This document shows, in pieces, positions 1-57,407 of a stretch of 57,407 nt of DNA. The stretch spans positions 1-57,407 of the forward strand of contig QZIR01000067.1 in the NCBI GenBank assembly GCA_003604975.1, written 5' to 3'. The notes beneath the pieces were generated by a model, which saw only the letters and a program-made list of their open reading frames with translations, was not told the DNA's origin and did no database searches. Position 1 is the stretch's first letter, and each line of letters opens with the position of its first letter. This DNA comes from Desulforudis sp. (GTDB lineage Bacteria; Bacillota; Desulfotomaculia; Desulfotomaculales; Desulforudaceae). The translations under genes were made by a program, and so were the position numbers.

Positions 1-3
1 GAG

Positions 4-95
4 TGGTCGATTTCCACCGGAACAGGTGGTCGATTTGCTCCGGAATGAATGGTCGGTTTGAATCGGAATGGGTGGTCAATTTGGTCCGGAATACG
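4..95. repeat. Four tandem 23-bp repeats, IS21-like element end
   Basis: Four copies of a 23-bp unit begin at 4, 27, 50 and 73. Each has the form TGGTCGATTT, two to four variable bases, then CCGGAAT or a close variant. The period is exact and there are no gaps. Multiple subterminal repeats of this general kind are found at the ends of IS21-family elements, where they bind the IstA transposase. No transposase gene lies inside the window, so this would be one end of an element extending to the left, or a solo end left after decay. The repeat itself is seen directly. The family assignment rests on recalled similarity. Confidence 0.6.
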
Positions 96-351
96 CAATC
101 ACGTGAGGGTCAATAGGAATTTTGACCCAATGAGAGAAGGACTATACTTTATCAGCCGTCGAGACTGTTGCTCTGTGACAGACCCCGCGTAAATTATGCT
201 TTGTAGGCGTTCCAATACAGTATAGAAATGAAACCTCGATGAGTGAGAGGGGATGAAAATGAGGTTGAATGACGTGGGAAATATTACCTCCAGTATTGCT
301 TCAGGAGGGGATGGGATAGTACAATGCGGATAGGACGGGAGGATACTTCAA
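96..351. other. Non-coding stretch with one short hairpin
   Basis: No convincing gene is present. An inverted repeat, GGGTCAA (107-113) and TTGACCC (122-128), lies just after the 23-bp repeats and could be part of the element boundary. Two strong Shine-Dalgarno-like purine runs occur near 303-310 and 337-342. The second serves the small gene starting at 352. A 39-codon frame opening at 324 ends at 443 and has no recognisable features, so I do not call it. Confidence 0.5.
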
Positions 352-507
352 GTGGAGACTACTATCAGGAGAAAGAAAAGGCGGCTTGTTGCCGAGCACT
401 TTGCCAGGATGTCCCCAAGCCAAAAGATGAAAATGGTTTCTAAAATGAACGAGGTCTCCCGAAAACTCCAGGAGGGGGCCAGGATCCGATGCAAGACGAC
501 CCGGTAA
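352..507 (+). CDS. Small basic protein upstream of nucleotidyltransferase
   Basis: A 51-codon frame starts at GTG 352 with GGGAGG at 337-342, nine bases upstream. Its stop overlaps the start of the next gene by 19 bases, which suggests translational coupling. The product is basic, with an Arg/Lys-rich head (residues 5-12) followed by a helix-like stretch containing MSPSQKMKMVSKMNEVSRKL. That stretch resembles the 'MSPEER-x-RM-x-ELNE' segment of short proteins often encoded directly before nucleotidyltransferases. It may therefore be the partner or antitoxin-like half of the pair. It is too short for a firm family call; the RBS, overlap and recalled gene-pair pattern support it. Confidence 0.55.
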   Translation: METTIRRKKRRLVAEHFARMSPSQKMKMVSKMNEVSRKLQEGARIRCKTTR

Positions 508-1031
508 TTGTCTGTGCATCAATTATGGATTCCCTAGCGATCCCCTACTGTATTATCGGCGGTTACGCTGTTGCCTGCCACGGAGTGCCCCGCCAAACGG
601 GGGATATTGATGTTATGGTGATCATCGACGGAGATCCTTTGGATGTGGTCAAAATGCTAAGGGCAAGCGGACACGGAGTAAACATTACAAAGGACGATCT
701 TCTCGACCCTCTCGGCGATGTCATTACCATCGATACCGAATTTCCCATCCAGTTGATTGCTGCCAAGTACGAATACCAGCTAAACGCAGTTAAGAACGCA
801 ACGATCGTCGTATACGATAACCGTGATTTACCGGTAGCCTCGGCAGAAGATCTCATTCTGCTGAAGCTTAAGGGCGGGAGTCCCCGTGACCTTGAGGACG
901 TTGAGACTATAGTAGATGTGCAGGGTCCGAAGCTGGACATGGCCTCTTTAATGGAAAAAGCGAGGCAAATCAAGGTCGATAAGCGACTGAGGTTGTTGCT
1001 CATCGAGATGGGGCTTGTCGTCGGAGATTAA
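489..1031 (+). CDS. Nucleotidyltransferase-fold protein (AbiEii/DUF6036-like)
   Basis: This 180-residue cytoplasmic protein has the minimal nucleotidyltransferase signature near its N terminus: IIGGYAVACHG (about residues 21-31), then R-x-TGDIDVMV (about 35-44), whose two Asp residues are the usual metal ligands. A further Asp/Glu-rich segment, ASAEDLILLKLKGG, follows near residue 117 as in AbiEii/DUF6036 proteins that act as toxins or RNA modifiers. AGGAGGGGG at 470-478 provides a ribosome site about ten bases before ATG 489. The gene overlaps the small gene at 352-507, forming a possible two-gene toxin-antitoxin or defence pair. It sits in a decayed mobile strip, which fits horizontal acquisition. 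Its substrate cannot be inferred. Confidence 0.75.
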   Translation: MQDDPVIVCASIMDSLAIPYCIIGGYAVACHGVPRQTGDIDVMVIIDGDPLDVVKMLRASGHGVNITKDDLLDPLGDVITIDTEFPIQLIAAKYEYQLNAVKNATIVVYDNRDLPVASAEDLILLKLKGGSPRDLEDVETIVDVQGPKLDMASLMEKARQIKVDKRLRLLLIEMGLVVGD

Positions 1032-1359
1032 CGGACTGGGCAATCTTAATCATTTCACTACGAGATAATCTTCCGTACGGATCCTTCAATCTGTAAACAG
1101 TCCCGTCGACTTCCCAAGAAAGGGAGTGTCCTGTAACAATATTTCGCTGAGCCTCATCATCAATGCTCAAGACCGGGAATTCAGCCCAGTAACCGGTTCT
1201 CCACCAACCCATCCATACTCGTTTTGGCGAGTCCCCCGCTTTTAAGAGAGCCTTCTTATTAGTAACCATCAGGGTAAGATCCTGGGTTACAAACGCGGGT
1301 AGGCTGAAGGTCGACCATCCGAAATACTTGTCCCCGTCATCCTCAAGCCAAACCAGAAG
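1026..1359 (-). pseudogene. Eroded 3' part of an unknown gene
   Basis: On the minus strand the translated segment from about 1359 down to 1026 reads like genuine protein. It includes KYFGWSTFSLPAF, a Trp-rich middle (RVWMGWWRTGYWAEF) and an end, YRLKDPYGRLSRSEMIKIAQS, recalling the C terminus of DUF4367-type or similar extracytoplasmic proteins ('ls-eel-kIA-S'). Upstream of 1359 the frame degenerates into low-quality sequence without a plausible start or RBS, so I read it as a 5'-truncated remnant. The family suggestion is weak; the protein-like character is visible in the residues. Confidence 0.4.
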
Positions 1360-1484
1360 ATTATCGTGCCTACCGAGGGACGCTCTCCTGCGGCATATAG
1401 AGGGAGAAGCCGGGGCGGCCAGGGATGAACAAAGCGGAGAGGGATCAGGCGGGACGGATAGAGATAAATAGAAAGGAAACTGAC

Positions 1485-1514
1485 CAGGGCATGGTGAAAT
1501 AGTACCATGCCCTG
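1485..1514. promoter_or_regulatory. Perfect inverted repeat before integrase remnant
   Basis: CAGGGCATGG (1485-1494) and CCATGCCCTG (1505-1514) form a perfect 10-bp inverted repeat with a 10-base A/T-rich centre. It ends six bases before the AAGGAGGG ribosome site of the integrase remnant. It could be an operator for element regulation or a leader hairpin. Only the symmetry and position are observed. Confidence 0.5.
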
Positions 1515-1532
1515 AGCGCAAAGGAGGGTAAG

Positions 1533-2278
1533 ATGAATCGAGGGCATATCAGGAAACGCGGACCCAACAGTTGGGCCGTTATTATCAGGGTTAAAGACCC
1601 TGAGACGGGAAAAAGTAAACCGCGCTGGCACACTGTTAAGGGTGATGAAGAAGCCGCAAAAAGCAAACTGTCGGAGCTCCTATATAAGGTGGATCATGGT
1701 CTCTTAGGGCCTCCGACCAGTGAAACGGTGGAAACCTACCTGCGGCGGTGGTAAGCAGCCGGGAAGAAGAACTTGCACCAAGTACCAGGCGGGGTTACAA
1801 GGCCAATATTGAGCATGCAATTACGTACATCGGGAAGATACGCTTAGAGAAAGTGAAACCGGTCAACTTCCGTAAGCTTTACAAGAAGCTTAAACAGAGG
1901 AAAGGCTTGTCGGGAACCACTGTCGTTACGTCCACGCTACGTTACACAAGGCCTTCGAGGATGCCGTTAAGATCGAGGAATTGCTGATGCGTAACCCCGT
2001 GTCGAGGCTTAAGGCACCGGAGAAAGACGACTACGAGCCACGGATTGTTGAGGACAACGAGGAACTGCAAAAGCTACTGGGAGCGGCCTTGGAAACGCGG
2101 CAACATTTTTCTTTGATCCTTTTCCTGCTTGGTACCGGCTTAAGGAGGGGCTTGCAGAGGTGATCGATCAAGCAGCGGCTTCAACCATCGGCCCGCTCCC
2201 TGAATGTTGTGAGAACTAAGGGAAAAACAAAAAAGCCTAATTTCCGTTCGCATCAGTCCGGCTCGGGGGCGTTAGCAA
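1533..2278 (+). pseudogene. Frameshifted tyrosine recombinase (phage-type integrase)
   Basis: The remnant starts at ATG 1533 behind a strong AAGGAGGG. The first frame (to 1754) encodes the N-terminal arm-binding part (RGHIRKRGPNSWAVIIRV). A second frame, about 1748-1987, encodes the SAM-like core-binding domain (STRRGYKANIEHAITYIG, RLEKVKPVNF). A third frame, about 1930-2163, gives LHKAFEDAVKIEELLMRNPV and then LILFLLGTGLRRG, the start of the catalytic domain at the first conserved Arg. After that only scraps remain (SLNVVRTKGKTKKP near 2200-2250); the His/Arg/Tyr catalytic residues are gone. At least three frame breaks and a large deletion make it inactive. Its location facing the 3' end of tRNA-Lys fits a tRNA-targeting island integrase. 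Confidence 0.85.
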
Positions 2279-2374
2279 AAACCCGTTAGCAAACACCCTT
2301 TTGGTAGCTCCCAACTGCCTGGGAACTATTACGGACTGACCCTTGGAAACCAGGCCGTTCAAGATTTTCAGTTT

Positions 2375-2450
2375 TGGTGGGCCATTAGGGACTCGAACCC
2401 CAAACCTGACGATTAAGAGTCGCCTGCTCTACCAATTGAGCTAATGGCCC
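2375..2450 (-). tRNA. tRNA-Lys (CUU anticodon)
   Basis: The 76-nt minus-strand cloverleaf has a seven-pair acceptor (GGGCCAT/ATGGCCC), D arm GCTC...GAGC, and anticodon stem GGCGA/TCGTC around loop CTCTTAA, giving anticodon CTT. The T arm contains GGTTCGAGTCC. CCA is encoded at the 3' end (complement of 2375-2377). It is the last gene of a Pro-Tyr-Lys tRNA operon and its 3' end faces the integrase remnant, so it is the probable attachment site of the former element. Confidence 0.95.
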
Positions 2451-2457
2451 GTGTTTA

Positions 2458-2542
2458 TGGTGGAGGGAGGTGGATTCGAACCACCGTAGGCGTCGCCAGC
2501 GGATTTACAGTCCGCCCCCTTTGGCCACTCGGGTATCCCTCC
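2458..2542 (-). tRNA. tRNA-Tyr (GUA anticodon)
   Basis: This 85-nt type II tRNA on the minus strand has acceptor GGAGGGA/TCCCTCC, anticodon loop CTGTAAA with GTA, a long variable arm, a T loop with GGTTCGAATCC, and encoded CCA. It lies seven bases upstream of tRNA-Lys and is cotranscribed with it. Confidence 0.95.
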
Positions 2543-2670
2543 GCAGTCTGTCAGTGGACATCCCGAAAGATGTCACGATTGTAATTTTAGCACGACGGTG
2601 ATAGCGTGTCAACAGCTTTACCGCGGACTTAAGTGTCCAACCGCTGGTAGTATATACTGGAGATAGATGA

Positions 2671-2748
2671 TGGTCGGGATGGGGAGATTTGAACTCCCGG
2701 CCTCTTGCTCCCAAGGCAAGCGCGCTGACCAAGCTGCGCCACATCCCG
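2671..2748 (-). tRNA. tRNA-Pro (UGG anticodon)
   Basis: This 78-nt minus-strand tRNA has acceptor CGGGATG/CATCCCG, D arm GCGC...GCGC, anticodon stem CTTGC/GCAAG with loop CTTGGGA (anticodon TGG), T arm GGGAGTTCAAATCTCCC, and encoded CCA. It is the first gene of the three-tRNA operon. Confidence 0.95.
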
Positions 2749-2786
2749 AGCATTTTGACTTAGTTCGCGATTTTGGACTAATCCTA

Positions 2787-2816
2787 ATTCTATCACGCAA
2801 ATGAAGGTAGTGTCAA
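2787..2816 (-). promoter_or_regulatory. Sigma-A type promoter of the tRNA operon
   Basis: Read on the minus strand, a perfect -35 TTGACA (complement of 2811-2816) and a -10 TAGAAT (complement of 2787-2792) are separated by 18 bases. They lie about 40 bases upstream of tRNA-Pro, the right place to drive the Pro-Tyr-Lys operon. Confidence 0.75.
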
Positions 2817-2984
2817 TGAGTTCCGGGCAGGCATGCACAGGCCCGGAGCATCGAAAACGGCGGTAATTCCGAAGCTTTCAGCCTTCGTGGTCGGTTTGAG
2901 TTGGGATATATTGAAGGACTGAAGATAAGTGTGCTGTGATATACTTCTCTTAGGAAATACTTGCAGGTATGGAGGTGCATTGAC

Positions 2985-3353
2985 GTGCTTACAGATACTT
3001 TGCGGAAGATGATGCTGGTGAGCATCGGGGCCGTGTCCCTGACCAAGGAGAAGGCGGAACAACTGGTCAAGGAACTGAGTGAAAAGGGCCAAGTCAGCCA
3101 GGGTGAGGCGCGCAGTTTCGTGCGCGAGATCATGGAGAAGGGCGACCGGGAGCGCCAGGCGATTCAGAATGCGGTGACCGGAGAGGTCCGTAAGATCCGG
3201 GAAGAGATCGGGTTTGCCAGCAAGAAGGATCTGGCCCAGATTACCGAGAGGCTCCGGCGGATCGAGGAACACCTGAATATTTCCTTCGCAGAGGCAGAGC
3301 CAGCCCCGGAAAATGCCCCCGCAGAGAACACGGCGCCGGAAAATCAGTTATAA
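2985..3353 (+). CDS. Phasin-like coiled-coil protein
   Basis: This 122-residue soluble protein has a short hydrophobic opening (LRKMMLVSIGAVSLTKEKAEQL) and then an almost unbroken, heptad-rich charged helix: LVKELSEKGQVSQGEARSF, KGDRERQAIQNAV, ITERLRRIEEHLNI. The tail is Pro/Glu/Ala-rich. The pattern matches the polyhydroxyalkanoate synthesis regulator/phasin-like family, small proteins that coat granules or membranes, although no PHA genes are visible here. I place the start at GTG 2985 because GGAGGTG (2971-2977) lies eight bases upstream; a longer frame from 2961 lacks an RBS. Function in this organism is unknown. Confidence 0.7.
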   Translation: MLTDTLRKMMLVSIGAVSLTKEKAEQLVKELSEKGQVSQGEARSFVREIMEKGDRERQAIQNAVTGEVRKIREEIGFASKKDLAQITERLRRIEEHLNISFAEAEPAPENAPAENTAPENQL

Positions 3354-3441
3354 ATAGGAGCTTGCCCAACTAACAGTTCTAACTGGGACCAGCCCCTGAG
3401 TATAGTATTATAGCAAAATACTGGCAGGGGGATGGTCCTTA

Positions 3442-4593
3442 GTGATTATGAGACGTTATTTTGTGTTTGTGCTTACCCTGCTGCTTGCAGCGTGCTTCTG
3501 CCCGTGTGCCGCTGCCACACCGACGGATTCTGCAGGACAGGAGCAATCATCCCAGGAAGCACACTATTCCAGGCAGATTTTCCTGGTGGTCATAGACGGC
3601 CTGCAGTCAGGCGCGCTGCAAAGGACACAGGCCCCCAATATCAACGGGGTGGCTTCAGCGGGAATCAGGATGAGCGATAGTCTTCCGGTTTGGCCGTCCA
3701 ACACCTACACTTCGGTCGCCAGTATCATCACCGGGACCGATCCTGAAACGCACGGTTTTCGGGATGCGTCGGGCCAACTGCAGAAGCCGACGATACTGCA
3801 GTTGGCCGAGCAGATCAAGATCCAGACCACGGTGTTCGACGGTACGGGTGAATTGCCGGCGCTGGCCGAAGGAACCCGTCACTACCAGAAGGCAAACAGT
3901 GATGAAAAGCTAATCGATGCCCTGATCAAGTACCTATCTGAGAAGAACCCTTACCTGAATCTGGTGGTTCTGGCCGAACCGCGTTTAGCGCTGGAACGAT
4001 CCGGAACCGGCAGTCAGGACTACATGAAAGCGGTGACCGAGGCCGACAACAACGTCGGACGCCTCCTGCACTACCTGCATACCAAAGGCGTTTACGACCA
4101 GAGTATGGTTATCGTGTCGGGCACAACCGGCCAGCCGCCGATCGTGATCAAGGGCTTGCAGTACAAGACCGGACAGGTGATGCCCCCGGCGGCTCTCGTG
4201 GATATTGCGCCAACGCTGGCCTACACCCTGGGGGTCAAAATACCGGGAGCCACTGGGAACGTGTTGTGGAACGCCTTCGATCCCGGCTCCCTGCAGAACG
4301 GGTTTTACCTCCTGGAGCAGCGGATCAGGGACCTCAGCGAACTGCAGATCCGTCAGGGACAGGAAATCTTCCGGCTGCGTGAAGAACAGATCCTGGTACA
4401 GGAAGAGAAGCAGGAGATCTCCGCGGAGAAGAACCGCACAGCCAAGGCGATCGACCGGCGTGACGAGGAAATCAAGTCTTTGTACAGCCGGATCAGCGGT
4501 CTGAAAGTGGTTATCGGGGGCATCCTGATCCTGGCCGCGATTGGCTATCTGCTGGAGTATCGCCTGCTAAGGAAGCGCTTCCTCCTGTTCTAG
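3442..4593 (+). CDS. Membrane-anchored type I phosphodiesterase-like protein, probably inactive
   Basis: This 383-residue protein has a signal peptide (residues 1 to about 25). The following domain has the start of the alkaline-phosphatase-superfamily phosphodiesterase fold: IFLVVIDGLQSG (first metal Asp) and WPSNTYTSVASIITGTDPETHGF with the Thr nucleophile region. The second half keeps ADNNVGRLLHYL and LVDIAPTLAYTLGV, but where active enzymes have a 'SDHG' metal motif and its insert, this one reads VIVSGTTGQPP and goes straight on. The Asp-His ligands are missing. A coiled coil (about 290-345) and a C-terminal membrane helix (about 350-370) follow. GTG 3442 is preceded by CAGGGGGA. I infer an extracellular pseudo-enzyme held to the membrane. 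Confidence 0.75.
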   Translation: MIMRRYFVFVLTLLLAACFCPCAAATPTDSAGQEQSSQEAHYSRQIFLVVIDGLQSGALQRTQAPNINGVASAGIRMSDSLPVWPSNTYTSVASIITGTDPETHGFRDASGQLQKPTILQLAEQIKIQTTVFDGTGELPALAEGTRHYQKANSDEKLIDALIKYLSEKNPYLNLVVLAEPRLALERSGTGSQDYMKAVTEADNNVGRLLHYLHTKGVYDQSMVIVSGTTGQPPIVIKGLQYKTGQVMPPAALVDIAPTLAYTLGVKIPGATGNVLWNAFDPGSLQNGFYLLEQRIRDLSELQIRQGQEIFRLREEQILVQEEKQEISAEKNRTAKAIDRRDEEIKSLYSRISGLKVVIGGILILAAIGYLLEYRLLRKRFLLF

Positions 4594-4622
4594 ATACACG
4601 GGCAGACGAACAGATTTCAACG

Positions 4623-4650
4623 GGCACCGGGTATCCGGTGTCTGTTTATT
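4623..4650 (+). terminator. Rho-independent terminator
   Basis: GGCACCGG (4623-4630) pairs with CCGGTGTC (4635-4642) around a four-base loop, followed by a T-rich run (TGTTTATTTT). It ends the transcript of the phosphodiesterase-like gene. Confidence 0.75.
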
Positions 4651-4889
4651 TTGTCCCCTTGTTTTTCATTCTTGGCCGATGTACTACAATGGAAGGGAAT
4701 CTGATATGAGGTGAGTGCGATTAAAACTACGATAGCCGCCTTATCCGTACCGTTTCCGGGAACAGGTTGCCGAACTCGGTCGCAATCTTAGAGGGTGTTG
4801 ACATTTGTGGTATCTGCGTGAAGGTAATGCGGTAAAATATAGCGAATTTCTGTATGTTTAAGGTGTTTTTCCGGGGAGGAGGCAAACCA
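4651..4889 (+). promoter_or_regulatory. Leader region of the Wood-Ljungdahl operon
   Basis: This gene-free stretch precedes the largest operon in the window, so the operon promoter should lie here. A perfect TTGACA occurs at 4798-4803, but the nearest good -10 (TAAAAT, 4833-4838) is too far from it for a standard pair. Either another sigma factor or an activator is involved, or one element is coincidental. I found no riboswitch signature. Confidence 0.35.
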
Positions 4890-6818
4890 GTGACCAAGCG
4901 CAAAGACCCGATTTGCCGGGCCAGTCTGGAGATCCTGGAGCGTATCGAAGGGAAAGGGCCGGGAAATGTCTTCTCCCGGGCGGGACAGATCAAGCCCTGT
5001 CCGATCGGCTCCGGAGGGAACTGCTGCCGCCTGTGTGCGATGGGGCCGTGCCGGGTTGGTGAGGGTAAGGGGCAGAGTCCGGTGGGCGTATGCGGGGCGA
5101 CCACGGAAACCATCGTGGCCCGCAACTTCGCGCGGATGGTCGCGTCCGGAACGGCGGCACATTCCGATCACGCCCGTGAGGTCGTGCAGACCCTGCTCGC
5201 TACGGCCCGTGGACAGGCGCCCGGCTTTACGATCCGGGATGCCCAGCGGCTAAAGAGCCTGGCGCTTGAACTGGGGCTGGAACCGAGCGAAAAGGACCCG
5301 TTGAAACTGGCGGAGCTGGTTGGCGAGTGTCTGTTGGCGGAGTTCGGACGCCAGGACGGTGAACTATGGTTTGCCGGTCGGGCCCCGGAGCGCCGGCAGG
5401 CTCTCTGGCGCGAGCTTAACATCACCCCCCGGGGTATCGACCGGGAGGTGGTCGAGCTGCTCCACCGTACCCACATGGGGGTGGACCAGGATGCGGCCCA
5501 CCTGACACGGCAGAGCATGCGCACCGCCCTGGCCGACGGATGGGGCGGCTCAATGATTGCCAGTCAGCTGCAGGACGTGCTTTTCGGTTCGCCGACGCCC
5601 CTGCGCAGCCGGGTGAACCTGGGTGTCCTGAGCGAGGACCGGGTGAATATAGTTATTCACGGCCACGAGCCGCTCCTGCCGGAGGTGATCGTGGCCCTGG
5701 CCTACGATCCCGCATGGAACGAGAAGGCGAAAGCGGCGGGGGCCGCGGGCATAAATGTGGTCGGGATCTGCTGCACGGCGAACGAACTGCTGATGCGGCG
5801 CGGGGTACCGGTTGCGGGCAGCTTCCTACAGCAGGAACTGGCGATCAGTACGGGCGCCGTCGAGGTGATGGTGGTCGACGTGCAGTGCGTCATGCAGGGA
5901 CTGGCGGGCGTGGCGGCCTGCCACCATACCAACCTGGTGACGACGTCGGAAAAGGCGAACATCCCGGGGGCACTGCACTGCCCGTTTACGCCGGAGAATG
6001 CCGCGGCGCAGGCCGCGGAAATCGTGGAACTGGCGATCGAGAACTTCAAGCGGCGCGGCGAGGTGTATATCCCGCCGTACGAGTTGAACCTCGTGACCGG
6101 ATTTACCCACGACAGTGTCCGGTACATTCTTGGCGGGACATACCGGGGAGGCTACCGGCCTCTGGTCGATAACGTTGTGAACGGACGGATCAAGGGGATC
6201 TGTGCCATGGTTGGCTGTACCAACCCGCGCATCCGGGCCGGAGAGATGCACGCCCAGGTGGTGCGCGAGTTGATTGCGAACGATGTACTGGTGCTCAGTA
6301 CCGGGTGCGCGGCCATCAACTGTGCCAAGGAGGGGCTGCTGGTTCCCGAAGCGGCGGAGATGGCCGGTCCGGGCCTGCGCGAGGTCTGCGAGGCTGTCGG
6401 GATTCCACCGGTACTGCATTTCGGCTCCTGCGTGGACAACAGCCGCCTGTTGGAAGCGGCCTGCACGCTGGTACAGGCGGGCGGGCTCGGCGACCTGTCC
6501 GAGTTGCCGGTTGTGGGGTGCGCGCCCGAGTGGGTCAGCGAGAAGGCGATTGCCATCGGCCAGTACTTTGTGGCCAGCGGTATCCCGGTCGGGCTGGGGG
6601 TCGCCTTTCCCACGTCGGGGAGCACCAGCTTTACAGAATACTTGGGCCGGGCTATGGAAGACGAGGTCGGCGCGGGGTGGTTTTACGAATCCACCGCTGC
6701 GGGGATGGCCGACCGGATTATTGGGATCATTGATCAGCGCCGGCGGAGACTCGGCATTGAAAAAGGCCGCGAGCGGGTTCTGTTCGACATGGAGATGAGG
6801 AGGAAGCTCGATGTCTAG
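4890..6818 (+). CDS. cooS: Carbon monoxide dehydrogenase catalytic subunit
   Basis: This 642-residue Ni-Fe enzyme interconverts CO2 and CO (the acsA-type subunit in acetogens). Cys37, 45, 46, 49 and 54, in CPIGSGG-x-CCRLCAMGPC, provide the D and B clusters. C-cluster ligand regions are visible as VVGICCTANELL, HTNLVTTSEKANI, AMVGCTNPRIR, STGCAAINCAKEG and HFGSCVDNSR. Length fits the family. GTG 4890 is preferred over ATG 4854 because GGGGAGGAGG ends seven bases before it. It overlaps acsB by eight bases. In the complex, CO made here travels through the tunnel to the acetyl-CoA synthase A-cluster. Confidence 0.97.
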   Translation: MTKRKDPICRASLEILERIEGKGPGNVFSRAGQIKPCPIGSGGNCCRLCAMGPCRVGEGKGQSPVGVCGATTETIVARNFARMVASGTAAHSDHAREVVQTLLATARGQAPGFTIRDAQRLKSLALELGLEPSEKDPLKLAELVGECLLAEFGRQDGELWFAGRAPERRQALWRELNITPRGIDREVVELLHRTHMGVDQDAAHLTRQSMRTALADGWGGSMIASQLQDVLFGSPTPLRSRVNLGVLSEDRVNIVIHGHEPLLPEVIVALAYDPAWNEKAKAAGAAGINVVGICCTANELLMRRGVPVAGSFLQQELAISTGAVEVMVVDVQCVMQGLAGVAACHHTNLVTTSEKANIPGALHCPFTPENAAAQAAEIVELAIENFKRRGEVYIPPYELNLVTGFTHDSVRYILGGTYRGGYRPLVDNVVNGRIKGICAMVGCTNPRIRAGEMHAQVVRELIANDVLVLSTGCAAINCAKEGLLVPEAAEMAGPGLREVCEAVGIPPVLHFGSCVDNSRLLEAACTLVQAGGLGDLSELPVVGCAPEWVSEKAIAIGQYFVASGIPVGLGVAFPTSGSTSFTEYLGRAMEDEVGAGWFYESTAAGMADRIIGIIDQRRRRLGIEKGRERVLFDMEMRRKLDV

Positions 6819-9012
6819 GATTATTGCCTCCGCCGCGATCAGGGGCGCCCACCGGCTGGTCGGGCAGGCCGAAGCGGCACTGGGAGAGGCGCTGGAACGC
6901 TACGGCGGATCCTCACCGGTTGCCTTTCCGAACACGGGTTACTACCTGCCGGTGATTTACGGACTGACCGGGCGACGGGTGGAGGTGCTCGACGACCTGT
7001 TGCCGGTGCTGGACGAGGCCCGGCGCCTGCTGCCTCCGGTACCTTCCGAACGGGTATGGCTCCCGTATCTTGGACCAACCCTGGATGCCGGGGTGGCCAC
7101 CCTCTTTACGGATGAGATTATCGAGGCCTTAAAATACCTCGGGCCCGACTGCCCTTACGGTAGCGCCCGGGATGCGGACCGGCTCTGGCTGGGTGCGGCG
7201 GACGACGCGGTGCTGCGCCAGAGGGGAATCGAGTTTGTGGACGGCACGGCCCCCGGTTTCGCGGCCTGCGTGGGGGCGGCGCCGGATGCCGCGACGGCGG
7301 TACGGATTGCCCGGGAATGCCAGGAAAAGAATCTGTACGTCTTGCTGTCAGCCGGGACGGACGGGAAGAGCATGGCCGAACAGCTGGCCTCTGCGGGAGT
7401 GCAGCTGGGCTGGGAAACCAGGCTGGTACCGTTCGGCAAGGACGTCACGGCGACCATCTTCGCGCTGGGGTTTGCCGCCCGTGTGGCGCTCTCCTTTGGC
7501 GGGGTGAGTGCAGGGGATGCCCGGCGGTTGCTGGACTACTGCCGCAACCGCGTTTTCGCCTTCGTGCTCGCCCTCGGTGAAGTGGATGACGAAAAGTACG
7601 CCCAGGCGGCCGGGGCGCTGAACTTCGGTTTTCCGGTGGTGGCCGATACGGACATTCCGGAAATACTGCCTTCCGGGATCTGCATGTACGAACACGTAGT
7701 CTCGAATGTGCCCCACGACCGAATCGTTTCCCGTGCGGCCGAGGTGCGCGGCCTGAAGCTCGCGGTGTCCAAAATGGACCTCCCCGTGGCGTACGGCCCG
7801 GCCTTCGAAGGGGAATCGGTGCGTAAGAAGGATATGTACGTTGAGGCCGGCGGCCAGCGCACTCCGGGTTTCGAGCTGGTCCGGACGGCCGAGACCGGTG
7901 AGGTGGAGGACGGCCGCATCGAGGTGATCGGCCCGGACGTGGACGGGGTCGAGGACGGCGCACGGCTGGCGCTCGGTATCTGGATTGACGTGGCCGGGCG
8001 TAAGATGCAGGAAGACTTCGAGCCGGTGCTGGAGCGCCGGATCCACTACTTCATCAATTATGCCCAGGGTGTGTGGCACATGGGCCAGCGCGACATCAAC
8101 TGGCTGCGGATCAGCCGGGAGGCGTTCACCGCCGGCTTTCGGTTGCGGCACCTGGGGGAGATTCTGTATAGTAAGCTGAAATCTGAGTTTTCGAGTATCG
8201 TGGACCGGGTGCAGGTGCGGATTGTGACCGATGAGCAGGAAGTCCTAAGCTTGCGCGAGGTGGCCCGGCAGTATTACACCGTGCGGGACGCTAGGCTGGC
8301 CCAGCTCAGTGACGAGAGCGTGGACACCTTCTATTCCTGTACCCTATGCCAGACCTTTGCCCCGACCCACGTCTGCGTGGTCCTTCCGGAACGGGTGGGG
8401 CTCTGCGGTTCGGTAAGCTGGCTGGATGCCAAGGCCGCTTACGAGATCAGCCCGCACGGTTGCAACCAGCCCATTCCCAAGCGCGGCGTCCTCGACCCGG
8501 AGAAGGGCGAGTGGGCTTCCTGTAACGAGTTTATCCGGGACAATTCCCGCGGGACGATTGAGCGGACCAATTTCTACACAATCATGGAGTACCCGCTCAC
8601 CTCCTGCGGCTGTTTTGAGGCGATCCTGTCCCTGGTGCCCGAGGCCAACGGCTTCCTGATCGTGAACCGCGAGCACAGCGGCATGACCCCGGCCGGGATG
8701 ACCTTTTCCACGATGGCTGGTTCGATCGGGGGCGGGGTGCAAACGCCGGGGTTCATGGGGATCGGCAAGTCCTACCTGGCCTCACGCAAGTTCATCAAGG
8801 GGGACGGGGGACTGGCCCGGATTGTCTGGATGCCCCGTGATTTTAAGGAGCAGATGCGGCCCGTGCTGACGCAGCGGGCCGAGGAAGAGGGCCTTAGAGC
8901 CGACTTCGTGGATAAGATCGCGGATGAGACGGTGGGGATCGACGTGGAGGCTGTACTAGCGTTCCTGGAGGAGAAGGGGCATCCGGCGTTAACGTTGGAA
9001 CCATTATTCTAG
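6811..9012 (+). CDS. acsB: Acetyl-CoA synthase (CODH/ACS beta) subunit
   Basis: The 733-residue protein joins a methyl group, CO and CoA to form acetyl-CoA, or does the reverse. The A-cluster ligands line up with the Moorella enzyme at a constant offset of four residues: Cys510, Cys513, Cys522 and Cys532 in the segment beginning CTLCQTFAPTHVC, and the Cys599-Gly-Cys601 motif (TSCGCFEAI) that holds the proximal-distal Ni site. The full N-terminal domain that contacts CODH is present. ATG 6811 lies behind GAGGAGGAAG inside the end of cooS, so translation of the two is coupled. Confidence 0.97.
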   Translation: MSRIIASAAIRGAHRLVGQAEAALGEALERYGGSSPVAFPNTGYYLPVIYGLTGRRVEVLDDLLPVLDEARRLLPPVPSERVWLPYLGPTLDAGVATLFTDEIIEALKYLGPDCPYGSARDADRLWLGAADDAVLRQRGIEFVDGTAPGFAACVGAAPDAATAVRIARECQEKNLYVLLSAGTDGKSMAEQLASAGVQLGWETRLVPFGKDVTATIFALGFAARVALSFGGVSAGDARRLLDYCRNRVFAFVLALGEVDDEKYAQAAGALNFGFPVVADTDIPEILPSGICMYEHVVSNVPHDRIVSRAAEVRGLKLAVSKMDLPVAYGPAFEGESVRKKDMYVEAGGQRTPGFELVRTAETGEVEDGRIEVIGPDVDGVEDGARLALGIWIDVAGRKMQEDFEPVLERRIHYFINYAQGVWHMGQRDINWLRISREAFTAGFRLRHLGEILYSKLKSEFSSIVDRVQVRIVTDEQEVLSLREVARQYYTVRDARLAQLSDESVDTFYSCTLCQTFAPTHVCVVLPERVGLCGSVSWLDAKAAYEISPHGCNQPIPKRGVLDPEKGEWASCNEFIRDNSRGTIERTNFYTIMEYPLTSCGCFEAILSLVPEANGFLIVNREHSGMTPAGMTFSTMAGSIGGGVQTPGFMGIGKSYLASRKFIKGDGGLARIVWMPRDFKEQMRPVLTQRAEEEGLRADFVDKIADETVGIDVEAVLAFLEEKGHPALTLEPLF

Positions 9013-9046
9013 AACACATGGCGGTGAATGGGAAAGGGGATCTCGA

Positions 9047-10384
9047 ATGGCGCTGAATGGGTTGGCGATTTACAAGCTGCTGCCGAAGACCAACTGCAAG
9101 GACTGCGGGCAGGCCACCTGCCTCGCCTTTGCGATGCAGATGGCGGCGGGGAAGGCCTCGCTGGACGCCTGTCCGCACGCGAGCGACGAAGCCAAGGAAA
9201 CGCTGGGCGCGGCGTCCGAGCCGGCAATCGCGCTGGTCGAAATCGGAACCGGGGAAAAGGTGGTCAAGCTCGGTAACGAGACCGTGCTGTTCCGCCACGA
9301 CAAGCGGTTTGTTCATCCTACGGCCATCGGGATTCTGGTCTCTGACCGACTGGACGACGCGGCCGTCGAGGCGCGCGTGCAGTCCATTAACGGACTCTTC
9401 TTCGACCGGCTTGGTGAAACCTACGGGGTCGACCTGGTCGCGGTACGGAATGATTCCAGTGACGCCGCACGGTTTGTGGAAGTGGTGCGCAAGGTGGCGG
9501 AACTGAGCCCCCTCACCCCGGCGCTGCTCAGCGAAGATCCGGTGGCGCTCCGGGGGGCCCTGGAGGTTGTGGCCGGCCGCAAACCGCTGGTCTACGGTGC
9601 CCACCCCGGCAACTATGAGGCCCTGACCGCCCTGGCGAAGGAGTTTGCCGTTCCCCTCGGGGTACGCGTGGACGGGCTGGACGAACTGGCCGAGCTGGCT
9701 GAGAAAATTGCGAAACTGGGACACAAGCAGCTGCTGCTGGATTCCGGGGCCAGGGATGTCAAGCGGGTGCTGGCCGACCAGACCCTGATCCGGCGCCTGG
9801 CCATAATGAAGCGGTTCCGTCCTTTCGGGTACCCGACGATCTGTTTTGCGGACAACCGAGACGGGGCGCAGCGGGTTCTGGACAGTGTCGTCTATGCCGC
9901 CAAATACGCGGGGGTGCTGATCATCGACCGCGTTGACCCGGCGGAGATCCTGCCGCTGATCACCTGGCGTCTGAATGTCTACACCGACCCCCAGAAACCG
10001 ATCGCCATCGAGGCCAAGGTCTACGAGGTCGGCACACCGGGACGCGATGCGCCGGTGTTCCTGACCACGAACTTCTCGCTCACCTATTACTGCGTGATGG
10101 GCGATATCGAGTCGGCCCGTACGCCGGCCTACATCCTGCCGGTGGATACCGACGGTACCTCCGTGCTCACTGCGTGGGCGGCCGGTAAGGTTACTCCCGA
10201 GAAGATTAAGACCTTCCTGGAGACGTCCGGGATCGGTGACCGGGTCGACCATCGTCGGCTGATCATTCCCGGCGGACTAGCCGTAATGACCGCCAAGCTG
10301 AAGGAGATCACGGGCTGGGACATCCTGGTCGGGCCGCGCGAATCATCTGTAATCAGCGCTTTCCTACGCGATAACTGGCAGTAA
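9047..10384 (+). CDS. acsC: Corrinoid iron-sulfur protein large subunit
   Basis: This 445-residue subunit of the corrinoid protein carries the methyl group from methyl-THF to acetyl-CoA synthase. The N-terminal 4Fe-4S domain has Cys17, Cys20, Cys25 and Cys42 (TNCKDCGQATCLAFA and DACPHAS). A TIM barrel follows, and the C-terminal domain (about 325-445, including FLTTNFSLTYYCVMGDIE) binds the cobamide with the small subunit. It lies 34 bases after acsB in the same operon and works with acsD. Length and domain order are standard. Confidence 0.96.
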   Translation: MALNGLAIYKLLPKTNCKDCGQATCLAFAMQMAAGKASLDACPHASDEAKETLGAASEPAIALVEIGTGEKVVKLGNETVLFRHDKRFVHPTAIGILVSDRLDDAAVEARVQSINGLFFDRLGETYGVDLVAVRNDSSDAARFVEVVRKVAELSPLTPALLSEDPVALRGALEVVAGRKPLVYGAHPGNYEALTALAKEFAVPLGVRVDGLDELAELAEKIAKLGHKQLLLDSGARDVKRVLADQTLIRRLAIMKRFRPFGYPTICFADNRDGAQRVLDSVVYAAKYAGVLIIDRVDPAEILPLITWRLNVYTDPQKPIAIEAKVYEVGTPGRDAPVFLTTNFSLTYYCVMGDIESARTPAYILPVDTDGTSVLTAWAAGKVTPEKIKTFLETSGIGDRVDHRRLIIPGGLAVMTAKLKEITGWDILVGPRESSVISAFLRDNWQ

Positions 10385-10402
10385 GAAGAGGTTGAGGTCG
10401 TT

Positions 10403-12292
10403 TTGAGCGTACAGATCCACTTTGTTCCCGACAACCTGACAGTTCGAGTAAACGTGGACGAGAGCATTCTCCAGGCCGCCGCCCGGGCGGGGATCATCCT
10501 GCGCGGGGCCTGTGGGGGCGCCGGTACCTGCGGGCGCTGCGGGGTCACCCTGCGCAGCGGGTCCGTTCTCGTGGATAATGAACTGTACCGTGGGGATGAA
10601 GCACCGACGGTGTTGTCCTGTCGCGCCTATCCGACATCGGACGTCGTGGTTGAGATTCCCCCGGCCTCCCGCCTCAGCGAGCACCAGGTGTTGCTCGACA
10701 GCCAGGAGCAAGGCCGGCTGGAAGCAGGGGATGAAAGGCCGGTTTCGCCCGCCCGTCCGCTGTATCAGGAGGCCACAGTGGGGTTGACCGTTCCCGACTG
10801 CGACAACGCCGGGGACGACCTGGCACGGCTGCGCCGGGGGCTCGAGCCGCTGGCTGGCACGCCGGACTTTACGGTCGCCACGGGGTTGTTGCGTGATCTG
10901 CCGGGCGTTCTGCGGGCCGCCGACTGGAAGCCGCGCTGCGGTATCGCCTTCGGTTTTGAGCCCCCGCGGCTGGTCTACGCCGGGACCGGCAGTGACACAC
11001 CCTGCTACGGGGTCGCCGTCGATGTGGGTACCACGACGGTGGTGGTCCAACTGGCCAACCTGAACACGGGTTCGGTGGTCGGTACGCGCGGCAGCTACAA
11101 CCGCCAAGCCGCCTTCGGAGACGACGTCATCAGCCGGATCATATACGCGACGGAAGAGTCAAACGGCCGGGAGCACCTCCGCCTAAAGGTGCTGGAGACG
11201 ATCAACGCCCTTCTGGAAGAACTGCTTGCCGAAACAGGGACCACGGAACAGAGCGTCAGAGCCTGTAGCTGCGCCGGGAACCCCACGATGGTCCACCTGT
11301 TGCTGGGGGTGGATCCGTCCTATATCCGGCTGGAACCCTACACCCCTGCGGCGAATGAGTGGCCCATACTTACCGCGTCCGAGGTGGGGCTCCGGATATT
11401 CGGGGAAGCACCCGTCTACTGCCTGCCGGGAGTGGGGAGCTACGTCGGCGGGGATATTTCAGGCGGTCTGGCCTTTTCCGGTGCCGCCTTCGCCGACGGG
11501 GTGACCCTGTTCGTGGATATCGGGACGAACGGAGAAATCGTCCTCGGGAACCGCGAGTGGCTGATCGGTTGCGCCTGCTCGGCGGGACCGGCGTTTGAGG
11601 GCGCCGGGGTGACCTGCGGGATGCGGGCGACCGAAGGTGCGGTGGAACAGGTGGCGGTGTCCGCGGGCGGGTTTGAGGTACTTCTGAAGGCCATCGGCGG
11701 CACCAGGCCGGCCGGTATCTGCGGGTCAGGTCTCATTGCCGGCCTTTCGGCGCTGCAGCGGGCCGGGGTTATCGACCGCAGCGGCCGGTTCAGCCCAGGT
11801 CTGGATACCCCCAGGCTCCGGTCGGGTGCTAACGGATGCGAGTTTGTGTTGGCCTGGGGCTCCGAAAGCGGTACGGGCCGCGATCTGGCGCTGACCAATC
11901 ATGATCTGCAAAACCTTCTGCGGGCAAAGGCTGCCGTTTTTGCCGGGATCCAGACCCTGCTCCGGTCGGTGGGTCTGGGCAAAGACGACATCGAACAGGT
12001 CCTGATCGCGGGGGGCTTCGGTCTCCATATCAACGTGCGCGACGCGGTGGCCATCGGGATGCTGCCCGATCTGCCTCCTGAACGATTCCGGTTTGTCGGA
12101 AACAGTTCCCTGGGCGGGGCGCGCCTGGCCCTGCTCTCCGCATTGGACCGCGCCGTGATTGAGGAGACCGCCCGCCGCGTAACCTATATGGAACTGGATG
12201 AGACCACGCCCTTTATGGACGAGTTCATGGCCGCAATGTTTTTACCACACACCGACATCGGGCTTTTCCCGTCGGTAACCGAGCAGGAGTGA
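10403..12292 (+). CDS. acsV: Reductive activator of corrinoid protein (RACo/AcsV)
   Basis: The 629-residue protein is a ferredoxin-ASKHA fusion. The N-terminal 2Fe-2S domain shows Cys37, Cys43, Cys46 and Cys73 (ACGGAGTCGRCG and VLSCRAY). A linker follows, and then an ATPase of the actin/Hsp70/sugar-kinase fold with VAVDVGTTTVVVQL near 205 and FVDIGTNGEIVLGN near 370. RACo uses ATP to push an electron into Co(II) corrinoid that has escaped the catalytic cycle. The start is TTG 10403, with AAGAGG a few bases upstream. Its place between acsC and cooC fits repair of the corrinoid protein encoded alongside. Confidence 0.92.
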   Translation: MSVQIHFVPDNLTVRVNVDESILQAAARAGIILRGACGGAGTCGRCGVTLRSGSVLVDNELYRGDEAPTVLSCRAYPTSDVVVEIPPASRLSEHQVLLDSQEQGRLEAGDERPVSPARPLYQEATVGLTVPDCDNAGDDLARLRRGLEPLAGTPDFTVATGLLRDLPGVLRAADWKPRCGIAFGFEPPRLVYAGTGSDTPCYGVAVDVGTTTVVVQLANLNTGSVVGTRGSYNRQAAFGDDVISRIIYATEESNGREHLRLKVLETINALLEELLAETGTTEQSVRACSCAGNPTMVHLLLGVDPSYIRLEPYTPAANEWPILTASEVGLRIFGEAPVYCLPGVGSYVGGDISGGLAFSGAAFADGVTLFVDIGTNGEIVLGNREWLIGCACSAGPAFEGAGVTCGMRATEGAVEQVAVSAGGFEVLLKAIGGTRPAGICGSGLIAGLSALQRAGVIDRSGRFSPGLDTPRLRSGANGCEFVLAWGSESGTGRDLALTNHDLQNLLRAKAAVFAGIQTLLRSVGLGKDDIEQVLIAGGFGLHINVRDAVAIGMLPDLPPERFRFVGNSSLGGARLALLSALDRAVIEETARRVTYMELDETTPFMDEFMAAMFLPHTDIGLFPSVTEQE

Positions 12293-12299
12293 TTTAAAG

Positions 12300-13061
12300 G
12301 TGCAGATCGCCGTAGCCGGTAAGGGTGGTACCGGAAAGACGACCTTCAGTGCATTGATGATCAGGCAGTTGGTGTCCGCGGGGCACAAGCCGATCCTGGC
12401 CGTGGACGCCGACGCTAACGCCAACCTGGCTGAGGCCCTCGGGGTACCCGCTCCGGAGACGGTGGGGGACATCGTGGCGGAGATGACCAGTGACCGCCGT
12501 TCACAGCCAGGCGGGATGAGCAAGGACCGCTACCTCTCCTACCGGATGTGCCAGGCCATGGCCGAGGGAGACGACTTTGACCTCCTGGTGATGGGCCGGC
12601 CGGAGGGGGCCGGGTGTTATTGTTACGCCAATAACCTGCTGCGGGGTTTTGTGGGCGAACTGGCCCAAAACTACCGCGACGTGATAATGGATAACGAGGC
12701 CGGGCTGGAACACCTGAGCCGGCGGACCCTGGGCCGGGCGGATGTGCTGTTCATCGTTAGCGACGCCACGGCGCGTGGGGTGCAGACCGCGGCCCGGGTG
12801 GCCGAACTGGTGCGCAAGGTCGGCCTGGAAGTGGGCCGCATGGGTCTGGTCGTAAACCGGGCCCGCGAGGACACCGTTCCGGTCCTGGAAGGCCTGATCA
12901 CGGAACTGGGGCTGGAACTCTGGGGGACGATTCCCTTTGACCCGGACGTAGAGGCTTACGACCTGAAGGCGCAGCCACTCTATGACCTGCCGGAGGACGG
13001 CGCGGCCTCCCAGGCCGTCCGGCGAATCCTGGAGCGAATCGAGATACTTCTGAAAGGATGA
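12300..13061 (+). CDS. cooC: CODH nickel-insertion ATPase (CooC/AcsF family)
   Basis: This 253-residue MinD/ArsA-class P-loop ATPase has the deviant Walker A KGGTGKTTF near residues 8-16, DADANANLAEALG near 40-52, and MDNEAGLEHLSRRT in the middle. A Cys pair of the CooC type is visible in GAGCYCYANN (around residue 105-112), which in CooC dimers binds nickel or zinc. It matures CooS, and possibly AcsB, by inserting Ni. The start is GTG 12300, seven bases after acsV. Paralogues CooC and AcsF are hard to tell apart by eye. Confidence 0.9.
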   Translation: MQIAVAGKGGTGKTTFSALMIRQLVSAGHKPILAVDADANANLAEALGVPAPETVGDIVAEMTSDRRSQPGGMSKDRYLSYRMCQAMAEGDDFDLLVMGRPEGAGCYCYANNLLRGFVGELAQNYRDVIMDNEAGLEHLSRRTLGRADVLFIVSDATARGVQTAARVAELVRKVGLEVGRMGLVVNRAREDTVPVLEGLITELGLELWGTIPFDPDVEAYDLKAQPLYDLPEDGAASQAVRRILERIEILLKG

Positions 13062-13068
13062 ACGATAG

Positions 13069-14004
13069 ATGGGTGTTGAACTGGTACAGGAGAGATGGAA
13101 GGGGAAGCTCTACGCGCTGACCATCGGGCGGGAACCGTACCAGGTGGTGGCGGGGGGCGACTCGACGCTGCCCTTCCTGGACCTTGACGGCGGTTCGTAC
13201 ACGCGGCCGGTTAGCGCCCTGACGGTATTCGACCGGCGGCCTGAAAACTGGCCGGACACCCTTACCGGTGCCTGGGGCGATGTGCTCGACAACCCGGTGC
13301 AGTGGGCGCGCAAGTGCGTGGAACTGGGCGCGGATGCGGTGGCCTTAAAGCTGGTTAGTGCCCACCCGGAACAGGGTGACCGCTCCCCGCAGGAATGTGC
13401 TGCAACCGTAAAGGCGGTGGCCGAAGCCGTCGACCAGCCCCTGATCGTGCTCGGCTGTGCCGTTAATGAAAAGGACGCCGCCGTGCTTCCGGTGGTGTCC
13501 GAGGCGCTCAACGGTTACAACTGCCTCATCGGGCAGGCCACAAGTGAGAACTACAAGACGGTGGTCGCCGGCTGTCTGGCCCACGGGCACAGTGTGATCG
13601 CCACCTCGCCGCTGGACATCAACCTGGCCAAGCAGCTCAACATCCTGATGACCGATATGAACCTGCCGCCGGACCGGATCGCTATGGACCTCTCGATCGG
13701 CCCGCTCGGCTACGGCATTGAATACGCCTACTCGATCATCGAACGCAAGCGCACCGGAGCCCTGCTGGGCGACCGGATGCTGGCCATGCCGGTGATCTGC
13801 CTGGTCGGCGAGGAAGCCTGGAAGGTTAAGGAAGCCCAGCGTGCGGATGACCTGGAATGGGGGGCCGACGAACCGCGCGGGATCCTCTGGGAAGCGGTGA
13901 CCGCGGTGGCCCTGGCCCAGGCTGGAGCGTCCATCTTCGTCTTCTACCACCCGGAAGCGTTGCGTCAGTTCAACACTCAAATTGACGCTCTGATGGGGAA
14001 ATAG
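13069..14004 (+). CDS. acsD: Corrinoid iron-sulfur protein small subunit
   Basis: The 311-residue TIM-barrel subunit forms the corrinoid protein heterodimer with AcsC. Recognisable family stretches are DNPVQWARKCVELGADAVAL, PLIVLGCAVNEKD, NEKDAAVLPVVSEAL, MDLSIGPLGYGIEYAYS and PVICLVGEEAWK. It has no cofactor cysteine set of its own, as expected. It lies seven bases after cooC and 64 bases before acsE. Confidence 0.95.
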   Translation: MGVELVQERWKGKLYALTIGREPYQVVAGGDSTLPFLDLDGGSYTRPVSALTVFDRRPENWPDTLTGAWGDVLDNPVQWARKCVELGADAVALKLVSAHPEQGDRSPQECAATVKAVAEAVDQPLIVLGCAVNEKDAAVLPVVSEALNGYNCLIGQATSENYKTVVAGCLAHGHSVIATSPLDINLAKQLNILMTDMNLPPDRIAMDLSIGPLGYGIEYAYSIIERKRTGALLGDRMLAMPVICLVGEEAWKVKEAQRADDLEWGADEPRGILWEAVTAVALAQAGASIFVFYHPEALRQFNTQIDALMGK

Positions 14005-14068
14005 GTATACTTATAGGACGTGGTTTTCCTCGAGTTAACCAAGCATCGCACGGAAGGCAAGGTTGCAG

Positions 14069-14863
14069 ATGATTCTTATCGGTGAACGCATCAACGGGAT
14101 GTTCAAGGATATCCGGGAGGCCATCCAGGTCAAGAACGCCGGACCGATCGAGGACTGGGCCCGCAAACAGGCGGAGGCAGGCGCCCACTACCTGGACATC
14201 AGTACCGGGCCGGCCACACCGGCCGAGGAGCAGCCCGAGGTACTGCGCTGGATGGTTGAGACCGCCCAAGGCGCGGTGGATTTACCCTGCTGCCTGGACT
14301 CCGTAAACCCGGACGCAATCAAGGCCGGGCTCGCCGCCCATCGGGGCAAGGCGATTATCAATTCCACGAGTGCGGACCAGGACCGCATGGACATGCTTCT
14401 GCCGCTGGCGGCCGAATATCAGGCCGCGATTATCGGGTTGTCCATGAACGAGCAGGGTGTTCCCAAGGACGCCAACGACCGCCTGGCCTTGGCCATGGAG
14501 ATCGTGGCCAACGCCGACGCCCACGGTCTTTCCACGGCCGACCTGTACATTGACCCCCTGGTGCTGCCTGTAAACGTGGCCCAGGAAGACGTTATTGAAG
14601 TTTTCGAGACGCTGCGCCAGGTTAAGCTGCTGGCCAGCCCTCCGCCGTTGACCGTGGTCGGCTTAAGCAATGTCTCACAGCGCTGCCCGGACCGGCCCCT
14701 CATTAACCGCACCTTCCTGGTGATGGCCATGGCCTGCGGGCTGGACGCGGCCATCCTCGACGTCAACGACGAGCCCCTGCTCGACGCGGCGGCGACGGCT
14801 GGCATTCTGCTGAACCGGGAAGTCTACTGCGATTCCTACCTCAAGGTATTCCGCAAACGTTAG
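14069..14863 (+). CDS. acsE: Methyl-THF:corrinoid protein methyltransferase
   Basis: This 264-residue pterin-binding TIM barrel moves the methyl of 5-methyl-tetrahydrofolate to the cobalt of AcsCD. The N terminus MILIGERINGMFKDI and segments DLYIDPLVLPVNVAQED, VVGLSNVSQRCPDRPLINRT and AMACGLDAAILDVND match the Moorella enzyme closely, including the Asp and Asn residues lining the folate pocket. ATG 14069 fits the usual N terminus; a TTG six bases upstream is also possible. The methyl branch meets the carbonyl branch at this step. Confidence 0.96.
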   Translation: MILIGERINGMFKDIREAIQVKNAGPIEDWARKQAEAGAHYLDISTGPATPAEEQPEVLRWMVETAQGAVDLPCCLDSVNPDAIKAGLAAHRGKAIINSTSADQDRMDMLLPLAAEYQAAIIGLSMNEQGVPKDANDRLALAMEIVANADAHGLSTADLYIDPLVLPVNVAQEDVIEVFETLRQVKLLASPPPLTVVGLSNVSQRCPDRPLINRTFLVMAMACGLDAAILDVNDEPLLDAAATAGILLNREVYCDSYLKVFRKR

Positions 14864-14875
14864 TCAAGGATAGGA

Positions 14876-17857
14876 GTGAAGGGGGCATTGTCCGAAACCC
14901 GGACTGGAGACGTACTCGTAGTCGGTGCAGGGATTGCCGGCATTCAGGCTGCTGTGGATCTGGCCGAGGGCGGACACAGGGTCCACCTTGTGGAACGCCG
15001 GACGGCCATCGGCGGCACGATGCCGATGCTGGCTCGTACCTTTCCAACCAACGAATGCTCCTTGTGCTCCCTTTCCCCGAAACTCGCGGAGTGTGCCCGT
15101 CATCCGAACATCGTCATCCATACCGGCGCCGGGTTGAACTGTCTTGACGGTGAACCCGGGGCCTTTAAGGCCACCATTGAACTGGCGCCCCGCTGGGTAG
15201 ACAGCTCACGCTGCAAGGCCTGCGGCGACTGTACCGCCGCCTGCCCGGTGGAAGTGCCCGATGAATTCAACCAGGGCCTGAAAACGCGGAGCGCCGTTTT
15301 CCAGTTTTACCCTCAGGGTTTTCCGAAGACCTACACCATCGATACCGCGAACTGTATCGAGTGCGGCGTCTGTGCTTCCCTGTGCCCTTCAGAGGCTATT
15401 GACCTGGGCCGGGCTGGGGAGACGCTGGAGATCAGCGTGGGCGCGGTGATCCTCGCCCCCGGCTTCGAACCCTACAACCCAGGAGAGCGTTGGAATCTTG
15501 GTTACGGTGTTTACCGTAATGTCCTGACCAGCCTAGAGTTTGAACGGGTGCTCAGCGCCAGCGGACCTTCAGGCGGCTGCCTGCGCTGCCCCGGGAACGG
15601 CCGGGAGCCGGAGCGGATCGCCTGGCTCCAGTGCGTCGGGTCACGGAACGCCCGCATTGGCAGGCACTACTGTTCGTCGGTCTGCTGTATGGCGGCCGTC
15701 AAGGGGGCGATGGCGGCCAAGGAACAGGCCCGGGGCCGGCTCGATGCCACCATTTTTTACATTGACATTCGTACCCACGGCAAAGGGTATTACCGGTATT
15801 ACCAGCGTGCGGTGCAGGAAGGCGTCCGGTTTATCGCCGCGGGCATCGACCAGGTGCAGGAAAACCCGGACTCGAGCCTCACGCTGCGCTATCTGTCCCC
15901 GTCCGGAGGGATTGCGGAGGAGACCTTCGACCTGGTGGTCCTCTCGGTCGGGATGACGCTCGATCAGCAGGCGGCGGACCTAGCCTCGCGATTGGGTCTG
16001 GAGGTCGACAGGGACGGCTTTTGTATCCGTGCGGGCGCGGGGGTCCTTGAGACCAGTAAGCCCGGAATCTACAGCGCGGGGGCCTTCGGCGGCCCCTGCG
16101 ATATCGCCTGGGCGGTAACCGAGGGTTCGTCCGCCGCGGGCGAGGTGGCCGAGTTCCTGGCCGGCCAGCGTGGGACAGAAGACCGTCTGGGGCGGAATGA
16201 GGCCGCCGAACGCGACGTACGTGGTGAAGAGCCGCGGATTGGGGTCTTTGTCTGCCGCTGCGGCACCAACATCGCCGGTACCATAGATGTACCGGAGGTG
16301 ACCCGTGCCAGCCTGAACGACCCTGGCGTGGTGACGGCGGTGGAGCTTACCCACGCCTGTGCCCCGGACGGGCTGGAGGAGATTCGCCGACGGGTGACCG
16401 AACACGGGTTGAACCGGGTGGCAGTGGCCGCCTGCAGCCCACGCAGCCACAAGCATCTGTTCCAGGACGCGATCCGGGACTGCGGGCTGAACCGCTCCCT
16501 GTGCGAGATGGCTAACATTCGTGACCACTGTGCCTGGGTACACCAGGACGATCCCGCAGAAGCCACGGCCAAGGCCCGGCGGCTGGTGCGCATGGCCTCT
16601 GCCAAGGCCCGGCTGCTGGAACCGGTTGATGAACTGGAGGTCGCGGTTACCCCCGTCGGCCTGGTGGTGGGCGGGGGCGCGTCCGGGATGACGACGGCCC
16701 TGAGCCTGGCCGACCAGGGCTTTGAGGTCCACCTGGTGGAAAAGGAACAGGCGCTTGGCGGGCGTGGTGCTCAACCATTAATCAGTCAGTTGACCGAACA
16801 CTGTCTCGAACACCCGCTGGTCAACGTGCACCTCGGGCAGACCGTTGTTTCCGCCCGGGGACATGTAGGGGATTTCCGCTCCCGGCTATCATCTGGGCGG
16901 GAGCTGAGACACGGGGTGACCGTCCTGGCCAGCGGGAGCCGGGAACTGGTTCCTACTGAGTACCGGTACGGGGCCGATCCGGGTGTCTGCACCCTCGGGG
17001 AACTGGAAAGCGGACAAGTGTCCGGTGAGGGTTTTGCCGCCAACCGTTCTTACGTCTTTATTCAATGTGTCGGTTCCCGCAGCGCGGACCGTCCCTACTG
17101 CAGCCGTACCTGCTGCAGACGGAGCCTGGAGCAGGCGCTTAAGATCCGCCGGGCTGATCCGGACGCTTCGGTGTATGTCCTCTACCGGGACCTGACCACC
17201 TACGGCCTGCACGAGCGGCTGTACCGGGAGGCGCGCGGCGCGGGCGTGATGTTTATCCGCTACTCGCCCGATGACCCGCCACGGGTGGAGAGTGACGGGG
17301 AGAGACTGTGCGTCCAGTTCCGTGATCCCGTGCTCCAGGAAGCAATGAGTGTCGAGGCCGGGGTAGTCCTGGCCGCGGCGACCCTGCCGGCTTCCGATAC
17401 GGCGGACCTGGCCCACACCTACAAGGTCCCGACCGACCGGGACGGGTTTTTCCTGGAGGCGCACACCACCCTGCGCCCGGTAGAGTTCTTGGCGCAGGGG
17501 ATCTATATGTGCGGTTCATGCACCGGGCCGAAGCACACGGATGAGGGCATCGTTCAGGCGCGAGCGGTAGGCGGCCGCGCCGGGGCGGTGCTGGCCCGCG
17601 GCGTCGTGAAAGCGCGGGGGGCTTATGCCCTGGTAGACCCGGTCAAGTGCGCGGCCTGCCTGAACTGCGTACGCGTCTGTCCGTTTGACGTGCCGCGCCT
17701 CGAGGGGAACGCCTCGGTCATTGAGCCGGTACAGTGCCAGGGCTGCGGGATCTGTGTGGCCGGCTGCCCGAACCAGGCGATCCACCTGTTGGGTTACCGG
17801 AAGGAGCAACTAACGGCCCTGATCCAGGCCCTGTTCAAGGAGGACGGCAATGGCTAA
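14876..17857 (+). CDS. hdrA: Long HdrA-like FAD/iron-sulfur electron transfer protein
   Basis: The 993-residue protein holds two flavin-binding halves. Half one has VLVVGAGIAGIQAA (about 14-27), a Cys-rich block NECSLCSLSPKLAEC (about 58-72), and two 4Fe-4S motifs, CKACGDCTAACPVEVP and CIECGVCASLCPSEA (about 112-175). The middle has IGVFVCRCGTNIAGTID. Half two has GLVVGGGASGMTTAL (about 597) and ends in a double 4Fe-4S ferredoxin (CAACLNCVRVCPFDVP and CQGCGICVAGCPNQAI). HdrA is the flavin hub of heterodisulfide-reductase-like bifurcating complexes. HdrB and HdrC are absent nearby; with MvhD-MetV-MetF downstream it probably feeds methylene-THF reductase. The start GTG 14876 is uncertain; TTG 14888 is in frame. 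Confidence 0.9.
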   Translation: MKGALSETRTGDVLVVGAGIAGIQAAVDLAEGGHRVHLVERRTAIGGTMPMLARTFPTNECSLCSLSPKLAECARHPNIVIHTGAGLNCLDGEPGAFKATIELAPRWVDSSRCKACGDCTAACPVEVPDEFNQGLKTRSAVFQFYPQGFPKTYTIDTANCIECGVCASLCPSEAIDLGRAGETLEISVGAVILAPGFEPYNPGERWNLGYGVYRNVLTSLEFERVLSASGPSGGCLRCPGNGREPERIAWLQCVGSRNARIGRHYCSSVCCMAAVKGAMAAKEQARGRLDATIFYIDIRTHGKGYYRYYQRAVQEGVRFIAAGIDQVQENPDSSLTLRYLSPSGGIAEETFDLVVLSVGMTLDQQAADLASRLGLEVDRDGFCIRAGAGVLETSKPGIYSAGAFGGPCDIAWAVTEGSSAAGEVAEFLAGQRGTEDRLGRNEAAERDVRGEEPRIGVFVCRCGTNIAGTIDVPEVTRASLNDPGVVTAVELTHACAPDGLEEIRRRVTEHGLNRVAVAACSPRSHKHLFQDAIRDCGLNRSLCEMANIRDHCAWVHQDDPAEATAKARRLVRMASAKARLLEPVDELEVAVTPVGLVVGGGASGMTTALSLADQGFEVHLVEKEQALGGRGAQPLISQLTEHCLEHPLVNVHLGQTVVSARGHVGDFRSRLSSGRELRHGVTVLASGSRELVPTEYRYGADPGVCTLGELESGQVSGEGFAANRSYVFIQCVGSRSADRPYCSRTCCRRSLEQALKIRRADPDASVYVLYRDLTTYGLHERLYREARGAGVMFIRYSPDDPPRVESDGERLCVQFRDPVLQEAMSVEAGVVLAAATLPASDTADLAHTYKVPTDRDGFFLEAHTTLRPVEFLAQGIYMCGSCTGPKHTDEGIVQARAVGGRAGAVLARGVVKARGAYALVDPVKCAACLNCVRVCPFDVPRLEGNASVIEPVQCQGCGICVAGCPNQAIHLLGYRKEQLTALIQALFKEDGNG

Positions 17858-18290
17858 GCAGTATCCCCTTAAGATCATAGCCTTCACCTGCTACAACTGT
17901 GCTTACGCCGCCGCCGACCTGGCCGGGTCGATGCGTCTGTCCTACCACCCGGCGGTGAGCATCGTCGGGATCCCCTGTACCGGGGCCGTGGAACCGGCGG
18001 TTATCCTGAACGCCTTCGAGCAGGGGATCGACGGGGTATTCGTGGCCGGCTGCCTGGACGGCGAGTGCCACTACAAGACGGGAAACCTGCACGCGCGGGA
18101 GCGGGTGCGGCAGTTGCGCGGGGATCTGGAAAGGATCGGCCTGGAGCCGGAGCGGCTGGAGATGTTCCAACTGTCTGCGGCAATGGGCTCCCGATTCGCG
18201 GAGCTGGTGAATGAGTTTGTGGAGCGGATCTATACGCTCGGGCCTTCGCCGGTGCGCCCGGGCCTGGATTGTGGGGGGCGAAAGAAATGA
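17850..18290 (+). CDS. mvhD: MvhD-like 2Fe-2S subunit
   Basis: This 146-residue protein is of the FrhD/MvhD family that links HdrA to an electron donor. It shows CYNCAYAAADLAG near residue 12, GIPCTGAVEP near 42 and AGCLDGECHYKTGN near 64, which supply the four or five cysteines of its iron-sulfur centre. It overlaps the end of hdrA by eight bases and the start of metV by four, so the three products are made together. No hydrogenase subunits are encoded here, so its partner is likely the MetFV reductase rather than hydrogenase. Confidence 0.93.
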   Translation: MAKQYPLKIIAFTCYNCAYAAADLAGSMRLSYHPAVSIVGIPCTGAVEPAVILNAFEQGIDGVFVAGCLDGECHYKTGNLHARERVRQLRGDLERIGLEPERLEMFQLSAAMGSRFAELVNEFVERIYTLGPSPVRPGLDCGGRKK

Positions 18291-18958
18291 TCGTAGCCGA
18301 GCAGAAGTCGTTTAAGGAAATCGTAGAGTATCTTCGTGGGAAGTACGACCTTCTGATTGTCCCCTGTATGAGTTGTACGGCCGTCTGCTTTGCTGGCGGC
18401 GTCCAGCAGGGTGAGGAACTGGCCTCGGCACTCCGTATCCACTGCAAGATGCACGGCGACGGGTTGAACTGCACGGTCCGGCCCGTCACGCGGCAGTGCG
18501 ACCCCGAGTTCATCGAGGAGCTGACCGGGGAAGTGGCGCAGGCCGATTCGATCCTCTCGCTGGCCTGTGGCGTGGGTGTCCAGTTCCTCGCGGAACGCTA
18601 TCCGGACAAGGCGGTCATCCCGGCGCTGAACACTTCTTTCGCCGGCGGGAAGACGGCCCCGGGGATCTGGGAGGAGCGTTGTTCCCTTTGCGGTAACTGT
18701 GTATTGCACGTCACCGGCGGGATCTGCCCGATCACCCGCTGTGCCAAGGGGCTCCTGAACGGTCCCTGCGGCGGTTCCGAACAAGGGCGCTGTGAGATCG
18801 ACCCGAATCTCCCGTGTGCCTGGCAATTGATCATTAACCGGATGAACGGCCTGGGGCGGTTGGAGGAACTGCTGGCCTTCCAGTGTCCGAAGGACTGGTC
18901 GACCGGGAATGCAGGCGGTCTGCGCCGCCTGGTTAGAGAGGACTTGAGGCTGAAGTGA
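18287..18958 (+). CDS. metV: Methylene-THF reductase partner subunit MetV
   Basis: The 223-residue protein belongs to the MTHFR C-terminal-domain-like family that accompanies MetF in acetogens. It has VPCMSCTAVCFAGG near residue 26 and a Cys-rich C-terminal block (CSLCGNCVLHVTGGICPITR, then CAKGLLNGPCGGSEQGRCEI) suited to iron-sulfur clusters that pass electrons to the MetF flavin. I choose ATG 18287, preceded by GGGGGGCG, over TTG 18269. The start overlaps mvhD and the stop overlaps metF (GTGA), as in a tightly coupled unit. Confidence 0.9.
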   Translation: MIVAEQKSFKEIVEYLRGKYDLLIVPCMSCTAVCFAGGVQQGEELASALRIHCKMHGDGLNCTVRPVTRQCDPEFIEELTGEVAQADSILSLACGVGVQFLAERYPDKAVIPALNTSFAGGKTAPGIWEERCSLCGNCVLHVTGGICPITRCAKGLLNGPCGGSEQGRCEIDPNLPCAWQLIINRMNGLGRLEELLAFQCPKDWSTGNAGGLRRLVREDLRLK

Positions 18959-19869
18959 GCGGAGGGAGTAGACTACGACAGGTCCTGGAGAGCGGCGCCT
19001 TTGCCGTGACGTGCGAGATCGGACCCCCGAAGGGGGCTCTGGTTAATACGCTGCGCGAAAAGGCGCGGCTGGTTCGTGACTACGTACACGCGGCCAACGT
19101 CACCGACTGCCAGACGGCCGTGGTCCACTTGTCCAGCATCGCCGCCGCGGTACACCTGCAAAGCGAAGGGGTCGAGGCGGTGGCCCAGATGACCTGCCGT
19201 GACCGCAACCGGATCGCCATCCAGAGTGACCTCCTGGGGGCGTACAGCCTGGGGATTGGGAACCTGCTCTGCCTGACCGGGGATCACCAGCGTTTCGGCA
19301 ATCACCCGCAGGCCAAAAACGTCTTCGACCTGGACTCGATTCAACTCGTGGATATGGTCCGGGGGATGCAGGACGAAGGGTTGTTCCAGTGCGGGGAGCC
19401 GATCCGCGCCGGGGCGCCGCAGTTCTTCCTCGGGGCAGTGGCGAACCCGTTCGCCGACCCCTTTGAGTTCCGGGTCCTGCGCCTGGAGAAAAAGGTCAAC
19501 GCCGGAGCCCGCTTCATCCAGACCCAAAGTGTATTCGATCTGGAGCGTTTCCGGCGCTTTATGGAAATGGTACGGGCGAGGGGCCTGCACCATCGCTGCT
19601 ACATCCTGCCCGGAGTCAGCCCGGTCCGCTCGATCCGGGCCGTCGAGTACATACGCGACCGTGTCCCGGGCCTAACGATCCCGGACCAGATCGTGGAGCG
19701 GATGCGTGCCGCCACGGACCCGGCCCGGGAAGGGGTAGAGATCGCTTTGGAATTGATCGCCGGTCTGCGCGAGATTGAGGGAGTGGCCGGCGTGCACATA
19801 ATGGCGATTGCCTGGGAACAGGTGATCCCGGAACTGGTACAGCGCGCCGGCCTGGGGTCGAAGCTTTAG
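18955..19869 (+). CDS. metF: 5,10-methylenetetrahydrofolate reductase
   Basis: This 304-residue flavoprotein is a TIM barrel that reduces methylene-THF to methyl-THF, the last methyl-branch step before AcsE. Family marks are TCEIGPPKGA near the start (the catalytic Glu), AQMTCRDRNRIAIQSDLLG, GIGNLLCLTGDHQRFGNHP and GARFIQTQSVFDLERF. It lacks the NADH-binding traits of stand-alone enzymes that I could recognise, and the gene order hdrA-mvhD-metV-metF suggests electrons come through MetV. The GTG start overlaps metV by four bases. It is the last gene of the operon. Confidence 0.94.
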   Translation: MSGGSRLRQVLESGAFAVTCEIGPPKGALVNTLREKARLVRDYVHAANVTDCQTAVVHLSSIAAAVHLQSEGVEAVAQMTCRDRNRIAIQSDLLGAYSLGIGNLLCLTGDHQRFGNHPQAKNVFDLDSIQLVDMVRGMQDEGLFQCGEPIRAGAPQFFLGAVANPFADPFEFRVLRLEKKVNAGARFIQTQSVFDLERFRRFMEMVRARGLHHRCYILPGVSPVRSIRAVEYIRDRVPGLTIPDQIVERMRAATDPAREGVEIALELIAGLREIEGVAGVHIMAIAWEQVIPELVQRAGLGSKL

Positions 19870-19927
19870 TTTGCTCAGTTTCTTGTCTTTAAAAAAGGTG
19901 CCTGACCCCATTTTTACCCATTTTTAA

Positions 19928-19956
19928 CTTCCAACCTCACACATCTCACTTCCCAA
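19928..19956. repeat. Dispersed 29-bp intergenic repeat, copy 1
   Basis: A 29-base stretch ending in CACTTCCCAA between convergent metF and gapA recurs at 50895-50923 with only three differences. It contains the core TCACACATC. I see no terminator hairpin in this gap; the repeat and a preceding AAAAAAGGTGCCTGACCCC motif are its only features. Confidence 0.6.
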
Positions 19957-19967
19957 ATTCCCGGCCG

Positions 19968-21026
19968 TCAACGAGCCCGGGCGTGTTCCTTTTCAAGCTT
20001 TCCCCGCGCTTTCTCACCTACCGTTTCCCGCCAGTGCATATAGAGGATGGTGTCCATCACGCGGTTGGAGAAACCCCACTCGTTGTCGTACCAGGCGATC
20101 ACCTTAACCAGGGTACCTTCGACGACCATGGTGGACAGCCCGTCGACTATCGATGAATGTGGATTCCCTGTATAATCGATAGACACCAGTGGTAGCTCAG
20201 AGTAAGCCAGTATGCCACGTAGATCACCTTCCGCAGCCTCCCGCAACACGTCGTTCAGTTCTTCCTTCGTGGTCGGTTTCCCGAGTTCGCACACAAAATC
20301 GATGACCGAGACGTCCGGTGTCGGCACCCGGAAGGCCATTCCGGTCAGCTTCCCTTCGAGTTCGGGGATGGCCAGGCTGACGTTCTTGGCCGCGCCGGTG
20401 GTCGTGGGGATGATCGACAGGTTGGCCGCCCGTGCCCGCCGCAGGTCGCGGTGGGGCAGATCCAGCAACTGCTGGTCGTTGGTGTAGGAGTGGGCGGTAG
20501 TCATTAAGCCCCGCTTCACGCCGAACTTCTCTTTCAGGACCTTTACCACCGGAGCCAGTCCGTTGGTGGTGCAAGACGCGGAGGAGACGATATGGTGCTT
20601 CGCCGGGTCGTACCAGTCCTCGTTCACGCCCATCACGATGGTCACGTCCTCGTCGGTCGCCGGGGCACTGATGATCACCTTTTTCGCGCCGGCTTCCAGG
20701 TGCTTACGGGCGTCCTTGGCCTTGGTAAAACGGCCGGTCGACTCAATCACAAAATCCACCTTCAGCTCGCCCCAGGGCAGCTTGGCCGGGTCCGCCTCGG
20801 CCAGCACCGTGATCTCCTCGTCATCCACCCAAAAACTCTTATCCCCCGCACGCACGTCGGCTTCGAAGGTACCATGCACGGAGTCGTATTTGAGCAGATG
20901 GGCCAGTGTGGCGGCATTGGCCAGGTCGTTGACGGCCACGACATCGATATCAGGGTGCTTGTACAGAATGCGGAACAGATTGCGGCCGATACGGCCGAAA
21001 CCGTTGATACCAATTCGGATCGACAA
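19968..21026 (-). CDS. gapA: Glyceraldehyde-3-phosphate dehydrogenase
   Basis: This 352-residue class I GAPDH catalyses the NAD-linked oxidation or reduction step between glyceraldehyde-3-phosphate and 1,3-bisphosphoglycerate. The NAD site IGINGFGRIGRNLFRI starts at residue 4. The catalytic Cys is in SSASCTTNGLAPV, with the partner His later (TTAHSYTNDQ). YDNEWGFSNRVMDT is near the end. It starts with TTG (complement of 21024-21026), seven bases after AAGGAGG. It stands alone, convergent with metF; no pgk or tpi follows. In an autotroph it would serve gluconeogenesis. Confidence 0.96.
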   Translation of the reverse strand: MSIRIGINGFGRIGRNLFRILYKHPDIDVVAVNDLANAATLAHLLKYDSVHGTFEADVRAGDKSFWVDDEEITVLAEADPAKLPWGELKVDFVIESTGRFTKAKDARKHLEAGAKKVIISAPATDEDVTIVMGVNEDWYDPAKHHIVSSASCTTNGLAPVVKVLKEKFGVKRGLMTTAHSYTNDQQLLDLPHRDLRRARAANLSIIPTTTGAAKNVSLAIPELEGKLTGMAFRVPTPDVSVIDFVCELGKPTTKEELNDVLREAAEGDLRGILAYSELPLVSIDYTGNPHSSIVDGLSTMVVEGTLVKVIAWYDNEWGFSNRVMDTILYMHWRETVGEKARGKLEKEHARAR

Positions 21027-21289
21027 GGGTAGGCCTCCTTCTGAGATTTGCGTTTTGCCGGACTCCGGCAGGGTTTATGAGCCTTAGTATTCCCGTGCGG
21101 TTTTTCTTTATTACACCAGGGAAGCTCAGGCTCTACCGGTTAGCATATGTCGAAAAATTTCTTCATGTACCGACGGTAAAAGTGCTAAAATGTGGTTAGT
21201 GGCACACAGTGGCAATACGACCGGGCAGGTGGCCTGGGGGAGAGTCCGTTTGGCATCAGGCATACAGTTGCCCAAAGGAGGAATCACTT

Positions 21290-21676
21290 TTGACAATCAA
21301 GGAAATCATGCATAGCCGTTTTGTCACTCTGAACGGGGACGAAGAGGTTGGTGTCGCTCTTAACACCATGAACGAGCGTAGGGTGAACGGTGCTCCGGTG
21401 GTGGACAAGGATAACAACCTGATCGGCATCGTAGTCAAGCACGACCTCTACAAGTTCCTCACGGAGCGGGGCCGCTATCCGAAATACCCGCTGGACCGGG
21501 CCATGACCTACAAGGTCATTACGGCCACCGAGGACGAAGACATCGTAACAGTCGCCAAGAGGCTCCGCAGACACGACATCATGGCCGTACCGGTCGTGGA
21601 CGGGTTGAAAGTCATCGGCCTGGTGTCCTTGGAAGACATCGTAGATTACTTCATCAACCAAAATACTAACGAGTAA
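21290..21676 (+). CDS. Tandem CBS-domain protein
   Basis: The 128-residue protein is just a pair of CBS domains: TIKEIMHSRFVTLNGDEEVG with VNGAPVVDKDNNLIGIV (about 1-60) and LDRAMTYKVITATEDEDIV with DIMAVPVVDGLKVIGLVSLE (about 65-120). Such pairs form a Bateman module that binds adenine nucleotides and signals energy state. There is no attached enzymatic domain, so the target is unknown. I take TTG 21290 as start because AAAGGAGG lies eight bases upstream; the longer frame from 21209 has no RBS. Confidence 0.88.
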   Translation: MTIKEIMHSRFVTLNGDEEVGVALNTMNERRVNGAPVVDKDNNLIGIVVKHDLYKFLTERGRYPKYPLDRAMTYKVITATEDEDIVTVAKRLRRHDIMAVPVVDGLKVIGLVSLEDIVDYFINQNTNE

Positions 21677-21791
21677 CCAGATCACCTTCCCAAATGAAGA
21701 CATCCGCTTTCCCTGGTCCACCACAGCCAATCCACTAGTTTCACAGACCTGATTCTCGTCCGTGAAACAGGTAGGTATTAAAGGGGGTATT

Positions 21792-22427
21792 ATGATGGAA
21801 TTATCCTCGGGAGGAGTCTATACCCGGCCCGACACCGTCGCTTCAGCAGCGGAAGCCAAGGAACTGCTGGTGCAGGGGAACCGGCGATTTGTTTCCGGAC
21901 AGCCGGCCAATAAGGATTTCGGGGTCTCAAAGCGCAGAGAACTGGCCAGCAAGGGTCAGCAACCCTTCAGCGTAGTCGTAGGCTGTTCAGATTCCCGGGT
22001 ACCGCTGGAGCTGTTGTTTGACCAGGCCCTGGGAGATCTGTTCGTGGTGCGCGTGGCGGGTAACGTCGTGGATCAGATGGTGTTGGGGAGCGTGGATTAT
22101 GCGGTTAAGTATCTGCATGTGCCCCTGGTTGTGGTCCTGGGACATGAAAACTGCGGTGCCGTGAAAGCCGTGGTCGACGGTGAAGAGGCCCACGGGAGCA
22201 TCGGATCAATATTTAAGAAACTAGAGCCGTCCGTAGCTAAGGCAAAGGCGGCCGGGTTCACCGGGAATGACCTTTATGAAGCGTCCACCGATGAGAATAT
22301 CCGGGCGATGGTGGAAGAACTAAAGAGGAGCCCGGTAATCAAGTGCCTGGTGGACAGCGGCGGACTCTCCGTCTTGGGCGGGAAGTTCCATCTCCAGTCC
22401 GGTCAAGTCCGTTTTTTCCCTGAGTAA
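21792..22427 (+). CDS. Beta-class carbonic anhydrase
   Basis: This 211-residue zinc enzyme interconverts CO2 and bicarbonate. Zinc ligands and the catalytic Asp-Arg pair are visible: CSDSRVPLELLFDQ (Cys and Asp-x-Arg), then VVLGHENCGAVKA (His and Cys). FVVRVAGNVVD is also typical. ATG 21792 or 21795 follows AAGGGGG. In an organism running the Wood-Ljungdahl pathway it could supply CO2 to CODH and formate dehydrogenase or bicarbonate to carboxylases; that role is inferred. Confidence 0.93.
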   Translation: MMELSSGGVYTRPDTVASAAEAKELLVQGNRRFVSGQPANKDFGVSKRRELASKGQQPFSVVVGCSDSRVPLELLFDQALGDLFVVRVAGNVVDQMVLGSVDYAVKYLHVPLVVVLGHENCGAVKAVVDGEEAHGSIGSIFKKLEPSVAKAKAAGFTGNDLYEASTDENIRAMVEELKRSPVIKCLVDSGGLSVLGGKFHLQSGQVRFFPE

Positions 22428-22448
22428 TCCGGACTAACCCAAAATAAA

Positions 22449-22481
22449 ACATCCGGTTCCCAGCTCAGGGAAACCGGATGT
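22449..22481 (-). terminator. Terminator hairpin (minus strand)
   Basis: ACATCCGGTT (22449-22458) and AACCGGATGT (22472-22481) form a perfect 10-bp stem, extended inside by CCC/GGG. Read on the minus strand the stem is followed by TTTATTTT, so it terminates the stalk-domain gene remnant; it may also stop the carbonic anhydrase transcript. Confidence 0.75.
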
Positions 22482-22496
22482 ACATCGCGAGTGGTT

Positions 22497-22838
22497 TTAC
22501 TGCGTTTCGATGCTTACGGTCTGAGTGGCTGCATCCCAGTGGACATTGGCGTCGACCGCTTCACCGACAAAACGAAGCGGCACAAGCGTGCGACCGTCAA
22601 TCACCTGGGCCGGAACATCAAGCTTAACCTGACGGTTGCCGATGAATGCTTTGTCCGCGCTGATCTTAAGGCTCACCACAATGCCTTCATAAGTCCCCGA
22701 AACAGGTACCTGTTTCGGGCTGCCAGGTCACCTTCGCCCCGATGATTTCCCCGACGGCCCGAAAGGGTACCAGTACCCGGCCGTCCTGAAATTTATAATG
22801 GATATCCCAGCGGAAGCGCCGCACTTTGTCCGGAAATA
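22497..22838 (-). pseudogene. Broken stalk-domain (copper amine oxidase N-like) gene
   Basis: Two tandem stalk-domain repeats are readable on the minus strand. The first (about 22838-22690) contains DGRVLVPFRAVGEIIGAKV followed by TW; the second (22680-22497) contains AFIGNRQVKLDVPAQVIDGR and LVPLRFVGEAVDANVHWDA. These domains occur in secreted and cell-wall proteins of Clostridia. The reading frame breaks between them, at a perfect palindrome, and the 5' part with start codon and signal peptide is missing; stops lie upstream of the first repeat. The remnant retains its terminator. Confidence 0.8.
22696..22719. repeat. 24-bp perfect palindrome at a frameshift
   Basis: The arms CCCGAAACAGGT and ACCTGTTTCGGG abut without a spacer to give a perfect 24-bp palindrome inside the stalk-domain remnant. 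Removing 13 bases of it (TACCTGTTTCGGG read on the minus strand) restores one continuous frame joining the two repeats. Confidence 0.85.
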
Positions 22839-22874
22839 ATCATATCTAAGCAGTTCCGGGCTGGAGGTTAAGTC

Positions 22875-23594
22875 TTGTACGACTCCAGGTATCTCAGCAA
22901 GGTCAAAAAGGCGATTAAGGAATACGATATGATCCGCGAGGGCGACCGGGTGGTGGCCGGTGTCTCGGGTGGCAAGGACAGCACCGCGCTCTTGTACATC
23001 CTAGCGCAGCTGCAGCGGCATTCGCACCTGAGGTTTGAGCTGCACGCGGTAATCCTGGACATTGGCTGGGGTGAGGTGAATCTGGACGGGCACCGGGCGC
23101 TATGCGAGCGGCTCGGGGTACCCCTCACCGTCAAGGGCCATCCGGTGGCCCAGATCATCGACAAGCACCCGGAGAAGAACGCCTGCACCCTATGCGGGAA
23201 GATCCGGGCCGGGGTGCTGAACAACACCGCCCTGGAACTGGGCGCAAACCGGGTGGCGCTCGGACACCACCTGGACGACGTGATCGAGACCTACTTCCTG
23301 AACCTGATCTTCACCGGGCAGATGAAGACCTTCCTGCCCAACACCTACCTCAGCAATACGGACCTCCACCTGATCCGCCCGCTGGTGTTCCTGCCGGAGC
23401 ACGTGCTGGTCTCGCTGGCCCGGCGGGAGGAACTGCCGGTGGTGACCAACCCCTGCCCGCACAACGGGCACACCAGGCGCGACGAGGCGAAGGCCATCGT
23501 CAGTGACCTGGCCGTACGCTACCCGGACTTCCGGGACAAGTTCCTGAGCGCCCTGCACAACGTCAGCCTTGAGAACCTTTGGAAACAGCGATAG
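22875..23594 (+). CDS. TtcA-like tRNA thiolation ATPase
   Basis: This 239-residue PP-loop ATPase has SGGKDSTALLYIL near residue 31, which binds ATP for adenylation of a tRNA base. CTLCGKIRAGVLNNTALELG near 112 supplies the paired cysteines of the TtcA family, thought to hold an iron-sulfur cluster, and GHHLDDVIETYFLN follows. TtcA makes 2-thiocytidine at tRNA position 32; the subgroup here could act on another base. TTG 22875 is supported by GGAGG seven bases upstream. Its 3' end overlaps that of the convergent capA-like gene by 32 bases. Confidence 0.85.
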   Translation: MYDSRYLSKVKKAIKEYDMIREGDRVVAGVSGGKDSTALLYILAQLQRHSHLRFELHAVILDIGWGEVNLDGHRALCERLGVPLTVKGHPVAQIIDKHPEKNACTLCGKIRAGVLNNTALELGANRVALGHHLDDVIETYFLNLIFTGQMKTFLPNTYLSNTDLHLIRPLVFLPEHVLVSLARREELPVVTNPCPHNGHTRRDEAKAIVSDLAVRYPDFRDKFLSALHNVSLENLWKQR

Positions 23595-24792
23595 CCGAAG
23601 CGGGGAGGATGCCCTGTTCGGGCCGGTCGAGGAGGGTCGACATTTCTTCCTTGACCTCGCGGATGCGCTGGTATTCGGCATGGGTGAAGGCGGGTACCGC
23701 TTGGTCGTAGAAGTCGAAGATGGCCTGGTCGCAGGGCACGACGCGGAACTTGATACGGTCGGCCTCGGGGGCCTTCTGCACCCAGACCGGGATGTAGTCG
23801 ACGGCGGTCAGCCCGGTTTCCCCGGTGTTCAGGTCCTTGCTGATCTCAAGGTTCAGGATGATCCCGCTGTCGGAATACTGCCAGCGTTGGTTGGAGATAA
23901 AGTTACCCAGGGAGTAGGCGACGAAGCACTCCCTGGGTTCGCCGTCGTGTTCGACGCTTAGGAATTCCATGGGCTGGACCACGTGCGGGTGGCCGCCGAT
24001 GATGATGTCGGTGCCGAGTTCACAGACGCGCTGGGACACATCCTTCTGGTAGGCGCTGGGCGTACGCTGGTACTCATCGCCGTAGTGCAGGCAGCCGATG
24101 ATGATGTCGGCGTCGGCCTCCCGCAGGCGGGAAATTTCTTCGGCAATGGCCTCGTAGTTGATCAGGTTCACGGCGTAGGGGTGGTCTGAAGGAAGCGGGA
24201 GTCCGTTGGTATCGTAGGTGTAGTTGTAGATGCCGACCCGGATGCCTTCAAGGTCGACGACGAAGGGCCGTTCCTTTTCTTCCGCGGTCCGGTGGGTGCC
24301 GATCGCGGCCAGGCCGGCCTCCTCGATCACGTCCAGGGTATGCACAAGTCCCTGCCAGCCCATATCCAGGCTGTGGTTATTGGCGGTGGTCAGGAGATCC
24401 ACGCCGAGCTCACGGAGATCGAGAGCCAGTTCCGAAGGGGTGTTGAACAGGGGGTAGCTGACGAATCCCCGGTGGGCGCCCGCGAGCCGGGTTTCCAGGT
24501 TGGCGATGGTGTAGTCGGCTTCCTCGAAAAACCAGGCGACGTCTGCAAACACGGGCTTGAAGTCGTATTTTTGGGTAGAATGGTCATAAGCCGAGTTTAC
24601 TACCGGCATGTGCATCAAGAGGTCCCCGACCGCCGTAATCCTGACGGTAACCGTCCGGTCTTCTTCCACGACCTCCACCGGTTCGGGCGGGGCGGTGGAC
24701 GGGGCCACGGCTAGCTTATATTCACAGCAGGTACAGAGCAAGCTGAAGAGAATTAGCCCGATAATCAATGAAACCCTGGTTGTGAAGGACAT
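23563..24792 (-). CDS. CapA-family metallophosphatase-like surface protein
   Basis: The 409-residue protein has an N-terminal hydrophobic segment (about 7-24) with Cys residues that suggest a lipoprotein or membrane anchor. The CapA domain follows: ITAVGDLLMHMPVV, YTIANLETRLAG, LLTTANNHSLDMGWQGL, IIGCLHYGDEYQ and DIIIGGHPHVVQPMEF, with the Asp/His/Asn set of calcineurin-like metal sites. CapA proteins aid poly-gamma-glutamate or other polymer handling, but no capBC genes are nearby, so its role is open. ATG ends at 24792; the 3' end overlaps the convergent ttcA-like gene. Confidence 0.85.
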   Translation of the reverse strand: MSFTTRVSLIIGLILFSLLCTCCEYKLAVAPSTAPPEPVEVVEEDRTVTVRITAVGDLLMHMPVVNSAYDHSTQKYDFKPVFADVAWFFEEADYTIANLETRLAGAHRGFVSYPLFNTPSELALDLRELGVDLLTTANNHSLDMGWQGLVHTLDVIEEAGLAAIGTHRTAEEKERPFVVDLEGIRVGIYNYTYDTNGLPLPSDHPYAVNLINYEAIAEEISRLREADADIIIGCLHYGDEYQRTPSAYQKDVSQRVCELGTDIIIGGHPHVVQPMEFLSVEHDGEPRECFVAYSLGNFISNQRWQYSDSGIILNLEISKDLNTGETGLTAVDYIPVWVQKAPEADRIKFRVVPCDQAIFDFYDQAVPAFTHAEYQRIREVKEEMSTLLDRPEQGILPASAIAVSKGSQG

Positions 24793-24904
24793 GTATTATT
24801 CACCACCGGATGTGGTATTTCGGTAATCTGCCTGCGATTCCCTGCCAGGGAAGGATATTGTTATTCGCTCCGCGAAAACTGTGCGTGAAAGGTTGGGATG
24901 AGGA

Positions 24905-25447
24905 GTGGCGCCCTGTATTCAGAGCGACGACAAACTGGGCGGCCTGGCCCACAAATTGCGAAACGCTTGTTTATCCGGAGACAGCCGTCAGATGGAGAAC
25001 CTCTTTCGTCAGATTGTGGAATTGGACGAAAACTGCGCGGATGCCTGGTACGGCCTGGGGATGCTCTCAATGCAGGATGGCCAGTTCGAGGATGCCTACG
25101 ATTATCTAAGTGAGTTCGTGGCGGTGGCGGAGCTTGACCGGGACGCCGAGGATGCCGAGGTGCTGCTGTGCTTTCTTGAACGTACTTTGTCCGGCGAGGG
25201 GGAAATCCATAACGACCTCCTTGAAGAAGTTGATGAACATTTCCTGATGCGCTATTTCGACGCCGACAAGATTGACGAACCGTACGCCGAGCTGGGCCGC
25301 CTGACGGTGCGGGAAGCGGTGAACACCACGGTCGGCAGGTATGCGTTGCTGGCCCTGATCCGGGAGGATAACGTGTTTAAACAAGCCGCTTTGGACCGGG
25401 GTCTGGCGGTGGCGACGCAGGCGGTCCCGGTAAATGGGACCCATTAG
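24905..25447 (+). CDS. TPR-containing protein of unknown function
   Basis: The frame gives 180 residues with at least one clear tetratricopeptide unit, LFRQIVELDENCADAWYGLG then LSMQDGQFEDAYDYLSEFV (about 38-75). An acidic helical region (EDAEVLLCFLERTL, LLEEVDEHFLMRYFDADKID) follows. It is cytoplasmic, with no signal or membrane segment. GTG 24905 has only a distant AAAGG; ATG 24992 is an alternative that would begin right at the TPR. It may be cotranscribed with the methyltransferase-like gene 60 bases downstream. Confidence 0.65.
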   Translation: MAPCIQSDDKLGGLAHKLRNACLSGDSRQMENLFRQIVELDENCADAWYGLGMLSMQDGQFEDAYDYLSEFVAVAELDRDAEDAEVLLCFLERTLSGEGEIHNDLLEEVDEHFLMRYFDADKIDEPYAELGRLTVREAVNTTVGRYALLALIREDNVFKQAALDRGLAVATQAVPVNGTH

Positions 25448-25507
25448 AGGACATCTGTCCGGTGCAGACGAAACCGGATCACATTTCGTTGTCGGAGGTG
25501 AATGCAG

Positions 25508-26458
25508 GTGCCAAACCCCGAAGCACTCTCGTTTCCCGACGAACTGCTGGTGGTCGGGGGGGCGGTCAGGCTTGGCCTGTTCGATATCCTGGAACAGCGT
25601 GGGTGTACGCTGGCCGAGTTGGCTGACGAGCTCAAGGCGGACCGGCGCGCCCTGGACGCCCTGGTCTTTGCCCTCGACGGCTACGGCTATCTGGAATACT
25701 CCGAAAGAATTCGCCTAACTGAGAGCGCCCGCGAAATGTTCTACAGCCCGGAGAGAGATCGCTACACCGGGTTTTCCTTCATGCACGTCTACAACCGCAT
25801 TCATTATTGGCTCGAGTTGCCCGACACGGTACGCTCCGGTACTCCTCCCGTCCGGCCGAAAGGCCCGGAATGCCTGAAAATCTTCATGGACGCCATGCGT
25901 CACAACGCGCGCAGCGTTGCATCAACGGTGGCGCAGTCCTGTCTGGAAGGCCTGGAACCGCCGGTTCACCTACTGGATGTCGGCGGGGGGCCGTTAAATT
26001 ACGCGTGTGTTTTCGCGGAGCAGGGGGCCGAGGTCACCGTGCTGGATACGCTGGCGGTGGTGGAGCTGATGCGCCCCCGGATCCCGGACGGGCTGAAGAT
26101 CAACATGGTCCCCGGTGACTTCAATGCGGAACTCCCGGCGGGACCTTTTGACCTGATCTATCTCGGTAACATCAGCCACATCTACGGGCCGGAGGACAAC
26201 CTGGCGCTGTTTCGGCGCTGCCACCAGTCGCTCAAACCCGGGGGCAGGCTGGCGGTCTTCGACTTCGTGCGGGGGTTGAGCCTGCGGGCGCCATACATGG
26301 CGATCAACATGCTGATGAGCACGGCGGGGGGCGGGGTCTGGACGGCCACCCAGTATTCCGAGTGGTTGGATGAGGCCGGCTTTGATGGGCCCCAGATCCA
26401 TCATATCCAGGAGCGACAGCTGATCATCGCCCACAAAGAACCACGAGGCGTCGGTTAA
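25508..26458 (+). CDS. SAM-dependent O-methyltransferase-like protein
   Basis: The 316-residue protein has the layout of plant-type and antibiotic O-methyltransferases: an N-terminal winged helix (LGLFDILEQRGCTLAELADE, DRRALDALVFALDGYGYL) and a C-terminal Rossmann domain. SAM motif I is HLLDVGGGPLNYACVFAEQG (about 157-176); motif II includes VTVLDTLAVVEL, and FDLIYLGNISHIYGPEDN and LKPGGRLAVFDFV follow. The substrate is unknown. GTG 25508 is preferred because GGAGG is nine bases upstream; ATG 25502 would be only three bases from it. Confidence 0.82.
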   Translation: MPNPEALSFPDELLVVGGAVRLGLFDILEQRGCTLAELADELKADRRALDALVFALDGYGYLEYSERIRLTESAREMFYSPERDRYTGFSFMHVYNRIHYWLELPDTVRSGTPPVRPKGPECLKIFMDAMRHNARSVASTVAQSCLEGLEPPVHLLDVGGGPLNYACVFAEQGAEVTVLDTLAVVELMRPRIPDGLKINMVPGDFNAELPAGPFDLIYLGNISHIYGPEDNLALFRRCHQSLKPGGRLAVFDFVRGLSLRAPYMAINMLMSTAGGGVWTATQYSEWLDEAGFDGPQIHHIQERQLIIAHKEPRGVG

Positions 26459-26545
26459 CGGTCGAAATCTTCCATGTACCGTCAAAGTCTTGCCTCATCG
26501 CGGTTTCAACTATACACTAGATAAAAATGTATCGGAGATGGACGA

Positions 26546-27328
26546 TTGCAGATGCTAGTGGCCGGTATCGACATCGGGTCGTTATCTACGGAAGCAGTGC
26601 TCTTATCTAACCGTAAACTTGTTTCTTACTCGATTCTGGCGACGGGAGCGGACAGCCGGGGAGCGGCCCATAGGGCGCTGGACGAGGCCCTGGGTTTGGC
26701 CGGGGCGTCTCCTGCAGCGGTCCGGTTTACGGTTTCCACGGGATATGGACGGACGAATGTTCCCTTTGCGGATCTGCAGGTCACGGAGATCACCTGTCAC
26801 GCCTACGGCGCCCTGTACAGCTTCTTGGATACCCGTACGATCATTGACATCGGGGGCCAGGACAGCAAGGTGATCCGGCTCGACGAGGCCGGCAGCGTGG
26901 TCGATTTTGCGATGAATGATAAGTGTGCGGCCGGTACCGGGCGTTTTCTGGAGGTAATGGCGCGGGCTCTGGAAGTGGACGTGGACGAGCTGGCGGAACT
27001 GGCGGTCGGGGCGTCACGAGCGGCGCCGGTGAGCAACGTGTGTACGGTTTTCGCCGAGTCCGAGATCGTATCTTTGATCGGTCAGGGCGTTCCCCGCCCG
27101 GAGATCGCCCTGGGGATCCTGGAATCGGTGGCCGAGCGTGTGGTCAGCATGGTGAAGCGGGTCGGCCTGGTTCCAAAAGTGACCATGACGGGTGGGGTAG
27201 CCAAGAACAAGGGCGTGGTGAAGGCGCTGGAGCGCCGGCTGGGTACGGAGATCCGGGTGCCCGAGGAGCCACAGATCGCCGGTGCGCTGGGCGCGGCCTT
27301 GATCGCGGAATCAAAAGCATCCAGGTAG
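26546..27328 (+). CDS. 2-hydroxyacyl-CoA dehydratase activator-type ATPase
   Basis: This 260-residue ASKHA ATPase is of the BadF/BadG/HgdC family. It has the phosphate loop GIDIGSLSTEAVLL at the start, IIDIGGQDSKVIRLDE near 97-112, and the cluster-ligand cysteines in NDKCAAGTGRFLEVMA (about 129) and NVCTVFAESEIVS (about 167). Activators of this kind form a homodimer bridged by one 4Fe-4S cluster and use ATP to inject a low-potential electron into a dehydratase or benzoyl-CoA-reductase-like partner. No partner gene is adjacent. TTG 26546 follows GGAG at good spacing; ATG 26552 is an alternative. Confidence 0.88.
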   Translation: MQMLVAGIDIGSLSTEAVLLSNRKLVSYSILATGADSRGAAHRALDEALGLAGASPAAVRFTVSTGYGRTNVPFADLQVTEITCHAYGALYSFLDTRTIIDIGGQDSKVIRLDEAGSVVDFAMNDKCAAGTGRFLEVMARALEVDVDELAELAVGASRAAPVSNVCTVFAESEIVSLIGQGVPRPEIALGILESVAERVVSMVKRVGLVPKVTMTGGVAKNKGVVKALERRLGTEIRVPEEPQIAGALGAALIAESKASR

Positions 27329-27331
27329 GGA

Positions 27332-27823
27332 TTATAGAATAACGGTGAAGAACCACACAATCATTACCGTCGCGATGGCGAACTTCAGCAGTGTGCCGCC
27401 TACAAACCCCACCAGGGTGCCGATCCCGACCTGCACGGCACGGGACGGAGAGCCTCCGGCCAATAACTCTCCGGCCAGGGCGCCCACAAACGGGCCGATA
27501 ATCACCCCAAAGGGGCCAAATAGCAGGACACCGAACAAAATCCCAACTGCGCTGCCCCAGAGGGCGGCTTTGGAACCACCGAACCGTTTGACACCCCAGA
27601 CATTTGCGGCATAATCAACGGCGAAGGCCAGACCGACGCCGACCGCCTGCCCAAGATAGAAGGCCGGCGTAAGGTTTTCGAATCCGGTAAGGAAGCCGTA
27701 TACCAGCATACCCAGCCAAATCAGGCCGATACCGGGGATGATCGGGAAGACGATCCCGATGATCCCGACCACAAAGAAGAGGACGGCAATGCCGACAGCC
27801 AGAGTAGACAACTGGATAACCAC
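27332..27823 (-). CDS. DUF456 membrane protein
   Basis: This 163-residue integral membrane protein has about four hydrophobic segments: VGIAVLFFVVGIIGIVFPII, a Gly-rich hairpin GIGLIWLGMLVYGFLTGF, ALWGSAVGILFGVLLFGPFG with VIIGPFVGALAGELLAGG, and a C-terminal helix. The Gly-zipper-like centre (GPFGVIIGPFVGALAGELL) is the hallmark of the DUF456 family, whose function is unknown. It is convergent with the activator gene, three bases apart, and starts with GTG. Confidence 0.85.
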   Translation of the reverse strand: MVIQLSTLAVGIAVLFFVVGIIGIVFPIIPGIGLIWLGMLVYGFLTGFENLTPAFYLGQAVGVGLAFAVDYAANVWGVKRFGGSKAALWGSAVGILFGVLLFGPFGVIIGPFVGALAGELLAGGSPSRAVQVGIGTLVGFVGGTLLKFAIATVMIVWFFTVIL

Positions 27824-27957
27824 CTTCCGGCAGATTGGGGAAGGGCACCTGAGTCATTCTACCAACGGCTTAAATTATGGTCAATCAAGGATTTGGAAAT
27901 TAGGCGGCGAACTTGGCCCGGAAGGGTCCGAAGAGGTGAGGGACGGTACGTGTCGGG

Positions 27958-28227
27958 TTGTTAACCATAGACCTGCACCTGGGCGAGGCCCAGAGTCTTA
28001 AGGACCGGCGGCGAATCTTAAAGAGCCTGCTCACCCGGCTGGGTAACCGGTACAACGTGTCGGTGGCCGAATCCGGAAACGGTGATTTGTGGCAGCGCGC
28101 GGAGATCGGGGTGGCCGTGGTCAGCAACAGCACGCCGCACGTGCACGAAATGCTGTTTGAGGTCATGCGTTTCATCGAGAGTCAGGGTACGGTGACCGTG
28201 ATCAGCTCCCGCATGGAAATCTTATGA
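27958..28227 (+). CDS. DUF503 family small protein
   Basis: The 89-residue cytoplasmic protein matches the DUF503 (YlxP-like) family: LTIDLHLGEAQSLKDRRRIL, then SLLTRLGNRYNVSVAE, AEIGVAVVSNSTPHVHEML and FIESQGTVTVISSRMEIL. The ferredoxin-like fold has been suggested to bind RNA or ribosome-assembly factors, but its role is unknown. TTG 27958 is the only start codon after the preceding in-frame stop; GAGGTGAGGG lies about 14 bases upstream. It is normally near nusA-infB; here it is solitary and divergent from the DUF456 gene. Confidence 0.8.
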   Translation: MLTIDLHLGEAQSLKDRRRILKSLLTRLGNRYNVSVAESGNGDLWQRAEIGVAVVSNSTPHVHEMLFEVMRFIESQGTVTVISSRMEIL

Positions 28228-28296
28228 ACAAATTATTTGGCAGATTACAGAGGAATTTGGTGGTTCTGCGTTGAAGAGAAAATTCTTATGGCCTCG

Positions 28297-28322
28297 GCCG
28301 GAACCACCGGTTCGGGCTTTTT
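28297..28322 (+). terminator. Terminator/attenuator before livG
   Basis: GCCGGAACC (28297-28305) and GGTTCGGGC (28309-28317) form a nine-position stem with one mismatch and a three-base loop, followed by TTTTTA. It stops readthrough from the DUF503 gene or attenuates the Liv operon. Its position argues that the livG coding region starts after it. Confidence 0.7.
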
Positions 28323-28347
28323 ATTAAAGAAGGGATGTATTGATCAG

Positions 28348-29115
28348 TTGACTCCCCAACTGACTATCGAAGGTCTGACCCTTCATTTCGGGGGCGTAAC
28401 CGCCCTTACCGGAATCTACCTCGAAATCATGCGGGGCGAGATCTTGGCTGTAATCGGCCCGAACGGGGCCGGCAAGACCAGCCTCTTAAACTGTATCAGC
28501 GGCCTGTACCGGCCGAGTGAGGGCAAGATCGCCTTCGAAGACCGGGAAATTACCCAGCTGGCACCGTACCAGCGGGCCCGCATGGGGATCGGGCGCACCT
28601 TCCAAAACATTGAGCTGTTCAAACACATGACCGTGCTGGAGAACCTGATGCTCGGCCGGCATGTTCACCTAAAACCCGGCCTGATCAGCAGCGGACTGTA
28701 CTGGGGGCGGGCGCAGCGCGAGGAAGTGAAACACCGCCGCCGGGTAGAGGAGATCATCGACTTCCTGGAGATCCAGAGTATCCGCAAGAAGCCCGTCGGA
28801 ATGCTGGCTTACGGCCTGCAAAAGAGGGTCGAGCTCGGTCGGGCGCTGGCGATGGAGCCGACCCTGCTGCTGCTGGACGAGCCGATGGCCGGCATGAACA
28901 TCGAGGAGAAGGAAGACATGGCCCGCTTTGTCCTAGACGTGAGCGAGGAGTGGGGGACCACGATGGTACTCATCGAGCACGATATGGGCGTGGTCATGGA
29001 CGTATCGGACCGGGTCTGTGTACTGGACTTCGGGCGCCAGATCGCCGATGGGACACCCGAGAAGGTCCAGCAGGATCCGCTGGTGATCCGGGCCTACCTC
29101 GGTCAGCAGCAGTAG
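28348..29115 (+). CDS. livG: Liv-type ABC transporter ATPase (LivG)
   Basis: The product is 255 residues from TTG 28348. It is the LivG-type nucleotide-binding subunit of a branched-chain-amino-acid-like importer. Walker A is GPNGAGKTSLLN, the signature region is LAYGLQKRVELGRALAME (degenerate LSGGQ), and Walker B is TLLLLDEPMAGMN. It has the LivG-specific 'HVHLK' loop after LMLGR. The frame is open upstream to 28237, including ATG 28288, but that would place the terminator hairpin inside the gene and add about 20-37 residues not seen in the family. It is first in an operon with fadD-like, livH, livM, livJ, livF and two more genes. Confidence 0.9.
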   Translation: MTPQLTIEGLTLHFGGVTALTGIYLEIMRGEILAVIGPNGAGKTSLLNCISGLYRPSEGKIAFEDREITQLAPYQRARMGIGRTFQNIELFKHMTVLENLMLGRHVHLKPGLISSGLYWGRAQREEVKHRRRVEEIIDFLEIQSIRKKPVGMLAYGLQKRVELGRALAMEPTLLLLDEPMAGMNIEEKEDMARFVLDVSEEWGTTMVLIEHDMGVVMDVSDRVCVLDFGRQIADGTPEKVQQDPLVIRAYLGQQQ

Positions 29116-29124
29116 GTATCCGTT

Positions 29125-29144
29125 GGCAAACGAAGCTGTTTGCC
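29125..29144 (+). terminator. Weak hairpin after livG
   Basis: GGCAAAC (29125-29131) and GTTTGCC (29138-29144) form a seven-bp stem followed by CTTTCC. The weak T tract suggests partial termination or RNA-end protection rather than a full stop. Confidence 0.35.
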
Positions 29145-29169
29145 CTTTCCAGACAACGGCGTAAGGCAG

Positions 29170-29217
29170 AGATTGTACCGAAACGAGGTAATCACAGTAA
29201 GTGTTTCGTAACAATCT
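29170..29217. promoter_or_regulatory. 15-bp inverted repeat before acyl-CoA synthetase
   Basis: Arms at 29170-29184 (AGATTGTACCGAAAC) and 29203-29217 (GTTTCGTAACAATCT) match at 13 of 15 positions and flank an 18-base centre. It ends 18 bases before the ATG of the acyl-CoA synthetase gene. Candidate roles are a dimeric repressor site, for example of the TetR type common near fatty-acid genes, or a leader hairpin. Confidence 0.5.
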
Positions 29218-29235
29218 CCCAGAAGGGTGTAGTTG

Positions 29236-31140
29236 ATGCAGGACCACAATACCATCCCCAAACTACTGGTACGAAACGCCAGCCTATACGGTAACAAGAC
29301 CGCGCTGCGGGAGAAGGAATACGGCATCTGGCAGTCTGTCAGCTGGACTGATTACCTCGAGCACGTACGCCGGTTCGCCCTCGGACTGGCTGCGCTGGGT
29401 TTCGGGCACGGGGACAAGCTGGCGATTATCGGGGACAACCGTCCGGAGTGGGTTTACGCGGAGTTGGCGGCACAGGCCCTGGGTGGTGTGGCCGTGGGGA
29501 TTTACCAGGACAGCCTTCCCAAAGAAATCGCCTACGTGATCGATCATGCCGACGCGCGCCTGATCGTGGTTGAGGATCAGGAACAGGTCGACAAGATGCT
29601 CGAGATCAAGAGCGAGATGCCGAAGGTGGAGAAGGTCGTCTTTTACGACGAAAAGGGGATGAAGAATTACCGGGACCCCTTGCTGATCTCCTTTCCCGAG
29701 ATGGAAGAACTCGGCGAAGCCTTCGGACGTGATCATCCGGATTACTTCCTCAACGAGGTGGCAAAGGGCTCCGGTGCAGACCCGGCAATCATTTCCTATA
29801 CCTCGGGTACCACCGGGACGCCTAAGGGCGCCGTGCTTTCCCACGATAACCTCCTGTCAATGGCGAAGAACCTCTTGAGCCTTGATCCCCTGACTGCGCG
29901 TGACGAGTTCCTATCCTTCCTGCCCCTGGCCTGGGCCGGTGAACAGATGATGTCCATTTCCGCGGCACTCTGGTCGGGGATGACCGTGAACTTCCCCGAA
30001 GAGCCGGAGACGGTACAGGAGAACCTCAAAGAGATCGGACCGCATGTGATGTTCTCACCCCCCCGGATTTGGGAGGACATGGTGTCGAAGGTGCAGGTCA
30101 AGATAGACGACTCTAGGTGGCTCAAACGCCTCGCGTACCGGACGTTTATGCCCATCGGGTACCGGGCGGCCGAGGCCAGGTTTGCCGGCCGGAGTGTCCC
30201 CCTTGGGCTGCGGGCGTTGTACTTCCTGGGTGACCTGATCGTCTTCAGCGCGATCAAGGACCACCTGGGCCTGGTAAAGCTCAAACGTGCCTATACCGGT
30301 GGGGCTGCCCTCGGCCCGGACGTTTTCCGCTTCTTCCACGCCCTCGGGGTCAACCTGAAACAGATCTACGGCCAGACGGAGATCGCCGGTATTTCGGTCA
30401 TTCACCGGGATGGGGCGATCAAGTTCAATACCGTTGGCGTACCGATCCTGGAGACCGAAGTCCGGCTCGCCGACGACGGGGAGATTATCTCGCGCAGCCC
30501 GAGTGTGTTTCTGGGCTACTACAAGGATCCCGAAGCCACCGCCCGCACACTGGTGGACGGCTGGCTGTATTCGGGTGATGCCGGGTATCTCGATGAGGAT
30601 GGACACCTGATCGTCATTGACCGTATCAAGGACGTCATGCGTCTGCAGGACGGGACCGCCTTCTCACCCCAGTTCATCGAAAACAAGCTCAAATTCAGCC
30701 AGTACGTCAAGGAAGCCGTAGTCCTCGGGCAGAACCGCGGGTACGTTACGGCGATGATCAATATCGAGATGGGGAACGTCGGCAAGTACGCCGAAAAAAA
30801 CCAGATCCCTTATACCACATACGTGGACCTGACTCAAAAAGAGGTCGTGTTGGAGCTGATCGCCCGTGAGGTCGCGGGAGTAAACAAGGACCTGCCCGAG
30901 GCGGTTCGGATCAAGCGCTTTGTGGTGCTGCACAAGGAACTGGACGCCGACGACGAGGAACTGACCCGCACACGCAAGGTCCGGCGGGGCTTCGTTGCCG
31001 AGAAATACAAGGTGCTGGTGGATGCCCTTTACGGTACCCAGGACGTGGTGAACGTGGAGACCGAGGTGAAGTACCGCGACGGCCGTATGGCCCGTATCCA
31101 GACTTCACTTAAAGTAATGCAGATCGAGCAGGTGGGGTGA
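29236..31140 (+). CDS. Long-chain acyl-CoA synthetase (AMP-forming)
   Basis: This 634-residue ANL-superfamily enzyme activates a carboxylic acid with ATP and CoA. The P-loop is AIISYTSGTTGTPKGAVLSH near 180, with IYGQTEIAGISVIHRDG (A5 motif) near 377, YSGDAGYLDEDGHL (A7) and DRIKDVMRLQDGT (A8) near 462. The A10 lysine region appears as ELTRTRKVRRGFV. Length fits fatty-acid CoA ligases with an N-terminal extension. It lies between livG and livH, so its substrate is probably what the transporter brings in. ATG 29236 follows AGAAGGG by eight bases. Confidence 0.9.
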   Translation: MQDHNTIPKLLVRNASLYGNKTALREKEYGIWQSVSWTDYLEHVRRFALGLAALGFGHGDKLAIIGDNRPEWVYAELAAQALGGVAVGIYQDSLPKEIAYVIDHADARLIVVEDQEQVDKMLEIKSEMPKVEKVVFYDEKGMKNYRDPLLISFPEMEELGEAFGRDHPDYFLNEVAKGSGADPAIISYTSGTTGTPKGAVLSHDNLLSMAKNLLSLDPLTARDEFLSFLPLAWAGEQMMSISAALWSGMTVNFPEEPETVQENLKEIGPHVMFSPPRIWEDMVSKVQVKIDDSRWLKRLAYRTFMPIGYRAAEARFAGRSVPLGLRALYFLGDLIVFSAIKDHLGLVKLKRAYTGGAALGPDVFRFFHALGVNLKQIYGQTEIAGISVIHRDGAIKFNTVGVPILETEVRLADDGEIISRSPSVFLGYYKDPEATARTLVDGWLYSGDAGYLDEDGHLIVIDRIKDVMRLQDGTAFSPQFIENKLKFSQYVKEAVVLGQNRGYVTAMINIEMGNVGKYAEKNQIPYTTYVDLTQKEVVLELIAREVAGVNKDLPEAVRIKRFVVLHKELDADDEELTRTRKVRRGFVAEKYKVLVDALYGTQDVVNVETEVKYRDGRMARIQTSLKVMQIEQVG

Positions 31141-31144
31141 GCCG

Positions 31145-32029
31145 ATGGATTTTTTCCTGCAACTGGTAATAACCGGCCTGGTGGTCGGCAGCGTTTACGC
31201 CCTGGTGGCGCTTGGATTTGTCCTAATCTATAAGTCCAGTGACGTGATCAACTTCGCGCAGGGCGAGTTCCTGCTGGTAGGCGCCTACATCGCCCTGACC
31301 ATGGTTATGCTATACAACGTTCCGTTTCTGGCCGCGGTGGCGCTGACCCTAGGGTTCTGTGTCCTACTCGGCCTGCTGGTGGAAAGGCTGGTCTTGCGGC
31401 CCTTCATCGGTGAACCGGTAATATCGGTGATCATGGCCACGATCGGCCTTTCGCTGCTGATGCGTGGGCTGGTCCAGATGATCTGGGGAACCGACACGCG
31501 CACTTTCCCGGGGATCTTTTCCGATACGCCGATCCGCATGGGCGAACTCGTGGTTTCATCGGTTTACTTGTGGTCGTTGGCGCTGGCCATCCTGCTGCTG
31601 GTCGTGTTTAACCTTTTCTTCAAGTATTCCAGCACCGGGATCGTGATGCGGGCGGCCGCCGACGACCAGATGGCGGCGCTTTCGATGGGGATCAGTGTCA
31701 AGCGCATTGTGGCCATCACCTGGGCCATCGCCGCCGTGGTGGCGGCCGTGGGCGGGATCCTGCTGGGGAACATCAACGGGATCAATCCTACACTGGCCTA
31801 CATCGGCCTTTTGGTATTGCCCGTGGTTATTCTCGGCGGCCTCGACAGCATTCCGGGCGCGATCGTAGGCGGGTTTACGATTGGTCTCCTCGAGGCCCTG
31901 GCCGGAGGCTACCTCGACCCGATCTTCGGCGGGGGTGTAAAGGAAGTGGCCCCCTTTGTGGTACTGGTCATCGTGTTAATGATTCGCCCCTACGGGCTGT
32001 TTGGTAAGGAAATCATTGAAAGGGTGTAG
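31145..32029 (+). CDS. livH: Liv-type ABC transporter permease (LivH)
   Basis: The 294-residue inner-membrane permease has about eight hydrophobic helices. Diagnostic LivH segments are GLVVGSVYALVALGFVLIYK at the N terminus, INFAQGEFLLVGAYIAL near 37, MRAAADDQMAALSMGI near 175 (cytoplasmic EAA-like loop), and LPVVILGGLDSIPGAIVGG near 235. It pairs with LivM to form the channel. It starts four bases after the acyl-CoA synthetase stop. Confidence 0.95.
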   Translation: MDFFLQLVITGLVVGSVYALVALGFVLIYKSSDVINFAQGEFLLVGAYIALTMVMLYNVPFLAAVALTLGFCVLLGLLVERLVLRPFIGEPVISVIMATIGLSLLMRGLVQMIWGTDTRTFPGIFSDTPIRMGELVVSSVYLWSLALAILLLVVFNLFFKYSSTGIVMRAAADDQMAALSMGISVKRIVAITWAIAAVVAAVGGILLGNINGINPTLAYIGLLVLPVVILGGLDSIPGAIVGGFTIGLLEALAGGYLDPIFGGGVKEVAPFVVLVIVLMIRPYGLFGKEIIERV

Positions 32030-32032
32030 AAG

Positions 32033-33097
32033 TTGCCCAGAAACCCCCTGGTAATGGACTGTGGTATTTTTACCACCAGATACAAGGACGATATGGCCAT
32101 CCTGCACCACCCCGGCGCTAAGCTGAAGGTGCTGGCTGTGATTATCGTTTTCGCTGCTTTCCCCCTGTTTGCCAGTCCGTACTACGTCGGTGTCGCCAAC
32201 CTGGTTGGGATTGCCGTAATCGGAGCCCTGGGCCTAAACATCCTGACCGGGTATACGGGACAGATATCGATCGGTCACGGGGCCTTTATGGGGGTGGGGG
32301 CTTACACCGCAGGGATACTGACGGCCACACACGGGTTGTCGTTCTGGATCGCCCTGCCTTTGGGCGGGATCGCGGCCGCCCTGGTCGGGGCCTTCTTCGG
32401 GATTCCCTCGCTGCGCCTGAAGGGACTGTATCTGGCGATTGCCACCCTGGCCGCCCAGGTGATCATCCACTTCCTGATCATCCACACCCCGTCGCTAACC
32501 AAGGGGACGGCGGGCATGGTTCTGCCGGCGCCGCAGATTGGTTCCTACCGGCTGGACAATGACCTCAGCTTTTACTACCTGATCCTGATCCTGACGATTG
32601 CCGCCGTGGTGTTTGCCACCAACATTTTCCGCTCCAGGGTGGGCCGGGCCTTTATGGCGATCCGGGACCGCGACCTTGCCGCTTCGGTGATCGGGATCAA
32701 CCTGTTCCAGTACAAACTGCTGGCCTTTGCCCTGAGTTCATTTTACGCCGGTGTGGCGGGGGCCTTATGGGGTCACTACATGGGTGTGATCAGCCCTGAA
32801 CACTTCACGATTAACATGTCCATAATGTATTTGGCAATGATCATCATCGGCGGCCTGGGCAGCATTATGGGGGCCATCTTTGGGGCCTTTTTCATGACTC
32901 TGCTGCCGATCCTGCTGCGGGAAGCGGTGAGTCTGTTCGGCGGTGTCTTCGCCAACATCTCGGGCATCATCCTCTCCATGCAGGACGCCATTTTTGGTCT
33001 GATTATCATTCTGTTCCTGATCTACGAGTCCGAGGGTCTGGCCAAGCTCTGGAAGAACTTCAAGGAGTATTTCAAGCTCTGGCCGTTCTCTTACTAA
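32033..33097 (+). CDS. livM: Liv-type ABC transporter permease (LivM)
   Basis: The 354-residue permease has about nine membrane segments. Family features are GIAVIGALGLNILTGYTGQ and ISIGHGAFMGVGAYTAG (about 63-96), IPSLRLKGLYLAIATLAAQV (about 123), FMAIRDRDLAASVIGIN (about 206), and a C-terminal IIGGLGSIMGAIFGAF. An N-terminal extension, CGIFTTRYKDDMAI, is typical of LivM proteins found next to CoA ligases. TTG 32033, with AAAGGG upstream, is the longest start; ATG 32054 and 32093 are in frame. Confidence 0.94.
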   Translation: MPRNPLVMDCGIFTTRYKDDMAILHHPGAKLKVLAVIIVFAAFPLFASPYYVGVANLVGIAVIGALGLNILTGYTGQISIGHGAFMGVGAYTAGILTATHGLSFWIALPLGGIAAALVGAFFGIPSLRLKGLYLAIATLAAQVIIHFLIIHTPSLTKGTAGMVLPAPQIGSYRLDNDLSFYYLILILTIAAVVFATNIFRSRVGRAFMAIRDRDLAASVIGINLFQYKLLAFALSSFYAGVAGALWGHYMGVISPEHFTINMSIMYLAMIIIGGLGSIMGAIFGAFFMTLLPILLREAVSLFGGVFANISGIILSMQDAIFGLIIILFLIYESEGLAKLWKNFKEYFKLWPFSY

Positions 33098-33207
33098 GGT
33101 ATTTGTAGCACTTTATGTACCGGGTTCCATTGGCACTGGCGGGCATCCCTTGAGGGGAGTCGACCGTGAGCAAAATAATGAGAAAGAAGAGGAGGAGGAG
33201 GTCCAAG

Positions 33208-34419
33208 ATGGGGAAGAGCAGGTTGTGGGGATGTTTACTGGCGTGCGTTGTCGGGTTGACCCTGCTGTTCGCGGCAGGGTGCGGGGGCGGTTCGGATTCG
33301 GCGGGTCCGGCGGACACAGCTCCGAAAGAGGATATCAAGATAGGGGCCATTTTCGACCTGACCGGAGCCACGGCTGACGTCGGTGTGCCGTACGCCGAGG
33401 GCGCCCGGGCTTACGTGGAGACGGTCAATACGGCCGGGGGAATCAACGGCCGTACGGTCAAGCTGTTGGAGATCGACTACGCCTACCAGATCCCGCGGGC
33501 GACAGAGGCTTACAATAAGTTAGTCAAACAAGACCAGGTGGCGGCGATCCTCGGTTGGGGCACCGGCGACACCGACGCCCTGAAGGGATTCATCGCCCGG
33601 GACAAGATCCCGTATCTCTCCGGTTCCTACTCAGAATTGCTTTTGAACATCGATGAGAGCCCGTACAACTTCCTAGTCGCGGCATCTTATACCGGACAGG
33701 CCAAGGCAGCGCTGAAGTGGATCAAGGACGAGTGGACGGACACGTCCAGGCCCCCCCGGGTGGCCTTGATTTACAACGATTCTCCTTTCGGTAAGTCGCA
33801 TCTGGAGGATACCAAGGCCTTCGGTCAGGAGATCGGTATCGACATGGTGGGTGAGGAGGCCGTTGACCTCCGGACCCTGGACGCCACCCCGCAGATGCTA
33901 AACCTGAAGAACAAGAAGGCCGACTTTGCGGTCATCCAGGGTACGTCCAACATGACGGCGACCGTACTCAAGGATTCCAAGAAGCTCGGCCTGGAGACCC
34001 GCTTCATCGGCCTGAACTGGGCGGCGGACGAAAAGGTGGTCCAGTTGGCTGGCGCGGCCGGTGAGGGCTACATCGGGGTGATCCCGTTTGCCTTCCCGGG
34101 TGACGATGTCCCGGGAATGGCGGCCATTGGAGACTGGCTGACCAAGAACAATAAGACCTATGCCGACATCAACCAGAAGTTCGTGCAGGGCTGGTATTCG
34201 ACGATGGTCATGCTGGAGGCAGTCCGCCTGGCCGGGGACGAGGTCACCGGTGAGACGATCCGGGGCGGTCTGGAAAGCATGGTCAATTTCGACTCGGGCG
34301 GGCTGGCGGCGCCGGTGACCTTTACCAAGGAAAGTCACCGGGGCACCGACCTGGTACGTCTGGCCGAAGTGCAGAACGGCAAGTTCGAATACCTGACGGA
34401 CTGGATCGGTTACAAGTAG
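33208..34419 (+). CDS. livJ: Liv-type substrate-binding lipoprotein
   Basis: The 403-residue extracytoplasmic binding protein begins MGKSRLWGCLLACVVGLTLL and has lipobox FAAGC, so it is a lipoprotein of the Leu/Ile/Val or amide-binding type I fold. The mature part opens with DIKIGAIFDLTGATADVG and has YAEGARAYVETVNTAGG, VAAILGWGTGDTDAL and GLNWAADEKVVQLAGAAGEG. ATG 33208 directly follows a GGAGGAGGAGGT ribosome site; the frame also extends to GTG 33166. It sets the specificity of the uptake system, which sequence alone does not reveal. Confidence 0.92.
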   Translation: MGKSRLWGCLLACVVGLTLLFAAGCGGGSDSAGPADTAPKEDIKIGAIFDLTGATADVGVPYAEGARAYVETVNTAGGINGRTVKLLEIDYAYQIPRATEAYNKLVKQDQVAAILGWGTGDTDALKGFIARDKIPYLSGSYSELLLNIDESPYNFLVAASYTGQAKAALKWIKDEWTDTSRPPRVALIYNDSPFGKSHLEDTKAFGQEIGIDMVGEEAVDLRTLDATPQMLNLKNKKADFAVIQGTSNMTATVLKDSKKLGLETRFIGLNWAADEKVVQLAGAAGEGYIGVIPFAFPGDDVPGMAAIGDWLTKNNKTYADINQKFVQGWYSTMVMLEAVRLAGDEVTGETIRGGLESMVNFDSGGLAAPVTFTKESHRGTDLVRLAEVQNGKFEYLTDWIGYK

Positions 34420-34433
34420 AGTCATTTTGTGCA

Positions 34434-34475
34434 CCCCGCGCCGGTCTTTTGCGGCCGGCCGCGGGGCTCACTTTT
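34434..34475 (+). terminator. GC-rich attenuator between livJ and livF
   Basis: CCCCGCG (34434-34440) pairs with CGCGGGG (34460-34466) across a 19-base interior that can pair further, and CTCACTTTTG follows. Located after the binding-protein gene, it probably lowers transcription of livF relative to livJ or stabilises the upstream message. Confidence 0.6.
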
Positions 34476-34491
34476 GCTAGGGGGTAGTGCC

Positions 34492-35286
34492 GTGCTGGTA
34501 CTCAACAACGTGGAGGTTGTGTACGACCACGTTATTCTGGTACTGAAAGGGATGTCGCTGGTCGTTCCCGAGGGGAAGGTCGTGGCCCTGCTGGGCAGCA
34601 ACGGGGCTGGCAAGACGACGACCCTGAAAGCCATCTCCGGACTGTTGAAGTCCGAAAACGGCGAGTTCACCGACGGCTACATCGAATTCTACGGTGAGCG
34701 AATCTCCGGAATGGAAGCGGAGACCATCGTCCGCAAGGGGATCTTTCAGGTGATGGAGGGCCGGCGGGTTTTCGAGCACCTTACGGTTGAGGAAAACCTG
34801 ATTGCCGGAGCCTATACCCGTCGCGACCGGCCGAATATCCGGAAGGACATCGACGGGGTGTACGAGTATTTCCCCCGCCTGCGGCAGTTGAAATCCCGAA
34901 CGGCAGGTTACCTTTCCGGCGGTGAGCAGCAGATGCTGGCCATCGGCCGGGCCTTGATGGCGCGTCCGAAACTGATGCTGCTTGATGAGCCTTCCCTGGG
35001 TCTTGCGCCCTTACTGGTACGGGAGATCTTCCGGATTATCAAGCAGATCAACGAGGACCAGGGGACGACCATCCTGGTGGTAGAGCAGAACGCGAACATT
35101 GCGCTTTCCATAGCAGATTACGGTTACATTATGGAGAACGGCCGGATCGTCCTGGACGGTGAGGTGGACAAGCTCATTGACAACGAGGATGTGCGGGAGT
35201 TCTACCTGGGGATGGGCGATCTGGGCACTCGGAAGAGCTATCGTGACGTTAAACACTACAAGCGGCGCAAGAGGTGGTTGTCATGA
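34492..35286 (+). CDS. livF: Liv-type ABC transporter ATPase (LivF)
   Basis: This 264-residue LivF-type ATPase begins LVLNNVEVVYDHVILVLKG. Walker A is LLGSNGAGKTTTLKAISG; the family mark ENLIAGAY follows. The signature is YLSGGEQQMLAIGRALMARP, and Walker B LMLLDEPSLGLAPLL. The C-terminal part ends with a basic tail. GTG 34492 lies eight bases after AGGGGG; the frame is open to 34429 but that part overlaps the attenuator. The stop overlaps the next gene (ATGA). Confidence 0.93.
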   Translation: MLVLNNVEVVYDHVILVLKGMSLVVPEGKVVALLGSNGAGKTTTLKAISGLLKSENGEFTDGYIEFYGERISGMEAETIVRKGIFQVMEGRRVFEHLTVEENLIAGAYTRRDRPNIRKDIDGVYEYFPRLRQLKSRTAGYLSGGEQQMLAIGRALMARPKLMLLDEPSLGLAPLLVREIFRIIKQINEDQGTTILVVEQNANIALSIADYGYIMENGRIVLDGEVDKLIDNEDVREFYLGMGDLGTRKSYRDVKHYKRRKRWLS

Positions 35287-36476
35287 GCGAGCTACACTCT
35301 TTTATCGTCAGAGCCTACCAGGAGGCCCCGGCGGTCCGGGCTCAATTTGATGATGCCGGTGTTGATCCCGGGACGATTGTCGAGACCGGGGACCTGGCAC
35401 GGGTGCCGGTACTGCGGAAGGGCGTGCTGGCTGAGAGGCAGAAGGCCGACCGACCTTTCGGCGGTTTCCTTACGGTACCGCCGTCCGACGTGCAGCGGAT
35501 CTTCGCTTCGCCGGGCCCGATTTACGATCCGCAGGGGAAGAATCCCGACTACTGGCGCTGGGGAGCAGCCCTGGAAGCGGCCGGTTTCGCCCCCGGTGAT
35601 ATTGTTCAGAACACCTTTTCCTATCATTTAACTCCGGCGGGAATGATGTTTGACAGCGCCCTGCGCGCGCTCGGATGTACGGTGGTACCGGCCGGTGTGG
35701 GGAACTCCGAAATCCAGATCACCGTTATGCGCGATCTTGGCGTGACCGGCTACATCGGGGTGCCGTCCTTTCTCTACACACTCCTGAAAAAGGCGGAGGA
35801 GATTGGGTGCCGGGGGGATCTTAAGCTGACACGGGCCTGGGTCGCGGCCGAAAAGCTGTCCGAGGAACTGCGGGTCCGGTTCAGGGAGCAGTACGGGGCT
35901 GAGGTTTACCAGGGTTATGGTACAGCGGACCTTGGGTGCGTCGGCTATGAGTGTTCGGAGCGACGGGGCTTTCACCTGGCCCCGGGCGTAATCGTGGAGA
36001 TCCTGGATCCCGAAACGGGGAGCGTTCTCCCTGACGGTGAGGCCGGTGAGGTTGTAGTGACCGTGATGGAACCGCTCTATCCCCTGGTCCGCTTCGGTAC
36101 CGGGGATCTGGGGATCATGCTCACTGATTCCTGTCCCTGTGGACGTCCGGCCAGGCGTCTGGCTGGTATTTTCGGGCGGACGGCGGACGGAGTTAAGGTA
36201 CGGGGACTCTTCCTGTACCCGCATCAGATCGAGGAGCTGGAGCGCCGAATTCCGGAGATCCGGTTCTGCCAGGCGGTCGTGACCACGTCCGATTTTCGTG
36301 ACGTCCTGACCCTCAAAGTACAGACCCACGACGGTATCCACGGGGAGACGCTGAAGGGGAAGGTGGCCTTTGAGGCCAAGGCCTGTTTTAGACTGACCTC
36401 GGCGGTGGAGATTGTAGCGGCGGACTTCTTTGGAGATGATAAGAAGAAGGTCGTTGACCTGCGAAGCTGGGAATAG
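35283..36476 (+). CDS. Phenylacetate-CoA ligase-like (PaaK family) protein
   Basis: The 397-residue ANL-fold protein resembles PaaK: GYIGVPSFLYTLLKKAEEIG, LTRAWVAAEKLSEELR, AEVYQGYGTADLGCVGYEC, VIVEILDPETG, LVRFGTGDLGIML and a Cys-containing SCPCGRPARRLAGIFGR. The region of the usual Ser/Thr/Gly-rich ATP loop reads IFASPGPIYDPQGKNPDYWR, a variant I associate with PaaK-like proteins found beside Liv transporters. It likely activates an aromatic or related acid, but activity with this loop is not certain. ATG 35283 overlaps livF by four bases. Confidence 0.8.
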   Translation: MSELHSFIVRAYQEAPAVRAQFDDAGVDPGTIVETGDLARVPVLRKGVLAERQKADRPFGGFLTVPPSDVQRIFASPGPIYDPQGKNPDYWRWGAALEAAGFAPGDIVQNTFSYHLTPAGMMFDSALRALGCTVVPAGVGNSEIQITVMRDLGVTGYIGVPSFLYTLLKKAEEIGCRGDLKLTRAWVAAEKLSEELRVRFREQYGAEVYQGYGTADLGCVGYECSERRGFHLAPGVIVEILDPETGSVLPDGEAGEVVVTVMEPLYPLVRFGTGDLGIMLTDSCPCGRPARRLAGIFGRTADGVKVRGLFLYPHQIEELERRIPEIRFCQAVVTTSDFRDVLTLKVQTHDGIHGETLKGKVAFEAKACFRLTSAVEIVAADFFGDDKKKVVDLRSWE

Positions 36477-36488
36477 GAGGAACTGGCA

Positions 36489-37022
36489 GTGGGTAGAAGA
36501 GTCCTTCTCGTGATCGACACGCTGCACGATTTCCTCGCGCCGGAAGGGGCTCTCTTTTGTGGTGCGGCCGTGCAGGAAATCATCCCCTTTGTTAGAGACA
36601 AAGTGCACGAGTTTCAGAGTGCCGATGAGCCAATCATCTACATTAACGATGCGCACGCGGAGGATGACCTAGAATTTACGCGTTTTCCCAGGCACTGTGT
36701 GTCGGGGTCTGAGGGGGCGCTCCCGATTCCGGAGATTTTCCCCCGGGATAACCGTCGTGACGGGGTCTATACCATCGAGAAGAGGCGTTACAGCGGGTTT
36801 TTTGAAACCAACCTGGGGGAGATCCTGGAGACCCTTGCTCCGGATGAGGTGCACGTGGTTGGGGTGTGTACTAACATCTGCGTCCTTTATACCGTGGAGG
36901 AGTTGCGGAACCGGGATCTGGCCACGGTCGTATACCGTGAGGGCGTGGCTAGCTTTGACGAGGGGGCACACACCTGGGCCCTGCAGCAAATGGGTGACGT
37001 GCTCGGTGCCCGAATCGAATAA
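36489..37022 (+). CDS. Isochorismatase-fold cysteine hydrolase (nicotinamidase-like)
   Basis: This 177-residue hydrolase has the Asp-Lys-Cys triad of the family: LLVIDTLHDFLAPEGAL (Asp about 10), IEKRRYSGFFET (Lys near 98), and VHVVGVCTNICVLYTVEEL (Cys near 133). INDAHAEDD and HCVSGSEGA match the metal and substrate region of nicotinamidases. It could deamidate nicotinamide or another small amide. GTG 36489 follows AGGAGG by eight bases. It ends the Liv operon. Confidence 0.85.
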   Translation: MGRRVLLVIDTLHDFLAPEGALFCGAAVQEIIPFVRDKVHEFQSADEPIIYINDAHAEDDLEFTRFPRHCVSGSEGALPIPEIFPRDNRRDGVYTIEKRRYSGFFETNLGEILETLAPDEVHVVGVCTNICVLYTVEELRNRDLATVVYREGVASFDEGAHTWALQQMGDVLGARIE

Positions 37023-37054
37023 CAAATAATTTTTTGAACCAAACCAGCCGGAAT

Positions 37055-37079
37055 AACAGCCGACCTACGTTCGGCTGTT
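37055..37079 (+). terminator. Hairpin after Liv operon
   Basis: AACAGCCGA (37055-37063) and TCGGCTGTT (37071-37079) form a perfect nine-bp stem with a seven-base loop. The tail GCTGTTTCC is only weakly T-rich. It is a probable terminator for the eight-gene Liv operon. The remaining gap to 37256 shows no other feature. Confidence 0.55.
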
Positions 37080-37256
37080 GCTGTTTCCGGGTTTTGAGCG
37101 GCAGCGGCTTGGCTGACCTTCTAATACGGTCACCGAGGGGTAGAGACGAAGGATAACGGTAAGCTAGGGTAAGCTACTTTAAAGGGAAGGATCAATATGC
37201 TGTTGGACAAGTTTTGCCTCGAACGCATAGAATAGGTTTCGGAGGAGGCGAGTTCC

Positions 37257-38051
37257 TTGGCTGACAGTAACGGGACGGCGCTGCGAAAATACCGTGAGGG
37301 GAATATCACAGCTGCTTTTGGAACAGACCTCTTTATCCACGGAATTACGTTCGTTCCCAACATGCTCCTGGATTTCTACCCGAAGATGGGGCTTACCGAA
37401 TCAGAGGTCATGCTCTTGATTCACCTTCTCCGTATCAGGGCCCAGGACAAGAACTTGTATCCCTCACGAGAGGAATTGGGGCGGTGCATGTCGGGAGGCG
37501 TGGAACAGGTCGACCGGGATCTCGCCAGTCTCTGCGAGAACGGTGTCCTTGCGGTCACCAACTATTACCTTCAAGACACCCAAACCGTGGCCGAGGGGTT
37601 TGACTTTGAGCTTCTCTTTGAGCGGTTGTCGGAACTCTGGGCATGCAGCAAGGTCACGGAGATCGAACGCACGAAGGCCGTCCTGGAGACTGAAGAAGAG
37701 AGTGAGCTGGAGAACCCGGAGTTAGGGAAGCTGTACGAAGAATTTGCCGGCGAATTCGGGCGACCGCTTTCCCCGATTGAGGTCGAGCAGATCGACCGGT
37801 GGCAGAGTGAGGTCGGTCCGCTTCTGGCCCGTGAGGCGCTGCGCCGGGCGGTACTCCTCGGTAAGCATAACTTCAAGTACATCGACAGTATCATCCTGGA
37901 GTGGCGGAAGAATCGGGTGCGCACACTGGAGGAAATCGCTGAGTACGAAAGAGACTTCCAGCAGCGCCGGAACAAGAAGGCCAGCCGCAAATCAACCGCG
38001 AATAACCGTGAGAAGGAGATTGCGCTGATCAAGACACTCTACATGAGCTAA
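37257..38051 (+). CDS. DnaD-like primosome protein
   Basis: The 264-residue protein has a winged-helix N-terminal half (GLTESEVMLLIHLLRIRAQD, YPSREELGRCMSGGVEQVDR, LCENGVLAVTNYYL) and a C-terminal DnaB/DnaD-type helical domain (LYEEFAGEFGRPLSPIEVEQ, LLAREALRRAVLLGKHNFKY, IILEWRKNRVRTLEEI). The basic tail suits DNA binding. DnaD helps remodel DNA before replicative helicase loading. TTG 37257 follows GGAGGAGGCGA. The helicase-loader gene begins 14 bases downstream. Confidence 0.88.
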   Translation: MADSNGTALRKYREGNITAAFGTDLFIHGITFVPNMLLDFYPKMGLTESEVMLLIHLLRIRAQDKNLYPSREELGRCMSGGVEQVDRDLASLCENGVLAVTNYYLQDTQTVAEGFDFELLFERLSELWACSKVTEIERTKAVLETEEESELENPELGKLYEEFAGEFGRPLSPIEVEQIDRWQSEVGPLLAREALRRAVLLGKHNFKYIDSIILEWRKNRVRTLEEIAEYERDFQQRRNKKASRKSTANNREKEIALIKTLYMS

Positions 38052-38065
38052 GGGAGCACGGAAAC

Positions 38066-38812
38066 GTGGCTGATTGTCCACTCTGCAACAACAGCGGTTT
38101 GATTCTCGAAGGCGACCTGGCCAGGCCGTGTGAATGCATCGAGCGGCGCAGGCTTAATCGGCGCCTGGCTCTTTCCCACCTGACCCCTCTCCTGCGAACC
38201 TTTACCTTTGACCGCTTTTCTTTCAGGTACTATTCTCCCCATGCGGCAGCCCCCGACCGAAAGTATTCCTACCTCGATGCGGCCAAGCGTGCCCACCGGG
38301 CGGCCCTGGAGTTTTGTGACCGCTACGCGCAGGATGGAGGCACCGAGGGGATGCTGATCCAGGGCGGTGTGGGGAGCGGAAAGACCTATCTGGCCTGCTG
38401 TATCGCCAACCGCCTGCTTGAGGACGGCCACCGGGTCCTGTTCCTGGTTGTACCGGAATTTCTCGACCAGATCCGGTCCTCATACGACGTGAACGGTAAC
38501 GGCACCAAGGAGAGCGACCTTATGGAAGGTGCCCGCGACGTTCCAGTCCTGATCCTCGATGACCTCGGCGCCCACCAGTACACGGACTGGTCCCGGCAAA
38601 AGATCTATTCCCTGGTCAACTACCGGGTTAATCACCAGCTGCCGGTGATCGTCACCACCAACATTACGGACCTCAGTGCCCTCTACGAACACCTCGGTGA
38701 ACGTACCGTCTCCCGCCTGCTGCAGATGTGCCAGTTGTGGCATCTTGCGGTTGAGATCGACATCCGGATCATCAAGCGCAAGGAGAGCGAGAGAACCAGC
38801 CAACTTTCCTAA
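38066..38812 (+). CDS. DnaC/DnaI-like helicase loader ATPase
   Basis: This 248-residue AAA+ loader has an N-terminal zinc finger (CPLCNNSG, then CECIERRRLN; Cys4, Cys7, Cys22, Cys24). Walker A is LIQGGVGSGKTYLACCIAN near 99, Walker B VPVLILDDLGAHQ, then sensor-like VIVTTNITDLSAL and the arginine finger region LGERTVSRLLQMCQ. It loads the replicative helicase at origins or restart sites, with the DnaD-like protein encoded just upstream. The start is GTG 38066. Confidence 0.9.
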   Translation: MADCPLCNNSGLILEGDLARPCECIERRRLNRRLALSHLTPLLRTFTFDRFSFRYYSPHAAAPDRKYSYLDAAKRAHRAALEFCDRYAQDGGTEGMLIQGGVGSGKTYLACCIANRLLEDGHRVLFLVVPEFLDQIRSSYDVNGNGTKESDLMEGARDVPVLILDDLGAHQYTDWSRQKIYSLVNYRVNHQLPVIVTTNITDLSALYEHLGERTVSRLLQMCQLWHLAVEIDIRIIKRKESERTSQLS

Positions 38813-38944
38813 CCCCAGACGACCTTAAGGGAAAAAGAATACTTGGATGGACGCAAAACACCAATACTCTGCCAAACCTTAGGTGATTTTTTGGCCTTAT
38901 TAACCAAGGGTGGTTGGTTTTGGGCCCTAATAAACCGCTTTTCT

Positions 38945-38970
38945 GTATAAAGTTTGGTCTCTCCATGCAA
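38945..38970 (+). promoter_or_regulatory. Possible sporulation sigma-E type promoter
   Basis: GTATAAA (38945-38951) and CATGCAA (38964-38970) are separated by 12 bases, loosely fitting mother-cell sigma-E elements. It lies 30 bases before the cell-wall hydrolase gene. The spacing is one base short of the usual range, so this is tentative. The rest of the AT-rich gap 38813-39000 has a short AACCAA/TTGGTT hairpin near 38902-38919. Confidence 0.35.
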
Positions 38971-39000
38971 AATAGATTCTGTGCTAGAAGGAGGAGACTA

Positions 39001-39633
39001 ATGAATACCATGACTCTCAAAATTAAGGCGTTTCTGCTCACCACCCTGCTGTGCATGTGGCTGGGCGCCGGAACGGCCCTGGGAAGTCAGCCCGTTTACT
39101 ACACCATAAGTGAAGGTGACACACTATACGGTGTCGCCGACCGGTATGGTGTTTCGGTGGGGGCCGTCACGGTCGCCAATTCACTCCGGAGTTCGCTCAT
39201 TTTCCCGGGGCAGACGCTAGTCATACCGGAACAGCTAAGCCTGCGGCGCGGTAACGTTACTCCGGACGACCTTGAGCTACTGGCCCGGGTCATCCATGCC
39301 GAGGCCCGCGGTGAATGCATCGTGGGGCAGGTGGCGGTTGGCGCGGTGATTCTGAACCGGCTGGCCAGCCCGGATTTCCCGTCCAGGCTTGAGGAAATCG
39401 TCTATCAGAGGACGCACAATGACGTGTATCAGTTTTCCCCGGTGGGCGACGGCACGATCAATCTGGTTCCCGACGACCGGGCTTTTGAAGCGGCGCGTCT
39501 GGCTTTGATGGGCCAGGACCCGACCAACGGGGCCTTGTTTTTCTACAATCCGGCCAAGACCAAGGACACCTGGATCCGGACGCTGCCGGTGGTGACCGAG
39601 ATCGGAAACCACGTTTTTGCCTCCAAAGTTTAA
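39001..39633 (+). CDS. LysM plus SleB-type cell-wall hydrolase
   Basis: The 210-residue secreted protein has a signal peptide (1 to about 29, ending GTALGS), a LysM domain (YYTISEGDTLYGVADRYGVS, LIFPGQTLVIP; about 33-77) that binds peptidoglycan, and a Hydrolase_2/SleB catalytic domain (LLARVIHAEARGECIVGQVA, GAVILNRLASPDFP, GALFFYNPAKTKDTW) with the conserved Glu in HAEARGE. SleB-like enzymes cut spore cortex, so a sporulation or germination role is likely. ATG 39001 is immediately behind AAGGAGGAG. Confidence 0.92.
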   Translation: MNTMTLKIKAFLLTTLLCMWLGAGTALGSQPVYYTISEGDTLYGVADRYGVSVGAVTVANSLRSSLIFPGQTLVIPEQLSLRRGNVTPDDLELLARVIHAEARGECIVGQVAVGAVILNRLASPDFPSRLEEIVYQRTHNDVYQFSPVGDGTINLVPDDRAFEAARLALMGQDPTNGALFFYNPAKTKDTWIRTLPVVTEIGNHVFASKV

Positions 39634-39663
39634 GTAGAGGTTGCCGTAACTGAGTATCAGTCC

Positions 39664-39689
39664 AAAAAGCGCCTCTATGGCGCTTTTTT
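39664..39689 (+). terminator. Strong rho-independent terminator
   Basis: AAAAAGCGCC (39664-39673) and GGCGCTTTTT (39679-39688) form a perfect ten-bp stem with five-base loop, ending in a T run. It follows the cell-wall hydrolase gene and can work in both directions. Confidence 0.9.
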
Positions 39690-39794
39690 CCTGGTCGTGA
39701 AAGGAGATCATGAATGTTTAGCGAATAGCTGATAAAAACCGGCAGCACGGCACAGGATATCTTGTAGCCATAATAGGTAAGAGGGTGACGGGTA

Positions 39795-41897
39795 TTGGGT
39801 CGTCTGACTTCCTTCTTTAGTCCGCAATCCGTGGCCATAATCGGCGCCTCCAAGGCACGGGAGAAGATAGGCAACATTATCCTCCGTAACGTGATCGAGA
39901 GCGGGTACGGTGGAAAGATATATCCGGTTAATCCGAAAGAATCAGAGATCGAGGGTTACCCCGCTTTCCGGTCTATCGACGAGATCCCGGGCGGGGTGGA
40001 GCTGGCCGTTGTATCCGTTCCCGCGCCGCACGTTTTGCCGGTCATTGAGACCTGCGGTCAGTCGAGCGTCAAAAACGCCGTGGTCATCAGCGCCGGGTTC
40101 AAGGAGATCGGCAAAGAGGGCCTGGTCCGTGAAAAGGAACTGGTGGCGCTCGGCGAAAAATACGGGATGCGCATCCTGGGACCGAACTGTGTCGGCGTAA
40201 TGGATACGCACACGCCCCTGAACGCTTCCTTTGCCGCCGGGTTTCCCCAGCGCGGTGAGATTGCTTTTATCTCCCAGAGCGGTGCAATGCTGGTCGCCAT
40301 TCTGGACTGGAGTCTCGGCAGCGGTCTCGGCTTCAGCAAGTTTGTCAGCCTGGGAAACAAGGCCGACCTGGACGAGGCCGACTTTATCCTGGACGCGGCC
40401 GATGACCCCACAACCAAGGTTATCCTCTGCTATATCGAAGACGTATCTGACGGTGAGCGGTTTCTGGACGTCGCCCGGCGTGTGAGCAGGCTTAAACCGG
40501 TGATCATCCTAAAGTCGGGCGCCAGCCAGGCCGGAGCACAGGCCGCGTCGTCACACACGGGGGCGTTGGCTGGTAGTGATCTGGCCTACGAGACTGCTTT
40601 CCGACAGACTGGAATCATCCGGGCCCGCGACATGGCGGAACTCTTCGACCTGGCGACTGCTTTTGCGAAGCAGCCCATTCCGAAGGGAGATCGTTTAGCG
40701 ATAGTGACCAATGCGGGCGGTCCCGGTATTGTGGCCACGGACACCGCCGAGGCCCAGGGACTGACGATGACCCGCTTCAACAAGGATACTCTGGACGCGC
40801 TGGCCGAGAAGCTGCCCCGGGAGGCTAACATCTACAACCCGGTGGATGTCCTCGGTGACGCGCGTCACGACCGCTTCCGTTTTGCCATGGAGAGAGTCTT
40901 GGCCGATCCGAACGTGGACGCGATGGTGGTCCTGGTCTGCCCGACGGCGACCTCCGAGCCGGTGGAGACGGCCGAAGCGATTGTCGGAGTGGCCAGAGCT
41001 TATCCGGATAAACCGGTCTTTGGAGTGTACATGGGTGGTCCGACCCTGGAGCCGGGGGCACAGCTTTTAGCCAGGGGACAGGTCCCGTCATTTATCTTTC
41101 CCGAGGTGGCCGTTTCAGCGGTGGCTGGAATGGCCCGGTACCGTAAGATCAAAGAACGCAATGTCTCCGAACCGCTGCCCGACTTTGAAGGCTTGGATAA
41201 GGACACGGTACGGCGCGTTTTTAACGAGGCCAGGGCCGATGGCCGGGTCGTCCTGCTGGGCAGTGAAGGGGCCACCGTGGCGGAAGCCTACGGCATTCCG
41301 GCAGCACCTACGCGCTTGGCCACCCGGGCCGAGGAAGCGGTAGCCATCGCCGAGGAACTGGGTTATCCGATCGTGCTCAAGGTGGCCTCACCCAAGATCA
41401 TTCACAAGACCGATATTGGGGGCGTCCGGATGGGGCTGGAGACACCGGGTGAGGTTATGGCCGGTTTCTGGGCGGTAATGTCCAATGTCCAGCGCTCCCT
41501 GCCAAACGTAATCCCCCACGGAATCGATGTCCAGAAGATGTCACCCAAGGGGACAGAGATCATCATCGGGATGTCCCGGGATGTGCACTTTGGGCCTTTG
41601 ATCGCCTTCGGGCTTGGGGGCATCTATGTGAATCTCCTGAAGGACGTATCCTTCAGACTGGCGCACGTGCTTACCCTGGCTGAGATCCAGGAAATGATAT
41701 TGGAAACCAAGGCGTACACATTGTTGCGTGGGTACCGGGGACAAAAGCCGAGGGACATCCCGGCCCTGGTGGAGATCATCGCCCGGGTGGCCAGGCTGGT
41801 TCTGGATTTCCCCGAGATTACGGAGATGGATATCAACCCCGTGTTCGCCTATCCTTCGGGGGCCAGCGCCCTTGATGTGAAAATAACCATATCGTGA
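39795..41897 (+). CDS. ADP-forming acyl/acetyl-CoA synthetase, fused alpha-beta
   Basis: The 700-residue protein fuses both subunits of NDP-forming acyl-CoA synthetase: CoA-binding domain (SVAIIGASKAREKIGNIILR, IYPVNPKESEIEGYPAF), succinyl-CoA ligase-like domains with the phosphorylated His in ASSHTGALAGSDLAYE near 256, a linker, and an ATP-grasp domain (LGYPIVLKVASPKIIHKTDI, GGVRMGL, LGGIYVNLLKDVSFRLAHV). It converts acyl-CoA plus ADP and phosphate to acid plus ATP, or the reverse. It may let the cell gain ATP from acetyl-CoA made by the ACS operon. The start is TTG 39795. Confidence 0.92.
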   Translation: MGRLTSFFSPQSVAIIGASKAREKIGNIILRNVIESGYGGKIYPVNPKESEIEGYPAFRSIDEIPGGVELAVVSVPAPHVLPVIETCGQSSVKNAVVISAGFKEIGKEGLVREKELVALGEKYGMRILGPNCVGVMDTHTPLNASFAAGFPQRGEIAFISQSGAMLVAILDWSLGSGLGFSKFVSLGNKADLDEADFILDAADDPTTKVILCYIEDVSDGERFLDVARRVSRLKPVIILKSGASQAGAQAASSHTGALAGSDLAYETAFRQTGIIRARDMAELFDLATAFAKQPIPKGDRLAIVTNAGGPGIVATDTAEAQGLTMTRFNKDTLDALAEKLPREANIYNPVDVLGDARHDRFRFAMERVLADPNVDAMVVLVCPTATSEPVETAEAIVGVARAYPDKPVFGVYMGGPTLEPGAQLLARGQVPSFIFPEVAVSAVAGMARYRKIKERNVSEPLPDFEGLDKDTVRRVFNEARADGRVVLLGSEGATVAEAYGIPAAPTRLATRAEEAVAIAEELGYPIVLKVASPKIIHKTDIGGVRMGLETPGEVMAGFWAVMSNVQRSLPNVIPHGIDVQKMSPKGTEIIIGMSRDVHFGPLIAFGLGGIYVNLLKDVSFRLAHVLTLAEIQEMILETKAYTLLRGYRGQKPRDIPALVEIIARVARLVLDFPEITEMDINPVFAYPSGASALDVKITIS

Positions 41898-41908
41898 GGT
41901 GTAAAACC

Positions 41909-42964
41909 ATGAAGAGCCTCTACCTTATCGGTGCTCCAGGTAGCGGAAAAACGGCGGTGGCCCTGGGACTGGCGCTGAAGCTGCGCAAGGAAGGGCTTAA
42001 CCCGGGGTACTTCAAACCGGTGGGAACAACAGCGGGCGTTCTGGGTAAGCACGACGACGACGGAGTGTTAATGCAGAAGGTGCTCGGCATGGACGAGGAC
42101 CTGGAGACCATTGTACCCTTTACCGTGGCCAATTTCTACATTTCTAACTTTAAGCAGCCGGACAAGTGCCGCGAACGGGTGCTGGAATGCTACAACCGGA
42201 TCGCCGCCAAGTATGAATGCGTAATTATCGACGGTACGAGCTTCCCCTGGGTGATGGCCAGCTTCGGCCTGGATGCGATGACCCTGGCTCAGGAATTGGG
42301 GGCGGGCATCCTGTGCACGATCCAGGTGGAGAACGATTTCGATTTTGACGAGGCTCTCTTTTTTAACCGTCACGCCGAGTCCAGAGGGGTAGAGGTGGTC
42401 GGCACGATTTTTAACAACATCCCGCGCCAGATGCTGGCCAAGACCGAAGGGGTGTACTCCCGGCTCTTAACCGGCTTCGGTTACGAGTTCCTGGGGGCGA
42501 TTCCGAGCCGGCGGGAGATATATTCACCGACCGTTGCCGAATACCAGGAAACCCTGCAGGGCGAAGTCCTGGCCGGTGAGGACCACCTGGACCTGCTGGT
42601 CGAAGACGTGCTCGTCGGGGCCATGACCATTGAGAGCGCCTTGGACACTCTCCGGCGGGCTCTGAACAAGGCCGTGATTATCGGCGGGGACCGCTCCGAC
42701 TACGCCCTGGCCGCCCTGGAAACCAGCACCTCGGTGCTGATCCTGACGGGGGGCCTATACCCGAATATCCGGGTCATTGCCAGGGCCGAGGAAAAGGGTG
42801 TGCCGGTCATTCTGGTACACTACGATACGGTCACCACGGTGGAGAGAATTTCAGAAGTGACGCGTCGGATCAAGCCGAAGGACAGCAAGGCGATCGCCAT
42901 GGCGCTGGAAAATATCGAGCAGTATTGTCGCTGGGAATTGATCATGCAGCGGCTAAAGGCGTGA
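41909..42964 (+). CDS. BioD-like P-loop plus DRTGG domain protein
   Basis: The 351-residue protein has an N-terminal dethiobiotin-synthetase-like P-loop (YLIGAPGSGKTAVALGLALK, then GYFKPVG) and a central/C-terminal DRTGG domain (KAVIIGGDRSDYALAALETS, TSVLILTGGLYPNIRVIARA). This pair forms the regulatory N-terminal part of long phosphotransacetylases, but the catalytic Pta domain is absent. It lies 11 bases after the ADP-forming synthetase gene, so a regulatory link to acetyl-CoA/acetate metabolism is a fair inference. ATG 41909 follows GTGAGGTG. Confidence 0.85.
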   Translation: MKSLYLIGAPGSGKTAVALGLALKLRKEGLNPGYFKPVGTTAGVLGKHDDDGVLMQKVLGMDEDLETIVPFTVANFYISNFKQPDKCRERVLECYNRIAAKYECVIIDGTSFPWVMASFGLDAMTLAQELGAGILCTIQVENDFDFDEALFFNRHAESRGVEVVGTIFNNIPRQMLAKTEGVYSRLLTGFGYEFLGAIPSRREIYSPTVAEYQETLQGEVLAGEDHLDLLVEDVLVGAMTIESALDTLRRALNKAVIIGGDRSDYALAALETSTSVLILTGGLYPNIRVIARAEEKGVPVILVHYDTVTTVERISEVTRRIKPKDSKAIAMALENIEQYCRWELIMQRLKA

Positions 42965-42983
42965 CAAGCCTTCGCAAATACGC

Positions 42984-43014
42984 ATCCCACCCGCGAAATG
43001 GGTGGGATTTTTTT
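42984..43014 (+). terminator. Strong rho-independent terminator
   Basis: ATCCCACCC (42984-42992) pairs with GGGTGGGAT (43000-43008), with T7 following. It ends the acyl-CoA synthetase operon. Confidence 0.92.
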
Positions 43015-43027
43015 ATTTTACGAGGCG

Positions 43028-43055
43028 GTATATTAAATGCCGGGGTTCATATATA
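43028..43055 (+). promoter_or_regulatory. Sigma-E promoter of spoIVA
   Basis: The -35 GTATATT (43028-43034) and -10 CATATATA (43048-43055) are 13 bases apart, a close fit to the sigma-E mother-cell consensus. spoIVA is a classic sigma-E gene. The long leader to 43197 also has a CATCCC/GGGATG stem (43089-43118), two near-identical CCTTTAA-x-AAC repeats, and a CCTTTA/TAAAGG hairpin (43165-43180) that would cover part of the ribosome site. Confidence 0.75.
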
Positions 43056-43197
43056 TATAGTGTTAATGTCCACCTATGGAAAAAAATTCATCCCAGGGGG
43101 ATTGTCCCGGGGGGGATGCGTAAACGTTTAAAGCTTTGGGTCGCTATGCCTTTAAGAACCTAAACCTTTAAAACTAAAGGGGGGGAAGTGAGTCAAG

Positions 43198-44676
43198 ATG
43201 GAACAGCTCGACATCTTTCGCGACATTGCGGAACGCACGGGCGGGGATATCTATATCGGAGTGGTCGGGGGGGTACGGACCGGCAAGTCGACATTCATAA
43301 AAAGGTTTATGCAATTGCTGGTAATTCCCAACATCAAGAACGTCCACGACAAGGAAAGAGCCCGGGATGAACTCCCGCAGAGCGGAGCCGGTCGTACCGT
43401 GATGACCACGGAGCCGAAGTTTGTGCCCAATGAGGCCGTCGAGATCCTGGTGAACCAGAACCTGAAACTGAAGGTTCGTTTAGTGGATAATGTAGGCTAC
43501 AGAGTAGAAGGGGCTTTAGGGTACGAGGAAGAGGACTTTCCCAGAATGGTATCCACCCCGTGGTTTGAGGAGCCAATTCCCTTTGAAGAGGCCGCGGAGT
43601 TCGGGACCCGGAAGGTGATCACCGAACATTCCACCATCGGTCTGGTGATCACGACGGACGGGAGCATCACGGACATTCCGCGCGAAAACTACGTCCAAGC
43701 CGAGGAGCGGGTGGTCAATGAGCTCAAGGAGATTAACAAGCCCTTTATCATGATCCTGAATTCGACGCACCCGAACGCCCCGGCAACGGTTGAATTAGCC
43801 CAGGAACTGCAGCAGAAGTACGATATCCCGGTCCTTCCGCTGGACTGTGCCGAGCTAAGCCAGGCGGACATCATGAACATCCTCGAGGAGGTCCTGCTTG
43901 AGTTCGGTGTCACCGAGGTCAAGATTGACGTCCCGCGCTGGATCCGGGAACTGCATGTCAGCCACTGGCTGCGTGACAAGTTTGAATCCGCCGTACGCGA
44001 TGCCGTTCGTCGGGTGCACCGGGTCCGGGACATTGGCCCTGCCACGGAGGTCCTCGCTGAGAATGACTTTGTAGCAGAGGTGAGCCTGTTAGAGGTCAAT
44101 CTGGGCACCGGTACCGCCACGGTGGACATGAAGGCCAAAGCGGGACTGTACTACCAGGTGATCCAGGAGCAGACCGGCTTTGACGTCACCGGAGAGCACG
44201 ACCTGTTCCGGCTGGTTTCGGACCTGGCAGTGGCCAAGCGTGAGTATGACAAGGTGTCCGCCGCGCTGCGGGAAGTGCGCGAGACCGGCTATGGTGTGGT
44301 CACACCTAAACTCGACGAGATGAACCTGGAGGAGCCGGAGCTGATCAGGCAGGGTAATCGGTTTGGCGTTCGCCTGAAGGCGAGTGCGCCGTCACTCCAC
44401 ATAATCAAGGCCGACATCACCACCGAGATCACGCCGATCATCGGGACGGAGAAGCAGTGCGAGGAACTGGTCCGTTATATACTTGACGAATTTGAAGACA
44501 ATCCCAAGCAGATCTGGGACTCCCAGATCTTCGGCAAATCGCTGCACGACCTGGTGCGCGAGGGGATTCAGAATAAGCTGCACCGGATGCCTGAAAACGC
44601 TCAGGTGAAACTGCAGGAGACCCTGCAGCGGATTGTGAACGACGGAAGCGGGGGTCTCATCTGCATTATCATTTAA
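43198..44676 (+). CDS. spoIVA: Stage IV sporulation protein A (spore coat ATPase)
   Basis: The 492-residue protein is full length for SpoIVA. The Walker A is VGGVRTGKSTFIKRFMQ near 23-39. Characteristic segments are GAGRTVMTTEPKFVPNEAVE, VRLVDNVGYRVEGALGYEEE, TTDGSITDIPRENYVQAEER, and the C-terminal amphipathic SGGLICIII, which docks on the forespore membrane via SpoVM. SpoIVA polymerises with ATP to form the base of the spore coat. This gene shows the organism is, or recently was, an endospore former. Confidence 0.97.
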   Translation: MEQLDIFRDIAERTGGDIYIGVVGGVRTGKSTFIKRFMQLLVIPNIKNVHDKERARDELPQSGAGRTVMTTEPKFVPNEAVEILVNQNLKLKVRLVDNVGYRVEGALGYEEEDFPRMVSTPWFEEPIPFEEAAEFGTRKVITEHSTIGLVITTDGSITDIPRENYVQAEERVVNELKEINKPFIMILNSTHPNAPATVELAQELQQKYDIPVLPLDCAELSQADIMNILEEVLLEFGVTEVKIDVPRWIRELHVSHWLRDKFESAVRDAVRRVHRVRDIGPATEVLAENDFVAEVSLLEVNLGTGTATVDMKAKAGLYYQVIQEQTGFDVTGEHDLFRLVSDLAVAKREYDKVSAALREVRETGYGVVTPKLDEMNLEEPELIRQGNRFGVRLKASAPSLHIIKADITTEITPIIGTEKQCEELVRYILDEFEDNPKQIWDSQIFGKSLHDLVREGIQNKLHRMPENAQVKLQETLQRIVNDGSGGLICIII

Positions 44677-44706
44677 GCACGTGTGGCAACCTGCCTGCCA
44701 ATAACA

Positions 44707-44736
44707 AGAAACCCTTCTCCTAAGAGAAGGGTTTCT
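44707..44736 (+). terminator. Terminator hairpin after spoIVA
   Basis: AGAAACCCTTCTC (44707-44719) and GAGAAGGGTTTCT (44724-44736) form a perfect 13-bp stem with a CTAA loop. The T tract is embedded in the stem; little follows it. Confidence 0.75.
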
Positions 44737-44773
44737 ATGTTAAGGAGCCCGTAATGACCTTCGCTCCGGCCGC

Positions 44774-45132
44774 CATAGATTTCTACGTAGCCTATGACCA
44801 TCTTTCGACTGCCATAGACCATTACGAAACCGATGACAACCTTTGCTCGACCAAAGCAGCTACCTTGAGAGCCACTGACAATCTTTCGACTGCCAGTAAC
44901 CCTGTACCTCGTATAAACAAAGCTCCGGCAACTACTTTGATCTTAGCTCGAACAATATGCCTCTCTTGTGACCCGGGAACGATCTTTCGACCGTTCCCGA
45001 GCCTGCCAAGAGACATATTGCTCTGCCCTCTGGCCGATATCGAGCCAATATTTGACCCGATATCAACCTTTGGCCGACTACTACCGAGCCTTTATTGACC
45101 CGGTAGCAGTCTTGGCTCGGCCATTACGAACC
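44774..45132. repeat. Array of hairpins with alike loops and differing stems
   Basis: This gene-free stretch is filled with short inverted repeats. Stems: CATAG/CTATG/CATAG (44774-44817), CTTTG/CAAAG (44841-44856), ACTG/CAGT (44874-44897), CAAAG/CTTTG (44918-44939), CGGGAACG/CGTTCCCG (44974-44999) nested inside CAATATG..CTCTTG/CAAGAG..CATATTG (44953-45020), GATATCG/CGATATC (45036-45064), CTACCG/CGGTAG extended by GACT/AGTC (45076-45111). Loops are of two types: ATCTTTCGAC with flanks, near 44800, 44881 and 44982, and AGCC-x-TATTTGACC, at 45043 and 45087. CCATTACGAA recurs at 44819 and 45121. Stem sequences differ but remain complementary. A 114-codon frame crosses it but shows no protein signature. 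Confidence 0.8.
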
Positions 45133-45314
45133 CTTGTATCGTAGTATAACCACGAACCGCCAAATTATCAGGGGAGCTTGATACAATATCTGGCTGTTCT
45201 CGTTTGAATAGAAGTCGGCTGTCCTGGGAAAAAATATAATTGTAGTTATCTAGTTATTAATGAATTCGTTTTTGTACATACTAGGTTCTAACAAAAGCCA
45301 GAGGAGGGAAAAAC
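45133..45314. other. Gap before small winged-helix gene
   Basis: This AT-richer stretch probably contains the promoter of the gene at 45315. I see no convincing sigma-A pair. The AGGAGGG at 45302-45308 is that gene's ribosome site. Confidence 0.3.
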
Positions 45315-45602
45315 ATGATCAGCAGTCCGGCTACCCTTACGGAGTATTTTCTCCAGGTCGATCACCGTCTACCGGAGGAAGCCACCCGCGTGCTGAAAGC
45401 GCTTGGCGATCAGGGAAGAATGAACAAGGAAGAACTGTCCCTGACCTCCCGGGTAAAAAGAGCGGTACTCGACCACATCATCATGCAGTTGTACGCCCTT
45501 GGCCTCGTTGATGTAACGGCTGAAGGAAAAAGCAAGATCTGCAGCCTGACCAGACTGGGCTGGGAATTTGTCGCCCTTAAGGACGACCGGATTATTCAAT
45601 AG
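45315..45602 (+). CDS. Small winged-helix-like protein
   Basis: The 95-residue protein is unrecognised at family level. Its pattern (LTEYFLQVDHRLPEEATRVL, KEELSLTSRVKRAVLDHIIM, QLYALGLVDVTAEG, ICSLTRLGWEFVAL) looks like a compact winged helix with a C-terminal wing, as in small transcription factors. ATG 45315 lies seven bases after AGGAGGG. It follows the hairpin array and has its own terminator, so it is a single-gene unit. Any link to the array is speculation. Confidence 0.6.
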   Translation: MISSPATLTEYFLQVDHRLPEEATRVLKALGDQGRMNKEELSLTSRVKRAVLDHIIMQLYALGLVDVTAEGKSKICSLTRLGWEFVALKDDRIIQ

Positions 45603-45627
45603 AAGCGGGCCCTACTGGCCCGCTTCT
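45601..45627 (+). terminator. Hairpin terminator
   Basis: AGAAGCGGGCC (45601-45611) and GGCCCGCTTCT (45617-45627) form a perfect 11-bp stem that begins within the stop codon of the small winged-helix gene. The T tract is weak. Confidence 0.7.
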
Positions 45628-45688
45628 ATTGTGCGTCAACTGGTTACCGTTCTATAATTGACTAAAATATAGGAATTGGAGTAACCAG

Positions 45689-48283
45689 TTGCAAGACAAA
45701 AAAACCTGGCGTCTGATGCCGGGCAACCTGCTCCTGGAACGTAGTCTGCGCCAGGAGCTTGGCTGTTCCGGGATTATGGCGCGTCTGCTCATCAATCGTG
45801 GCGTCTTTACCGCCCAGGAGGCACGCCGCTTTATTTCCGGTAGCTTAACAGACCTGCACCATCCGATCCACATGCAAGATGCCGAAAAAGCCGCCAAGCT
45901 GATTGGGCGGGCGCTGGAGCACCGGGAGAAGATCCTGGTTTACGGCGATTACGACGTCGACGGGATGACGGCGACGGCCCTGATGGTTAAAGTCTTGCGC
46001 CACCTTGGGGGACAAGTTGACTACTTTATTCCGGAACGGAACGACGGTTATGGGCTCAAGGAGGCGAACATCCGGAAGGCTGCCGATGAGGGTTACCGCC
46101 TGGTGGTCACGGTGGATACCGGAGTTACGGCGACGGCTGAAATCGAGATTGCCGGGCAGCTTGGCCTGGACGTGGTCGTAACGGACCACCACGAGCCTAA
46201 CGGCCGGTTACCAGATGTACCGGTAGTCAACCCAAAACGCCCCGACTGCACCTATCCGTTTAAAGAGTTGGCCGGGGTAGGCGTCGCTTTCAAGCTGGCG
46301 CTTGCCATCTGCCCCGAATTAGCCGGATCGAACCTGGAAAAGGAGCTACTCGGCCTGATTTGCCTGGGAACGGTGGCCGATATTGTCCCGTTGCTCGGAG
46401 AAAACCGGATTTTCGTACGCTACGGGTTGGAATGCCTGCGGACCAACCCGGGACTTAATGCCCTGGTAGAGAATGCCGGGCTTAACCGTGAACTTGTCGT
46501 AAGGGATTTGTCCTTTGTGATTGCCCCCCGTCTGAACGCCGCCGGGCGAGTAGGGCAGGCCCGTCAGGGAGTGGAACTGTTGATGGCCGATGCCACGGAA
46601 GCGGCTTTGATTGCTTCCGAACTGGCCAGCCTCAACACCTACCGGCAGGACCTGGAGAGCACCATCACCGCCCAGGTGCTGGCCGAAATGGCAGCCTGGA
46701 GTGAGACGCCCAGTTTTCCTGTTTTTTGCGGGGAAGGTTGGCACGTCGGAATCCTCGGTATTCTGGCCTCACGTTTTGCCCACCGTCTACAGCGCCCCCT
46801 CGCTTTCCTGAGTATGGACGGGGATATCGTACGCGGTTCGGCCCGCAGCGTTCCTGCGGTCGATCTGTTTCAGGTCTTTAAGGAAGGCGCACACCTTTTT
46901 ACCGATTTTGGCGGTCACAAGCAGGCGGTCGGATTCAGCCTGCGTCCGGAGGCCTTACCGGAGTTTAAGCGTCTCCTGAACGAGCAGGTCGCCGCCGCCC
47001 TGGAATCCGGGGTCGGGGTGTTTAATCTGGAGGCGGCCGTCACGTTTGAAGAAATCACCCCCGAGTTAATCACGGAAATTGAGACCCTGCAGCCTTGGGG
47101 TTACGGTAACCAGGAACCGGTGCTTCTGGTTCCGGGCGTATCGCTCAAGGAGTGCCGGGAGGTTGGCAAGAACGGGGGACACCTGAAGCTGGGGCTGTCC
47201 CACCGGGGCCGGTTCATGCATGGCATCGCCTTCCGGGCGGCCGGGATGAGAGAGGAAATGGAAGAGGCCAAACTGTTGGACCTGGCCTTCACCCCCGTCT
47301 TGAATGAGTGGAACGGCAGGCGGGAGGTTGAGGTCAAGATGCTGGACTGGAGACCGGCAGCGGACATCGAGGAAACCATTGGCCGAAGCGAGCGGGAAGA
47401 TGGTCTGTTCGCCGCCGCGTTGCGGATTACCGAAGCCGAACCGGTGGTCTCGGAAGGGCTTGAAGGAGTCCTAAGGGGGTCCGTCGCACCGCATCCGGTC
47501 TCTGATTCACGACTCCGGCGAATGGTGGACTACCGCGGACACGGCGAACGGAGCGAGGTGCTTTGTAGGCTCTTGAAGGGTGGACGGCGAGCACTGGTAT
47601 CCGTCGGTAATCCTGATGAGGCGGTAACGGTCTGGGCACACCTGGGGCGGCGGCTGCAGGAGACCGGCTGGCAGGTTTGTTTTGTGCACCGTTCGCTAAA
47701 CGAGGATGAACTGGGAAAATGCCGGCAACAATACCGGTCCGGCATGGCTTGTCTACTGGTTGGGACGCCGGAAATGCTGGCGGCGGATATCGCCGATGAC
47801 GTTTTCATCTGGAGTCTGCCGCATACCGAAGCGGAGTGGCGGCAGCTGTCGGGTTTAGGGGAAAGGCTCGTCCTGGCCTATACCGATAAAGACTTTGATC
47901 GGAACTGGTCGGTACTGCGTTCGCTCGCGCCGAACCGCCGAATCCTGGGACTCGTTTTTCAACTGGTGAAAATGAAGGGGCCAGTAACCGCTGAGAGTGT
48001 CTACCGGCAGTTATACGAGGCGGGTATTCCTAATGTAGGACCTTGGACGGTCAAAACCGGAATCAGGATTCTGGTGGAACTGGGGCTTGCTGAGAACCAG
48101 GGTGGGTCGGTCCGGGTCATCCCGGCCCCCGCGCGACGTTCACTGGTCAATTCACCAACGTTCCAACGAATTCATAAATTGAAACGGGAACTGGCAACGC
48201 TGCAGCGCTATTACTTGCGGGCTCCGGCGGTCACTTTAGCCGCACACTTCGGCTGTGATATAATTGCTCCGGGTGAAGTATAA
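45689..48283 (+). CDS. recJ: Single-strand-specific exonuclease RecJ
   Basis: This 864-residue DHH-family 5'-3' exonuclease serves recombination and mismatch repair. Manganese-site motifs are VYGDYDVDGMTATALMVKVL (about 88), VTVDTGVTATAEIEIA, VVTDHHEPNGRLPDVPVVNP (DHH about 170) and LGTVADIVPLLGENR. The DHHA1 domain with GEGWHVGILGILASR and FGGHKQAVGFSL follows, then an OB-like part. About 300 further C-terminal residues (from about 560) match the extension of long Firmicute RecJ proteins. The start is TTG 45689. relA begins one base after its stop. Confidence 0.94.
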   Translation: MQDKKTWRLMPGNLLLERSLRQELGCSGIMARLLINRGVFTAQEARRFISGSLTDLHHPIHMQDAEKAAKLIGRALEHREKILVYGDYDVDGMTATALMVKVLRHLGGQVDYFIPERNDGYGLKEANIRKAADEGYRLVVTVDTGVTATAEIEIAGQLGLDVVVTDHHEPNGRLPDVPVVNPKRPDCTYPFKELAGVGVAFKLALAICPELAGSNLEKELLGLICLGTVADIVPLLGENRIFVRYGLECLRTNPGLNALVENAGLNRELVVRDLSFVIAPRLNAAGRVGQARQGVELLMADATEAALIASELASLNTYRQDLESTITAQVLAEMAAWSETPSFPVFCGEGWHVGILGILASRFAHRLQRPLAFLSMDGDIVRGSARSVPAVDLFQVFKEGAHLFTDFGGHKQAVGFSLRPEALPEFKRLLNEQVAAALESGVGVFNLEAAVTFEEITPELITEIETLQPWGYGNQEPVLLVPGVSLKECREVGKNGGHLKLGLSHRGRFMHGIAFRAAGMREEMEEAKLLDLAFTPVLNEWNGRREVEVKMLDWRPAADIEETIGRSEREDGLFAAALRITEAEPVVSEGLEGVLRGSVAPHPVSDSRLRRMVDYRGHGERSEVLCRLLKGGRRALVSVGNPDEAVTVWAHLGRRLQETGWQVCFVHRSLNEDELGKCRQQYRSGMACLLVGTPEMLAADIADDVFIWSLPHTEAEWRQLSGLGERLVLAYTDKDFDRNWSVLRSLAPNRRILGLVFQLVKMKGPVTAESVYRQLYEAGIPNVGPWTVKTGIRILVELGLAENQGGSVRVIPAPARRSLVNSPTFQRIHKLKRELATLQRYYLRAPAVTLAAHFGCDIIAPGEV

Positions 48284-48284
48284 T

Positions 48285-50420
48285 ATGCCGCTTGATGAGG
48301 TTATCCAAAAAGTAAGGCTTTACAACCCTAACGCGGACCTGGACCTACTGCACCGGGCCTACGAGTTTGCCTCGGACGCCCACTGCAAGCAAAAGCGCCA
48401 TTCAGGTGACGATTATATTAGTCATCCTGTGGCTGTCGCCCGCATCCTGGCCGAACTCGAAATGGACCAGGAAACTATTGCGGCTGCGCTGCTTCACGAT
48501 GTTGTTGAAGACGTTGGGATGGAGCTCTGTGCGATTCGTTGCGAATTCGGGGATGAAGTCGCGCTCCTGGTGGACGGCGTGACAAAACTCCACCGGCTGG
48601 CTTTCCGTACCAAGGAGGAGCAGCAGGCGGAGAACATGCGGAAAATGCTCCTGGCCATGGCCAAGGACATCCGCGTGGTTCTAATCAAGCTAGCCGACCG
48701 GCTGCACAACTTGCGGACCCTGAACTATCATACCGAGAACAAGCAGAAGGAGATCGCCAGGGAGACCCTGGAGATCTTCGCCCCGCTTGCCCACCGGCTC
48801 GGTATTTATCATCTTAAGTGGGAACTTGAGGACGAGGCCTTTCGCTACCTGGAACCGGAGAAGTACCACGACCTGGCCCGACAGCTCCAACAGACGCGCG
48901 AGGTTCGGGAGCGCTACATTTATGCTGCAATGCGGATTCTGGACGAGAAGCTCGGGGCAATGGGCATTGAGGCCGACATCCAGGGCCGGGCCAAGCACCT
49001 GTACAGCATCTACGGGAAAATGATCAAGCAGCAAAAGGATCTCAGCGAGATCTATGACGCCATGGGTGTACGGATCATTGTTAATTCCGTCAAGGACTGT
49101 TACGCGACCCTGGGCGCCGTACATAACGAATGGAAACCGATTCCGGGTCGATTTAAGGACTTTATCGCGATGCCCAAGTCCAACATGTACCAGTCCCTGC
49201 ATACCACGGTCATCGGACCGGAGGGTAAACTTCTGGAGATCCAGATCCGGACCTGGGAAATGCACCGCACGGGCGAGTACGGGATCGCGGCGCACTGGCG
49301 TTATAAGACTGGCAGCCTGCGTGGGGACAAACAGTTTGATGAGAAGCTGGCCTGGCTCAGGCAGATGCTGGACTGGCAGAAAGAGCTGCGTGAACCACGG
49401 GAGTTTATGGAGACCCTGAAGATCGACCTGTTCGAGGACGTGGTATTTGTATTTACTCCCCGCGGCGACGTCATGGAACTGCCGGCCGGCTCGGTCCCAC
49501 TGGATTTTGCCTATCGTATTCACACCGATATCGGCCACCGTTGCATCGGGGCCAAGGTGAACGGCAAACTGGTCCCGCTTGATTACCGGCTTCGGAACGG
49601 CGATATCATTGAAATTGTCAAGAGTAAGCACCCGAGTCCCAGTCGGGACTGGCTTTCTGTGGTCAAGACCTCTCAGGCGAAGACCAAGATCCGTAACTGG
49701 TTCAAGAAGGAACAGCGTGACGAAAACATCGCGCGAGGCAGGGAAACGCTAGAGCGGGAGGCTAGGAAGCTCGGTGTGGACTTTGAACTTCTGCGCGGCG
49801 AGAAGATGCAGGAACTCGGTCGGCGCTACAGCTACCAGTCAATCGATGACCTGTTCGCCGCTGTCGGGTTGGGTGTCATTGCGGCACACGGTCTGGTGGC
49901 CAGGCTCAGGGACCAGGTCAAGGTGCCGACCTTGCCGGAGATTGTCCCAGACCGTAAAAACTGGTCCAAGAGCACCAAGGGGATCATGGTCAAGGACGTC
50001 GGAGGTGTGTTGGTCCGGTTGGCGCACTGCTGCAACCCGGTACCCGGCGACCTGATCGTGGGCTACATCACCCGTGGGCGCGGGGTTTCGGTGCACCGCG
50101 GAGACTGCCGGAATATTACGGCCTGGATTGTACGGGAAAAAGAACGCCTGGTTGAGGTGATGTGGGATCAGAACTTTGATGATTCCTTCCAGATCAGGCT
50201 GGAGATTTCCGGTATGGATCGCCACGGCCTGCTCCTGGACGTAATGAACTGCCTCACCGAGATGAAGATCAGTGCTAACTGGGTGAAGGCCCGGGGCAAC
50301 AAACAGAAAGGCGCGATTGTGGAACTCACCGTGGAGATTCGTAACCTGGAGCAGCTGAAGTATCTCTCTCAACGCATCAACCGGGTCAAGGATGTGTTTG
50401 AGGTCAGGCGGTTACTTTAA
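48285..50420 (+). CDS. relA: Bifunctional (p)ppGpp synthetase/hydrolase
   Basis: The 711-residue Rel protein controls the stringent response. The HD hydrolase domain has [31 protein letters not shown] and [14 protein letters not shown]. The synthetase has [29 protein letters not shown] and [23 protein letters not shown] ([30 protein letters not shown]), a zinc-finger-like region ([13 protein letters not shown]) and a C-terminal ACT domain follow. Both hydrolase and synthetase residues appear intact. I choose ATG 48285; the frame also opens 21 bases earlier inside recJ. Confidence 0.96.
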
Positions 50421-50422
50421 GC

Positions 50423-50872
50423 ATGCGGGCGGTGATCCAGCGCGTCAGTCGGGCTTCGGTCCTGGTAGACGGGGAGACAATCGCGAAAATCGACAGGGGC
50501 GTGGCCGTCTTACTGGGTGTGGGTCGGGAAGATCATCCGGAAGACGCCCGCTACTTGGCGGAGAAAACAGCTAACCTGAGGATATTTGAAGATCCGGATG
50601 GCAAGCTGAATCTGTCGCTTCTGGACGCCGGGGGAAGCGCCCTGGTGGTGTCCCAGTTTACCCTGTACGGGGACTGCCGCAAGGGTCGCCGTCCAGGGTT
50701 CAGCGAGTCCGCTTCAGGCCCGGAAGCGGTCAGCCTCTATGAACTTTATTGTAAGCACCTGTCCGGGTTCGGGATTGCAGTGGGCCGCGGGCGATTCGGC
50801 GCGCAGATGCTCGTGGAGATTCATAATGACGGGCCGGTGACCTTACTGCTCGACAGCAAGAAGGTGTTCTAG
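50423..50872 (+). CDS. dtd: D-aminoacyl-tRNA deacylase
   Basis: This 149-residue enzyme removes D-amino acids from mischarged tRNA. The family blocks are [58 protein letters not shown] (SQFTL motif) and the C-terminal [20 protein letters not shown] with the NxGPVT motif, here NDGPVT. It follows relA by two bases, the usual Firmicute order. Confidence 0.96.
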
Positions 50873-50894
50873 GACCGCTGCAAAACTAATCTGA

Positions 50895-50923
50895 CTTCTA
50901 ACATCACACATCCCACTTCCCAA
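50895..50923. repeat. Dispersed 29-bp intergenic repeat, copy 2
   Basis: This matches 19928-19956 at 26 of 29 bases (core CACACATC, end CACTTCCCAA). It sits between dtd and the MBL-fold gene, directly before the AAGGAGG ribosome site of the latter. Confidence 0.6.
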
Positions 50924-50940
50924 TAAGGAGGTTCTTTGAG

Positions 50941-51570
50941 TTGCTGATTGCCAGACTGACGGTCGGACCGTTGCAGACTAACTGTTATCTTTACGGATGT
51001 CCCGACACTAAACAGGCTGTGGTTATCGATCCCGGGGATGAAGCCGACCGGATCAGGCATGAACTAGAAAGCAAGGGCTACCGGCTTGTCGCGATCATCC
51101 TTACACACGGGCACGGGGACCACATCTTGGGTACGACCGGGCTGCAGGAAGCGACCGGGGCCGAGGTCTTGGTTCACCGTGAGGACACTCCTTTGCTTAA
51201 GGATCCGCACCAGAACCTTTCGGCCTACCTGGGACGGAGTTTTTCAATTGAAGGCGGGGTGCGGGAGCTGGCGGACGGTGAGGAAATCGCGGTGGGTTCC
51301 CGGAGTCTGAAGGTGCTGCACACTCCGGGGCACACCCGAGGCGGGATCTGCCTGGTGGGCGAAGGCTTGGTCTTCAGCGGGGATACCCTGTTCTGCGAGG
51401 GCGTAGGCCGTACCGATTTCCCGGGCGGGAGCATGGCGACGCTGGTATCTTCCATTAAGAACAAGCTGCTGACCCTGCCGGATGAAACCACGGTGTACCC
51501 GGGACATGGTCCGGAAACGACCATCGGCGCCGAACGCGCAGACAACCCTTACCTACACACCGAGTGGTAG
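50941..51570 (+). CDS. MBL-fold metallohydrolase (glyoxalase II-like)
   Basis: The 209-residue hydrolase has the metallo-beta-lactamase fold with the dinuclear metal motif THGHGDHILGT (HxHxDH near 56-61), HTPGHTRGGICLV, LVFSGDTLFCEGVGRTDFPG and PGHGPETTIGAERADNP. It belongs to the YcbL/GloB-like group that cleaves thioesters such as hydroxyacylglutathione analogues; the substrate here is unknown. TTG 50941 follows AAGGAGG by about ten bases. Its place between dtd and hisS is common in Firmicutes. Confidence 0.92.
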   Translation: MLIARLTVGPLQTNCYLYGCPDTKQAVVIDPGDEADRIRHELESKGYRLVAIILTHGHGDHILGTTGLQEATGAEVLVHREDTPLLKDPHQNLSAYLGRSFSIEGGVRELADGEEIAVGSRSLKVLHTPGHTRGGICLVGEGLVFSGDTLFCEGVGRTDFPGGSMATLVSSIKNKLLTLPDETTVYPGHGPETTIGAERADNPYLHTEW

Positions 51571-51637
51571 TAAATCAGACGCAAAGACGGATTGTCCCCA
51601 GTCTTGTTAGAAATGTTCCTGAATGAGGATGAGGTTG

Positions 51638-52054
51638 ATGGTGAGTTATCCTGGAATAATGCCCGACACCGACACCGAATACGAGGTTATCGTAACCGGG
51701 GACGGAAAGTACTTCGTCGCCACCTGTACCGGATATCCGGTGTTTGCCCAGGGGGAGACGCGCGAAGAGACCCTGGATAGTCTCAGGGAAGCGATGGCCC
51801 TGTATTTTGATGATGTGCCGATCAGCCTACCGGCCCCCGTGATCAAGGTCCTGACCGACGCCGGGTTTTTCGGCGTCAACAAGCGCGGCCGTCACATCCG
51901 CTTCCGCCGCTACGGAGAGAGATCCGAAACACTGATCATACCCAATGCCCCTGAGCCGGCGGACTCGATCATCGATCTGATCCTACGCACCACCGGTACG
52001 GACCCGGACACCTTCAACCGAATGCGCGAGAGCGCCAAAGAGCGTCAGTCTTGA
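51638..52054 (+). CDS. Fused HicB-like and HicA-like protein
   Basis: The 138-residue protein joins two halves of a toxin-antitoxin family. Residues about 12-58 are HicB-like (TEYEVIVTGDGKYFVATCTG, VFAQGETREETLDSLREAMA), the antitoxin's partial RNase H fold. Residues about 66-130 are HicA-like (VIKVLTDAGFFGVNKRGRHI, then SILRTT-like LILRTTGTDPDTFNRM). HicA is a dsRBD-fold mRNA interferase whose catalytic His lies in a G-S-H-H motif; here GRH keeps one His. There is no separate hicA or hicB nearby. ATG 51638 has GAGGATGAGG upstream; ATG 51623 is in frame without an RBS. Domain calls are from visible motifs. Confidence 0.65.
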   Translation: MVSYPGIMPDTDTEYEVIVTGDGKYFVATCTGYPVFAQGETREETLDSLREAMALYFDDVPISLPAPVIKVLTDAGFFGVNKRGRHIRFRRYGERSETLIIPNAPEPADSIIDLILRTTGTDPDTFNRMRESAKERQS

Positions 52055-52092
52055 CAGGAATCCCAAATTTGCATAAACTTGCGAAAGAGGCT

Positions 52093-52120
52093 CCCGTTCC
52101 CGCATAGCAGGGGCGGGTGT
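52093..52120 (+). terminator. Terminator before hisS
   Basis: CCCG-TTCCC (52093-52101) pairs with GGGGCGGG (52110-52117) with one bulged base; TGTTTACTTTTC follows. It ends the hicBA-like gene. The short space to hisS shows no T-box specifier or AGGGTGG sequence. Confidence 0.55.
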
Positions 52121-52182
52121 TTACTTTTCAGTACATTGATTTAAAGGCGCCTGGCGTGCCTGGATTCAGGAGTAACCTCGAT

Positions 52183-53445
52183 ATGCAGATTACACGACCC
52201 CGCGGTACAAGTGACATTCTCCCCGGAACGACCGAAAAGTGGCAGGTTATCGAACAAACCATGCATCGGATCTGCCGGGAATACGCCTACAGGGAGATCC
52301 GGACCCCAATCTTTGAACATACCGAGCTGTTCCTGCGCGGTGTCGGCGAAACTACGGACATCGTCGAAAAGGAAATGTACACCTTTCTGGACAAGGGCGG
52401 CCGTAGTATCACCCTCCGCCCTGAGGCAACCGCCGCGGTAGCCCGCGCCTACCTGGAGAACAAGCTGTTCGCCCAGCCCCAGCCCATCAAGCTTTACTGC
52501 GTCGGCCCGATGTTCCGGTATGATCGCCCGCAGGCGGGACGGCTGCGCCAGTTTCACCAGTTCGACGTAGAGGTCTTCGGGGCGGCGGGACCGGGAGCCG
52601 ACGCGGAGGTTATCGCCCTGGCGATGGACTACCTGGCGCGGCTGGGCTTGAAGGACCTCCAACTCCACATCAACAGCGTAGGCTGTCCGGAGTGCCGGCA
52701 GGTTCTGCCGGAGAAGCTGCGGACCTACTTAGCCGGGCAGGTCGGGGATCTCTGTGGTGACTGCCGTACGCGTATCGACCGGAATCCGTTGCGCGTACTG
52801 GACTGCAAGAATGAGAAATGCCGGGATATCGGCCGGGAGGCGCCCACGCCGCTGGACTGTCTTTGTACGGCCTGTGCGGAGCACTTTGAGCAGGTGCGGC
52901 GACAGCTGGACCTCCTGAAGATTGGGTACGTGGTCAACCCACGTCTGGTGCGCGGCCTGGACTACTACACACGCACCGCGTTCGAGATCCTGTTTTCCGA
53001 ATCCGGAGCCCAGAACGCCGTTGGTGGTGGGGGTCGTTATGACGGCCTCATGGAGACCATCGGCGGGGCTTCCGTGCCGGGTGTGGGCTTTGCGATCGGC
53101 CTCGAACGTGTCTTGCTGGTTCTCGAACGGCAGGGCGTTTCTCTGGAGACAGCCGCTCCGCTGGAGGCCTTTGTGGCTGTTGCCGGAGAGACCGACGAAC
53201 TGGCGACCCGGCTTCTGGCCGATCTCCGAAAAGAGGGTGTGGCGGCCGACCGTGATTATACAGGCCGGAGTCTGAAAGCCCAAATGAAATACGCAGGGAA
53301 GACGCGGGTGCCCGTGGTGGTCATCACCGGCGAGGACGAGGCCGCCCGCGGCGTCGCTGTGGTCAGGGATATGGCCACAGGTGAACAGACGGAGGTCCCC
53401 GTTGAACTGATTGCCGAGAGAGTCAGGACCTTGTCCGGGAGATAA
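52183..53445 (+). CDS. hisS: Histidyl-tRNA synthetase
   Basis: This 420-residue class II synthetase begins [15 protein letters not shown]. Motif 1 is about [20 protein letters not shown]; motif 2 is [20 protein letters not shown]; the His-specific blocks [16 protein letters not shown] and GGGGRYDGL follow. Motif 3 is [18 protein letters not shown]. The C-terminal anticodon-binding domain is complete. Four Cys pairs around residues 168-245 (CPEC, CGDC, CKNEKC, CTAC) suggest a zinc-binding insertion. ATG 52183 is supported by AGGAG; a longer frame from 52117 overlaps the upstream terminator. Confidence 0.97.
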
Positions 53446-53468
53446 TAACTCGTGGGGGTATTGAGATA

Positions 53469-55271
53469 TTGACTTACGCTGTAGAATCGGCAAATGATCT
53501 TCGCCGTACGCATATGTGCGGTGTGTTAACCGAAGCGGACACCGACCGTGAGGTCGTCCTTATGGGCTGGGTGCAGAAGCGGCGCGACCACGGAGGACTG
53601 ATTTTTGTGGATCTCCGGGATCGCTGGGGCGTGGTTCAGGTGGTCTTCAGCCCGGAGTACTCCCAAGAGGCACTGAATAAAGCGGATAGGATCCGCTCGG
53701 AATACGTGATTGCGGTTGTGGGCCGGGTACAGAAGCGACCGGAAGGGACCGAGAACCCGAATCTGGCTACGGGCGCCATTGAGATCCACGTGGCCCAGGC
53801 GCGGATTCTTAATGCCGCCAAGACACCACCGTTCTATATCGAGGACGGGGTTGAGGTCGACGAGAACATCCGCCTTCGCTATCGCTATCTGGATTTACGC
53901 CGTCCAGAGATGCAGCGGGCCCTGGAACTACGGCACAAGGCCGCCAAGACGACGCGGGATTTCCTGGACGGGCGGGGGTTTATCGAGGTGGAGACCCCAA
54001 TGCTCACCAAGAGCACTCCCGAGGGAGCCCGCGACTACCTAGTGCCGAGCCGGGTCAATCCGGGGAGTTTCTACGCCCTGCCGCAGTCGCCGCAGTTGTT
54101 TAAGCAGATCCTGATGGTGTCGGGGATCGACCGATATTTTCAAATCGTACGCTGTTTCCGTGATGAGGACCTGCGCGCCGACCGTCAGCCGGAGTTTACC
54201 CAGATCGACATGGAGATGTCTTTTGTTTCCGCCGAGGATGTGATGGAAGTGACGGAGTCGATGATCGCGGAGATCTGTCGGCAGGCGACGGGGCTCGAGG
54301 TCAAGGTCCCCTTCCCGCGCCTGACTTACCAGGAAGCACTGGACCGTTTTGGCACGGACAAGCCGGATTTGCGCTTTGGGCTTGAACTGGTAGACATCAG
54401 TGATGTGGCCGCCGGCTGTGGCTTCAAGGTGTTTCGGAGCGCCGTTCAGGCCGGGGGTTTGGTCAAGGGAATTCTGGCGCCCGGATGCGGTGGATACTCC
54501 CGCAAGGAGATCGACGAACTGACCCAGTTTGCACTGACTTATAAGGCGAAGGGTCTGGCCTATTTTATCGTTACCGAGGACGGGCTGAAGGCGCCCATCG
54601 CCAAGTTTTTCAGTGAGGACGAACTGGTCGCCATCCGGACCCGTTTCGGGGCCCGGCCGGGCGACCTGATCCTGTTTGTCGCCGACCAGCCCACTGTCGT
54701 CTATGCCACCCTGGGCGCATTAAGACGGCTGCTGGGGGAGAGACTAGACCTGACGAAGGATGCGGGCTACCGCTTCACCTGGGTGGTGGATTTTCCCCTC
54801 CTGGAGTTTAATGACGAGGAGGGGCGGTTTGTGGCCGTGCACCACCCGTTCACCGCCCCACGTGAGGAGGATATCCTCCTTCTGGCAAGTGAACCGGGAA
54901 GAGTCCGTGCTCAGGCTTACGACCTCGTCCTGAACGGGGTGGAACTGGGCGGGGGCAGTATCAGAATCCACCGTCGCGACCTTCAGGAGAAGGTGTTCGA
55001 GGTGATCGGGCTGACCCCGGACGAAGCCCTGGAAAAGTTTGGGTTTTTGCTGGAAGCCTTTGACTATGGTACACCGCCCCATGGCGGGATCGCCTTCGGT
55101 TTTGATCGTCTGGTGATGCTGTTGGCGGGGCGGGGAACCATTCGCGACGTCATGGCCTTTCCGAAGACCCAAAGCGCTTCTGATCTTATGACCGATGCTC
55201 CGGACAAGGTCTCCCGCCGGCAGCTCCGAGAACTGCATATCGGGCTGGATATCCAGAAAGTAGACAAATAG
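53469..55271 (+). CDS. aspS: Aspartyl-tRNA synthetase, probably non-discriminating
   Basis: The 600-residue class II synthetase has an OB-fold anticodon domain ([20 protein letters not shown]), motif 2 region [20 protein letters not shown], the bacterial GAD insertion, and motif 3 [20 protein letters not shown]. The His in RRDHGG and the Gly in RPEGTENPN are the residues linked in Pseudomonas-type enzymes to charging both tRNA-Asp and tRNA-Asn. If so, Asn-tRNA is finished by GatCAB. The start is TTG 53469. It forms an operon with hisS, 23 bases apart. Confidence 0.95.
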
Positions 55272-55313
55272 TCCGGCGTATGTCGGCAGTGATTGACATA
55301 TCCTGGTGTGCAC

Positions 55314-55342
55314 TTGCACAATCAGAGGCCCTATGTTAGTAT
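55314..55342 (+). promoter_or_regulatory. Promoter of the RNA gene after aspS
   Basis: TTGCAC (55314-55319) and TAGTAT (55337-55342) are exactly 17 bases apart, a good sigma-A pair. Transcription would start near 55349, just before the structured RNA. Confidence 0.65.
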
Positions 55343-55348
55343 GTGTAA

Positions 55349-55545
55349 AGATCAGTAAACCCTACTGGGCCCGTGACCTTCAATGAAGTTCCGAACCAAC
55401 ACCGATACATTGGGAGCCCGGCTCTGGGTATGGCTCGCAGGCCCCCCTGGTGGGGAAGCGAAAAGTATGCAGGAGGGCACCCCCCTGTTTTGCGCAGGGT
55501 TCGGGGGACTTCATAGGGGTGACGGCTACGGTGGGGTTTTCTCAT
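55349..55545 (+). ncRNA. ssrS: Structured RNA, probable 6S RNA
   Basis: About 200 bases fold into one long rod. The closing stem joins 55357-55378 and 55518-55539 with pairs or G-U at 19 of 22 positions. After a small internal loop a second stem joins TGAAGT..GAACC (55384-55397) and GGTTC..ACTTCA (55498-55513). The interior has a large open region and GC-rich hairpins. A T run follows the closing stem. Rod shape, size and a location directly after aspS (where Bacillus subtilis has a 6S RNA gene) point to 6S RNA, which binds sigma-A RNA polymerase. SRP, tmRNA and RNase P signatures are absent. Confidence 0.55.
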
Positions 55546-55546
55546 T

Positions 55547-55920
55547 CGTTTGCACCGCTTCGTCCGGGTCAAAGACGGTAATACCGTCCTCATCGTAACC
55601 ATAGCCGACCGGCAGGGGGAAACGCAGTTCCCCTTTGCGGGCCTTGTTCTTGTTGCCGCCTATCAGGCGGGAACGCAAAAAGTGTAACTCCGCCTCGCTC
55701 ATCGTCCCCTTGAAGCCGAGGATTAGCCGGTCGTTAAAATCGGACAGATCATAAATACCATCCTCGTCCACGACAATAGTATCGAACAGCGCACACAGCT
55801 CCAACAAACGTAATAAATCGGCCGAGGAGCGGGCCAGGCGGGAGATTTCCAGGCCGAAGATCGCTCCCACCTCCTCGAAGGCGAGTTGAAGCTGGTGGTC
55901 AACAAAGAAAAGACGCATCT
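55547..55920 (-). pseudogene. Fragment of a large serine recombinase
   Basis: On the minus strand a 150-codon frame holds a middle piece of a resolvase/invertase-type large recombinase: IFGLEISRLARSSADLLRLL, LCALFDTIVVDEDGIYDLSD, FNDRLILGFKGTMSEAELHF and KARKGELRFPLPVGYGYDED. The catalytic Ser segment at the N terminus and all DNA-binding C-terminal domains are missing. Its upstream end reads into the group II intron remnant and its downstream end into the RNA gene's 3' stem. It is a mobile-element relic. Confidence 0.8.
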
Positions 55921-55938
55921 TAAACTGAGGTTTACCAG

Positions 55939-56019
55939 GAGCCGTATACGAGTCCGTACGTACGGTTCTGTGAGAGGGATAGCGCCGCAAGACATTGTTA
56001 CGGCGTTACCCTACTCGAT
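55939..56019 (+). mobile_element. Group II intron 3' remnant (domains V and VI)
   Basis: Domain V is readable at 55939-55968: lower strand GAGCCGTA with the catalytic AGC, upper stem TACG/CGTA, a two-base bulge, and returning TACGGTTC. TGTGAGAGGGAT then leads to a domain VI stem, CGCCG (55983-55987) with CGGCG (56001-56005), and the end CCCTACTCGAT typical of intron 3' ends. The distal loop is AGTC and the upper stem is short, not the usual GAAA-capped form, and no intron reverse transcriptase is next to it. It is a dead 3' fragment. Confidence 0.75.
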
Positions 56020-56092
56020 TATTTGTGGATAATTATGGATTGTTGCACCCGAACCATTGGGGTAAAATAAGATGGTCAGGGGATGATTGGTC

Positions 56093-57244
56093 ATGCGTAC
56101 GATTTACTTTGATAACGGAGCCACTACGGCCCCGGATCCGCTGGTCATTGAGGAAATGGTCCGTTACCTCACGGACTACTATGGTAATCCCTCCAGCGGT
56201 CACCAGGTAGGCAGGGAAGCCAGGGCCGGGGTGGAACTGGCCCGGCAGAGGGTAGCCGCGGCGCTTGGCGCCAAACCTCAGGAGATCGTATTTACTAGCG
56301 GGGGCAGTGAAGCAGACTACCTGGCCATCCGCGGCACGGTAAAGGCACTGGGCAGACAGCAGGGTCACATCATCATTTCGGCCTTTGAGCATCACGCGGT
56401 GCTGGATACCTGCCTTGCGCTTGAGCGCGAAGGCTTTATAATAACTCTGGCGGAAATCGGGGAAGATGGGATCATTGACCCGGGCGTCGTAGAGCGGGAG
56501 ATGCGCCCGGAGACCTTTCTCCTGTCAGTAATGCACGCCAACAACGAGATCGGGACGGTACAGCCGGTGCGTGAGATCGCCGTCTTGGCCCATAAACACG
56601 GTATCGTAGCGCACACCGATGCGGTACAGAGTTTTGGTAAGATCCCGGTTGACGTTAATGAACTCGGAGTCGACCTTTTGACGGTCTCCTCCCATAAGAT
56701 TCACGGTCCAAAAGGTGCCGGCGCACTGTACATCCGGGAGGGAACACCCTGGGAGCCGATCAACTTTGGCGGCGGTCAGGAAGCCACCCGGCGCCCGGGA
56801 ACCGAAAACGTCCCCGGGGTGGTGGGGCTCGGGGCGGCTGCAGAGATGGCCGTACGACGGCTGGAAGAGGATGCCGAAAGGGTCCGCCTTTTACGAGAAC
56901 GGTTGGTTGACGGTGTATTGAACGGTATTTCCGGAAGCAGTTTAAACGGCGACCGAGTCCGGCGTATCCCCGGAAACGTGCACTTTTCCTTCAAAGGCGT
57001 ACCGAGCCGGGACCTGCTGGCGGAACTGGACCAAAGAGGCATTTGCGCTTCGGGCGCGTCGGCTTGTTCGAGCGGAGCCTGCACGGCGTCTCACGTGCTG
57101 ACGGCCATCGGCCTGCCCCTGGCATTGGCCCTGTCCGCGGTCCGGTTTACCCTAAGCAAGGACAATACCCTGGACGAGGTCGACTTTACCCTGGAAGCAC
57201 TTTGTGAAGTGGTGGGCCGCATCAGGCGTGAGAATCCCCGCTAA
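56093..57244 (+). CDS. Cysteine desulfurase (NifS/IscS type)
   Basis: The 383-residue PLP enzyme releases sulfur from cysteine for iron-sulfur cluster and thiolation pathways. It starts MRTIYFDNGATTAPDPLVIE; VFTSGGSEADYLAIRG near 62, VMHANNEIGTVQP near 146 and the PLP lysine in TVSSHKIHGPKGAGALYI near 200 are all present. The catalytic Cys is in ASGASACSSGACTASHV near 325. ATG 56093 lies nine bases after AGGGGA. It is a single gene here, bounded upstream by mobile-element debris and downstream by a terminator and an intron start. Confidence 0.94.
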   Translation: MRTIYFDNGATTAPDPLVIEEMVRYLTDYYGNPSSGHQVGREARAGVELARQRVAAALGAKPQEIVFTSGGSEADYLAIRGTVKALGRQQGHIIISAFEHHAVLDTCLALEREGFIITLAEIGEDGIIDPGVVEREMRPETFLLSVMHANNEIGTVQPVREIAVLAHKHGIVAHTDAVQSFGKIPVDVNELGVDLLTVSSHKIHGPKGAGALYIREGTPWEPINFGGGQEATRRPGTENVPGVVGLGAAAEMAVRRLEEDAERVRLLRERLVDGVLNGISGSSLNGDRVRRIPGNVHFSFKGVPSRDLLAELDQRGICASGASACSSGACTASHVLTAIGLPLALALSAVRFTLSKDNTLDEVDFTLEALCEVVGRIRRENPR

Positions 57245-57278
57245 ACGGCTCACAAGCATCAAGAATAAAGAAAAAATC

Positions 57279-57308
57279 GCGGCTAGCCGGCTAGGCTTGC
57301 CGCCTTTT
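57279..57308 (+). terminator. Terminator of the cysteine desulfurase gene
   Basis: GCGGC-T-AGCC (57279-57288) pairs with GGCT-T-GCCGC (57294-57303) around a five-base loop with one T-T mismatch; CTTTT follows. It is directly joined to the putative intron start. Confidence 0.85.
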
Positions 57309-57309
57309 A

Positions 57310-57407
57310 GTACGCCCGGCATGTCTGCCGCGCCGATGGGTTGAAAGAAACCCTGTCGCCTAACCAGCGGGAAGACAACCCGTAAGCAAGGGCGTCACTG
57401 GTAACGG
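57310..57407 (+). mobile_element. 5' end of a group II intron (class C-like), cut by window end
   Basis: Beginning GTACGCCCGGC right after the terminator T run, the sequence continues with GATGGGTTGAAAGAAACCC, CTAACCAGCGGGAAG, GTAAGCAAGGGCGTC and ACTGGTAACGG. This succession resembles the domain I start of bacterial group II introns (GTGYG...; 'GTGAAAGTC', 'CTAACC', 'GTAACG') as I recall them. Class C introns insert just downstream of terminator hairpins, which matches. The third base is A rather than the usual G. The rest lies outside the window. Confidence 0.6.

Follow-up and report, generated by a model that had tools for sequence, protein, structure and literature searches.

The window analyzed, i.e., the whole 57,407-nucleotide stretch of contig QZIR01000067.1 of Desulforudis sp., harbors spoIVA and a small winged-helix gene on its plus strand, and the region between them had been characterized in a preliminary description as an array of hairpin units. 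The minus strand at positions 44745–45133 was found instead to form a single closed, multibranch RNA of 389 nt with a 15-bp closing helix (P1) and five related arms (P2–P6), its transcript being expected to run from ∼45135 to a terminator at 44707–44736. Each of the six helices contains a wobble triad, i.e., three successive pairs G·U, G–C (C–G in P4), and U·G. The features of the locus are as follows:

44707–45136, minus strand: whole predicted transcript, with ends predicted from the promoter and terminator positions and the fold (start ∼45134–45136)
45163–45170, minus strand: −35 element TGATAATT of a forespore-type promoter, located with a position weight matrix from 103 copies (score here 20.0)
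45142–45151, minus strand: −10 element GGTTATACTA, 11 nt from the −35 octamer, located with a position weight matrix
45119–45133, minus strand: P1 closing helix, 5′ strand GGGUUCGUAAUGGCC, from covariation consensus and fold; triad pairs 45132/44746, 45131/44747, and 45130/44748
44745–44759, minus strand: P1 closing helix, 3′ strand GGUCAUUACGGGCUC, from covariation consensus and fold
45076–45111, minus strand: arm P2, a 15-bp hairpin, from consensus and fold; triad 45100–45098 with 45087–45089
45032–45068, minus strand: arm P3, a simple hairpin, from consensus and fold; triad 45057–45055 with 45043–45045
44950–45023, minus strand: arm P4, two-tier (outer helix, 4 × 4 internal loop, inner helix), from consensus and fold; flipped triad 45002–45000 with 44971–44973
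44849–44942, minus strand: arm P5, from alignment and consensus, with an outer helix, a length-variable insert (44904–44926), and an inner hairpin P5b (44869–44902) capped by C(GAAA)G; triad 44901–44899 with 44870–44872
44768–44841, minus strand: arm P6, two-tier with a 4 × 4 internal loop, related to P4 and capped by C(GAAA)G, from consensus and fold; triad 44820–44818 with 44789–44791
44707–44736, minus strand: intrinsic terminator hairpin of 13 bp with a 4-nt loop, followed by TGTTATT, from the minus-strand fold, with equivalents in order-level copies
43198–44676, plus strand: spoIVA, convergent neighbor (context), with Pfam SpoIVA domains
45315–45602, plus strand: small winged-helix (TFIIE-alpha-like) gene, divergent neighbor (context), with a Pfam PF02002 match barely above the cut-off

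All the stems and loops named in the preliminary description were present between spoIVA and the winged-helix gene. GATATCG/CGATATC corresponded to P3, CTACCG/CGGTAG to P2, ACTG/CAGT to P5b, CTATG/CATAG to the inner part of P6, and CGGGAACG/CGTTCCCG to the inner part of P4, nested in the longer imperfect stem 44950–45023 as had been noted. The loop ATCTTTCGAC, reported to recur three times, occurred exactly three times in the window, always within the RNA locus; on the minus strand it reads GUCGAAAGAU, i.e., a C(GAAA)G tetraloop together with the pairs that close it. The description had proposed that shuffled sequence of equal composition giving as many stems would speak against it. The 389-nt minus strand folded at −226.5 kcal/mol as compared to −117.1 ± 5.3 kcal/mol for dinucleotide shuffles (z = −20.8), far beyond chance, and none of the 100 shuffles was as stable. 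Folding of the whole intergenic region with its flanks gave −294 kcal/mol (z = −12.2) for the minus strand and −185 kcal/mol (z = −5.3) for the plus strand, and the plus-strand fold, clearly weaker in energy, z, and pairing, was rejected. Alternative folds had been envisaged for the CATAG/CTATG arms; this ambiguity was resolved, as the centroid of the core RNA (44745–45133) was identical to the minimum-energy structure and to the consensus of 101 sequences. Pairing of the P1 5′ strand with a P1-like segment in the basal part of P6 was also considered; it looked plausible for some sequences and was rejected because others (e.g., L064 and L088) do not retain the complementary letters.

Homologues were detected in most of the 100 relatives searched at the DNA level, and 89 full-length or nearly full-length copies were gathered and verified by profile. 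A GTDB pattern search followed by a profile check added named carriers, namely, Pelotomaculum, Desulforudis, Desulfofundulus, Desulfotruncus, Desulfoscipio, Carboxydocella, Thermosediminibacter, and a Thermoanaerobacterales bin, while chance matches (e.g., Rhodobacteraceae and Sphingobium) were removed by the profile search. The non-pathogenic carriers include Desulfofundulus australicus, Desulfoscipio geothermicus, and Carboxydocella thermautotrophica. The sole pattern match in IMG/VR (L154) was not a homologue, and a viral origin was dropped. The conclusions are based on an alignment of 101 sequences (A2); a second alignment (A1), which mixes strands as its loci are in genome orientation, was used for terminators only. 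At least one compensatory double change was observed at 108 of the 141 predicted pairs, so that the other outcome named in the preliminary description as speaking against it, homologous loci lacking such changes, was not seen. Two or more Watson–Crick types were found at 92 pairs and three or more at 26. Standard pairs occupied 98.25% of 13,940 cells on the minus strand (alignment excluding the truncated L093), as compared to 74.6% on the opposite strand, 87.2% with shuffled columns, and 31–41% with slid partners in the same columns; the slid control favors the structure, which was derived from the same alignment, whereas the strand contrast and the compensatory changes are independent of that. 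The functional strand is the minus strand because about one-fourth of the paired cells are G·U, which cannot form on the plus strand. With its 389 nt, 141 predicted pairs, and 108 compensated pairs, the RNA belongs among the large structured bacterial noncoding RNAs, which are a kind rather than a family. The RNA gene and its predicted fold can be regarded as well established, with hardly any doubt. A 114-aa plus-strand ORF (44754–45098) overlapping the RNA was rejected as coding sequence, since covariation accounts for the sequence instead. Spurious ORFs overlap the RNA locus.

Among 30 further members found by the model, P1 retained 14–15 of its 15 pairs despite changed sequence in 27; the span of 311–340 nt in some of them may reflect pairing with the P1-like strand in P6 and not the true end. 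A strongly diverged candidate (L164 in genome G039, E = 0.0026) carried a forespore-type promoter and the GAGCCAAGA junction, and its P1 was not found. This case indicates that the model misses divergent members, and the carrier counts are therefore lower bounds.

The complete wobble triad was present in 85–93 of 100 sequences for each helix, and all six were intact at once in 62 of 100. The junction strands (GAGCCAA, GGCCAAA, GGCGGGCA, GAGCUAA, GAGCAAA, and GUAGCGUA) are short and purine-rich, with bases mostly 90–100% conserved. The terminal loops of P2–P4 vary in length and sequence, P5b and P6 bear C(GARA)G caps, and the P5 insert is both the longest single-stranded part and the most variable part of the RNA. 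When a covariance model of P2–P4 was applied, it also recognized this RNA in its second half (E = 4e-11); hence, the arms are related modules. In L079, L080, and L094, from genus g2 of the family to which the window belongs, the entire inner part of P4 is lost and the remainder kept, a natural deletion which suggests that the P4 tip is dispensable in that lineage. A GAAA-tetraloop 11-nt receptor was sought in P5 and rejected, as the CCUAAG-like letters vary and, judged by eye, do not face UAUGG.

Upstream of nearly every copy, the arrangement GNATAnnn, a spacer of 11 or 12 nt, and GGnCATAATA was found, which we take to fit the consensus of both sigma-F and sigma-G. A matrix trained only on the promoters of the RNA was run over the upstream regions of SASP genes, the textbook forespore genes, in the same bacteria. 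It scored 23 of 30 such regions above the 95th percentile of random windows and 5 above the 99th percentile, and the matches showed the same spacer as the RNA copies at a near-constant distance from the gene. As judged from sequence, the RNA thus has the sigma-F/sigma-G type promoter expected of a forespore-specific RNA, and it is likely transcribed within the forespore by RNA polymerase carrying sigma-F or sigma-G. In many copies, a TTACCA-like motif (e.g., ATTTACCACTTATAATT) lies just 5′ of the −35 element and is possibly a candidate binding site for a regulator.

An intrinsic terminator follows P1 within 60 nt in 98 of the 102 order-level copies as compared to 23% of random sites. Among 30 more distant members, a simple scan located such a terminator in 16, a figure lowered partly by uncertain 3′ ends. 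The neighbors differ by lineage and include spoIVA, ileS, spoVT, and many singletons. The setting between spoIVA and the winged-helix gene holds at the locus in the window, yet spoIVA is the neighbor only in some lineages, adjoining the RNA at 12 loci of the set while most copies lie elsewhere. On the downstream side, the first gene of 100 aa or more ran in the opposite direction in 50 of the 74 cases. In view of these varied neighbors and opposed downstream genes, the RNA is not a leader; with its own terminator and promoter-like signal, it constitutes a stand-alone gene.

The distribution was searched with a covariance model of the arms P2–P4 only (R1) and not of the full-length RNA. The RNA was detected in 84 of the 113 class genomes and in 152 of the 398 genomes sampled from the phylum. 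It is carried by more than 200 of the genomes sampled, nearly all of them from spore formers, and the carriers span more than 60 families by our own count of the table, with many matches below E = 1e-20. In the 398 genomes, the RNA was present in 148 of 334 SpoIVA-positive genomes versus 4 of 64 SpoIVA-negative ones (Fisher p = 3e-10, with kinship ignored); put the other way, SpoIVA was present in 148 of 152 carriers versus 186 of 246 non-carriers. Among the four carriers without a SpoIVA match, three genomes are incomplete (61–80%) and the fourth is in 280 contigs. Two matches, L261 and L264 (G188), lie in an assembly of 280 contigs without a SpoIVA match, which may lack sequence. A more sensitive search of 40 of the 186 SpoIVA-positive, RNA-negative genomes returned one weak match, and given these 186 genomes, the RNA is not a universal spore component. 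It is probably a hitherto unrecognized working part of spore formation. Genomes contain several copies, with up to eight model matches, some of them from one molecule. The dispersed copies in G090 and G095 are 98–99% identical, possibly owing to gene conversion or recent duplication; several near-identical copies would fit a need for dosage but also recent duplication. Tandem or closely spaced pairs were observed at L041 (G093) and L100.

The preliminary description had recognized no named family in this form, and the search of both strands of the locus against Rfam release 15 likewise gave no family at gathering scores; a permissive search to E = 10 yielded sub-threshold matches only, the best at 22.3 bits against a cut-off of 48.4. 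No published description of the RNA was found in the library of open-access papers that was searched. Nearest in behavior are CsfG and Bvs196, stand-alone Bacillus RNAs for which forespore expression under sigma-F and sigma-G has been reported (PMC9147052, PMC3574147). Bvs196 is 294 nt long, and for CsfG the fragment associated with Hfq is given a length of 136 nt and conserved loops rich in CU (PMC9147052, PMC3574147), as compared to 389 nt here; the closed five-arm fold and wobble triads of the new RNA are absent from the descriptions of these RNAs, on which the comparison is based. Nearest in kind are OLE, ROOL, GOLLD, and the raiA motif. Like the new RNA, OLE, ROOL, and GOLLD are large, heavily structured, supported by covariation, and of mostly unknown function (PMC12286853), but ROOL and GOLLD are tied to phages, whereas searches of phages and plasmids did not return the new RNA, which has a forespore-type promoter and no Rfam match. 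The raiA motif RNA (ModT), whose deletion in Clostridioides difficile lowers sporulation frequency, is likewise a broadly conserved structured RNA of Bacillota (PMC11706538); no Rfam match to it was obtained at the new locus. 6S RNA is also structured and acts in trans, as the new RNA would, but differs in fold and sequence, and a genuine, separate 6S RNA gene (RF00013, 89.5 bits) is present in the window at 55356–55541 on the plus strand. The RNA was filed as a new family within an already recognized broad kind, the large structured bacterial RNAs, marked by forespore-type control and the sixfold wobble triad.

The explanation that we favor overall, and consider reasonably probable, is that of a stand-alone gene for a large structured RNA, transcribed in the forespore by sigma-F/sigma-G RNA polymerase, which would act in trans through its folded shape and not by antisense pairing. 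Each of the six helices would present the same wobble triad, and a compact scaffold would arise from the triads, the GNRA caps, and the conserved junctions together, binding several protein copies or packing with other copies of itself and thereby sequestering or organizing a component of the developing spore. The triads stay G·U where G–C would pair better, which suggests specific recognition by protein copies or RNA helices, although folding kinetics or RNase avoidance could also conserve wobble pairs; that the full set of six triads is intact in no more than 62 of 100 sequences is a point against the explanation. Given the gene, its fold, and forespore expression, we put scaffolding or multi-site binding at about an even chance. 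The regulatory or multi-protein-binding RNA among the roles first suggested for the hairpins is still a live reading. A more specific proposal, that the ∼400-nt RNA is made only in the forespore and that its six equivalent triad sites assemble an RNA–protein or RNA-only particle in the dormant spore, which would be a new type of spore component in more than 60 families, is tentative and somewhat doubtful.

Self-assembly into a dimer or cage, with no protein needed, has a precedent in OLE, ROOL, and GOLLD (PMC12286853). GNRA caps and nearly invariant purine-rich junctions are typical of tertiary or intermolecular contacts, and several copies per genome, some 98–99% identical, fit a high dosage, but no conserved kissing loop is visible and the P2–P4 terminal loops vary; such an RNA-only particle seems unlikely, if the strongest of the rivals. 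Less likely still is a decoy in the manner of 6S or CsrB RNA, i.e., a nucleic-acid mimic titrating RNA polymerase or another regulator in late sporulation. The six repeated identical sites and several gene copies would suit it, whereas an open-promoter-like bubble as in 6S RNA is lacking and a true 6S RNA is encoded in the same window; it is moreover a special case of multi-site binding, inseparable from it by sequence. A forespore antisense RNA pairing with mRNAs, as proposed for Bvs196 in Bacillus, is slightly less probable again. The known Bacillus forespore RNAs are thought to work so (PMC9147052), and the P5 insert and junctions are unpaired. However, most of the molecule is helix, no conserved unpaired stretch exceeds ∼8 nt, and the P5 insert, which is the longest part left single-stranded, varies more than any other; conserved letters sit in helices, junctions, and caps and the terminal loops of P2–P4 are variable like the insert, a pattern that speaks against a conserved antisense seed.

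The two remaining readings concern the DNA. Multiple copies, some near-identical or tandem, would be expected of a mobile or selfish repeat with palindromic arms, but the mobile elements and scattered insertion sites that mark such repeats were not found, no phage or plasmid matched, the same neighbors (spoIVA, ileS, and spoVT) recur across genera, place-matched copies are as alike as paralogues or more so, and every copy keeps promoter and terminator; we consider this very improbable. Even less credence is given to an element acting as DNA, be it a cruciform, a recombination site, or a nucleoid site, and to a 3′ antisense element of spoIVA, in spite of the adjacency to spoIVA here and at the dozen loci of the set, as the G·U pairing is strand-specific (98% versus 75% of cells paired) and most copies are elsewhere. 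Of the selection on RNA or cruciform structure proposed from the stems, the RNA part stood and the cruciform part was not supported, and a recombination, replication, or chromosome-organizing role was set aside in view of the strand-specific pairing, the promoter, and the terminator.

Endospore formation is among the best-studied bacterial developmental programs, yet the components identified in it so far are almost exclusively proteins. A conserved RNA of this size, controlled in the forespore manner and shared by more than 60 families, would represent a new class of spore part and raise the testable question of what use a folded 400-nt RNA is to a spore. The wobble triad in six helices offers a concrete handle for finding the partner of the RNA, which also supplies a new noncoding RNA family for genome annotation. 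Elsewhere in the window, a group II intron domain match at 55937–56019 on the plus strand, just above threshold (43.5 versus 40 bits), follows the 6S gene, and three tRNA genes are clustered at 2378–2748 on the minus strand.
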